A stretch of DNA of 64,000 nt, taken from assembly GCA_019096195.1 (NCBI GenBank), contig JAGTXK010000185.1, positions 124,001-188,000 of the forward strand, written 5' to 3'. The translations under genes were made by a program, and so were the position numbers. This document shows, in pieces, positions 1-64,000 of this stretch. The stretch's first letter is position 1; each line of letters begins with the position of its first letter. The stretch is from Boletus sp. NGJ. Taxonomy: Eukaryota > Basidiomycota > Agaricomycetes > Boletales > Boletaceae. The notes under the pieces are model-generated. The model was not told where the DNA came from. It did not search any database and worked only from the letters and a program-made list of their open reading frames with translations.

Positions 1-433
1 CCATTGCTGAGATCGTACACATAGAGCTTGACTGGGCTGGACATGCAAGATATCGTTGCGGAGGACGTGGTCGTTGCACAGGAGGGACCTGCCCAGCATG
101 TGCCGAAAATGTAAGAGAGACGCGCAAGCGATGTCATACCAGGACGGTCGAGTCACGAGACCTCCTCATTCATTTCTCTGTTGCACACTAGAGAGCGTTC
201 CGCTTCTGCTCGGTGCCCAACCCATCGCAGTCCGGGGCCGGCGAGCCTTCGCTCATCTTGCTTGATCTCGCTCATTCTCGTATCTACATACTACTCGTAC
301 ACACACACCTTTCTGTATTGCACGTCAGCGATCGATGTGCGGACTGGATCACGAACAAACACGCGATAAGATAAGATACGAAAACGAGTACCTGCACCCA
401 AGTGAAACGAAACAACAACAATAATAAAAACCC
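1..433. other. Flank without a recognisable gene
   Basis: I see no convincing coding exon here. The open frames are short, lack family similarity and do not join sensibly. The stretch lies just downstream of the stop of the first acyl-CoA ligase gene, so the part next to 433 is probably its 3' untranslated region. Confidence 0.5.
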
Positions 434-3088
434 CTAGAGTTTCGCTCTCGGCTTTGCCCTCATCGCCCGAGCGCGATCCCGCAACACACGACGAAGAAGC
501 TTCCCACTCGGATTCTTCGGAATCGCATCGACAAACTCGACCCCTCCCGCAAGCTGCTTATACGCCACCTTGTTGTCTGCCACAAACTAGTTGTTCCATC
601 GACATTCGAACCGTCATTAATCATCCCCGAGCGAGTCGACGTCAGTACAAACCTTGATGATGGCAACCTTGACTTTCGCTGCCTCACCCGGGTTCTCTGC
701 CACACGCTTGGCGACGTGCGCATGAAGAACGACAAACGCCATGGGTACTTCGCCACTGTAGTCGTCTGGAACCGGAACGACGCATGCATCGGCCACCTCG
801 GGGATGTTGAGCAAGCATCCCTCCAGCTCAGCCGGCGCCACTTGAAACCCCTTGACTTTCATCATTTCCTGCCGACGCGTCAGTACGGGATGCATTTAAG
901 AACGACACCACTGACTTTGAGACGATCCAGGATAAACACTTCCTTGTCTTCATTGATGGTGACTTCGTCGCCCGTGCGGAGCCACCTATCACAAGCCAGA
1001 GTTAGTAGTGCGACGAGTCAATCAGACAGGCTGTCGAGGTAGCGGTTTACCCGTCCACAAAGGTTTCCTTCGTCCTGTGTGTCGTTGAGTTCCAAAGACA
1101 CCCCGCGGGAAAAGGAAACTTACGCCTCCTCGTTCTTCCAGTATCCAAGGGCCAGCGAAGGCATGTTCACCTGGAGCTCCCCAGGCTCATTGAATCCCGC
1201 AAACGTCCCATCCGCTTTCATGACACGAGCAACGACGCCTGGGAGGAGCCTTCCAGCGCTTCCCAGGATTCCAATCCTTGACTCCGTGGAAAACATACAG
1301 ATCGAGGTCGACGACTCAGTCAAGCCTACAACAGACCTCGTCAGGACGTGAAACATCGCAAGCAACACGAACGATACTGGCCATAGCCCTGCCCAATTTG
1401 CGCATTGGGGAGGACCTCCGAGATCTTGTTCATGAGCTCCGCGGACAGAGGTGCTGCACCACATATCATGCATCTGATGCCTGAAAGATCATACTGTTTC
1501 GTTGCCGGATGCTGGTGTCGTTGGATGAGTATCCACAACGGCAACCACTGGAACTTACCTTGCAAAGCAACACGATTTGAGGAGGTACGAGCCTACAAGA
1601 ACGTCGGTTAACTGTGTCGGGACGAACGAATAGCAAGCATTACATCAAGAGCGTTATCTTGTGTCGAGCAATGCTCTTCAAGAAGTCTGTAAAGCTAAAC
1701 TTTGGGACCACCACCAACGTGACCTGAGGAATGCGGTCACCACGACGTTGCAAATAGAAAAAGGAGGTCCTTACGCCACAAAACATCAAAAAGTGCAACT
1801 TGAGTCGCACGTGAGCCATGCGAGATACCGCACACGAAAACGCACGAGGCTTACAGAAACAACGAGACCGTAAATATCTTGATTCGCGAGACGTTAGAGT
1901 AGTCCAAGTATAGATACGAGATCCACCTACGGTAAAGCGGCAGTACTGGACCGTCACTCGGTGTTCAGTACCAGGCAAAGAACACTGGCTCGTTGGACTT
2001 ACTTCCAGCCGCTACATCCCCAGGGCGGTACCTCCGGTCCTCCCATGCACAGTCATTTTGGTTAATCTTGTTGTGAACAGCCATCTGAATGACGTTCGTG
2101 ATAGGACCATAATGTGAGATCGCCACCGCCTGGGCAGCATTGAGTCGATTAACAACGCACGGGGAAGAGTGCAAGGTCCCCTCACCTTGGGCTTGCCGGT
2201 CGTACCGCTGGAAAAGTTGAGAAAGGCGATCTTGGACTTGGCTTCGCCGGGCTTGAGCTTGCGCTCGACGAAACACTGACCCATCCTCAAACCCTCTTGT
2301 ATGAGCGCCTCCACGGTGGTGTGGGCACTCCCAGGGACCTCGCCGAGCACGACGATGCGTGTGTCTGGTATGCCTGCTTGACGCGCGGCAGACACAGCTG
2401 TGCTCAAAGACACTGGGTGGGCAATGACGAGGGTCGCACTCGTGAGTTTCACCTGGTATAGCAGTTCGTCGGAAGTATATGCTGGGTTCGCGCCTCTGTG
2501 TCGTGTTCACAGCCGCAGATGAGGTCAGAAAAAGAAAAGACGGTAAAGCGCAACTGACGAGACGATGCCACCGAGTCTATGCGTCGCCCACATTGCCGGC
2601 GCGTAGTCTAAAAGGAACGGGAACAAGCTTTTCTTTCCTTTCCTTTTCGACCAAAGGACGTCTACGCACCGACATGGTTCGGGCTGAATATCACCACTAG
2701 CGCCCCGACGATGAGCACACACGAAACGAAGGGGCGAAGGGGACATACCGACGTCGTTTTCCTCTACGTAGAGTGTCCGGCGTGAGATCACAGTCACCGG
2801 CGCGCTCGTCACTCACTAATTCCGTACCGCGCCTTGAGCGCGTTCGCGAGCCCAAAGGTCCGTATACGTAACTGTTCCAGCCCGTTCAAGATCGACGGCG
2901 ATTCGGACTGGCGATCGACCACGTACCTCCTCGAGGTCTATGGGTCTCCCAGTCGCATCTTCAATTAACCACGGGACACCCGCCTTGCGTGTAGGCCGCA
3001 AGGGGTGGTGGGAGTCCAGGAAAAACTGCGGAATAGTGAGGTCATCCGGAACGGAATAGTTGAAGGGGCCACCAGATATCTCGAACAT
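434..3088 (-). CDS. Peroxisomal 4-coumarate-CoA ligase-like acyl-CoA synthetase (copy 1)
   Basis: Member of the AMP-binding (ANL) superfamily, which activates a carboxylic acid to an acyl-adenylate and transfers it to CoA. The multi-exon reading starts at the ATG at 3088 (MFEISGG). It contains the P-loop motif FSSGTTGKPK near 2200, the QGYG...LTES motif split by an intron near 1340-1400, the adenylate-binding RTGDE motif near 960, the hinge LDRLK and the catalytic lysine context PKNPSGKLL near 500. The last residues are RAKL: AKL is a type 1 peroxisomal targeting signal, so the enzyme probably works in the peroxisome matrix. The acid substrate cannot be told from sequence; fatty, aryl and phenylpropanoid acids are all possible. 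It sits in tandem with a close relative at 3405-6076 and near PEX8. Family and localisation are fairly sure, exon edges less so. Confidence 0.85.
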
Positions 3089-3404
3089 CCTGGAGGTTGA
3101 AGTTCGAGGAGAGGATGGACTTGCGGGACGACAGGAATGAGCAGGGGTTGCCAAGAAGGTTGGGACAGAATTGAAACGGGTTACCATGTCACGTACACAG
3201 TCATGGGAGCCCGGACGGTTCTAGCTTGCCAAGGACTTGGACTGACAGGTTAACTGAAAGCTAATCCAACGTGACATTCCTTGAACAAGATGGTCGAACT
3301 AGGAGAAGACATGGCAACTCGGATCAGCTAGGAAGTGGACCATCAACTCGCGATTGTCGCAGGTGTTGAGTACACAGTCATTAATATTCGAAACATTCTC
3401 GAAA

Positions 3405-6076
3405 TCAAAGTTTCGCAACCGGCCGCCGTATCAGGTTCCGGGCCGTGTCCCTGAGCACCCGCCTAAGCAGCTTTCCACTCGGATTCTTTGGTATAACGTC
3501 CACAAACTCGACTCCTCCCCCCAACCTCTTGTATCCCACCTTGTTGTCCGCAACGTGCTGTCCACATGGACTCAGTTGTAGCCGCATCTTCGCAAAATGA
3601 ACTGATACACCAACCTTCATAATTGACGCCTTGATTCTTTCCGCTGCACCCGGATCACCCCCCATCCGACTGACGGCATCGGATCGCAAGACAACAAACG
3701 CAAGTGGGAGTTCGCCACTGTATTCGTCGGGCACCCCTACGACACACGTGTCCGAGACATCCGGATGATCAAGAATACACCCCTCTAGCTCTGCTGGCGC
3801 AACTTGGAATCCTCGCACTTTCAGCATTTCCTGGTAAACACAGTCAGAGATAACCCAGCGAGCCTAGTCTCCAATCTGACCTTGAGGCGATCGAGCACAA
3901 AGATTTCACCTTTGGTATTCATCTTGACTTCGTCACCCGTACGGAGCCATCTATCAGGTCGTCAGCGGTTGGAATACCCCAAGACATGGTTTCCTTACCC
4001 GTTCACAAAGGTTTCCTTCGTGCTGCACGGATGCTCATCAAGCCTGTAACGACCGGAAGAGATCCGTCTACGCACGCTTCTGGATTTCCGGCATACCCTA
4101 ATGCGAGCGAGGGGGCACGCACCACGAGCTCCCCGGGCTCTTCGAATTCTGCAAGCGTTCCATCAGGCTTCTCCACTCTAGCAGTAATTCCGGGGATAAG
4201 CTGGCCGGCGCTGCCGCTTAGATCGCACTTGTTCTCAAGCGACCATGTGCTGATAACAGTACAAGATTCCGTGGTTCCTGGAGTGTAAGAATGGGTGCGG
4301 GAAGCTAATAACCTCAGGGGAGAAACGAACCATAACTTTGTCCAATCGCCGCATTCGGGAATATCTCGATCAGTCGCTCCATCAACTCTCGAGAGAGTGG
4401 AGCTGCACCAGAGGTCAAGTACCGGACGTGACTAAAATCGTAATCTTTGACAGCTGGATGCTATTCCTCGCGTCAATCGGAGTAAGTTTACGCATGAAGT
4501 TGAGTGCCCACTTTGCAGAAGAGCACAACTTGAGGCGGGACGACCCTAAAATTGAAGGCCTAAGTTGTGACTCGGTGTCGATCCGAGACTACAAACTCAC
4601 ATGAGATGTGTAATTCGATGTCTAACGATGCTTTTCAAGAAATCCAGAAAGTTGAACTTGGTACTGAGGACGATAGGCATCTGTTGCCGTCGTCAGTCTG
4701 GGTGGAGTCCCACAAGAGCATGATGTACGAACGCCGCAGAAGAAGCTGAGGTGAGTCTAGCAATGACATGGGTCAGCAACTTCCGTGGCAGCAATACCAC
4801 TAGTATGAATCTCCCACATTGAAGACCAAGCCATATATGTCTAGTCAAGTACATCGGGGTCAACTGGGCTCGCAGTCGAAAGCATCACGTACGATACAAT
4901 GGAAGAACTGTGCAAGAACTTGTCAGTACATTGCAAGATCCATCGAACGAGGGCTCCTACCAGCACAGCAGATGTCACCTGGTCTGAATCGTTGGCCTTC
5001 CCAACTGGGGTCGTTTACTCTGTGATGAGCAGCGAGTTGGATGACGTTGGCTATCGGTGCAAAGTGAGGTATTGCAACGGCCTAACGTAAAGGTTAGCGA
5101 GACATAACTTTACGACTGTGTTTTCAGAATCCAGACCTTCGGTCTGCCAGTTGTCCCGCTGGAGAAATTAAGGAACGCCACCTTCGTCCTTCCTTCACCA
5201 GGCCGTAGCACACGTTCCTGAAAAGGCGATGTGCTTGCTAGCCCTTCGTCGATGACGTTCTGGACCGTGGTCTGTGTGCCATACGAAGCGCCATCCACGT
5301 TGAACAGTATGATACGTTCCGCTGCCAGATTGGTAGTCCGAGTTGCAGCAAGGGTTACAAGCAATAACTCGGGGTGGGTGACGACAACGGAGGCCTTGGT
5401 CGCCTGTATTTGGTACACAAGTTCGCCGGAAGTAAAGAGAGGATTCGCGCCACTTGTCGCCCTCAGCTTTTCGCGAGCGGAAAAGACAGAGTAAGACGTA
5501 CGACATGATGGCTCCCAGTCTGTGAGCTGCCCAAACGGCAACAAGGTAGTCTGGCCGCACGTCAGAGATAGCGCTTGAGATGCGATGACACAAAATGTCA
5601 TGAAATGACATACCAACATGATTCGGGCCGAATATCAGGACTTGCGTGAATTCAGTTTACTCGTCGATCAACAGTTCATGCAATGTTCCACACTGACCAA
5701 CATCATCTTCCTCTAGACAGGGAGGTCAACGCTGATGCACTAGCCGGGGGTGATGTACATACTAATGCCAAATCTGTGCTTAAACCCGTTGGCTAAGCCG
5801 AAAACTCGTGCACGAATCTGCGTGAACGTCAGACGGCAATGTAAGCCGGACAACGCAGTCGCGGTGCAACCCTGAGTACAAGTCAATGATGAAGCGCAAT
5901 CGAGACCTCACCTCTTCATAACCCAATGTCCGACCCGTGTGGTCTTCAATGAACCAGGGTAAGCCATGTTGACGGATAGGCCTGGAGGGATGCTGGGAAT
6001 CTAGAATGAACTGTGCGAGCGTCAAGTTGTCTGGAATGTGAGGGAGCTGCCCTGCGGGAGAATCGAGTTCGGCCAT
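3405..6076 (-). CDS. Peroxisomal 4-coumarate-CoA ligase-like acyl-CoA synthetase (copy 2)
   Basis: Second AMP-binding acyl-CoA ligase, paralogous to the gene at 434-3088 and in the same orientation with about 315 bp between them. The start is the ATG at 6076 (MAELDSP), followed by the same N-terminal layout (LTLAQFILDSQHPSRP). The P-loop FSSGTTGRPK lies near 5160 and the linker GSAGQLIPGITARV near 4200. The C-terminal lysine motif PKNPSGKLL lies near 3490 and is followed by RRPVAKL and the stop. The AKL end again predicts peroxisomal import. No frameshift was noticed, so both copies look functional. The two copies differ at many positions, so the duplication is not recent. The substrate is unknown. 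Confidence 0.85.
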
Positions 6077-6256
6077 CGATAGATCACGAAAGGGCTCCCT
6101 TCTCCAACTTTGGGTGGAAGAGAAGAAGAGGGCTGTCCATCTGACTGCACCGTGCGCAAGATGTTACAAACATAATAAGGGTCTGTTACGCGCTTATCAC
6201 GTTCTCACATGACGGTGTCGCCAGTTTTGGTACGTCCAGTACAATTGAATACTCAC

Positions 6257-6490
6257 ATCATTTGACATAAATATCGTGGTTAGTACCGCCAGCGCCAGTC
6301 CCCGACTCTGACCCAACTTGGCCAGGTCATCGTATGACGGCTCATTGTCAGCACGGGGAGTTGGTAGGGGGTAGGTAACGAGGGTACGGAGTGCGGAAGG
6401 GGATATCAAGGTTGAAAGTTGAAACAAACAGGTCCAAACCTTTGTGTATATGACTATTTAAATTTAACACGCAACTTCGTAGTCCCGATG
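6257..6490 (-). pseudogene. Possible RNase III-like N-terminal fragment
   Basis: Between the second ligase and PEX8 there is a minus-strand open frame that ends at a good donor (GTGAGT, 6251-6256). It contains ALRTLVTYPLP followed by YDDLAKLGQSRGLALAV. The spacing of the Asp-x-Leu-Ala-x-Leu-Gly part and the following Leu-Ala-Val resembles the start of fungal RNase III domains (NERLAxLG...LAVT). There is no ATG in frame and nothing after the donor continues the domain, so if the similarity is real this is a relic. It could equally be the 3' region of PEX8 with chance similarity. Confidence 0.25.
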
Positions 6491-6511
6491 CGGCCTGAAG
6501 GCCAGAAAGCA

Positions 6512-8836
6512 CTACAACCGTGGTTCATACTTGCCCTCCGGGACGGCAGGATCCAGCCCTGCAACGGACCACTCGACACGTCGCTCGTTCCACCAATGAA
6601 CAACATACTCCTTCTCCGCGTCCCCAACATTTTCCATGATCTCTTGGAACAATGCTTCCACAAGTTCTTTGCGGCTCGCGTCATTGGGTGTACCATCAAT
6701 GACGTCCTTCACCGCTGATAATGCTTGTGGAAGCAGCGCAAGGGGGAGGGAGGGCATACTCGATACCAGGGCTAAATGCAACCGCTGTCGTCGGTCAATG
6801 TCTCGCCGCAATTCTTTGCACATGGCGAGGATCGAGCTTATACACAGCCATGCGAGTGCAGGATCCCGAGTTAGAGATGCACTCTTGACAAGAACGGCGA
6901 AAGCGAGACGTAATTGTGTCACATTTAACCTCCCATCTGAAGAGTTCTGTGCAACATTAGACTGATCCTAGGATACACATGAAAAGCGGCAGTTACCTCG
7001 AGCAGGCACTGAAGATAGAATGGAACCATTCTCTCAGTAGATGCAGAGTCCAACATGAGCGGATCATTCAGATGCGCCGAGGGATTCTGGGCAACCCGTT
7101 TTGAGCGCGATGAAAAGATAGCCAACACCACACTGTGAGCGGACTCAAATTCCCCACGATGTGTATAGTCCGACAGATGCCTGAAGAATAGTTATGAACG
7201 ATCCCCTGTAGACTTCGGCTGTTCAGCTCACGGGGAACAAACCGGCAGAACGGTTGTCTGGATCGTTGTCGGGCTCAGAACGGGGACGAGCTGCTCGATC
7301 GCGCTCAAGGCAAAAGCTTTCTTTGCCCGTTGCACCGGGTGCGTCGACAGAAATTCGCTGGACCATATCTCGTCGCACAATCCCCTGACAAATTGTTCAC
7401 TTTCATCTGGATTGTTTGCAAGGACGTCGAGAGCGAGATAGAAGCCTCGCTTAAGCTCTGCAAATGCTCCATGACCAGCACCACCAAATTTCTCGATCAC
7501 AAAAGCCAGATGAGAGAAGGTGCGTAGCGTGATGAGTGCAAGTGCTGAGGACGAGTGGCTGAACGCTGGTGGGATGTAGACCGACGTTGAGAGACCCGCC
7601 TCCGTTATCATAATTGTACAAAACAGCAGGGTCTTGAGGATTGTCCAAATGGACGTGATGAGCGGTCGGGTCTCTGGGGCTACCTAGATGTGAGACGATA
7701 GGAACTCAATCAGAATAAATGAATACCTATCGACTCTTCTTTGGCCTCAGCTAGACCACTGTGCATCCATCCAGCCTCGACTTTTCTCGCTATGGTCTCT
7801 AGGGCACGAAACGTCTCGTGGACCGGAGGAAGCGCAAGTTTGGGATGATAATCTACATACAGGGAGATGCTTCTAGAGCACAGTTTCGAGAGAGAGCCCA
7901 TGTGAACTATTGCATGAGAGGATGCTATTGCATCAATTTCGTCGTAGATATGTGCCTTCGACTGCCAAACATGGGTTAAAGTCATACTCGGGATCTACTT
8001 CTCGCACTGGACTCACCTTGATGGATACTTTGAATTCGGGGTTAAATTCTAGATACGAGGAAAACGTGGATATGAAAGCTCCATGCGCGAACGCTTGCGT
8101 TATTGCCCCGACCACTAGATTCAGCATTTGCTAATTTAGATTAGAAATGTAGCAGGCATCGACATAACAAAACGCACTTGTAACGGCAGCGCAACGACCT
8201 TTTCCGGTGGAACAACCAACAGAGCTTGAGACGAGATGATCAGAGGGAGCGTGAGGGCATCCTCTACATGCATGCTTAGCATGAATACAACTCAGAGGGC
8301 GATTATCGTACCTTCCCCCCTCAGTGATGGGTTGGAATTGCTTGCCCCAGGAATCAGACGAGGTAAAGAGGTCGATGACGTCCGCGAATGCGAGGACCAA
8401 CTCATCTTCTATGTTGGACTTTCACATCTGGTTGCTTTGCGGGTAATGTTGGGAGTATGTCCTCGAGCCCCAAGAGGAGCCCACTGCAGCAAGTGAGACG
8501 CGTGATTGCGTGACCCCCTTCGAACCCTTTGAGCAGGGAAGCCGACCAGTTCGCCAAACGCGCGTTCAAGCTCGGTGAAAATAAGCTGCCTGGTTCGTCC
8601 TTTAAGATTTGAAGTTTCGCGTGGACAGCATGCCGGAAGGAGGTGCTGAGTGCGTCGAGCTTGGCGAGGGAGAATGGACGGAAGAGCGGGCTGCTAACGA
8701 TCGTCGCAGCGAGTGGTGTCGGTGACGGTGTGAGCTGAGATAGATGATGGACAATGAGGCCCTGGAGCGTTGGCAGCGGCGGGGGCGACGTGGAGGATGG
8801 TCTATGCAGATGGCTCAATAACGCGGTGTAGGACAT
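6512..8836 (-). CDS. PEX8: Peroxisomal import protein Pex8
   Basis: Pex8 is an intraperoxisomal peripheral membrane protein that links docking and RING complexes during matrix-protein import. The protein is mostly alpha-helical without a catalytic motif. The best family signal is near the C-terminus: SRKELVEALFQEI followed by GDAEKEYVVHWWNERR, a pattern I associate with fungal Pex8/Pex17-family proteins. The last residues, EPRL, end in a PTS1-like tripeptide, as expected because Pex8 carries its own targeting signal. At least seven exons are needed. I chose the ATG at 8836 (MSYTALLSHL) rather than the in-frame one at 8905, which would place the start only 5 bp from the divergent RPA1 start. 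Two peroxisomal ligases lie next to it. Confidence 0.7.
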
Positions 8837-8910
8837 GGTCAGACTCGACGACAACAAACACAGTACAAATAACGCGACGCGTCTCGTCTGCGTCTCTCCA
8901 CTCATCCACC
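8837..8910. promoter_or_regulatory. Compact divergent promoter PEX8 / RPA1
   Basis: Only 74 bp separate the chosen PEX8 ATG and the RPA1 ATG on the other strand, so both core promoters and 5' leaders must overlap or extend into the neighbouring gene. I see no clear TATA box. Confidence 0.5.
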
Positions 8911-11125
8911 ATGTCCCAGCAGCTCTCAGCGGGTATCTGTTTACGCCTCAGCGAAGCCTCTCCAACCGAGATAGACGAGCTGGGCTTGGGCTACACCGTC
9001 CAATTGCTCTCCATCAAGAAGGTGAACCAGACAACGAACACGGTCTCGGCCATCGACAGGTACCGCATTATCCTCTCAGATGGCGTCTACTTCGTCCAGG
9101 CTATGCTCGCAACCCAGCTCAATGAGCTCGTCTCTCGTGGAGACATTGTTAAGAACACCATCGTGGTCGTTGACAAACTCACGTGCAACTTTGTACAAGA
9201 TAAGAGGTCTGTACTCTCCTATCCAATTAGGACGATGTCACTTATCATAGTCTAGACTCATCATCATCCTTGATCTTCACGTCGTCTCCAGAGACGAAGA
9301 AAAAATTGGAAATCCAGTCGCAGTTCCATCCTTGGCTGGCGCTCCTGCCAGCACAGCTGTTGACACCCCTGAGCCGTCGATGAGCTCGGCTCCCCAGTCC
9401 TTCGTTTCCTCCAGCCGACCGAGTATGGCTCGCTCTGGTGCCGGTGGTAGGCCAGCGAGGTCCATTTATCCGATCGAGGGCCTCAGCCCGTATCAAAACA
9501 ACTGGACCATCAAGGCTCGTGTTACTCAGAAAGGCGAGATCAGAACTTGGTCCAATCAACGTGGAGAGGGAAAGCTCTTCAATGTGAACTTCATGGATGA
9601 GACAGGCGAGATCCGTGGGACTGCTTTCAACGCAGTTGTGGACGACCTTTATGACAAGTTTGAGGAGGGAAAAGTCTACTACATTTCGAAGGGCCGAGTG
9701 AACCTCGCGAAGAAGAAGTTTTCCAACGTTCAAAACGATTACGAGATAACCTTTGAAAAGAACACAGAGGTTGAGGAGGTTGGTCATTCGATCAGCGGGA
9801 GGCATTCGGTTGACGAATTGTCGTTACAGTGTGTCGACGCAAGCAATCTACCAATGATTAGGTACAACTTTACCCAATTATCGTCTCTGGAGGAACTCCA
9901 GAAAGATTCAACTTGTGGTGCGTAAAATCAGCGAGGAAATTTGTTCAGGCGGTTGAAGAAAAGTAGATGTCATTGGCGTCGTCAAAGAAGTTGGACCTCT
10001 TGGGGAAGTCACCTCCAAAGCAACCAATAAATCAGTAAGTATCTTCTCGTGGATCAACCTATTGTCTAAATATTATCTATAGGTGGCGAAGCGTGACCTG
10101 ACCATTGTTGACAAATCGCTCTACTCCGTTAGGATGACGATCTGGGGGAGGCAAGCGGAGACATTCACAGCTGATGATCTTCCCGTTGTTGCATTCAAAG
10201 GTGTCAAAGTTGGAGACTTTGGAGGTAGGTTTGCGATTCTATCCACTACGCTCGCTACATCTCAATCCTAGGACGGAACCTTTCAATGCTGTCTTCAAGC
10301 TATATGACGATCTCCCCAGACATCGAGGAAGCGCATTTACTCCGTGGCTGGTACGACGGCATTGGGGCTGAGAAGTCCTTCCAATCCCACTCAATCACGT
10401 CGTCATCCGGTGGATCATCGTTTGGAGGCTTCAACCGCAACGAAATGCGTCACTTGAGCGATGTCAAAGAATCACAGCTCGGCACGTCTGATAAAGCAGA
10501 GTTCTTCTCTGCCCGTGCTACAGTAATGCACATCAAGAGCGAAAACATTGCATACCCTGCGTGTCCTTCGCAAGGCTGCAGCAAGAAAGTCACTGACTTG
10601 GGTAACGGTTGGCGGTGTGAAAAATGTGACAGGTCGTTCGAGCGCCCAGAGTACCGGTATGTGCTATGCACTCGTGCTTCTGCGATTGAGATGTTGACTC
10701 GGTTGGCCAGATACGTCATGTCCATGGCTGTAGCGGATTGGTCAGGCCAAGTGTGGTTGCAAGGGTTCAACGACGCCGGTCTCGCAGTGTTCGGGAAAAC
10801 TGCAGATGATGTCATGGAAATCAAGGTAAGTGCCGTGCAATCTTATATGTGGTTACTCACTTAATTCGCGTCCAGGAGCGTAACGAACCCGAGTATAACG
10901 CTCTCATGGTGCAGTCGACCGGAAAGACTTTCAATTTCAGTTGTCGTGCCAAGCAAGATACTTACAATGTGAGTAGACGTATCCTGGATTATAGGATCGC
11001 GTTCATCTTCCGCACAGGACCAAACACGCGTGAGGTATGGCATCTCGAAGATTAGCCAGCTAGACTACTATGAAGAGGCCAAGCACCTTCGTGATCTTCT
11101 CAAGGAATCCAACTGGGCACAGTGA
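8911..11125 (+). CDS. RPA1: Replication protein A large subunit (RPA70)
   Basis: Largest subunit of the nuclear single-stranded DNA binding complex used in replication, repair and recombination. The N-terminal OB fold starts at [13 protein letters not shown]. After a Ser/Pro linker comes DNA-binding domain A ([19 protein letters not shown], near 9465), with the aromatic and basic residues typical of RPA70. Domain B follows, then domain C with a zinc ribbon near 10560-10670 (C-x4-C before [11 protein letters not shown], i.e. four cysteines). The C-terminus is [17 protein letters not shown]. Several introns interrupt the gene. It diverges from PEX8 and converges on the splicing helicase gene with about 220 bp between stops. 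Confidence 0.95.
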
Positions 11126-11344
11126 GTCATTGGCGAGTGTGCGTATGCGTGCAACTGTGATCCATCTGTATCGTACAACGTTGCCTGTATGATGTTTGAA
11201 AGTGTTGTACTATCTTTATGCAAGCCTCATCGACTTTTGAAATGACATCTTACAATCACAACCATGACCGCACTACATGAACAACTATCAACAAAGCAGT
11301 TCATTTCGAGGAAGCAAGCCGACAGTACCAATCCCAACCCACGA

Positions 11345-15276
<3,932 letters not shown>

Positions 15277-15639
15277 GAATGGAGTCGGTGAGTATTGTAA
15301 TAGTAGGATGAGCTAATCCGGCACACTTGACCCGTCACGGCGCGCCTCGAGCCAGGCAGGACAACCTTTCCAGCGATAACAAGGCTCAACTAGGCTCCTA
15401 CACGTCGCCCAGAGGACCACAGATTACACCCAGCTCCGTTTCCAGCTCGCGAGGTCTATCCCATCGCTCTTCTACCGCTCACGTTCACCTTTGCCACAGT
15501 GCTCCAGAAAGAGAAACCCTGACAGACGCCTTGGATCGTTCGAAGAGGACGAGGTTCAAGTACCACGCAAGACAAAATTAAGAGAGTTGTCGGTGTTTTC
15601 ATTCACTTATTGTGCACAATAGACATCTGGTGAGTCTCT

Positions 15640-15879
15640 TCGTCGCCTGGATGACCCGTGCATGTCAACGCTGCTCAGGAATGACGAGAAAAGCTGTACG
15701 AAAACAGCAGGATGTTCCCGCCTCTCGTCATCATGGACGCCCTTGACGAATGCAAGGATGTTCGGCGACTTATCCAGGCTCCCGGCCTTTGCGTGTTAAC
15801 GTGGATTCAGGGTGACATGGCAGACAATGTGTCCGCGGATATCGAACTGCATGTCACCGAACGCTCACCCCCGGTTTAA
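15640..15879 (+). pseudogene. Relic of a NACHT-domain (STAND) NTPase
   Basis: A plus-strand frame reads EKLYENSRMFPPLVIMDALDECKD (in two parts: EKLYENSRM, then FPPLVIMDALDECKD). The latter is the Walker B segment of fungal NACHT proteins, where a hydrophobic run is followed by DALDEC. The frame goes on with a DVSADIELHVTE segment like that found after the NACHT core, and stops at 15877-15879. No P-loop is found upstream in frame. Further down (to about 16130), SIDTLDRYVTR and VRNALDS recall the usual continuation (LDRLYTQVLRNAL) but with an intervening stop. This is a decayed piece of an expanded family often linked to non-self recognition in basidiomycetes. Confidence 0.55.
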
Positions 15880-17848
15880 GAAACCTCGACTCTGGATTCA
15901 AGACGGAGATCTGCTCCGTTTCATATGACACAACGGATGGCACGTAGGAACTCTTGTTCTATATTGAAATGCGGAGACCGAGTATTTATCTTTCCAAGGT
16001 TCCGTTGGATTCGGTGTTCAATCGACACGCTCGATCGATACGTAACTCGATAACCGGTTCGCAATGCTCTCGACAGCCCGCCCAAGAGACTCAATAAAAC
16101 TCATGAGAGAATTCACCTCGCGACCAAGTTCAACCCGCATACTAATTAGTGGGGGAAGTAAAACGTTGGCCAAGTGGAATTACTACTATGAGCGGGAATA
16201 CTCTGGGCTCGTCCACCCCACCGTCGGCACCGGCAGAGCTCTCGGTGTGGATGCCGGTGAAGGGGGCCCATTGCAGCGAAGGTAACGTACAATCTAAAAA
16301 CAATGGACATGATTGCACAGAAATCATACACACAATTTTCAAGTTGAAATGAGTACAAGCTGGCAAAAAATATGATCAAAACGGGACAGGCACCGTGATG
16401 TACTAATACAAGACACGCCGATCAAATGGTATCTTCTGTCTGCTGTGGGGCGAACGCTGCGCGGGCATGACCTAGTACACAAGACCAGACTCTTTCACTA
16501 TGTCTCCGTGGGACATGGACGGCGATTGGATACGATCATACCGGGGGAAATTATCTCGTAGGTCCTATGACAGATGGATATGACAGGAGCCAGCAAACTG
16601 CCATCACCGACACGAGACGGATGGCGGCCGCATGCAATTTTTCCTCATCTCCGACGCGGCTGCATTATCTCTAGTCAGGTACACAAACTGTAGGTCCCCC
16701 AGCTCCATGTCCATGCGTTTGATGAAAAACGATACGTCACGGAGCCTAAGCTTGTATGTCATGTATTTTGCTATTTGGCAGGTTCTCCTGTAACCGGAAA
16801 ACGACAGGCATGACAAAGTAAATTGTTTTACATGGAGATGCCCGCTCACCGTCCGCGGAGCTATCCAGTAGTCCGGGGCCATTCTAGACCCATGTTCGGC
16901 TACCTCGCGCATGATAATACCCCGCCGAAATAGCTGCCTTTGTGAAGATCGAGTGGCCGTATCTTCTCCCAACGTCCTTACCGCGTCACAAGTTCCGTAG
17001 ATTCTACGGGAAAAAAGCTCGCACACTTCCGGGAAGCAACGCCGCACAAGTTTGTATGGCTATAGGTACCTTGTATCACCAAGGCGCGACTTCGATCCGA
17101 TCCACGCATCGCTTACCGCTCTGCATCGTAGACCCCGGAGACACGACAGATTTCGCGGAGTTTCAGGTAGGTGCTGCAGGGTTTGGCGTCCATTGACCGA
17201 TCCCGAGAACGACAAAGGCTTGCAGAAACAAATCTGCAAGCGCGCCACCGCCATCACTCGCGCCACTGCTTTCTGCTGAAGCAGAAATACGAGATCAGCA
17301 AACGGCGAAGACAGGTGGCACTTGCGAAGGAGATCTTGAGTATAAGCCGCACCTATCAACTTCCGAGGGTGGCCAAGGTAGATTTGCAGCTCTCGAACAG
17401 CCCGGATGGGCCTAGCGGGGCACTGATTCCCGGCGCTTGGCCCAAATAGGCTTCGGCTCCCATCGCATGCTGCAACGGCAGCAACAATACAGATCCTTAT
17501 TGCCATGACTCCGCCGAGGCTTAGAATTGATGCTGTGGTCTTGGCCTCCCACACCCGCCGTCGGTTCCGTTGTTTGGACGTTATCTCCCCGACGGTACCG
17601 GGAAATCACGGTCAGTGATACATTGTAGGCCTGAACGGGAACGATAACGCCTCTCGAGTCCGAGCCCATGATCACCATTCTTCTTTTCCGGGAAATTGTA
17701 AACTGACAAGTCCACCACGTTCTTCCAATGGAGCATCAAATCGATCAACGGGACAAGTGTCCTGGGACGGAGTGGGTCAAGATCTGTGCACATCATTTAC
17801 TTACTTGCTGGTAGCAAACTATCTTACAAGACGACGAACGAGATGTAT
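15880..17848. other. Gene-poor stretch with decayed minus-strand frames
   Basis: No intact gene is recognised. On the minus strand two frames (17554-17060 and 17047-16604) lie in the same register and are separated only by a stop at 17060-17062, giving roughly 310 codons. The distal part contains KLRLRDVSFFIKRMDMELGD, which looks protein-like but which I cannot assign. A third frame at 17678-17412 is out of register. Together with the adjacent NACHT relic this suggests degraded coding DNA rather than a working locus. Confidence 0.35.
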
Positions 17849-18375
17849 TTAATCTTCTATGATAACCTTGTTCTTTTCGCGAATGCTCAGCCAGTCATAC
17901 ACTGAGCGTGGGGTGTGCACACTTACTTTGTAGAAAGCAACGTGATTCTTGATGTTGGCCGCCCTCTTTTTGGGCTCGGTGTAAAACCTGGCTCAGTGTA
18001 AAGATTCAGGCAATGCTGGTCGACAACCTGGCAACTCGCCATGCGATGTCCTTTACGCTTTTTCCGTCGACATCGGCGGAATAATACGAGGCGGTACTGC
18101 GATTACCGGGATGATAAGCGAAATCCGTCTCTGTTGAGCCACGTATACAATTATAAGTACCCTTTCCACGGGCATACGGACCTGAGTTTTAGTGTCAACG
18201 GAGACGTCGAGGATAAGCTATGCGGTGGTTTCATCAACCGTCGTGCTTACGAGGTGTTTGAGCTGACAAGGTTGGCTTTGCTCACGCTGTCGGGTGGGAA
18301 ATAATAGTTACCCTCGAGGATGACGGGGGTTTCAGACTCTGCGAGTACGGTGTTGTTGAGGCGAACTTTGACCAT
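17849..18375 (-). CDS. Small DUF427-domain protein
   Basis: A protein of about 99 residues split over five exons. Exon 1 starts at the ATG at 18375 (MVKVRLNNTVLAESETP) with the EGNYYFPPDSV stretch typical of DUF427. Exon 2 gives SSVCPWKG, exon 3 TASYYSADVDGKSVKDIAW, exon 4 EPKKRAANIKNHVAFYK and exon 5 NKVIIED with the stop at 17849. The family's TCPWKG and IAWYY...P motifs are visible. Here the Trp-Tyr-Tyr is replaced by WRVARFY, caused by where intron 3 is placed. DUF427 proteins are small beta-rich proteins of unknown biochemical role. It diverges from the carrier gene. Family call is good; function unknown. Confidence 0.8.
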
Positions 18376-18550
18376 GGTGAGGAGAGGAGATGGGACCGAG
18401 CGGGTTGAATCGGCAAGAGCCGGAACGTATCGGCTACGGACTCTGGGGGGACAAACCGCAAAGTGACCAACGGGACATCACTCGCAAGATCTCAACTCCC
18501 TGTAGCAAACATTCCACAACGCAGCGAACCCCGCTTTGCGGGGAAGAGCG
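18376..18550. promoter_or_regulatory. Divergent promoter, DUF427 gene / mitochondrial carrier
   Basis: The 175 bp between the two ATGs must hold both promoters. No motif stands out by eye. Confidence 0.5.
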
Positions 18551-19830
18551 ATGTCGCGAGACGAGAAAAAATGGGCCACAAACAGTATGATCGGTGCGCT
18601 CCTTTCTCCTCTTTTCCTCCTCCCTCGCATCCGACGATTTTTGCACTCCCAGCCGGTGCTGGAGGTGGTTTCGTCGCCAGCATCGCCACCTGTCCACTCG
18701 ATGTCGTCAAAACCAAACTACAGGCGCAGCGAGCAGTCCTCGGCCAACCGGGCTACCAGGGCGTCCTCGGTGCGTGACGCACCCAACCCTCATTTCCGAC
18801 TTCCAGTATCTTATCACACGCTACTCTTCTCGTCAGATATCGTCAAGACCACCCTGAGACATGATGGTATTCGAGGCATGTATCGAGGTCTTGGTCCAAC
18901 TATCCTCGGATATCTCCCCACATGGGCGATTTATTTTGCAGTCTATGATGGCATCAAACGGCGCTTTGGTGAGCCTCCCCTGGGAACGCCCATCCCGCCC
19001 GGGAGAATCTACCCCGCAGCCCAGCCAAAGGGCTACCAGCCCGTCATGCGAGACCATCCTTGGACGCTGCACATCCTATCCGCCATGATCGCCGGAGCGG
19101 CCAGCACAACATGTACGAACCCACTGTGGGTCATCAAGACTCGTTTCATGGTATGCACCGTCTCTCTCTCTCGTTGACCTGATCTCGCGTACAGACGCAT
19201 TCACCTCGGTCCGCACATTAGACACAGTCGAGACGAGAAGTGAGGTATAGACATACGTTCGACGCTGCCCTCACGATCTACCGTACCGAGGGCATCCGCG
19301 CCTTTTATCGTGGATTGCTACCCAGTTTATTTGGCATCGCTCACGTCGCCGTCCAGTTTCCGCTATATGAGCAACTCAAATTATGGGCACGTGCGTCATG
19401 TTCGATCCGATAAGATGAATCGATAGCTAAACGTGATCGCAGGGGGTGACTCGACGACTCCCCTGCGCAGTGGTACTATTCTTCTCTGCTCCGCCGTAGC
19501 CAAGATGACTGCCTCGGTCGCCACATACCCCCACGAAGTTGTACGTACACGCCTTCAGACCCTCCGACTACCGATTGCGGAGGATCTGTCGTCAGATGGA
19601 ATGATCAAGACGCATACAAAAAGGAGTCTCATATACATCACCCGCAAGATTATACAGAAGGAGGGTTGGAGTGGGTTGTACAAAGGGTTATCTGTAAACC
19701 TGTTTCGAACAGTGCCAAACAGCGCGGTGACTTTATTATCGTGCGTCATCTGATCCCAGACGGTGGCAGCTAAGTTGATGGTCGATACAGATACGAACTG
19801 CTTATGCGTCGTTTGTCCTCGACAGGATAA
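18551..19830 (+). CDS. Mitochondrial carrier, NAD+/pyrimidine-nucleotide type (Yia6/Rim2-like)
   Basis: Six-helix inner-membrane transporter of the SLC25 family. Three repeats carry the carrier signatures CPLDVVKTKLQAQ, NPLWVIKTRF and YPHEVVRTRLQT. The Trp in the second repeat and the Pro-His-Glu in the third are typical of the NAD+, pyrimidine-nucleotide and FAD/folate carriers. ATPILGYLP-like (GPTILGYLPTWAIYF) and VAVQFPLYEQLK stretches match this group. The coding exons start at ATG 18551 (MSRDEKKWATNSM). Introns follow near 18567, 18771, 19150, 19392 and 19742, and the end is MRRLSSTG at 19830. Each exon join keeps frame. The exact substrate within NAD+/nucleotide carriers is an inference. 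Confidence 0.85.
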
Positions 19831-20933
19831 CGCTCCATACCACCCCACAGACCACGTCCCAATTAGACGACACCGCCAGGCACCATCTACGTCCTACATT
19901 AAATTTATTCTTTGCAATCGCATTCGCACTGGCTATATTTATGTACAAGCTCGAGCGCTGGGAGACGTTCACAGCCTCTGATGCGTTAATAGCACGGGTT
20001 TCTCAAAGTTCTGAGACCACGTTTTGAGTGGGGATTGGAAGTCGTTAGGAGGCAGTACGAGGAGACACGCGATCTTGTCTCGCGTTCATTCGACTCGTCT
20101 TTCCGGGGTCTCGCTCGGCCCTGCGCGTCTAGAGAGGTGAGATGTCTGCTCAGTCCAGACGGATCACGCGGGCGCCCCAGGGACATCCGAGCATCCCCCA
20201 GACAGTGTACTTGGCATCATCGTCATTAGAAAACAAAACGCTACGTCGTATGCTATTATATCCCTATGCCAACATAGCAAAAAAAAAAAAAAAAGGGAGG
20301 GGGGAACACAAAAAAAAAAAAAAAAAAGTCAGTAGAAACAAGATCGTTCTTTGGCTGTCCGTCCAGCGTACGTTTCCACACACAATACATATTGATCGAT
20401 CATGACTAGTAGCTAAAAGCGAACGTTGGTTCCCCCCAACATGGGAGTGGGAGGGTGTGTGCAAGTGTGAAAAGTGTCATGCGCAATCTATGTTGGTGGC
20501 AGGGGGAGTAAAGCGTCCAGCAAAATGTAAAAGTGGGTTCTTGCTTGGCTGATGTAACGAACGGATGAGCCTTGGGGCTCGCGCGTAGACAGGCTACTCG
20601 AAAGTTGAAGGTGGTCGTTTGGATAAAACTCGGAAGGCCGTGGTCCGCACAGGAAAGCACAAGGTATATACCGAATAGCGGGCGAATGGAAAAAGGGCAG
20701 TCTGCGAAAAAGAAAAGACTGACCAGCGAAAGCGTGAAAAGTGGCAGCTGTGTAATTACACCGGTCAGAAAGCGAGAAGCAGAGAGAACATGCAACACCA
20801 CTACACGCCACAAGGAAAAGCGACAACAAGACGCGCTGCAACGCAGATTAAAGGTATCCGAACGGAGTTTCAACCACAATGAGAACCGAGCTGCAAATAA
20901 AATAAAAAGTAAACGCGTACAAGAACTCCTGAG
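19831..20933. other. Intergenic region between convergent genes
   Basis: About 1.1 kb between the stops of the carrier and the membrane-protein gene. It holds two A tracts (20279-20327) and a 157-codon minus-strand frame (20879-20406) without recognisable features. Much of it is probably 3' untranslated sequence. Confidence 0.45.
20279..20327 (+). repeat. Two long poly(A) tracts around a short G-rich spacer
   Basis: A run of 16 A, then a G-rich spacer of 15 bases, then a run of 18 A. It lies between two convergent stops. It may be simple-sequence expansion or the tail of an old retroposed insert; no target-site duplication was noticed. Confidence 0.8.
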
Positions 20934-22680
20934 CTAGTGATGTTGCACCGTATCACCAGCATCGCTCAGGGTTTCCACTCTAACTCCTCTTGACGAACTA
21001 ACACTCCGAATATCCCTGCCTTCTTCAGCCAGTTCGCGATTGATCAGAGCATCTTCCTTTCTCTCTTCAGGTTCTTCCACTGTTGTACTGGCAAAATCAG
21101 GCTTTCGTAAAGCCTTCCTGAATGCATCCGCCATGATCGCTGCATCAGCACCCGAGAAGGGTCCTTGATCGCCGGCAGAATGCGCCCTCGAGATGTCCGA
21201 AACTCCGTCGGGAGATACAATCGAAGCGGGTCTGTGCTGCTCTGAAGAGGTTCGTCCGCCTCCGGCCGCCCCAGCTGCGAGTAGTGGTAGCTGTGGCGAA
21301 TTCGAGTTCTGCGCATTCGCCATCATGGGTGAAGATGAACCCATAGATCCGCGGTGGGCGAGTCGCTCGCGTCGTCGCAGGCGTCGCATTATCAACCAAA
21401 CAAGAGCCCCTCCTGCTACAATAGCAAGGAACCCGAGAACCACAATAACCGCAATAGCCCAGTGTGGGAACGGTGAACTACCACTGGATAATTGGATGCT
21501 ACCGGACTGGGAAGATGTCGATGACAGGGACGGAGTGGATGCTTTCGACGTCACAGATGCGATAGATGCCGTCGAGGCGGTTGAGATGGCAGAGAGGGTC
21601 GACTCTGCCGAGATGGAGGACTGTGACATCGAAGAGACTACCGAATCTGCATACGTTGTTTCTGGGTAGACGAAAATCATCAGGAGCCAAGGTATTCAAT
21701 ATATTGACCGCACGTACGAATCGCGAAAAATGTAGGGTTTGTGGTTTGCGAGCCATCGAGTCCATTCTGATTCGTGACAACCCAGTAAAATGGATAAGTT
21801 GTGTTTCCACTACCAGGCTGCCATTGTGAACCTGTAGTACCAAACCAGCTGTCGTTGACTGGCAAGGTATATTCCCCGGCGGAACCGGTAGGGTTGGGGT
21901 AATTCACGACGCTGAACAACGGCGTCAAGGTATCCCCACTAAAAAGGTACAAGTTCACCAAGTTCTGCTGATCAATTTGCGGACGTCGACTATTCCCTGG
22001 TAGGCGGTGGGTATACCGACGCAATAAAAAGGCACCAAAACTTACAGACAACTGCTGCAACTTGATGCTGAATAACCTGGTCACCAACGGCAGGATAGCA
22101 GGTTACATTGTCGTTGTTGGCGTAAATCTGACAGTTGTACTTGGCTGCGTCTGATAACGGTCGTGATTGTCAGTGAAATGGGGAAGCAAGCGACGTGTCT
22201 GACTAGGTGTTTGACCCACCCACTGCGGAGCTGTCCGAGATGATGGTGTTCTGCCTCTTTGGGAGCGATGGCGTAGGGAGTGGTAACGGGTCTGGTGTCC
22301 TTTGCCGGACCGATCTCTGGCGTGCTTTTGATGGTGCGGCCGTTGGTGCAGGCCAGGGCAAGTTGTCAGATGGACTGGAAGGCATTACAAGGGATCGAGA
22401 GAAGAGATATAATGGAAGATTTGCGGAAACTGAGTCTAGGTTTAAACGAAGACTGTGTGACGAGAGAAAGTGGGGTTGGGAGCGTTATTATGGTTGTGAA
22501 TTTGCGGGAAATCTCGGGGGGATTGACCAAAGCGGGAGTGTAAACGAGAGGAGGCTCCTTGACGACGTCTTGCACGACGACGACGATGCGGTCGGGGACG
22601 GCAACGGCAGCGACGGGGGAGAATGCGACGACGTGCAGGAAGGGACGGAAAGCGACGAGTCGAAAGAACACGGGCAGCAT
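20934..22680 (-). CDS. Single-pass membrane protein with Ser-rich stalk, function unknown
   Basis: The N-terminus from the ATG at 22680 (MLPVFFRLVAFRPFL) is hydrophobic and fits a signal peptide. The exon join after it could not be settled because three minus frames are open between 22490 and 22680. A following exon has CQIYANNDNVTCYPAVGDQV (near 22100), then an extracellular beta-like region with DSWFGTTGSQW and PFYWVVTNQNGLDG. A Ser/Thr/Ala-rich stalk comes next, then one transmembrane helix (HWAIAVIVVLGFLAIVAGG, near 21450) followed by Arg-rich RRLRRRE. The cytoplasmic tail has FSGADAAIMADAFRKALRKP and ends at 20934. The layout resembles Mid2/WSC-like surface sensors, but I do not recognise a named homologue, and it may equally be an adhesion or structural protein. 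Confidence 0.7.
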
Positions 22681-23573
22681 TGCACAACCGAAACCCAGAA
22701 TTCTCCCAAAGACCCCGAGCACTCTGCTTAGCTAATATTATGTTGCATTGTCCAGCTCAAACAAGTCCCGATCGGGGAAGGGATAGGTACTGATCCTTTT
22801 GCAACAACCAACAAGCAAACCCAGCCGGGGTGACCGTCGGACGACCTGAGTTCGCTGCGCATCGCTTGTTGCATCGCAGCCCAGCCCGTGTTGGTTGACT
22901 CGTCACCCCCGTCAATATTAAAGTCCTGCCTGCAGACACATTTGGATTCGACGATACGCAGGAGCACAGTGTCTGGGGACAGTTCCAGGTTCAAAGATAG
23001 CCAGCAAACTACCGCCAAGGTATATGATTCGGAGTGATCCGCCGTGTCAGCTGCAAGGAGGAATTATACGACGTTCGAGCCCCGTTTGAACCAGCTCGTG
23101 ATGCTGCTGAACTAAAAAATTAGTCTACTGTTTCGATCTTCTCTTCACTTGGACAAACATACTCACTCCTGTGGAAGGGAGATATCTGGCATACCGGTGC
23201 ATCGACCCCTGCGTGTTGTATTTCTTGTAGGAGATCAGATCGCTTGGGAGAATCTGTACCTACGCTGCCATCGGTAGCGTATCTGAGACCGATAGGCTGT
23301 TCCCGAGATGTCACTGAGAATCCAAGACGCCAAGTGACTGCGCTGGCTGGATATCGATATCGTCGAGACAAGCGACTCTTCGACCGAGTTTTTCTTGACG
23401 TAAATATCCAAGTTCCTCCACCACAAGCAATTGTGCATGCAGACAGCCTGGAGGGTGTTCATGAATCGTGATCGGGCATGTGCTGTTTGCCATCACAAGT
23501 ATCGCAGGCGGCGCGTCTGTCCGCTTGACATCATCTTCAAGTTCGCCGCCACGTAACCTGCCAGCGGCCTGCA
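22681..23573. other. Intergenic region between divergent genes
   Basis: About 890 bp upstream of both the membrane-protein gene and EOS1. Minus-strand frames at 23371-23120 and 23462-23235 have no recognisable domain. I regard the region as promoter and 5' leader sequence of the two genes, but a small unannotated gene cannot be excluded. Confidence 0.4.
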
Positions 23574-24861
23574 ATGCCACGGCATCACCCTCACGCTCAA
23601 GCACCACATGAGCACACAACTGCAGGCCATGGTGGCCACGGTGTGGTCGGCTACGACGAGGACCAAGAAGCAGAAGAAGAAGTAGAAGTAGAAGAAGACA
23701 GCCCAATCTATGCCACGCGTCGCACTAGAAGCGTTCTCGAACTTCGAGGACAAGCTACCATACCCCCTGCCACGCGTTTCGCTGCCCACCCCCCTCGCAC
23801 TACCGGCTTGTCCACTTTCCTCGGAGAAGGGTTCGCCTGGCGAAAGCCCAAGATCACGCAGATCACAACTGCGCCAGGCCAGCTCGGTGCCGGCGAGACC
23901 GAAACCGAAGCGGACGAACCAGTGAGCAGTCGCGTTACTCTGTGCCTTCGGCCCCACACTTTGTTGTCGCACACAGTTCTAAAGGCCCCTTATCCACTCT
24001 TCCTCAGCCAAACCATCTTCCGACTACCCGTATAATGCCTGTCTCAGGACCTTTGGTTCCGCCCACTGTCGTGACCCTGTTACTGTTCGAATCCTCGCGT
24101 CTCTTGTCCGTTGTCCCCGCGGCTTTCGGTGCATTAATCAATACTTGGTGCTTGTGGTGTCCGCCCGGCTACTCGTATGGCTCACCGGATCATTATTACA
24201 ATAGAGCCGAGCGACCCGGGTGGGGTCGAAAGTGTCCGCCAGATAGAGGAGATTATTTTATCGCCGTCCTGTGGGTACGTGCTCTCCCTTCTTCTTACTC
24301 CCGACCACGTTATCACGCCTAGATCAACAGGCCCTCCTCACCGCACACCAGTGCCTTAAACTGACCACCGGACTTTTGCACCGCTGGCGTGCATACTATT
24401 CTCCCCTTTCCACCCTTATCCGTCTTCTCGCGTTGCAGGCAATTTGTTGGCCTGCCACCCATTTCACGCTGGATATCGTTGGTAGCCTAGGAACGAATTC
24501 CACATTTGGCGATGATAGTCTCACTATTCTCGAGAGCGCGCTCCTCCGGTGGACAACCGCCCGTCCCGATATCTGCTGGGCGGTCATCGGTACAACGACG
24601 TGCATTTCACGGAGTATACAAATATGGGTCACCAGCAACCTATTATTGTCGGCGAGCTCAGGCTCGAGAATCAACTTGTCTTGTGCTGTTCCAGACCGGC
24701 TGAGATCGAGGAGGGTGGCCGCGGGTGAAGAGACAAGGAAGCTGACTGGGAGGAAGTGGGACTGGGGCGTCGTGGCGAGAGTATGCATGCTTCCCGCGGG
24801 GTGCCTGTATTTTGTAATGGCATGGATTGGCGCCTGGAGAAGAGAGGTGGGAGGGTGTTGA
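23574..24861 (+). CDS. EOS1: EOS1-family N-glycosylation-related membrane protein
   Basis: EOS1 is an ER multi-spanning protein linked in yeast to N-glycosylation and oxidative-stress tolerance. The first exon (from ATG 23574) encodes a His-rich and acidic cytoplasmic segment and TGLSTFLGEGFAWRKPK. A donor at the end of ADEP joins, by an acceptor near 24007, to PNHLPTTRIM and VPPTVVTLLLFESSRLL. After a second intron (about 24273-24329) come ALLTAHQCLKLTTGLL, STLIRLLALQAICWPATH and CISRSIQIWVTSNLLL, the core EOS1 signature. Around four membrane segments; end at 24861. A start at the internal ATG at 24035 would keep the whole conserved domain, so the N-terminal exon is the less certain part. 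Confidence 0.75.
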
Positions 24862-25104
24862 CGTTTGTTACAGTAAATGTTAGTGATTGTCTTATGTTAC
24901 ACACTATCCACGTTCGCTAATGTTTGTTGTCCCATTTCAATTGGCTGGTACTCTCAATCGTCCAGGACACAGCATTTGGGATGTCAACATCTCACATATG
25001 GGTAGGGCATAAAGCGACTTTACAAACAAGAAGCGCATCGAATACAATACAGTAAATCTCTCGAACGTGTCATGGCATAACCGAGCCCTCGGTCAGCCAG
25101 AACT

Positions 25105-28100
25105 TTAGATATAGAACATGGTCCCAGCCAGATTCGGGTGAACGCCGTTACCCCACGCCTTCTTGGCAGCCTCAAATACCTTCGCCTTCTCTTCCTCTTT
25201 ATCCGCCTTCGACTTCGTGGTCGTCTTGTCCTCAGAGACCAAGAAATCATTCAAGTAGCACCGGCCCCGCTCGCAAGCGAGATCAGCATAGTACGCCGGG
25301 GGTATGAGACTGACTGCCTTGGTGGCGCGCGCATACATGTAGCTCGCCGTGTTAACGCCTTGCTGCACTTCGTCAGCGCCAAGTTTGCTTTCGTCATACA
25401 CGACGGTGTAATGTGTGGGCTTCGCGTGGCCCTGTAGACCCGCGTGGGCTTGGAGATAAAAGTCAAAATCGAAACTGTTAACAAAAAAAAAAACCACGTT
25501 GAGTCATCATGTGTAAAAGAATAGGTGGAGGTTACACGTACACTGCAGTGATGCCCTGGTCGACTACGGTCCCAGGACGAGGGTTGCCATTCTTGTCCCC
25601 GGAAGCATCGGCGGGCCACATTCGGGCGTGGTGGCGCTTCCCGCATATAATTATCGTCAACTGAGGTCGGTAAGGTTTTCCTGATCCACCTCTGGGCACT
25701 CTCCCGAAAGCGTCGGTTATCTGAGGAAGCTCAGCCTGGAGGACGGTGTCGAATTGTCCCTACGATGTGCTTCAATAATGCAGGCCAAAAAGGAGGATCA
25801 AAGTCGCGCACCTCGGACACGCCATCTCGGAACACGTATACCCGATCAGGGAGGGACTTGCTGACCTCTTGATACCTCTTCAAGCGTTCGATCATCATTG
25901 CGGTGAGTTCCGTGATCATCTGTTTATAGAGAACGTCAGTGCTATAGTATACCGTAACCGTGAACGGTAGAGTACGCACCTCTTTCTTGGTCTCCTGGCA
26001 CCTCATGCTGGCCGGGAATTGGGCGAAATTACCATCTACACTCGCCACTACAGCCGCAATGGACGGCGTCCCCTCGATACTTCCAGGTCCAGGGTGTGTG
26101 ACATCCATGCCAACCAGCATCGTCTTTGTCTTCGTCAACCACTGTAGGCTCCAATCGTCTATCTTGTGATTGATCCCTCCGAGCTTCGTATTGACTTTCA
26201 ATGCGACGTTCGAGAAGTACTGATCCTGCTTCCTAGGATCTGTAAGAACCTTGTTGGATAACATATGGATAGTGTGTATCCCCAACTCGACATCACAGAT
26301 ACGTTTGATGCCGGGATAGATATAATTGTCGCGCTTGGATAAAAGGACGAGTACGAACGATGGACGTTGAGCTTGTTCCCGGATTTTCACACGAATTCGA
26401 CCGAGGGACTCTTGTCTGCCAGGGTCATTTGTGGGGTCTACCAGACCAACGTTCAAAAGGGTGGGTGCGCTGTCAGGACTAATGCCTGTCATCCCACTTC
26501 TTTGGCATTTTCCAGCAAATCCTTTCCAGAGGGCAGTCAGCTGAGGGTCGCCAGGTCCATTGAAGATGGGGCGTTGCTCCGTGACCACTAAGATCCACCA
26601 TGACTTTACAACACCACCAAGATGAAATTTGACGTCGAGGATATTCCAGCTCCCGTTGTTCACGTTTGGCGGCTTGCCGCCCCTATAGCTGACGCTTGGA
26701 GGAGGAAGTTCCCGGAATGGGATGCCAGCCATGTTGCGACTGACCGATACGTTAAAGTTGGTCAGCTTCTGGTTGTTCGTTGTCAGTCCTAGTAGTGGGA
26801 AACCCTCATTGAGGATGGTCTGGGCATTTTCTGCGGGACGCTTGCACGCGTAGCGGAGCATCAGCGTTGTCTGTTCATCATCAAGTTTGCCACGGAATGG
26901 CTGGCCAGGCAAAATCTCGCATAGCTCGGGTGGCACATAGATGGGGTGCTTGGCGTTTGGACCAGAAATATCGACGACAGGCAGGTCGGGGTGTTTTAAA
27001 GTAATCTTGTACTCTACGCCAGGAATGCAAGTTAGCTCAGCTAGTCGCCCGATGACGAGTCACACATACTTCGTTTGAAATACTGTTCAATGGTTATCTT
27101 TGCGTTGAATTCGTCACATTGGAAAGAAGTGGTCTTTGCCGTCGTGGACATGATCTTCTTCAACGGCTTTGTCTGCTTGTAGCCCAGATGACTGGTGGTC
27201 ACTTTGAGTTTCTGCGCAAAGCGCTGTAGCATGCCCCCTTTCGACTGTCCTCGGAAGCCCACGATGGCATCGGCGAGGTTGCCTGGCTTGTAAAATGCCG
27301 TCATGCAGACGCCGACGTTGACCATGAGTTCTTTATAAACTGGCCGCGCCGACATGAAGAAACCCCTCCATGCTTCAACCCCGATGGAGAGTTCTAGAGG
27401 CCGCCCTTGGGTTGGAAAGAAATAACGGTTTTTCCCAACACGGACTCCATTGTGGGAAGCGTGGTACTGCAGCACTAAATTATGTGCGGACGCAATCGGA
27501 CCAAAATCCCAATATCGAGAATTAGGGTCGCCTTTGATAAAGCTGGAGAAACACGATTAGTGAATGAACCGAGTCTGCGATGGTTGGGCTTACGAATCGA
27601 GATCACTGGAATTGAGTTCCTGAGTGAGAATAATAGAAAAGGTATATGTCTTGTCGTGTTTGCCAGGTTGGGCCTGGCCCTCCTTGAGGAAGAGGATAGG
27701 AACATCGAGTGGTTGTGGCAGCTTCTTTGAAGAAACTAATCTGGCGCTACCATCATGAGCGATGAATGGTACGTATTCCTGCCAGCCGGGGTGGGCACTC
27801 TGCTCGAGCAACGCAAACAAACGGGTTTTGATGCTCTTGAGGTCAGTCTTGGGAGTAACCTCGATGTGGTAATCATAGATGATCCCTGTCTTTGGAAACT
27901 TGACTGGGAAGAAGTTGGCGCGGAGGACGCCAGGTCTGCCGAGTGTCCCGAAACCGGGACGGGTCGGACGCGCGGAGTCGTACGGAATCGACTTTAGAGT
28001 CTTGACGAGCTCGGTGGAGGTGGCGAGGCGCTGGTCAACAGATGCGGGACCTCCGAATACAACATCTCCAGAGACCCCCGCACCTGGTGGCCCAGCGCCT

Positions 28101-28273
28101 CCACCTCTGGGTCCTGGTCGATATCCACCCTGACCACCACTTGGTTGATGACCAGCGGGGCTACCGCCTCTGGGTGGGCCACTGGGGGAAGAGGCACCAC
28201 CGCTCCTGCCACCGTGGGGCTGGCCGCGACCACGGCCACGGCCACGGTTATCACCGCCTCTGTTGCCACTCAT
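25105..28273 (-). CDS. Argonaute protein, copy A (catalytic tetrad intact)
   Basis: Core protein of RNA interference: it binds a small guide RNA and silences matching transcripts. The start at 28273 (MSGNRGGDNRGRGRG) opens an RGG/Gly-Pro-rich disordered region of about 75 residues. Then come the N domain (RPGFGTLGRPGVLRANFFPV), linker 1 (EAWRGFF), PAZ region, MID (IYPGIKRICD area) and PIWI. Slicer residues: Asp in VGMDVTHPGPGS, Glu downstream of MRCQETKKE, Asp in VFRDGVSEGQF (split by an intron after SE) and His in YLQAHAGLQGH. KRHH is also kept (CGKRHHARMWP). The protein ends NLAGTMFYI, the usual Argonaute C-terminus in which the end is bound by the MID-PIWI interface. QDE-2/AGO-like clade of fungi. 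Head to head with copy B. Confidence 0.95.
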
Positions 28274-28905
28274 GTTGAGCTACGTGTCGATGTTGTCGTA
28301 AGTTGTTGGGAGAAAGAGACGTCGTGGCGCGCTGAGGTGTTCCACTACTTATAGAACTTTCCTGTGTTTTATCTTGTTCGGCACACAGGCCACGCGTTTC
28401 CTGCGCAACCGTGGCTCACACTGACTCGCCTGAACTCTTCAGCCAATGAGAATCAGTTTTATCGCCCCATTGCTGTGTGTTCATTTATACATATAGGACA
28501 ATGCGCAGTCCCTAATGACGCGTACGCAGCTGCCAGAAGCATGAGGAACATCACGACCAGCTAGCTCGTGCAAGCTGTAATACCGTTGATGTTCTCAACC
28601 GCCAAGGACAGCTTTATTTAACATGTCTCCTGCATTTTAAATCCCGATCGCAGTATGATAACAGTCACCACCTGATTTGGCTGAATTACTTGCTGCGAGT
28701 CGAGCTCAGCGCAATCTGTAACGAGAGATCCTGGAATCGGGGACCCGTCCTGAAACGGGGAACTCCGACCCAAACCACAGGCAAAGCTGGATGGGAAACG
28801 CATGGTCAGGGAGTGACAAAACACAAAGATTGGAACAAACCTCGACAGACGCGCTACGGCCCATCTTTCTCCAACTCTTGCGACAATATTAACACGTAAC
28901 TTGTC
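28274..28905. promoter_or_regulatory. Shared spacer and promoter region of the two Argonaute genes
   Basis: The 632 bp between the two Argonaute ATGs must drive both genes. Its central part (28440-28730) is not unique sequence but a shrunken copy of DNA found downstream of copy B. No TATA box or known operator was recognised. Confidence 0.6.
28440..28730 (-). pseudogene. Truncated copy of the 3' part of the CLYBL-like gene and its flank
   Basis: Four blocks in this spacer match, in the same order and orientation, DNA beyond the right-hand Argonaute: 28453-28503 with 32162-32210; 28541-28606 with 32314-32370 (C-terminal exon of the CLYBL-like gene); 28659-28700 with 32647-32688; and 28707-28727 with 32963-32983, where 21 consecutive bases are identical. 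The DNA between blocks is lost, so no protein can be made. It is a footprint of the duplication that produced the Argonaute pair. Confidence 0.8.
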
Positions 28906-31900
28906 ATGAGTGCCAACAGAGGCGGTGAGGGCCGTGGCCAGCCCCGCGGTGGCAGGAGCGGTGGTGTCGCCTCACCCAGCGACCCGCCCATCGGTGGGGG
29001 TAGCCCCAGCACCCACCAACCAAGTGCTAGTCGTGGTAGATTTCGAAGAGGAGGAAGAGGAAGAGGTGGTGGATCCGATGTTGTATTCGGAGGTCCCGCC
29101 GCATCTGCTGATCAGCGCCTCGCCACCTCCACCGAGCTCGTCAAGTCTCTAAAGTCGATTCCGTATGACTGCGTGCGTCCGACCCGTCCCGGTTTCGGGA
29201 CACTCGGCAGACCTGGCGTCCTCCGCGCCAACTTCTTCCCAGTCAAGTTTCCAAGGACAGGGATCATCTATGACCACCACATCGAGATTACTCCCAAAAC
29301 TGATCTCAAGAGCATCAGAACCCGTTTGTTTGCGTTGCTCGAGCAGAGTGCCCACCCCGGCTGGCAGGAATACGTACCATTCATCGCTCATGATGGTAGC
29401 GCCAGATTAGTTTCCTCAAAGAGGCTGCCCCAACCACTCGATGTTCCTATCCTCTTCCTCCAGGAGGGTCAGGCACAGCCTAGCCAACACGACAGGACAT
29501 ACACCTTCTCCATTACTCTCACTCAGGAACTCAATTCCAGTGATCTCGATTCGTAAGACCAACCATCATAAACTCGTTTCGCTCACTGATCGCGGTGTCC
29601 CAGCTTTATCAACGGCGACCCTAACTTCCGATACCATGATCCTTCCCCGATTATATCGGCACACAATTTGGTACTGCAGTACCATGCTTTCCACAGCGGA
29701 GTTCGTGTTAGGAAGAATGCTTATTTCTTTCCTCCCCGCAGGCGAGCTATGGAACTCTCCATCGGAGTTGATGCATGGAGGGGTTTCTTCATGCCGGCAC
29801 GGCCAGTTTACAAAGAACTCATGATCAACGTCGGTATCTGCATGTCGGCGTTCTATAAAGCGGGCAACCTGGCCCGGGCCCTCATGGAGTTCCAAGAGAG
29901 GTCGGCAGGCGCCATCCCACGGCGCTTCGCGCAGAGACTCAGAGTGACCATCAGTTATCTGGGTTACAGGCAGACAAAGGTGGTACAGAGGATCATGTCC
30001 ACGACGGCAAGGACTACTTCTTTCCAATGTGACGAATTCAACGCAACGATGACCATCGAACAGTATTTCATGCAAAGTACGTCTGACAACTCGTGATCGA
30101 GCGACGAGCCAGTTAATTTCCACACTTTACACAGAGCACCACATCACTTTGACATACCCCGACCTACCCGTCATCAAATTATTTGGTCCAAATGCCAACC
30201 ACTCCACCTATGTGCCACCCGAGCTATGCAAGATTTTGCCTGGCCAGCCATTCCGTGGCAAACTTGATGATGAACAGACAGATCTGATGCTCCGCCACGC
30301 GCGCAAGCGTCCCGTTGACAATGCCCGGGCCATCCTCAATGATGGTGTCCCGATGCTAGGACTGAGGCGGAACAACCAGAAGCTGACAAACTTTGGCATC
30401 TCAGTCAGTCGCAACATGGCTGGCATCCCATTCCGGGAGCTCCCTCCTCCGGGTGTCAGCTATAGGGACAGCAAGCCGGTAAACGTGAACAACGGGAGCT
30501 GGAATATCCTCGACGTCAAATTTCATCTTGGTGGTGTTGTAAAGTCATGGTGGATCTTAGTGGCCACGGACCAACGCCCCATCTTCAATGGACCTGGCGA
30601 CCCTCAGCTGACTGCCCTCTGGAAAGGATTTGCTGGAAAATGCCAAAGAAGTGGGATGACAGGCATTAGTCCTGACAGCGCACCCACCCTTTTGAACGTT
30701 GGTCTGGTAGACCCCACAAATGACCCTGGCAGACAAGAGTCCCTCGGTCGAATTCGCTCGACCATCCGGGACAACCAAGCTCAACATGGAACCCCATCGT
30801 TCGTACTCGTCCTTTTATCCAAGCGCGACAGTTATATCTATCCCGGAATCAAACGTATCTGTGATGTCGAGTTGGGGATACACACTATCCATATGTTATC
30901 CAACAAGGTTCTTACAGATCCTAGGAAGCAGGATCAGTACTTCTCGAACGTCGCATTGAAAGTCAATACGAAGCTCGGAGGGATCAATCACAAGATAGAC
31001 GATTGGAGCCTACAGTGGTTGACGAAGACAAAGACGATGCTGGTTGGCATGGACGTCACACATCCTGGACCTGGAAGTATCGAGGGGACGCCGTCCATTG
31101 CGGCTGTAGTGGCGAGTGTAGATGGTAATTTCGCCCAATTCCCGGCCAGCATGAGGTGCCAGGAGACCAAGAAAGAGGTGCGTACTCTACCGTTCACGGT
31201 TACGGTATACTATAGCACTGACGTTCTCTATAAACAGATGATCACGGAACTCACCGCAATGATGATCGAACGCTTGAAGAGGTATCAAGAGGTCAGCAAG
31301 TCCCTCCCTGAGCGGGTATACGTCTTTCGATGTGGCGTGTCCAATGTGCGCGATTCTGATCCCCGCTTTGGCCTGCGTTATTGAAGCACATCGTAGGCAC
31401 AATTCGACATCGTCCTCCAGGCTGAGCTTCCTCAGATAACCGACGCTTTCAAGAGAGTGAACCCCAGAGGTGGATCAGGAAAACCTTACCGACCTCAGCT
31501 GACGATCGTCATATGCGGCAAAGCCAACCACGCCCGAATGTGGCCCCCCGATGCTTCCGCAGACAAGGATGGAAATCCTCGTCCTGGGACCGTAGTCGAC
31601 CAGGGCATCACTGCAATGTACGCACAATCCAATCATTTCCCTCTGTCATGAGAATTCAGCATGCTTCACAGCTTCGACTTTGACTTTTATCTCCAAACCC
31701 ACGCGGCTCTAAATGGCCACGCGAAGCCGAAACGTTACACCGTTTTATACGACGAAAGCAGGCTCGGTGCAGATGAAATCCAGCAGGGCATTAACACGAC
31801 GAGCTATCTCTATGCCCGCGCCACCAAGGCGGTCAGTTTCATGCCCCCGACATACTACGCCGAACTCGCTTGCAAGCGCGGCCGGTGCTACCTGAATGAC

Positions 31901-32023
31901 TTTTTCTCTGGAACAGGGACGACAGACGAGGAAGAAGAGCGGGCGCAGGTGTTTGGTGCTGCTAGGAGGGCGTGGGGTAACGGTATCCATCCAAATCTGG
32001 CTGGGTCCATGTTCTACATTTGA
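28906..32023 (+). CDS. Argonaute protein, copy B (predicted slicer-deficient)
   Basis: Paralogue of the gene at 25105-28273 in inverted orientation, with the same exon layout. The start is ATG 28906 (MSANRGGEGRGQPRGG), again with an RGG-type N-terminus, then N, PAZ, MID and PIWI domains, and the end NLAGSMFYI at 32023. In PIWI the first Asp (VGMDVTHPGPGS) and the final His (YLQTHAALNGH) are present, but the third tetrad position is Cys: VFRCGVSN in place of VFRDGVSE. Other normally fixed positions also differ: CGKANHARMWP instead of KRHH, and AKPKRYTVL instead of PTHY. The reading frame and splice sites stay intact, so it probably still makes protein that may bind guides without cutting. Roles in regulation of copy A, translational silencing or decoy function are inference. 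Confidence 0.95.
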
Positions 32024-32305
32024 GTTTTGGCTAACCGAAGGCTCGAGGGCTCAGACGTGTGCTCTGTTACGCCATTTTCATCTTCTGTATGACTTGTATT
32101 TCGACGTGCTCCGTGTACGAAAACCAGCGAGCGACTCAGTCTGGAACTCTGCCGACGGGAAACAGTTTATCACAGCATTGCTGTGTCTTGTAATATGTAC
32201 AGAACAATGAACGAGCACGGCCATGGCGCGTATGCACGACGGTGGAGAAGGGGAGTTTCTAGAAACGAGTTTAAATAACGTTAGTCACCATCACATATCA
32301 ACTAT

Positions 32306-33920
32306 TAATCCACATGAGGAATATCACAACCAGCAGCTCGTGCCAGCCGTATGATGTTCTCAGCCTGCATCGCATTCACTATCAGCCTCGACGGCCTTGT
32401 CCAAACAAGGGGACACCCACCTGCTTCAACATGGGTGCATCAATCATCTCTTTACCCCCACCTTCCATTTCAAGCCCAAATGCACCCTTCTGATTGGAAT
32501 ATACTGTATTCATCCGATGGAGGATCTTGGCAGCACGGAGTATCTCTGCATTTCCGATCGGCATGCATCCCATATCATTACCAATTATTCAGAGTTCGAG
32601 ATAGAACATGAGCCGCACCGTGGAACGTCGGTACAAACGAGGCGTTAACAGTCGCTACCTGGTTTGGATGAATGACTTGCTGCGAGTCGAACGTGAGTGT
32701 GCCGAATCAATGGAGATAAAGAACTCGGCCATGCCTTGCCAGTGAAGCCGAGTCGCCTGCCGTCTTGGCATTCTTCGCGTAGGTGTTCTGGGTCCTTGTA
32801 GTTCACGCACACCTGAAATGCCAGTTCAGACAGCGAGATGGAGGGAAAGACGTAGCTATACCATGTCTATGGCTTCGAGTTCGAAAGCCTTGGCCATGAT
32901 CACAATCTGTGAACGCACATAGAGTAATTCCTGTTTAGACGTCGTCCGCACCACAGACGCATCAGCGCAATCTGTAACGAGAGTTCACACATGGAACCTT
33001 GAGGGAAAAGGACAGAGACATACAATCCTCTGCGGCAAACTAGTAGCTGTCCATGAGAACTCCCGTGTATCAGACGAGCGAGCCGGCTCGGAGCTTACTT
33101 ACCAGAAGTGCTGTCAATTCACCGCCTTTCTCAGCCCCGAATTCCGACCTCCACCTAGCAATATCCCCTAAGCCTACAACAGAGCGTGCGCTCTCTATGC
33201 TGGCTACGATGCGCAACGGGGTGGAAGACGTATTTGCATTACGTATGGTACGAGAGACGTAGTGCAAATCTCGGTCGGAGTGAATCTTGGGGAGTACGAG
33301 GGTGCCCACGGATGGGTATCTGAGCTTTCCCGAGGAGCTTGCGTGAGTGTCAGGTTACAGAAACAAGAAAAGGGACATACAATCTCAGTTATATCGTCCT
33401 CGAAAAAGGGCGTGCTTATGTCGTTAAGTCGGACGGCGACGCGCTCGGAAGGAGGTAGGTTCTCCTTTGGTGTCCGCTGTCGCTCCTACATCAGCACCCA
33501 TGACGCCACGTCAAGTCGTTAGACCACGGACATGCAGGAACTGGCTGAGCCGCTGTCTTGCCGCTTTCTTGTCGTGTGGGGTAGGAGTAACGCTGTCTTC
33601 AAGGTCATAAATTACAACATCTGGGGGTGCTCCGAGGGCGAGTGACTTCTCGAGCATTCTATCTGACGAGGCAGGGACTAGAGGAGGGATTCATCGATAT
33701 AGAACATAATGGAACCAGTTCCGAGGAACAGACCATAGAGGTACGAGCGACGCAATGTAGGCTCGCTGGACGTGGTAGTGCTCAGCAGCCTCCGAGAGGC
33801 CGTGAAGTTACAGAACCTGACATGGCGTGCGATGTCGTACGTGGTAGCACACCGAAGAATTGGGGTTCGTATCCGTGAATTCATCCTTGAGCTTGTGAGC
33901 AACGTCCCCAGGGCCACCAT
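32306..33920 (-). CDS. CitE-like lyase of the HpcH/HpaI family, CLYBL-like, mitochondrial
   Basis: TIM-barrel Mg2+-dependent C-C lyase family; the mitochondrial CLYBL enzyme cleaves citramalyl-CoA. The N-terminus from ATG 33920 is Arg/Ser/Thr-rich without acidic residues for about 50 residues (RHVRFCNFTASRRLLSTTTS), a good mitochondrial presequence; ATG 33884 is an alternative start. Motifs: APPDVVIYDLEDSVTP near 33600, TLVLPKIHSDRDLHYV near 33290, LRIVASIESARSVVGLGD near 33200 (Glu is the metal ligand), FAAEDYCADASVVRT joined over an intron near 32980 (second acidic ligand), IHPNQV-type region near 32570 and the C-terminus IIRLARAAGCDIPHVD at 32306. Convergent with Argonaute copy B, and a fragment of it is duplicated in the Argonaute spacer. 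The exact substrate is not shown by sequence. Confidence 0.88.
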
Positions 33921-34080
33921 GATGGTGCCGCTGAAGGATCAGAAGGTGGTCACACATTCCTGCTGCCGTCATCTGTCAGGAGAAACTAATACAAGTATAC
34001 ACGATTAAACGCTACATGACATGTGAGCGGCAGTAGACGACATCGTGTATATCGACGTGGAGCGACACCAGAACAACTGT

Positions 34081-36917
34081 TCACTTGCCAATCAACCCGG
34101 TCCAGTCACACTTGTCGTACTTTTTCTTGAAGTCGTCTATTCGATCTTTGTGGTGCCGGCGATCCATTCTCTTCGGTCGCCTCCACCGCCTTGGTTCAAC
34201 CTCCATCACGTTCCCTATGATCTCTCCTGCAAAGTACCTGTAGCCAGCCGATCAACACAAGGGCAACTCCACATCGCAGCGTTGAACCTACTTAGGGAAA
34301 TCACCACCTCCCTTCTCTCCTTCGTCGAGAGCACCATCTTCCTCTCCCAAAGCGGCAGACTCTCCAGTACCTTCAATAACATGTCCATAACCACGTTCAC
34401 CTTTGTAATCAAATTGAACCATAAAGTAGGGTAGGTTGGGAACCATCGCACGACGGAATCCTCCAGGACGCGCAGAGAAGTCGATGACTTTTTTGTGCTG
34501 AGACCATTCAGCTTCGGCTGCCAGTAGAGATTCCTATGCCCATTTCATTTTCTGGAACCAGAAGATAGTGATACGAACACTATACCTTGAAGAATTGGGG
34601 GATGTCATCATACTCTGCCCAAGGGAGAGGCACACATTCAATGCATGTGTGCCTTTGCCATTTGAGGTTAATTACCGTCTCATAGAATACAACGCCCTTG
34701 TCTTCCTCCGCAAACATCTTTATGAGGCTCTTCATAAAGTTCTACAGGTGCCATAATTAACCCCCCTCGCAAACCAGAGGAGAGTATACTTACTCGAACT
34801 TCATCCCAAACGTCATCATCGGCTTCCAGCATCGTCAAGTGGTGCTGAATGGGAACAATGAGACAATGCCCATCCAGCAACTCCTCAGTGAGAGTACAAG
34901 AAAGGTAAACTCGAGTTCCCATTGCAACAACAGGTGCTTTAGGTGGTGAGTCATCTTCTCCGTAGCAGAACTGACAGGTGGCCAAGGCTTTCTGAGTTCG
35001 TTTATAGTCTGTGATGGAATAAAAACACGGTGTCAAGAACATGCTTGCAAGTCAGACGGTCGAGCGTTATACCATTAATGGCGAACTGGCGTTTCATGGC
35101 ATCGGAGCGCATTTTTTGCCTTGCGAGACGTTCAGCATTGTCGTCAATGTAATCAAGATCATTCTGAGAATGTAATGAGTGACAGGTAGGGAGTCACGCA
35201 GTGCGGAGGACGAACCTCGAATTTGCCGTCGCCCATCAGGGCCTTGGCATATTGGGCATCCAAACTTTTCTGGTCAGAGATGCCTGCACCAAAACGCTCC
35301 TGACGCAACATCTCTCCGAGGGTGATTTCGTCGTCATCAGCATTGTAGCGCACAATGTCACCAGTCTTCGGGTCGCGAGTTTCAAACTGAAAAGTCTCAG
35401 ATTAGGATGGTCGCAAGATTTGCAGTGAACAAAAAAGCAACCTTCTCTTTCTTCTTCCGGTTACCCGAGAGTGGTCCCGCATCGTCTTTGCCATGGCCCA
35501 CATCATACATGCGCCCGTGTGCATCCAAAGTGGGCAGCACCTCGACCCTGGTCCTTACGATCGGTTGTCCAGGTTCACCATGAGCCTTCCTCAGTTGTTC
35601 TTCGTATTCTTCCTCGAGCTCGGCTGCATTCGGAGCGTTCATGAGTTTCGCGCGCAGGACCTGAGCCTGCAGTTTGTTCAGCGACGATGGGGACACAGCG
35701 CGTGTGGTAGAAACAGCAGCGACAGGGGGTGTCATGACGCTGGGGATGGGTGTATGTGATTGGGCAAGGGGCGATGCTGCCTGAGAGGGTAAACGCAGCG
35801 AGTCTAGGCGGCGGTTAGCGACCGGCTTCGCTGATCCAGCAGCGGGAGAAGGGGTCCTTGGTGCGCTATCATCCGCGGTAGTCGGTCGACGGAACGACGA
35901 ACTGCGACTCGATGCACCGCTAATACCTATGTCTGTGAAACGTGAAACGTTTCTCGCCTGCTGTCTCACGATCTTTGCCTTTGTGGTTGGTCGTTCTCCG
36001 GGCGCTACGTCTACCTTCTCGCTCGTCTAGGATACGTCGCTCTTCCTTGGCCTCTTCAAATGCTTGCATCGTGCCAAAGCGCTCGAGTGCGACTTCTTCC
36101 ACTTGCCTGTTTTCCTCCTCGGCGGTTTCGTAGACTCGGCGAAGACGCATCATGCGCCAGCTTGACCCTGGTCCGCCGGGAGTGACGGCTTTTCGGAGGA
36201 AGGCGCAGTCCTCGCATCAGTGCTGCTGCCTTCTCGGAGGTTCACGTTGAGCTCCCGATCACTCACTTTTGGCTGTCACAAACGAGGTTGGTAAACCGCA
36301 GCTATGAGCAAAATGTGTGAAATACCTTGTCTGGGTCTGGCTTGTCCGGCTGTGGCTTACGCTTCTTCTCTGTGCCGAGGGAAGAGAAAAAGTCGACAGC
36401 ACCGTCAAGGGTCCGCGCAGAAGCGGAGGACTCTGCATAGCCATCCGTGTAGGAATCGTCCCCGGTGGGAAACTGTTGCGCGAGGGGCCGGGAAGAGCTG
36501 GAAGGAAGGGGTGCATCGGAAGGTGGCAGAAGCATCCATTCATCGCGCTGCAGTTTAGTTTCAGTGCTCGCAGTGGGTGGCAGGACGGGATCCTCTTCGG
36601 AGGCCTGTGCTTGTGAAGTCAATTTGAGACTCTCTACGGTCGGTATGTCCTTTGCGAGAAGCTGAGAATTTTTGGTATGAGCATGTACCGCACGTTGAAA
36701 CGGCCAAACAAACCCGCTCGCCGTCGATGTCGATGTTCTTCTCGACCCACATATCATCGTCGTTTGGGTCATCGTCGGTGATGTGGACCGAGTCGTGTGC
36801 GGTGTGTTTGTGCTTTTTGCTCGACCCACGGTGCGATGGTTTGTGTTTCTTTTTCGTGCTGTGTTCGCTGTCCTTGTCTCTGCTGCGTTTGCTTTTCGAA
36901 GATCGTCCCTCGCCCAT
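34081..36917 (-). CDS. CWF19: CWF19-family spliceosome-associated protein (CWF19L2 type)
   Basis: Associated with the late spliceosome, probably in intron-lariat turnover. The start at 36917 opens a Lys/Ser/His-rich region (SKRSRDKDSEHSTKKKHKP), followed by DDDPNDDDMWVEKNIDIDG and a long charged middle part. The C-terminal half has the two CwfJ domains. The first includes LTEELLDGHCLIVPIQHH and ADDDVWDEVR (a HIT-like histidine motif). The second includes HIECVPLPWAEYDDIPQFFK near 34630 and the C-terminal DKCDWTGLIGK. The absence of an N-terminal metallophosphatase domain separates it from CWF19L1/Drn1. About ten exons. It ends 160 bp upstream of the CLYBL-like start, so that gene's promoter is probably in this 3' end. 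Confidence 0.9.
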
Positions 36918-37056
36918 GGTCAGTGGTTCAAAGTGGCAGAGCCGACGTTCGGTTCACCCAAACAGGCAACCTCCCCCTTGAATCAAGTCCCACCTTAACT
37001 TCATCATGTGCCGTGAATCCATACAAAGGCCCGGGTAAGCTCATAGGGTGACCATC

Positions 37057-37242
37057 ATGGCGGACACGCTGACCCACCCGTGGTATCTACGGCCTAACTA
37101 TCCAGAGGTGACCTGGTGCGGCTGGCAACTTCGTCCAGGCTACACGCTCAGCTTTGGTCGAGCGCCCCACGATACACGAGACTATCGGTTCGTAGTTCAT
37201 GGCTCTGACTGGTCTTTCTCTGAACACTGGCTTGTAAAATAG
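37057..37242 (+). CDS. Small open frame, uncertain
   Basis: A 61-codon frame starting MADTLTHPWYLRPNYPEV, aromatic-rich and without known domain, in the 587 bp between the divergent CWF19 start and the hydrolase start. It has a reasonable ATG context but no neighbouring exon was found. It may be a small protein, an upstream frame of the hydrolase transcript, or noise. Confidence 0.2.
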   Translation: MADTLTHPWYLRPNYPEVTWCGWQLRPGYTLSFGRAPHDTRDYRFVVHGSDWSFSEHWLVK

Positions 37243-37504
37243 GCCCAGTCTTCGTCAGGACGCTCTTGTTGACTTACGGGTCATTGACGACTCTTTGTTC
37301 GGGTAGAAAATGACGAGCGCTCGTTTCGTGGTCAAGTGACACCGGCACTGCACGCGGACACCAGAGCGCCTGGCCTGGCAAGAAGTCCGAAGGGAACAAG
37401 ATAATGATAGCGGTATCGCGTCTCTCCATTTATAAACCCGAGCAGGTCATGTGTGCACCCTATTAAAACCCGAGTGAACGATATACGTACCACACGACCC
37501 CATC

Positions 37505-38777
37505 ATGTCAGAAACGATCCACCAACCCATCCATCCCGACATCCTCCCCCGCCTCGACCCCGAGTACGTCGCATTCCACAACAAACATACCGCGTTCGTC
37601 GTCCCTCCTCACACGATCCCATGGCACCCCGACATCCGCAAGTTACCCGTTGTTCCCGGTGCCTCCCCCGTGGTCCAGGTAGGCTCCGTGAGAGACATCG
37701 CACTCCAACACTGCAAGATTCGCGTGTACACGCCCGAGGGGGACCTACCCGATCAAGGGTGGCCCGTCTTTCTTTACATTCACGGAGGTCGGTCCCCCTC
37801 TAGTTCCTTTTTTTATTATCTTTGGTTCGGGCGTGCGTATGATAGGGATTGTTTCGTGCTGACCTGATATGAACTTGTAAGGTGGTTGGACCCTCGGTAG
37901 TTTGGACACGCAGGCGTCGTTCGCCGCTCGTCAATGCAAGGGTACGTCATCGTAATACCGCTCCGTGCGAATTCCGACAACGAGTTTGACCATGTCGCGA
38001 CTTCGTTGTAAAAACAGAACATCGCTGCCTCACCATATGTCTCGACTATCGGCTCGCTCCTGAGAATCCATACCCCGCTGCGGTGATCGACACGGTCGAT
38101 GCCCTCAAGTGGATCCATCGGAACGGAAAGTCGGAGCTGAACGCCAACGTGAACAAGATAGCCGTCGGGGGCTCGTCGAGGTACCGTGATGGTCCAAGCC
38201 TGCGATAGCGTTGCTCACAACCGCACAAGTGGTGGAAACCTTGCGGCGATCGTGTCACTCAAGGCCCAGGAACTGGACCCTCCCATCCCGATTTTGTTCC
38301 AGCTTCTCGTCGTGCCCGGTGAGCTATTATGCCCTCGCTCTCGGTTGTCCAACGACTCACGCAGTGCGGACTGTAGTCACTGACAATACCGCCTCCGACT
38401 CTGGTGACGTGTATCCTTCCTGGAAAGAGATGAAAGATACAGTCTGGCTCTCCACAGGTCGTATGATGTGGTTCCGTCACAACTACCTTCCCCACCCTGC
38501 TACATGGACAAATTGGGACAGCTCCCCTATCTTCGCACCGGAAACACTCCTGGCCAACGCACCTCCGGCATGGGTAGGGGTCTGTGAGATGGATATACTC
38601 AGGGACGAGGGCATCGCGTATGGAGAGAAATTGAGAGGACTTGGAGTCAAGGTGGATATCAAGACATACAAGGCTGTTCCACACCAGACACTGGGAATGG
38701 ACGGGGTACTGGCCGTGGGCAGGACCATGGTGGCGGACGCAACCAAGGCACTAGGAGATGCATTCAATGGAGCGTGA
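37505..38777 (+). CDS. Alpha/beta hydrolase of the hormone-sensitive-lipase group
   Basis: Esterase/lipase-like enzyme acting on short or aromatic esters or amides. The start is ATG 37505 (MSETIHQPIHPDIL). The oxyanion-hole motif HGGGW is assembled across an intron (FLYIHGG to 37788, GWTLGS from about 37883). The nucleophile Ser lies in GGSSSGGN, joined over an intron at about 38181-38229, giving the G-x-S-x-G motif. The Asp is in CEMDILRDE and the His in AVPHQTLGMD, both near the C-terminus, so the triad is complete. No signal peptide is visible, so it is probably cytosolic. It converges tightly on POLA2, with only 65 bp between stops. Substrate unknown. Confidence 0.85.
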
Positions 38778-38842
38778 ATCAACGATAGTTCACCCGCGTG
38801 ATTATTCATAAATGGGGGCAAGAGAATGAGATGAGATGATAT

Positions 38843-41066
38843 CTATGATATCCTTGATATATCCGCTGTTATGCGGTCTTTTGCAAGACCGGATCCTTGA
38901 CCGACGTACGATAGCAGTGCGTAATTACCCTTTGACAAGAATGATGGATTGATGATGGCTGTACTGTCCACCACCTGAAGGGACCATGAACCCAACCAAA
39001 TTACCGCATACGAACGCAAATGCTTTACCTTCGAGAATTGCTTCAAGCGACTTGGGAACACAAGCACGTCCGGTGCACATTCGTCTTCACTCTCCACTAA
39101 CTTGATCTCTTCCGAGTGCGTAACGTCAAGGTTGACCTCGTGTGCAACGTCGAATGGGGTAGGAAATATCGGGTAAAAGCTATTTAAAGGCCATCAGATG
39201 GACCTCAACGACGTATAGATAGGTTACCTTCGCTGTTGCAACATGTTGCGTGCAAGAATGGACATGCCATCCGTCGCGAGCTCAGATGTCGGCGTCAGTG
39301 GATCGACCTCTGGTGTTCGTTTAAAGAATTCCTCCTTGCGAAGATGGAACAAAGTATCGACGCTCGTGACTGCAAACGAAATCCCGTTGACAGAAAAGCG
39401 GCAAGGGTTTGGAAGTAGGCGAATGCGCTGTATAAGGAATCATTTAAGAGGTGTTCCTGGCGCATAAAGCCAAGCTCACTGGATCCTTGCTAAACTCGGG
39501 TCCGAGTTCGCACTGCGGAAAGACGGCGTGGTCGCTGATCACATCGTTGATACTTGGAACCAACAGTACCGTGCTGTCCGGGGACTGGACCAAGAAATCC
39601 TGGAGTCTCTCGGTAAACTGCCGTTCAAATAACTGTCTAGGTGTCTCGTCCGTGTCCCCGTCCTTGATGCGCGAATTTGTTGCGTCAACAAAAGGACCAA
39701 TCTGGGTGCGCAGGGTAAAATGTCAGAAAAGTTTTGAAGCGGACAAGCCTTATCGTACCAGAAGGACGACAGCAGGCTTACTTTCTTTCACTTTGTCAAG
39801 CAAGCTTGCCCAGGGTTTATATTCCAAGTCCGAGTCCAGGCTGAACGGCCCGCACGCGATACACATCGAAAAGGTAGCGTTTGCATCACTCGGAGGTGAC
39901 GAAGGCATTTTGATCGGGGGCAACTGGAATGATGTATACCAATTGGTCCTGATAAAGCTTTTGTGATGGAAGGAGTGTAGCGCACCGACAATAGTTCTTC
40001 TACGAGGAAGAAGCCACCTCCACCATTGCGGCCACGTAGTGCCACAATTGCACCAGGAAAGAAGCTCATCCCACCAATGCCTTTGATTCCGCCCCGCAAC
40101 TTGGTTTCAGGGAGCGAAGCGTATTGGGACGCGGACGCCGGATCCCATCATACGTGAGGATTCCAGGACCAAAGATGACTCGTTTAGTTTTGCCCCCGAG
40201 GCTGATAATTCTGCGTCATGGACTATCCTCCCGACTACGGTGGTAGTTTCCTGGCATAAGTGTGAATTACATGCATAGTCGGGCGAGGGAAACAGACCTC
40301 TGTGGCAGCGCTTGGATCGGCAAACTCATCGACATGATAATGTCTCTGAACGAGATCAGCAAATTCGTCGATGCGATCATCCAAAGCTAGTCCATTGCGC
40401 AATCAGCTGGCTCGTGAAGACTCGAAACGAAAGAAATAAAAACACCTTCACTCCTCCCAGACACTTTCTCGTACATGTACCGATCTGGGCCGCAGTACTA
40501 TCAGCAGACGCGCGGTGTGATCCACGATGCCCTCACAAGCTCGATTTTTCAGAGATTGTTCGTCCGATCTCGGCCCTTCAAACACAACTCTGCTCGGTCC
40601 CGAAAACTCGGAGACCTCTGACTTGATGATGCCCGACCGCAGTGGTCCAATCTTCAGACCCGCATCGAGGGTCCTCGCCATCGGCGCCTTTGCAATCCCA
40701 CGCGCCCTGCCTCGCCCTCTTTCAAAGATGGCTGCGCTCCGCGAAGCAGCTTCCTGCTTCGTGGCATTGAGTTTGCCCAGTTCCTGTTGAAGTCTTGCCT
40801 TGAGATCGGGGACGGATTGGAGGGTGAAAATGGCAAGGGTTCTCGTGTTGGAATAGGAGAGTGCTTGCCACTTGTATGAGAGGGATTCCACGGTTAGATT
40901 GTACATTTTGCACATGCTCATGCCTTGGGTTGTATCACAAAAACGCGTGGGCAGATGACTGTGGGAGGTCTCGAACGCGCTTACATTCTTTGACGAGTGC
41001 ATCATCCGCGGCTACGGCCTCGGTAAAGTACTGGGCGATTTCGCTGCGGTAGGCGTCGAGTGACAT
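38843..41066 (-). CDS. POLA2: DNA polymerase alpha-primase subunit B
   Basis: Regulatory B subunit that tethers the polymerase-primase complex to the replisome. The start is ATG 41066 (MSLDAYRSEIAQYFTEAV). It has an N-terminal helical domain with MYNLTVESLSYKWQAL. The OB fold and inactive calcineurin-like phosphoesterase fold follow: RIDEFADLVQRHYHVDEFAD near 40350, GPFVDATNSRIKDGDTDET near 39680, VLLVPSINDVISDHAVFPQ near 39550 and the C-terminal DVLVFPSRLKQF...VVDSTAIINPSFLSKG. End at 38843. About nine exons. Replication partner RPA1 is also in the window, but the two are not adjacent. Confidence 0.92.
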
Positions 41067-41428
41067 GTACAGTGCTCGCGTAGACGGACGGAGGAAGAGA
41101 GTCACGCCCAAGCAAGCAGACACGGTGTGTTTACGTATTTGTAGTTGCCACAGGCGCGACATGCCCATGCTCCGCCAGCAAGATCCATGTATGGAGTGAT
41201 ATATTAGAGTATCTGCATGTGCACGTTAACCCTACAAGTGATAATACAAGTACAAAACGGTAGGATAGTGATACGGTGCAAGGAGGCGATCAGATTCGGG
41301 GGGTAGACAGGGTAGGGCATGGGGTTGAGCCACGGGACAGATATGATCAAGGCGACAGCGGGAATAGTGAACAGCAACACAGAGCCTGAGAGGATACAGC
41401 GAGAATGAACAGTTTCAAAAGTGCGGTT
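41067..41428. other. Gap between POLA2 start and IGO1 stop
   Basis: About 360 bp that must hold the POLA2 promoter and the IGO1 3' end. No coding exon was recognised. Confidence 0.5.
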
Positions 41429-42002
41429 TTATGCCTCTTGGTCTTCTCCGTTTGTGAGCCTGTTGTATTCCCTGTCTTCTTTCGAGTTCGAGTCGATTTC
41501 AGACTGAGACAGCGAACTTTCGCGTGCAGAACTGTTCGTTGGTGATATAGACAGACCCCCTTGATGCGAGGTTGGAGGCGATGATGCATGAGGGATACTG
41601 ACGCGGTCAACGATGAGTGGGATGTGACGGGGTGTGTGATTGATACATACTTTTCGGGATTGGGGATAGCAGTGCCAACGGTGTTTTGGGGAGCGACACC
41701 CGCTTTCGACAGTGCATAATCACCCGAGTCAAAGTATTTGCGATCCTGATGACAGGATGTCCTCTCAGCGGACGTTTACGGACCGCCATGCTGAGCGCAG
41801 CGACTGACCTTTTGCATTTTAGTGAGGATGTTCTTGTGTGTAGGCAATTTTCCATACAGCCGGAAGAGTTTCTGCTCTTCCTCTGTCATCTTCTAGAGGA
41901 ATGAACGAGGGGTGAGATGGTAGGAACGACCACCCAAGTTGTAGGTCGCTGCGGCGATCAACTCACGCTGATGTCGATCTTGTTGCGCTTTGCGGGGAGC
42001 AT
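41429..42002 (-). CDS. IGO1: Endosulfine/ARPP-19 family PP2A inhibitor (Igo1-like)
   Basis: Small, disordered signalling protein which, when phosphorylated by a Greatwall/Rim15 kinase, inhibits PP2A-B55 and controls quiescence and mitotic entry. Spliced product: MLPAKRNKIDIS (exon 1 from ATG 42002), then KMTEEEQKLFRLYGKLPTH, then across an intron DRKYFDSGDYALSKAG and a Ser-rich tail ending NRLTNGEDQEA at 41429. FDSGDY is the invariant site; its Ser is the Greatwall phosphoacceptor. The protein of about 130 residues has the usual family size. Exon joins all keep frame with four exons. Identity is very secure. Confidence 0.93.
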
Positions 42003-42226
42003 GGCGATGGGAGGTTGTCGTCGACGAGCAAAGAGGAGGAGCGGTCAAGCCTTGAAGCTTGGGGAGAAGGAGGACACCAGGACAGAATTCTTTGGAGATC
42101 ACTGTAATCACTGCACCTAGAAATAGCGGTGAGGCGGAGTTTGAATTCTGCCACCTCATGTTTCGGAACTCGGGTGCCGCTTACCCTCGCGTTTGAAATA
42201 CAGCCGTATTATGTACACCTACAATA

Positions 42227-44144
42227 TTAACTTACTACGGGGTCGTCCCAGTCCAGATTGCATGTCAAGTCCGGAGTCTTTCTCTCCTCGTCCTCCAACA
42301 ACATCGAATCTAAATCATCCTCCACCTCGTCGCGCTCGGAGGAACTATCCAAAGTTTCAAAGCTTTCTGCATCGATTTGGCAGGTCCCCGATTTCTGCGT
42401 CAGCTGTTCATACTTCTCGGAATAACAGTCATGCGATGCATGTGATGGTGAATGAGTTAGGTTTGCGAGCAATACCAAAGTTTCGGAATCTTCCAGGTAG
42501 GCTAACTGAGAAGCATTGTAGCGCAATCCGCTCGCAGCTGGTGGCTTGCAATAGTCGACATCCAGATGGTGATAATGAGTAAAAGAGTAGCCTTGCGGAG
42601 AACGCGTGGTGATGCTTGCCAATGGGGTAGATGCACTGATAAGAGATTCGTCCGATCGGGCATCCAGCTCGCGTTCGCCCAGACTCGTAGCTGCGTCACG
42701 TAGAGGCCACATCCCATCCTCAGGCCAATATTCTTCAGCGAATACATCCATCTCTTCTTGCAATGTGTAGCAGGGATCGGCCACAAGTGCACAAGGTGAC
42801 GTCGCAATTCCGGGCAGCTCGACCCAGGAGGCTTCATCGTTGATCCCTGCGTCGGGTATACGCGGTAGCAGACTGTCGTCGTCATCTTGTGGCAATGACA
42901 CGAATTGGGGCGTTGCTGCGGGCTACACACTTCGTGTACGACGTATGTCCTCACTTAGGTAACTGGATATGACCGACCTTGAAACGGCGCTGGGGAACTC
43001 CCACCCGGAAAAGTTGCTCCATACTCTCGCACAGAACCTCTGCGTCCGTGAGAACAGGCGTCGCGGGGAGATTATCTATTTCCTTTTCCGAGGTCTCAGA
43101 GACTGCGTCGTCAGTGTATGAGGATAGAGCGACGGTGCAAGTCTGGCGGACAAATTTACGATGGCTGCGAGCAATCTGTGATTTCATAGTCGGAATCAAT
43201 AGTGAAAAACCCGCGGACCAAGTATACCTTTAAAAGACGCTTGCATTTCGATATGAACCCTTGGTTTTGCGACCGGATCATTATTTCCACGATAGAGTGG
43301 CCGATGGAGGGCAAGTATTGCATCTCTAGGTCAAGCCTCTGGCAGAAAAGTGAGCGACGCCTTGAAAGGTGACGCGTAGACGGACCTACCTTGCACCAAG
43401 GTCCAAAAATGAGTGGGTAACGGCTATATATTAATCAAGTGCGCATTGATCCAAGCTCAATCAATGACAACGTACCCTACGAAATGGTATATTAAAAATT
43501 GTTCAGTCACACGATTGAGGAGCGCTTCGGCGGGGAGAAAGAGGGTTTGGGAAAAAGGATTAGCTTCTTCTAACAAATGGCCGGAATTGACAGTGTCGCT
43601 GCGCCTTGCAACGGTCTGCCAAATATAGGCAAGGTGTAAGGAAACAAGATTGGCATGGGGACGTGACGCGTGAGGTAATGGGCGTGAAGGTGTCAACGTC
43701 ACTTGAAACACGGGATCAGATATGATTATGGGCAACGGTGATAGGAGATTGTGGCCAACATTTGGAAAGGCCGTCTGCGTCGTCGACAAAAGGACGCGAC
43801 ACATTGTTAAGACCGAGTTGGTCTGCGTTCTATAGAGGGAAACATGAGTGCACGAAAAGAAGATGGTGTTGCAAGCATGCCGCTTTCAACTGCGTCTGGA
43901 GGTGGTGCACGAGTCCAGAGCGCGCGATGTCGTGCGCGGGTATTTGGTGGCCGTCGAGCGACCCGGAGAACGAGATCGTCAGATCGGATAGCCAGAGAAC
44001 GTCGATGTCTTTTGGTAGGCGCCCTTTGACGCTGTGTACGGCGTCGGAGGGTGAGCCATGCACCAAATTATGGGTGATTTTGAGACGGAGGGCGTGGTCT
44101 TGCGACGCGACGCGGATGGAGGACGAGGAGGTGAAGGAGGGCAT
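42227..44144 (-). CDS. Unrecognised multi-exon protein
   Basis: A minus-strand series of open exons from ATG 44144 (MPSFTSSSSIRVASQDHAL) to the stop at 42227 (DWDDPVVS). Segments in order: an N-terminal part with LPKDIDVLWLSDLTISFSG, a part with SDPVFQVTLTPSRPLPHA, then MQYLPSIGHSIVEIMIRS with FISKCKRLLK joined over a clean 50-nt-class intron (about 43177-43227) to IARSHRKFVRQTC, and an acidic, Ser-rich C-terminal third. Long open frames, good splice sites and a frame-keeping join argue for a real gene. I recognise no domain, signal peptide or membrane segment. It diverges from PKC1 with about 190 bp between ATGs. Confidence 0.6.
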
Positions 44145-44336
44145 GGACGACAGGGGCAAAGGGAATGATAAATATTTATTGTATGTAATAGGAAGATTAC
44201 GAGATAGCTAACTAAAAATAAAATTTGGATAGGGTTATTATCTCGGTATCACAGCCTCGTCCGCCCATCATCGACGGCCTACTTCGCCAACCAGAGCTTG
44301 ATCACACGGGGATCCGCCTTTTGCATTTGAACGGTC

Positions 44337-48258
<3,922 letters not shown>

Positions 48259-48438
48259 TGGACCTTTTTAAAAACGGCATTTTATCTCTCTCTTGTTGTT
48301 GCTACAATAATACATACACACGCTCTGTTCATTTCTACTGCCTGTACTTGGATAGTTTTGCAAACGATGTTGTAAAATGACGACGATATAGCTCACCCTC
48401 TGTCTCTATTGTAGTAGTCACTGCGTTTCGAAACGAGC

Positions 48439-48760
48439 TTATTGACGTTTTGCATTGGTGGAGACGATGTGAGCACCCGTTCCGGGCACCGTTCTGGGAT
48501 CGTCAGGCAGCTGATTTTGACCGCGCATCAACTCATGGAAGCTTTGCCAGAGGGAAGCGATTGTCTCGTATTCCCTCGTCATCCCAAGCACTTCTTCCAG
48601 CTTGCGATTCAGGACGTTACTTGAGGACAGCAATTCCTCGAACCCCTGGTTGATCATGAGTCGCTTTCTCGATGGATTGAAACCGCCACCTTACAGCGGT
48701 GATCTCTGCAGAGAGCCGATCGCGCTCTCGCTCGAAGAAAGTGGGCTCCTTTTGTGACAT
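48439..48760 (-). CDS. DAD1: DASH/Dam1 complex subunit Dad1
   Basis: Small coiled-coil subunit of the DASH ring that couples kinetochores to microtubules. Exon 1 from ATG 48760 reads MSQKEPTFFERERDRLSAEI; a 49-nt-class intron joins it to GFEELLSSSNVLNRKLEEV, then YETIASLWQSFHELM. The FERER start and the GFEELLSSxNxLNRxLEEV helix are diagnostic. About 90 residues, ending in TNAKRQ at 48439. Convergent with PKC1. Confidence 0.92.
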
Positions 48761-48948
48761 GAACCAGTGCTGTGAAGCTCGGAAAGCAGAGCAGGTGAAA
48801 CTTGTATGCTGTATTGAGACAGGGTCATAGTAGTGCTACCCGCAGTCACGCTGGCGCTCGGACCATGAGGCTATAAGAATCCGAGTCCGGTTTCCCTTTG
48901 CGTGCTTCCCTCGTTTTCTGGCTCTGCGTTCACGTTCACTTTGACAAC

Positions 48949-49572
48949 ATGGCTCCCACTCCCATCGAAGACATCGACTTCTCAGAGCTGTGCGACAAGA
49001 TCCTCGAGGTCTTACGCGCGTTGTGGACGTTCGTGTCCGACCTCTGCCTCGCGCTCTGGTCCTACGTCTCCCAGGCATTCTGGGTCGTGTGGACTTATCC
49101 CCCCTTTGAAACCTTCCGGAACGACTTCATGGTAGCCTTGATCGCCCTGAAGGATTACGGTCCGTCTCGTTTCCCACCATCGCAAATGCACCTTGCTCAC
49201 CCTCGTCCTTTTCTGTTCTCTAGCAATCGCACATCCCTTCACGACCACAGCGATCGCCGTTCTCGCGTACATCTTCGTCCCGGTGGTGCTCAACACGCTC
49301 AAACGCGCACTTTTGCATTGTGGCGGATTTAGGAAACGTGGCGTACTGCGTGGTATCGTATCCTTTACGCCCGCCTTTCCGTGGAGAATCGTGTTTTGGC
49401 TGACGACCGGCTCGCGCGGGTGGTTTTTATTATTATTATATACCTAGGTTCCTATGCCGCCAATTATCAATCAACGAGATTCGGTGGGAACGTGCCGAGG
49501 AACTCAACGTTTGCACGGTTTCAATCACAAGGGGCGAGGGTCGGTGGCACGGGGTCTCTCAGTTGGGACTAG
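48949..49572 (+). CDS. Small membrane protein resembling the IFI6/ISG12 family
   Basis: Three exons from ATG 48949 (MAPTPIEDIDFSELCDKIL). The N-terminal half is amphipathic and aromatic-rich (ALWSYVSQAFWVVWTYPPF). After intron 1 comes one hydrophobic segment (PFTTTAIAVLAYIFVPVV). The last exon, joined at Gly-Ser, gives GSYAANYQSTRFGGNVPR and NSTFARFQSQGA. The spacing G-F-x3-G-V-x2-G-S-x-A-A-x2-Q-S and the later S-x-F-A-x2-Q-S-x-G-A follow the IFI6/27-like repeat, but with basic and polar residues where small hydrophobic ones are usual. In animals this family sits in mitochondria or ER; the role in fungi is unknown. Confidence 0.6.
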
Positions 49573-49840
49573 TAGTGGTTGATCTCGTTGGGATATACCC
49601 GTTCTCCCTGGTACTTTACCGCGGCGCTGCCAGGGTTGCACATCGACTGATTAATGACTTGTATGTTTACTGGTCTTGGGTATGCTTGTATGCTCCAGCA
49701 ATATTCACGATAAATTTGATTGACCTCGAAGCAATGACTAGGGTAGTGAGCAAATCCTCGCAAGTGTAACCATACAACATAAGTAGCAAATGCAGATGAC
49801 AGTGGATACAAGCAGATCCTCTTCCCACACACAATCCCGT

Positions 49841-52800
49841 CTACAAAAATCCGCTCTCTTGCAACAAACGCGCCATCTTTTCGTCTTCCCTTTCACGAGG
49901 TTCCCGCTCCAAGCTGAGATTCCAGAACACGTCGCCAACGTCGACCTGGTCATTGAACTTTCCAAGTGACTCTTCGATGTACATCTGAACCGCAGAAAGC
50001 GGATGGAAGTGATGAGGTAGAGTTTGCCAACGCTGGATATCTTGGATGACTTCGGAGGCCATCTGGCGCTTCCGAAAATTGACCAAATTACCTGGTAGGG
50101 TATCCTTGGAACCGTCTTGAATGAACGTGAGCGTGGTAAGGAAGACACCTGGGCCGTCAAGTCAGAATCCAACCAACGCACCCGTGCGGTATGTCCTTAC
50201 CAATAAAGGGCACGCACGGAGGCGCAACCTTTGCGAGCGTCGAACGATAATTGGTAAAATTCTTTCCCGAATCAATTGTCATCTCGCATGCATTCAGCTG
50301 CGTCATGTGTCGGGAATTGACTTGTTCCCAAGAGCGCTTCAACCGGCGAATAGGAGGCGAATTTAGACCAGATACGATAGCAACCATACTTGAATAATTA
50401 TGCAAAAACCGACAACGCTGTCACGGGCGGGTCAACGGCAAGCTCTGATGCCATACAAATCACTCACCTCAGCGATGAGGATAAATTGTTTGAGAATATT
50501 TGCTCGTTTCCTGGAGTCTTCATAAGAGAGGACTGTATCAGCAACCCAGTTGGCAATCTTGTGCGGCATTAGCTCATCTGTTTATACAAAGGAGTAATAC
50601 CCACCCTATTGCTGGTTTGAATGACCCGAGCGATATTATCATTGTAGTCAGTCTTTTGTTCCCGAGATCTCGATAGACATTCCATGGGGCGGATTCTTTG
50701 ATACAACTGGCTTTCCAAAATCGTCAACTGTCGCGCTAATTCCAGGGAGTCGACGTCAAGCAGTTTCACTCGCTTGCCTGTCTTGGGCACGATGGATGTC
50801 GGAGGGGACACCAGATTCGGCGTGATCGTCTTTTTGAGTTCTCCAGCGCGCTGAGAATCTCGTCAAATTCAAGGCATTATCGTAATCTCGCATGACCTAC
50901 AGCACGATCGATCAAAATCACAAGTTGCTTAGATATTGCAATCTTGCTGACAGCATCTCGCAGTAAAAACTCCTTCATCCGGTCGAGAATGTACATGTCT
51001 TCCTTCTCGAGAAAATCGTCGTCGGCTACCATAGCTTTGAATGTATTGAGCACCCTACAAGAGACTTTGTGAAGAACAGGCCAGACGAAAACAAAAAGAG
51101 CGAACCTCATTTGGATGATGTGTTGCTTGAGTTTCTTCCACTCCTCCAACTCCGTAGGAGTTAGGCTATTAGGTGGCTGGATGTAGAAGCGTCGGACGAG
51201 GAGATCGAAAAGTTCCTCTAGCGTTGTGAATGATTTGTACGTCATCAAGAATGTCTTGATGAAGGTTGGGTCTGATCAACAGGTCATTGGGAAGGTCTGC
51301 CGTGCCGCCACGACAGGTACGTACCACCTGTTTCATGCGACGTGAGGCGTTCTACCAAAGCGGGGACTGTGCCAGCACGAACGCTACCATTTACGTCGAT
51401 GGTCATTTCATTCTTGGTGTAGTCCGGTCGCAGATACCACGGCTTTGTGCTGATGATATGCTCAGGAGCGTCGTCACCGAAAATCTTCTTTATCTTCTGC
51501 GCATTAGTAGCAGTTCGAGTTCCAGTCGCTGTGATACCTTGTTATTAGAGGTGAGGACGGGGCGCTGAAAGGACCCACATTCATCGTCATTTAATGACAC
51601 CGTATCGCTAATGATTGATCCTTCCTTATGCCGTTCTGGTGGAACCAGTGTATGTGCTGATAGAGTATAATCACTTGATGTGGCAATCCGCGTAGAATCG
51701 GGCTTGGAGAGATCCTCCAGAGTGATTGTGTTGTCAGACATCTGAGATTGGCTGCGGAACGATGGAACGCGGTCGGCTTGGACTGTTCCCCTCTTGTTTC
51801 CCTGAGCGCCAAATGCCACCTCAATATCAACGATATCTTCACTCTCCGGGTCGGCAGGATTGAGGGCCGACATGGGCCGCACATCATAGTGACTATCCAT
51901 GATACTTAAGCGCGATACTCGCCACTCGATTGCGCCCTTGTAGTCTCCTTCAGAAATATCTTCTTGATCATGTCCCACGGATAGCAAGGCATCTAGGGTC
52001 TGTAGGAGGAATTGGAGATTCGACTTGATCGATGCAGCTATTGCATCCAAGTAGTCGTAAAGATCTTCCCTATCCGGGGAGGCAACCCTGCCTGAGGACT
52101 GACGGATGTGTTGGGTGGTCAAAAGCATGATGGACGCGTCGTCATAGAGGGCTTGCACGGCCGACTCTAAAGTGCGACTTAATAGCCGTGCCTTGTCCAC
52201 GGTCTGGGCATACAATGCACTGTCTTCCTCGGCAGCAGCTTCTGAGTAAAATCCATCGATATCGACATGGCGAGCGATATGAAGATTGGATACAAACAGC
52301 AGGAGCGTTAAAATCCCTGTGAGAACGTCCCGGCTAGCCATCCACACACGTTGTTCTGTCCCACAGACTAAGTGCCAGGAACGACAATCATGCCAAACGG
52401 TACTCACGAGACTCATTAACCCGGTTTCTCAAAGCGGTGTGGAGGCTTCCGAACTTCGCTTGCACAGACACCATGTGTGTCTTGAATTCTGAAAATGCAT
52501 CCGAGCTGAGGACAGTCTGGGGAAACTCTTCGGTGTCATCAATGGGAACCCAGCCAAATCCCTTCCATGTCCCACCATAGCCAGCTCCAACTAGTCCAAG
52601 TCCAATGTAAATCATGGAGAAGCAACCTTGTACTCGTTTAGCCCCGACCGTTACTTGTTGTTGCTCGCTGTGATATCTCTGGACTTCTACGACAAAAGCC
52701 ACGATAGCCCTGTCGAGCTCTTCTGCATCACTCTCGATGCGAGAGGCGGTTTCCTGGGCAGCAGGACCCGAATCATATTCCATGGCACGTGCGGAGAGAA

Positions 52801-54340
52801 CCAGTTTGGATAATGTTGCCGTGACCTTGCGTTGGGCAGGTTTAAGGAGCGTTTGCGCAGTAGTGGTTTCACGTTGGTCCCGAGCTTCTCGTGGGATGAG
52901 TTGGTTTGGTATATGGGTGGAAGGAGGTGCAGAGATATAAAGAAGGTTGCGAACAGCCACCACGACCGATCTAATAAGGTTGTCAAGGGCTTGTGCGTGT
53001 TCAAGCCGACGATAAACCCCATTAAGTGACTGGTTCTTCTGAACAACGGACGCAATAGCGTTCCGGGCAATATGCGATAGGTCGGAAACCAACTCCGGCA
53101 GAGGAGGTGCAAGGGATTGTTGTAAGGACTGGGCAATTCTCTCGGCAGCAGTGAGCTCCAAGGCAGGATTTCTTTGGACCACAGGAGCTAGCTCCTCCTG
53201 CTGACCATTCTGGGAACTTCTGCTAGTGGAAGGAGAGTTGTCGGGATCCGAAGAGTAGACGGCAGAGTCATCTGAGTCGCTAATAGGTTCAGAGATGCTT
53301 TGACTCCGCTCTCGCACTCCGCGGTCCTGTTGTGCCGTAGAATTCGACCGCGAACGAGTGTTCTGATCTGATTCGTCATGACTACTCAAGAATTCCGAGG
53401 AGGTCGTAGAGGAACCAGTGAGAGCACGAGCGCGGCCCTTCCTGGAAGAAACTTCGGTCTCCGGAAGCGTCCAGCTCACTTGCCCGGTCAGCTTATTCAG
53501 GTAAAAGTACGACATGCCGTCATCGGCGAGTCGTCTAGTCCAAGGTTCCGGGGTGCCCGACCGTTTAGGTACACCAAAGCCAGCTAAGGCAGTCTCCGCC
53601 AGTGCAACCAAACCCAGTCCGGCGCCGGTCCCGGCACGAGCGCTAGGCTGTGAAATGGTCAAGCCAGCAAGATCACCATCAGAAGTGTCATCGATATCGA
53701 GAGGCAAATCGCGAGAGTGTTGACCAGTTTGTGTGTTGACATAGTAAATCTATTGCAACCATTAATTATCACTGTACAGATTAAAATCAGAAATGAAGTA
53801 ACTCACCTGACCGTCCTGCGTAACTTGTGGCATCCAAAAGTCATTTGACATCCCTTCTCCTTCCAAATTGGCATTTCCAAGTTCAAGAAATCCATTGGAA
53901 GAGTCGACCAGCTCGCCTGCGACCCACTCGGGTTCCGAAGCATAGTGGTCGCGAACAATCTCTCTCCGAAGAAGGTCACTCCTTTCCTGCGAGTCCTGCG
54001 AGGCATCGCGTGCCTGTTCAATTTGGCGATGTTGCAACGCTTGCTGTTCATTGTGCGACAACGCGAGTTCCGCTTCCTCGTCGGAGATTATGGTGACATA
54101 GTTCGATGGGAACCAACCCCGTTCGTCTCCGAGAAGGCCATCCCACCAGCCGGATTCCAGCTGAGTCAAGACCTCGATAATGTCGTTCTTGCGAAAGGAT
54201 AACGACGAGGCGTCATTTGTCTGATAATCATATAGTGCGCGACAGAAGAACGTGGTGATATATTGCTCTTCGGGGACCTCCTCCGGACTAACACCGTTCT
54301 GGTAAGTCATACCACCATAAGCGACCCCAAGTGTAGCCAT
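49841..54340 (-). CDS. CDC25: Ras guanine-nucleotide exchange factor, CDC25 type, with SH3 and WW domains
   Basis: Activates Ras by GDP/GTP exchange, feeding cAMP and morphogenesis signalling. From ATG 54340: the SH3 domain (FCRALYDYQTND to GWFPSNYVTII), a WW-like segment joined over an intron (WMPQVTQDGQ, then IYYVNTQTGQHSRDLP), a clear WW domain (PWTRRLADDGMSYFYLNK, SWTLPETE), a long helical middle, RasGEF_N (LMMTYKSFTTLEELFDLLV near 51240) and catalytic RasGEF (LLDVDSLELARQLTILE near 50750; NPLSLVP-like entry; FLHNYSSMVAIVSGLNSP near 50390; PPCVPFIG near 50180; LVNFRKRQMASEVI near 50085). End at 49841. About fourteen exons. Confidence 0.92.
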
Positions 54341-54614
54341 GGACAGGCTATGGAAGAATGACAGATGTTTGCGAGATGCGAGTGGAACGTTGAGGACGAC
54401 GAAGACGGGGGGAGATGGCAGAGTAACATGGATGAAGTCTTCGCGTGGTACCTTCTCTCGCTCACTGGCATGTTACGTAATCACACCCGACCCGTCGCTA
54501 CCAGTGCCACGCCTGCCACGTCTGCGACAAGCTATCACGTCCATTTCATATATTATTTGTATCACAGCAGACCAGCTGTCCAACTATGAACGCTAGAAAA
54601 TTGAATTAAGTTCA

Positions 54615-57600
54615 TCACCGTTTCAGCGTCCTTTGCTTCTCCGCGAACTGCACGATTTTTCTGTCGATAAACATTCCCTTGCGTTCTCGCACGGCGTCCA
54701 TATATTCCTTGGCCAGGTTAGACCGGTCTGCTTTCTCACCAAGATCTTCTAGCTCCTCCTCTGTCGTGGGGACCCAAAATGGATCCTGATCGAGCATTTC
54801 ATAACTATCCACCTCTATTCAGTACCGATCCCACATGAATGACACCTATCGTAACCTACCCGCTGAAAATCAGTTGAGGGCTTGCGGCACCGGATGTTCT
54901 TTTTCTTATATCTTGGATCCCTGTCAATTATCCAGGTACTTTTAGTCGAAAATTCGCGTACCGTCTGCAAAGCCGAAACTTTCCACTACAGGCAGCAGTG
55001 CGGAAATGGTGAAATAGGATGTCCCCTCTTTCATCTCCTCGCCCACAATTCGGCCACGTCGTTTTGCCACCACGCCGTACACTTTCCCAAGAACATCCGC
55101 TGGGAGGAAACGACACATATGGGTGAGTCATCATCAAACCAGGTATCGGCAACTTACTTGATGCTTGAATATCGCAAGAATACATGGCCAACTTAAGCCT
55201 TGGCGACCAGTCTAGCAGAGCATTCCTGCAGGCATCTCTCACGGCCGAGATCACGGATCCCGTTACTTGCGTTAATCTATTCTGAGCTACTCCAAATCCC
55301 CATAAGCCACCAGTTTCACCTCATCCGGTATTAGAACTCACCAATATCCTTTTCCAAACTTCCAGCGTCTACCTGAACGTCCTCGACGAAGTAAGCAACT
55401 CCTTCAACAGGCTCCGCGCACAACGGACCCTGAAAGGTTGCAAGCTGAAATCCTGTCTCGATATGGCTGGTGAAGTCAGAGTCTTTGTGTAACACGTTCT
55501 CCGCGCGGGGGGCATCTGGAGCGTGATCCCGCATCAAGCGTCGCTTCAGTCTGCGAGAACAGTTACCACATTTCGCCGCGAGGGCATGAAAGGAGCGCAC
55601 GATGTGGGAATAACATCTTTACGGGCATCGATTAGGAGACAACCTCCAGCGCCCTGAGGACCGAATGCCCAAATCCTATCAACAATATTCACCCATTCGC
55701 CTCCTGCTTCGGTACACTTCTCCTTCAAGGCGACCCAGAACTGTTCTGGTTTGACACTTGGAATGTGCACTATGTTTCCCTGCACCTCGGGAGGGTCCCC
55801 TTCCATAACGACATTGTTATCTCCATCAGGAATACCCCGGTCCGTGGACCTGCGTTCTTGTAATAGTAATCTAAGCGTTGACAGATTTTGTTGGATAAAA
55901 AGGAGAATGCTGTCCGGCAAAGGTGCCGATCGCAGAGTAAAGGTAACGATATTTTGAGAACTTCCTCCTTTTATGGTTCCGCGAACGGCATTGGGTGTCT
56001 TAGGAGGTGCCATATCTGGAAGGGTTTAACAACCGACATGAGTGCGAGGACGTCATATGACCAGGGACTTACCTGGGGCCTTGACGGCGGCCTCACGGAA
56101 GGGAACAATGGGCTTGGATGCTTGAATGCCCACTCGTGCAAAACGCTCACGCAGGTCCTTCAGACATCTCTGTAATATTGCATATGCAGAAGCAGGAGAT
56201 GAACGGAAGGCACAGACGCACCTCTAAGTGCAATTCCCCGGCTGTAAGAATGACGTGCTCTCCAGTTTGTTGTTGGAAAGTCTCCACACACGGATCTGCC
56301 TGTGCCAGCAGGGAAAGTCCAGTGATCAGCTTCGGCATGTCAACAGGATTCTCGGGCTCCAGTGCGACGCGTACAATAGGGAGTGTCTAGAGCGCACGAA
56401 TTTAGTGTGTGGGTGGACAAAATAACACGCCAAGGACAATACCATGCGATTGGTACCCCCGAGATTGATGAGGCACTCCCGATCCTGTTGAGGACTACTA
56501 TTTCCAGCTTCTCCAGGGGAACAGAGAGTCGCATTTCTCCATACTTTGCCCTCTAACCCTCTAATCGCGAAAGTATATCCAGCTCTGACGCTGGCGACTG
56601 GCTGTAACTCACGTCCCATCATAACGTACAGACCCTCCACCTCTGCGACCACAAGGTGATTAACATTCGCAGGGTGATCGGGCGATAAAGTGACGTTGTA
56701 TTTGGGTAAGACGCAATATATCTTTGTTCCAACTTCGATGGTCCCAGAGTACAGGCGAGCAAAGCCGAGGAGGGTCTCGTCATTGGTGATGGGGAGTTTT
56801 TCCTGAGTATCAGCGGTATCTTCAGGCGCCTCGTGGATCGCTATACTCTCAAAATCATCTGACCCAGCCTCCTTGCGTGCCTCTCTAGTCGCTTTTCCTC
56901 GCATGCGTAGTTCCTCTGCTGTTAGGGGTCTGGCCTTGTTCTCAGGGAGTTCTTTCCTGGGAACGGCAAACATCTTGCTGATATAGGCCGTGATATATGC
57001 GCCAGCCCCCGAGCTGGAAGAGTAGAGATCCCGCTCTAGTTTATTCTTGGGTTCGATTTTCTGATCGAAGACGTTCGGATACAACACCCGAGGTAGGCGA
57101 ACTGCTTGAGCAGCAGGAGGTGAAGGGACGATGTCGATGACAGTTTGAATTACGCAAGTCGACAACGATAGCCATTGGTTGAAGATCAGAGAGAGCAGTT
57201 GTCGACTGTCTTTCGAACGGAGATCACGAGGTAAAAGCTTCAGATTTAGCGCCGATACGATTTTGGCCACTTTCTCGGCATTCCTACAACTGTGTCAAAT
57301 ACTGCTGTTCTCGAAAAATTAAACACTGACGGGTTTAAGACGACAGCATCATAGACCGCCCATAGGTTTTCCAACACAAAGTGTACGAAAAGAGGCTTCA
57401 AAGAGCGTCCTCGCAGATGCTTGTAGCTGACAACTCTTTTCGTCTTCGGATCCAAGTAGAAATCTCCCCATAAGACACGTCGCAAGTTGGCTTCCTTGAA
57501 TCCGAGCTTGGCCGAGTAGAGCTGGGCGAACTTCCCTACACGGAAGCCCCACCCATCCAAGGCAGATGCAAAAACAACATTTCCGCGTTCCGGTGCAAAA

Positions 57601-58403
57601 TATATGTCTTCATCATCTTTCTCTTTGAAGATGTCCTCCTCATTTGCTGTGGCCTCTCCCTCATCTGCGTACTGATCCCTCTTCGCAGCAAGTCGGCGAT
57701 CCCGTTCTTCCCTCCAGCGTAGATCATCCTCCATTCGTTCACCAGCGAAGAATTCACCCATCACTACGTTGACCTGTTCGATAAGCCGCGCGAGATGGTG
57801 ATATGCTTCGATCGGAGCAAGCTTCAGCTCAGTAATAAGTCTGTCCATCTTATTGATTACGAGGATCGGCCGTAAATTGTCTTTCCATGCTTGTCTGAGT
57901 ACAGTGATGGTCTTTAGGTGATCATTAGGTAAAGGGTTCTAGTCTGCAGATCCGGAAAGCTCACTTGAGTGCAAACTCCCTCGACCACATCAACTAGCAC
58001 TAGCGCTCCGTCACACAACCTGGATGCGGTTGACACTTCGGTAGAGAAGTCTACATGTCCTGGGGTATCAATCATGTTAATAATAAATGTTTTTGGAGGG
58101 GTTCCTGTGGATGTGTGTCACGATACTTTCCCTTCATCGGACTATATGCATACCGCCATCGCGTTCCTTGACCTGGAACCTGAGTGAAACAGCACTGCTT
58201 TCCATTGTGATGCCGCGCTCAATCTCGTCTTCGCGACTATCCAGATACCGCAGCTTTCCGGCCATCTTGGGCGATATGATGTTGTTTGCCGCCAGGAGGG
58301 CGTCCATGAGCGTGGTCTTTCCATGGTCTACGTGGCCAAGCGTTGTGATGATCCTAACGTCAGCCGGGTCGGGGGCTACGAAACTTGGCTGGCTGCTTGC
58401 CAT
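54615..58403 (-). CDS. RIA1: Elongation factor-like GTPase 1, 60S subunit maturation
   Basis: Cytoplasmic EF-2-like GTPase which, with Sdo1/SBDS, releases eIF6 (Tif6) from pre-60S subunits. From ATG 58403: G1 [16 protein letters not shown], switch I region [17 protein letters not shown]3 [11 protein letters not shown] with [15 protein letters not shown] near 58010, and G4 NKMDRLI near 57850. An insertion rich in Glu/Asp/Lys follows, then EF-2-like domains II-V ([19 protein letters not shown] near 56770; GELHLEVRL-like near 56240). The C-terminus is [20 protein letters not shown] and [12 protein letters not shown], the conserved EFL1 tail. About ten exons. Confidence 0.95.
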
Positions 58404-58730
58404 TGGGGTATGGTCCAGTTCGATCCTTCAAACGGTGCTTCCGCGCCGAGTGCAAAGGTATCTTGCATGATTCGGATCTCGGGTCCGCGCTTGCCGGTCG
58501 CCGGTGCTCCGCAATTACATAATCCTGGGCATTAATATTCCCAACTACTAAAGTACTACACTTGGAGCGACTTTCTTGATGAGAGTGCACCAGTGTTGCA
58601 AAATAGCAAGTGCAAGTATCCAAATACATCTATGTGCAAGGACTCCTTGGATGAGCATCTAGAAAGCTGGTGCAGGTTCATAACTTACCAGCGAGTTGTG
58701 CGGGTGTTGGCATGCCGCTACAATAGCCAT
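58404..58730. other. Gap between EFL1 start and ZNG1 stop
   Basis: About 330 bp that must hold the EFL1 promoter. An open frame runs through it into the EFL1 start in another register, with no domain recognised. Confidence 0.4.
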
Positions 58731-60300
58731 TCACGACCTCAACACTGCTTCCAAGCTCTCCCTTAGGGTATCATCCAGGCCCTTCCCGATCAAGACCAGT
58801 TTTCCAGAGTCGGGGATTCCAATTACATCCTGTGCTTCCACCGGTGTGATCTCGTACATGCTCTGTACGCCCTGAAGCATGAATTCTTCCCCGGTCTGCA
58901 GGATGAACAGTCCCTTGCAACGGAGCACCCTGAGGTTAAAGTTATGGTCCTTGCTGTCTCCCCCCGTGGGGTCGTCATGTCGCCAAAGCAGTTCTTGAAT
59001 CCAATGCTCGAGTTCGGTGAGCTGATCGAGTGTTAGAGGAGGGATGGACAGCTGAAGGCTAGATATTCCACGGAGTTCATAGTGCGTAGCGGAGTCCCGG
59101 CGAGTATGGTCATGACAGTCATTGAAAGCGTCACTGCATTGGTGTGGCTGGGCGGGGTTTTGTAGTTGTTTGGCTCCCGCATAGGCATCGATACACATAA
59201 TGTGGGTTAGGTCAATATTTGCTTGTATCGTCCGGTGTATAGGTGCTGATGGATTGACTTTGTGAATCATTCCTTCTGTCATAGTGAGTTTGTCGTCCGA
59301 TACGAGGTCGGCCTTGTTTAAGAGGATCACATCCGAGCACGCTATTTGTCTGTACCGTGGAACTGTTAGCAACATGCATAGTCCCCGTGAAAACCTAGCT
59401 TACTTGAGGCTCTCGCCAATGCCATCAACTGAATGGTCTTCCTCCATTTGCTGATTAACTGTTAGATCAGAGGTCAAGCCTTCCATGAATCATGCTCGTA
59501 ATTACCTGCTGGCCAAAAGCTGCGTCTACCACGCAGACCACACCATCGAGGGATATCTGCTTAGCGAGCCCCGCGGAGTATTCTTCGTTTAACCAAAACA
59601 TGGACGCGATAGGACCTGTACATTTTTTAATCGAAACTCGACTCGATTTGCAACGTGGATGATAGTGATGATTCTCACCGGGGTCAGCAAGTCCGGTGGT
59701 CTCGAGTATGATGTGGTCAAATGCACCCTTCCGTTCCATCAGTTTCTCGATGGCAGCGATGCCTGCATCTTTGATACTGCAACATAGGCACCCGTTTGCC
59801 AGTTCAAGAAATTCCTCTGATCTTTCTGCCATCGGGTCCTCGCTAGAGGTAACATTGATTGCCTTGGCTAGTCAAGGAAGATAAATGTACGATGGTGACA
59901 TGGTCACCTGTATGACCAACCTTCGATGTTCTGCTCTTTGATAAGTGTTTAAGCTTGAAACGCAACCATGGTACCTACAGCTGTGTCCCCGAACTCGTTC
60001 ATGATTACTGCGATGCGATACCCATGTCGCTCAGTAAGTATGCGCCTGCATATCGTCGGTGGTGCATCTGGAGTTACGAAACAGTAAGCGCACTTACCTC
60101 AACAGTGTCGACTTCCCGGCGCCGAGGAAGCCTGTGATTATAGTGCATGGGATCCGCCGTGGTTCCTGCAATACAGTCGTTGCTTCGGTAGATAGTGCAT
60201 CGTGGTCAATGAGCGTTCTGCACTGTGTCGTAAGTCGCCAGGGCCATTAAAATCAACTTGACAGACCATAAACGCACGGTATTTCATCGTCTTGTTCCAT
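58731..60300 (-). CDS. ZNG1: CobW/CBWD-type zinc metallochaperone GTPase
   Basis: G3E GTPase related to ZNG1/CBWD, which transfers zinc to methionine aminopeptidase. The start is ATG 60300: MEQDDEIP is joined by an intron (donor GTGCGT) to [15 protein letters not shown]. Then come [19 protein letters not shown] (P-loop), [30 protein letters not shown] (the CxCC metal-binding motif), [26 protein letters not shown] and [12 protein letters not shown] (NKxD). The C-terminal CobW_C domain ends ESLEAVLRS at 58731. A His-rich segment ([21 protein letters not shown]) near 59120 could bind metal. Exon 1 is the least certain, but DEIPTL is typical of the family. Confidence 0.88.
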
Positions 60301-60409
60301 GTCGAAATGACCTCCGAACTCCGAACAAATACTTCCGAGCATGGCTTAAGTTGCCCCCGCACTAGTCTGGTGGCGGTCATTGTCCTTTCATTTTTCCTTC
60401 CTTCGACTC
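60301..60409. promoter_or_regulatory. Compact divergent promoter ZNG1 / STYX-like gene
   Basis: 109 bp between the two ATGs. It includes a pyrimidine-rich run (about 60383-60404), typical of fungal start-site regions, reading toward the STYX-like gene. Confidence 0.5.
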
Positions 60410-61504
60410 ATGGCTGCGCTCAATCTCAGTGACGAGGCCTTGAAGAATCTCGTGCAAGGTCCCGGTGATGTGGAATGGAGGCGAGTCTTCTTATAGCCAA
60501 GCCACCTCCAAGTCCTTGGTTGTTGCCACAGCTAACGATGCTCTAGGTACGAGATGCGACGGGAGTGTCAAGAAATACTGCCTGGTCTTTTACTTGGCCC
60601 ATTCCAAGCTTCGAAATCACTCGAAACGTTAAAATCTCTGGGTGTCACTCATATGTAAGTGATGGAGATCTGTCTGTGTCCGACGTCCAACTCCCAGCAT
60701 CGCTTGAACCGCTCATTGCCACGGTGGGAGGCTCAATGGTCGATTTCACAGTGTCTGCATAAGAGATCAGAAAGAGGCATTCTCTGTGAGGCCTCGCTTT
60801 CCCGATCACATCAAATACCTGGTGTTGGACGTGGAGGACAACGAAGAACAAAATGTCATCAGACTATTCCCAGAGTAGGTTTTCTTTGAGTTTCTTCGTG
60901 TCAGAGAGCTGAACCGATCTTACGTAGAGCAGATCAATTCATTCAACAGGCTCTAATACAAGGTGGCAAAGTTCTCGTGCATTGCAATGGTGCGCCAATT
61001 CTGCCGCGAACGCCTGTCTCCCCCGTCCATTGTTATAATCATTGTGTGTGATAGGTGGCATCTCATTGTCCCCTGCGTTTGTGGTCATGTTCGTCATGCG
61101 GCATTGTCAACTATCATGGGAAGATGCTCTCCATCTGGTACAGAATCGTCGGTACTGTATATCGCCAAACGGCGGTTTTTTGACGCAGATCAAAGTACAC
61201 AACTTCCTGGCTGACAAAGTAGTGTTGTCATTACTGATTCTTACCTCTTTCAATCACATGTATAGGAATACGAATCCATATACAAGGCCAAGGCCGCGGT
61301 TGCCAATTTTCCCACAGCACCGATGCAAAGAGTGGTGTCTCGTAGGAAGAGAGACGATGAAGAAGAAGAATCGAGGTTTATAATATTCGTTATTGGCCTT
61401 GCATACTCTAAAACAATTCTCACAGAATAGAAGACCGCAAAAGGGTGCTTGTCGATAGCGATGACGAAGATGGCGATGATAGGATGATGGCAATAGAGTC
61501 CTGA
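60410..61504 (+). CDS. STYX-type dual-specificity pseudophosphatase
   Basis: Dual-specificity phosphatase fold. Exons: MAALNLSDEALKNLV to EWR; YEMRRECQEILPGLLLGPFQ; CIRDQKEAFSVRPRFPDHI; ADQFIQQALIQGGKVLVHC; GISLSPAFVVMFVMRHCQL with NRRYCISPNGGFLTQIK; EYESIYKAKAAVANF; and an acidic tail ending DDRMMAIES at 61504. The order and sequence follow STYX closely (WKYEMRRE...QEI.PGLFLGP). The active-site loop, joined over an intron, is HCNGGISLS: the Cys is present, but the Arg of C-x5-R is Leu. Animal STYX instead loses the Cys. It is probably a phosphoprotein-binding pseudoenzyme. The first intron is read as GC-AG. Confidence 0.88.
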
Positions 61505-61646
61505 CATCGTAATACGACCTCTTCCCTGCATTGTTCAATCTGGGATAATTATACCGTATAAACGAGGCGGGCTGTCTACTTGTGCTGTGGATATCTCTCG
61601 AGTTGTTAGAGGGGTATGAGGTGTATGACGGAAACCGTGTATTTGA

Positions 61647-63127
61647 TTACAACGACTTAATCTTGGCTTTTTCCTTCTCCAGTACAACCTGCTTCGCATG
61701 CACATCTGCGGTGCCTGTAAGTGTTTGTCTATCGATAAACTGGCGAGTACAATACCTTTGCGTTTTACAAAGGCCTCTATTGATATCCCTGCAAATACGA
61801 TAGCTGCTCCGAGCCACTGACCGAGGGTCAGCTTATGGTTATACACCACTACTGATAAGATCATGGTGAACATTTTCCGGGTAAGAGTGATCGTCCTGCA
61901 AACGAAGTGAGATACATCGGCCGAGAAGAACAAATGGGATACTAATACTGACACTAAAGTCAACGATCCAAAGTGTTGGAGTGTCTCAAAAATAAACAGC
62001 TGGCCAAGCGCACCCGTAAGTGAAAACTGAACGAGTGGCACGACGACTGAAGGATGTGACTTTATGAATTCTAGCGCACTGGAAAATTCGCTCTGTGCGC
62101 CGGATGAGGGATGGAGGACAGGGATATGGGGTAACGGGAGCGTTCCAAGGGCTGTAGTCAGCAATGTACAGAATGCATTGATCCAGAACATCATTTGCTG
62201 GCCTGAAACTTTGTGCCTCGAGAAGATCTCATCCTGTGTTGAGTTGACGGCGCCGTCAAGGATGAGGTTAACGAGGAGATAGGCGACGCCGATGAGCTGG
62301 AGGTATGGGGACGGCGCTCCGTCGGAGGTCTTGTTGGACGTGGCCTTGGAAGGTTTCTCGTTTCCAAAGAACATGAACACGCTGATGCCGGTTGTAACCA
62401 ACGCAACTACGAGATACTTGTGAGGGGCAAATTTACGTCGATAGAGAAGGAAGTTCATGAGCATGACGGGAACGAGCTTGCAGGACTTCCCGAGTACCAT
62501 AGTAGGGTATGTGATATACGAGAGCGCGGCGAAGCCGAACGGAGCCGCAAGGGCAATAAAACTGGAACATTGGAGGTAACTGAGGAGGAGGCGTTTACGA
62601 TAAGAAAAACCTTCCATAGTAGAAGAATGTCCTGGTCTAGACTCCCGAGGGTGTCCATTGACGAATGTATTCGTATTCAGGGCTCCATTCGCTTTGGATG
62701 ATCCGTTGGACTCCACGTGTGTGGGGACATCAAGGCCAAGAAGGGAAGAGAGGGAAGACCCTGGCTTTCCGCGCATATAGATGTAACAAAGGGCGGACAA
62801 GGAACTGAGGAAGCTCTGGCATGTCCCGATAAATAATGCCGACTTGAACTTGTGGGTGGATTGTCCATCAATAGACTGGAATGGGACTGACACTAGAGGA
62901 GTAGTGTCAGTTTTAGAGCCTGAGACAGTAGACATATAATCGTACGTCGCTCTTGCGCGATGGCCCAGAGCTGGTCGTGGTTTCGGGTTAGCTGGATTTC
63001 TCTGGAACAGGACAGGGTACTCACGAGGAACATTGCGTACACGCCTATTACACACAAACCGAGCCTGTATAAGTCAGGGCAAGGACTACGATGGAAAGGT
63101 GATAAAGACTGACCTTAGTAGGGACAT
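61647..63127 (-). CDS. HUT1: UDP-galactose transporter Hut1 / SLC35B1
   Basis: ER/Golgi nucleotide-sugar transporter (UDP-galactose in yeast; ATP/ADP exchange has been proposed for SLC35B1). Short first exon MSLLR (ATG 63127), then LGLCVIGVYAMFL, LWAIAQER, and after a 53-nt intron LSVPFQSIDGQSTHKFKSAL. Core motifs: FIGTCQSFLSSLSALCYIY, AAPFGFAALSYITYPTMVLGKSCKLVPVM, NLILDGAVNSTQDEIF, TGALGQLFIFETLQHFGSL and LTLGQWLGAAIVFAGI. Around eight to ten membrane helices. The C-terminus AKIKSL has Lys at -3 and -5, a dilysine-type ER retrieval signal. Convergent with the STYX-like gene. Confidence 0.93.
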
Positions 63128-64000
63128 CGTGCTCAGCAAGTGGGACTTGAATGATGCACCAAGTCACTTTATTGAAGTCGTTTAAAATTGTCTACGTGCA
63201 AGTCTACGTGTCAGTATATCCGTAACCCTCGACCTAGGTTAGGGTTCCAACCTCCCGTCGCACTGCCTCACACACTGCATTCTCTGCAGTACCATTCTTT
63301 CTCTTAATGCGACTGGCTCCCGCAGGCTATCCTTAATTCCCGGATCGTATTGAAGCTGCAAGGTCGCAAGGTGCTGGTGCCATCGCTGAGCTCCAAATGC
63401 TGACCGTGATGACCGTTAGTTGAACCGTTAGTATGTAAACTGCCTCCCAACTCAGACTGTCAAGCTAGATCTGACCACCGGTACCACCCTTGTTCGCAAT
63501 GACATCCTTCGATTCCTCCCCACGATGATAGTGATACCTCCAGGGCCAAAACTCGGCCGTAGATAACTCGGCCGATGTTAAGCATGATAAGCGATCGGAA
63601 GTGGGCCAGGTTGCCTGTAATCCATGTGACATACTCCCAGTGGACCTACTAATTGGACTCAGGGTACCATGATCTTGCAGGCTGTTGAGACAAACTTTTC
63701 TGGTCATCCTGGATTGACTTGACGTGGTAAAGCATGTGGATTCAAGTTATGATTATGATTATGATCTGCCAGGCTAAGCTTAAGCTTTGCCAACTGTCAT
63801 CATCTTTACGCTCATGTCACATCGCGAATCAGTACAATAGGTACCGTATAACTTACGCCCAAGCGAACCAGAACAGGCAAGTCCTGTCCTGTTTCAACCG
63901 TAAAACATGTAGCTAAGCGTTCCCATGAAACGAGCGGAAGAACAGGTAATACACAGATCGTCAGTGCTGTGCTCTCGCAGCGCCCAAACTCCTACCACCG
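63128..64000. other. Right flank without a recognisable gene
   Basis: About 870 bp upstream of HUT1. Open frames are short and unrecognised (longest, 63707-63465 on the minus strand, 80 codons). A small tandem run of the hexamer TATGAT lies near 63740-63765. The region next to 63127 should contain the HUT1 promoter. Confidence 0.45.

Follow-up and report, generated by a model that had tools for sequence, protein, structure and literature searches.

Two Argonaute genes face each other in a 64,000-nucleotide stretch of the genome of Boletus sp. NGJ (assembly GCA_019096195.1, contig JAGTXK010000185.1, positions 124,001 to 188,000; hereafter the window, in whose numbering positions are given), and one of them has lost an acidic residue of its catalytic centre. 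Does this copy live on as a protein that binds guides without cutting, or is it a gene at the beginning of its decay? A first-pass annotation made from the sequence alone chose the former, describing copy B as a maintained, guide-binding but non-cutting Argonaute next to a catalytic partner, copy A. The analysis presented here assigns a probability of roughly 0.55 to B being a cleavage-dead, guide-loading Argonaute paralogue. On this reading, B would have arisen by inverted duplication of A, a slicing-type Argonaute, and metal-dependent cleavage would have been lost through replacement of the third tetrad Asp by Cys and of the fourth by Glu. With all its domains and most of the guide 5′-phosphate pocket still present, the protein would most likely still load small RNAs and bind their targets without cutting, and could act in one of two ways: by silencing independently of slicing, or by competing with A for guides or targets.

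Both copies are complete genes (Table 1) with six exons at matching positions and GT-AG borders at all five introns. In the spliced models, the exons of B (plus strand) span 28906-29552, 29604-30076, 30135-31177, 31238-31345, 31397-31617 and 31672-32023, and those of A (minus strand) span 28273-27594, 27542-27070, 27013-25980, 25919-25812, 25759-25542 and 25474-25105. A search of copy B for marks of a pseudogene (stops, frameshifts, lost introns) found none: its five introns are kept and no stop occurs over 947 codons. Five Pfam families (ArgoN, ArgoL1, PAZ, ArgoL2 and Piwi) all score over their cut-offs in B; the same five are present in A, where ArgoL2 reaches 32.4 bits, slightly below its cut-off of 33.3. 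The A and B proteins share 781 identical residues over 941 aligned positions, compared with 399 over 864 for A and L009, the nearer of two other Argonautes in the same alignment. Because a protein alignment forces whole codons, gap runs were counted again on the DNA alignment. Here the coding sequences show 326 differences and nine gap runs, each a multiple of three, and the reading frame is the same for 2826 of 2826 aligned bases. The earlier statement that the splice sites, frame and protein ends of B are intact is thus confirmed.

Table 1. Positions of the two Argonaute copies, their flanking repeats, the homogenised tracts and the altered or retained active-site residues within the window.
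Feature	Positions	Strand	Remarks
Copy A	25105..28273	-	Complete Argonaute gene, six exons, 960 aa, tetrad D-E-D-D; spliced model, Pfam
Spacer between the two start codons	28274..28905	.	632 bp; may be a shared promoter; gene models
Copy B	28906..32023	+	Complete Argonaute gene, six exons, 947 aa, tetrad D-E-C-E; spliced model, Pfam
Second homogenised tract, N-terminal part	29113..29552	+	Less recent; 12/132 silent sites differ
Tract near-identical to A (end of L2, MID, first half of PIWI)	30437..31311	+	7/303 silent sites differ; recent gene conversion
Asp680, first tetrad position	31052..31054	+	Kept; within converted tract
Glu721, second tetrad position (glutamate finger)	31175..31177	+	Kept; within converted tract
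Cys753 (TGT), third tetrad position	31331..31333	+	Asp761 in A (GAT, 25826-25824); aligns to AGO2 D669
GVSE to GVSN, catalytic loop	31343..31345	+	GAG to AAT, two bases changed
KRHH to KANH	31523..31528	+	AGO2 R710 and H711 positions
PTHY to PKRY	31730..31735	+	AGO2 S763/H764, counted along the AGO2 alignment; outside tetrad
Glu895 (GAA), fourth tetrad position	31862..31864	+	Asp902 in A (GAT, 25284-25282); aligns to AGO2 H807
Spacer sequence (28432-28730) repeated in direct orientation, with interruptions, downstream of B	32144..32986	.	Four colinear blastn matches

The pair, a head-to-head inverted duplicate, is found on contig C122 in a genome of 32.8 Mb and 141 contigs. When the genome DNA was searched with B and its flanks as query, the matches were B itself, A, a 64-base match in the L011 gene region on C10 and a 45-base spacer repeat; no third full copy was found in this search. 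Copies of A's upstream sequence flank B on both sides, the spacer repeat having kept its order and orientation, with interruptions. This repeat (28432-28730 and 32144-32986) may record the origin of the inverted copy. An Arg-Gly-rich tail opens both copies (28906-29112 in B; 28273-28070 in A), with indels of one to seven codons between them.

Alignment to the human AGO2 chains in the PDB identifies the catalytic tetrad as D688-E729-D761-D902 in A and D680-E721-C753-E895 in B. The disappearance of the third slicer Asp, noted at first pass as a change from RDGVSE to RCGVSN, is therefore real, and a further change had been overlooked: the fourth tetrad Asp has become Glu, the motif reading YYAH807 in AGO2, YYAD in A and YYAE in B. 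Two other changes in the first-pass annotation, KRHH to KANH and PTHY to PKRY, are both present, the second of them outside the tetrad. PTHY to PKRY was also considered as the site of the fourth tetrad residue, and was ruled out by the AGO2 alignment, in which that site is YYAD/YYAE. Near the Cys, two bases have changed in each of three codons (GAT-TGT, GAG-AAT and GGG-AAG). Four other Argonaute loci (L009-L012) were found in the genome; these read RDG[VL]SE and Y[YW]AD, with Asp kept at positions three and four, and B is the sole exception among the six loci found, locus counts being lower bounds for large families. In one of the four, L012 (C22:1931500-1939500), the motif is RDGLSEGEY, and the automatic gene model contains stops outside PIWI.

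A slicing Argonaute requires a complete D-E-D-D/H tetrad, and B has D-E-C-E. According to work on AtAGO10 and AGO2, the third tetrad Asp is required for the metal at site B, and its replacement removes this metal in both proteins (PMC10772731). The residue lost from B is the second D of DD[HDEK], a relaxed functional motif, and the first two residues of DDH are described as well conserved in fungi (PMC4290597). The Glu at the fourth position, in contrast, may be harmless, since DD[HDEK] is counted as functional and most fungal Argonautes are reported to carry DD[DEK] (PMC4290597). The Cys at the third position should thus abolish slicing by B, and the first-pass prediction of a non-cutting protein is well supported by what is reported of the site-B metal (PMC10772731). 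The proposal of an adjacent catalytic partner likewise fits the complete D-E-D-D tetrad of A, a predicted slicer. Copy B, in turn, has the attributes of a slicer-dead paralogue: it is full-length, its tetrad is predicted to be disabled, and a slicer-type sister exists in the genome.

The guide 5′-phosphate pocket of AGO2, which we take to be formed by Y529, K533, Q545, K566, K570 and R812, has its equivalents in B at five of six positions (Y529, K533, K566, K570 and R812), and Q545 is replaced by Ile in both A and B. At the position of AGO2 R710, which belongs to a base-stacking site (PMC7522536), B has Ala, and this replacement may weaken its contact with the guide. Judged from its sequence, B is likely to load guides; the description of B as guide-binding draws support from the five pocket residues, whereas the Ala at the R710 position tells against it.

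Similarity between the two copies is distributed very unevenly, the pair having been homogenised by patchy gene conversion. Silent sites, defined as degenerate codons of shared amino acids together with intron bases, differ at 11 of 46 in the tail, 63 of 285 in the middle, 7 of 90 in 31312-31498, 28 of 85 in 31499-31671 and 28 of 84 in the last exon; values for the two homogenised tracts are given in Table 1. The longest run of identical silent sites is 121; none of 10000 permutations gave a run of that length (maximum 90). The third intron (31178-31237) is identical at 60 of 60 bases, compared with 38/51, 39/59, 46/52 and 32/67 matching aligned columns in the other four. The longest identical DNA run stops at 31311, about 20 bases short of the Cys codon. 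Inside the near-identical tract lies a divergent island (about 30755-30830) with two coding indels of one and two codons, which suggests more than one conversion event. That the near-identity of A and B in the first half of PIWI stems from recent gene conversion was not noticed at first pass. This origin bears on the active site: positions three and four fall outside the tract and D1 and E2 of B inside it, so that the retention of D1 and E2 may reflect overwriting by A and is not independent evidence of selection.

The first-pass annotation had named a dN/dS below 1 in PIWI as support for a retained role. Pairwise omega between A and B is 0.40 overall (0.31-0.51), 0.50 in the middle, 0.26 in the C-terminal part of PIWI (CI 0.16-0.41) and 0.18 in the last exon (0.10-0.30). 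Codon models were fitted with L009 and L011 as outgroups, both saturated at synonymous sites. The protein alignment has 966 columns, 25 of them gapped; 848 codon columns are ungapped in all four sequences used, and the 444 of these outside the tracts were used in the non-tract tests. In a free-branch model, only the C-terminal part departs significantly from omega B = 1 (p = 0.023); neither the middle (p = 0.51) nor the full set of non-tract codons (p = 0.34) does so. Free-branch omegas are unstable owing to the saturated outgroups (omega A reaches 6.6 in the C-terminal part, and omega B 6.4 in the middle); thus, a version with a synonymous clock, which imposes equal synonymous change on A and B, was preferred. 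Under this clock, omega B is 0.48 in the C-terminal part, 0.39 in the last exon, 0.69 in the middle and 0.59 over all non-tract codons, and omega A is 0.08 in the C-terminal part and 0.20 over all non-tract codons. Three of these four sets reject neutrality of B (omega B = 1), namely the C-terminal part (p = 0.0027), the last exon (p = 0.0012) and all non-tract codons (p = 0.0024); the middle does not (p = 0.11). Equality of omega A and omega B gives p = 0.0003 for the C-terminal part, 0.001 for the last exon, 0.088 for the middle and 0.0003 for non-tract codons. Calibration of the clock version by 60 neutral simulations covered the C-terminal part, whose statistic was reached in 0/60.

Amino-acid changes polarised to B, polarised to A or left unassigned number 23:5:14 in the C-terminal part (binomial p = 0.0009), 22:15:30 in the middle, 4:4:3 in the first tract, 0:5:6 in the second tract and 1:0:0 in the N-terminal part; the second-tract count (0 for B versus 5 for A) runs counter to faster evolution of B there. 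Across its whole branch, the B protein has changed faster than A under the synonymous clock, yet non-neutrally; the free-branch results are weaker. With the clock, a dN/dS significantly below 1 was obtained in the C-terminal part, in the last exon and over the non-tract codons, and not in the middle.

These tests average the whole branch, before and after loss of the Asp. Around the Cys (31310-31498), nine nonsynonymous and two synonymous differences correspond to a pN/pS of 1.5 (Fisher p = 0.73); in the part of the tract just before it (30846-31309) the counts are zero and two. The catalytic loop thus seems either to be free of constraint or to have changed under selection, and constraint is evident in the protein beyond it. 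Because silent divergence around the Cys is low (7/90) and no constraint is visible there, the Asp may have been lost recently. If the low divergence reflects homogenisation, the loss would fall roughly in the final quarter of the time that the pair has existed (0.078 versus 0.333). The probability that the non-tract frame is still intact after a neutral period is 0.0036 for a period of 20% of the branch, 0.06 for 10% and 0.11 for 8%, assuming that 70% of indels shift the frame and that 0.089 indels occur per substitution (5 intronic events among 56 substitutions). Long neutral drift of B is thus unlikely in view of its intact frame. The claim that B is maintained holds for the branch as a whole, on the strength of the clock tests and the intact frame; after loss of the Asp, constraint may have continued, but drift following a very late loss is compatible with the frame-survival figures.

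Several lines converge on a cleavage-dead, guide-loading B: the intact six-exon frame with its five Argonaute domains and 9/9 whole-codon gaps; a Cys at the equivalent of AGO2 D669, a residue needed for the site-B metal (PMC10772731); the five retained pocket positions; the constraint seen in omega, the polarised B and A changes and the low frame survival (P = 0.0036 at 20%); and the RdRP and two-domain RNase III (Dicer-type) loci elsewhere in the genome. Neutrality unrejected in the free-branch tests of the middle and of all non-tract codons, and in the middle even with the clock, speaks against it, as do the pN/pS around the Cys, the Ala at R710 and the averaging over the whole branch. The main rival, which we consider possible though doubtful, is that B is a copy in early decay: its Asp would have been lost not long ago, selection on it would have been nearly absent from then on, and it would be propped up by conversion from A, with too little time for disabling mutations to arise. 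The low silent divergence in 31312-31498 is compatible with recent homogenisation, hence with a late loss; a neutral period of 8-10% of the branch leaves the frame intact with a probability of 0.11-0.06; and the pN/pS of 1.5, the higher non-tract omega of B (0.59 versus 0.20) and the location of D1 and E2 in converted sequence agree with such a history. However, three two-base codons near the Cys, in addition to altered KRHH, PTHY and YYAD motifs, are a great deal for a very short neutral window, and the last exon is constrained over the pair (omega 0.18), with the frame, splice sites and start of B intact. The reading of B as cleavage-dead and guide-loading would include selection that continued after the Asp was lost.

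The remaining explanations depart further from this picture. B might still cut RNA by means of its other acidic residues, with the Cys or a neighbour replacing the third Asp; D1 and E2 are indeed kept, and Glu at the fourth position falls within the functional DD[HDEK] and resembles the DD[DEK] of most fungal Argonautes (PMC4290597). Nevertheless, the dependence of the site-B metal on the third Asp (PMC10772731), the reported conservation of the first two DDH residues in fungi (PMC4290597) and the additional changes to the motif Glu (GVSE) and KRHH render continued cutting very unlikely. Only a slim chance is given to retention of B mainly for a non-protein role, be it as a template in the repair of A or through regulatory RNA made from the inverted repeat: arm-to-arm conversion is evident, and a foldback RNA could form from the repeat if it were read through, but the protein constraint in the last exon, the whole-codon gaps and the intact splice sites argue against it. 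Finally, a 3-kb inverted repeat is difficult to assemble, and the Cys might be a sequencing or assembly error. This is scarcely credible, as a single miscalled base cannot explain either the D-to-C change or the E-to-N change 12 bases further, each of which alters two bases; moreover, the gaps stay in multiples of three (9/9) amid 326 coding differences, and A and B lie on one contig, the genome DNA search having yielded no third full copy.

Comparison with known systems places the pair in context. Human AGO4 carries Gly and Arg at tetrad positions three and four and does not slice (PMC10772731); B resembles it in being full-length, predicted not to slice and altered at the same two positions, but has Cys and Glu there, is paired in inverted orientation with a slicer-type sister, shows recent conversion and is not an orthologue. 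The tandem AGO cluster of Phytophthora clade 7 (AGO5/8/9 groups) also comprises local duplicates with altered tetrads, for example D-E-G-N and N-D-G-R, in which MID residues are better conserved than those of PIWI; its authors leave undecided whether these genes have a different function or are pseudogenes (PMC6284064). Unlike the A/B pair, this is an oomycete system and a direct tandem array of up to five genes, and the term "gene conversion" has 0 occurrences in the main text of that paper (PMC6284064). Altered tetrads in local duplicates are therefore already known from Phytophthora, and the A/B pair adds conversion with a slicer-type sister. Compared by tetrad, the VvAgo1 subfamily of basidiomycetes and KpAGO share D-E-D-D with copy A (PMC7522536) and differ from copy B at positions three and four. 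A literature search at title and abstract level, covering few subscription papers, returned no slicer-dead fungal Argonaute pair with gene conversion among the matches listed.

Slicer-dead Argonautes are usually seen long after their formation. Here, the slicer-type sister still lies head to head with B, and silent sites reveal which half was exchanged recently. The pair thus opens two questions to testing: is the loss of cutting adaptive or does it mark the onset of decay, and do particular catalytic residues survive because of conversion rather than selection? It also counsels caution, as high identity and retained residues between duplicate Argonautes can come from conversion. A more far-reaching scenario, improbable at present, is that the palindrome is a maintained slicer/non-slicer pair in which conversion matches the guide-binding halves and selection bars conversion across the catalytic loop. 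Were this the case, A and B, with near-identical MID and first half of PIWI, would share small RNAs as one cutter and one matched non-cutting competitor, and a Dicer-type inverted twin of similar divergence would hint at a second, parallel silencing branch.

Around the pair, 8 of the 10 neighbouring frames scanned have a Pfam match, some under the cut-off (OB-fold, AAA/DEAD, mitochondrial carrier, HR1, C1 domain, WW/DUF7783, EF-Tu domain 2 and UAA transporter). Elsewhere in the genome, RdRP matches over the cut-off occur on four contigs (C81, C77, C22 and C14), and two-domain, Dicer-type RNase III loci occur once on C22 and twice on C109. The counts found, which are lower bounds for large families, fall within the Agaricomycotina ranges given in PMC4290597. 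The two Dicer-type loci on C109, L033 (C109:48500-56500) and L034 (C109:67500-75500), form an inverted local twin; they are convergent and 86.3% identical over 5.3 kb. Their 3′ frame contains 100-base blocks at 97-100% identity, which suggests conversion there as well. The helicase-like part of the second copy is split between two frames, by a shift or an intron.
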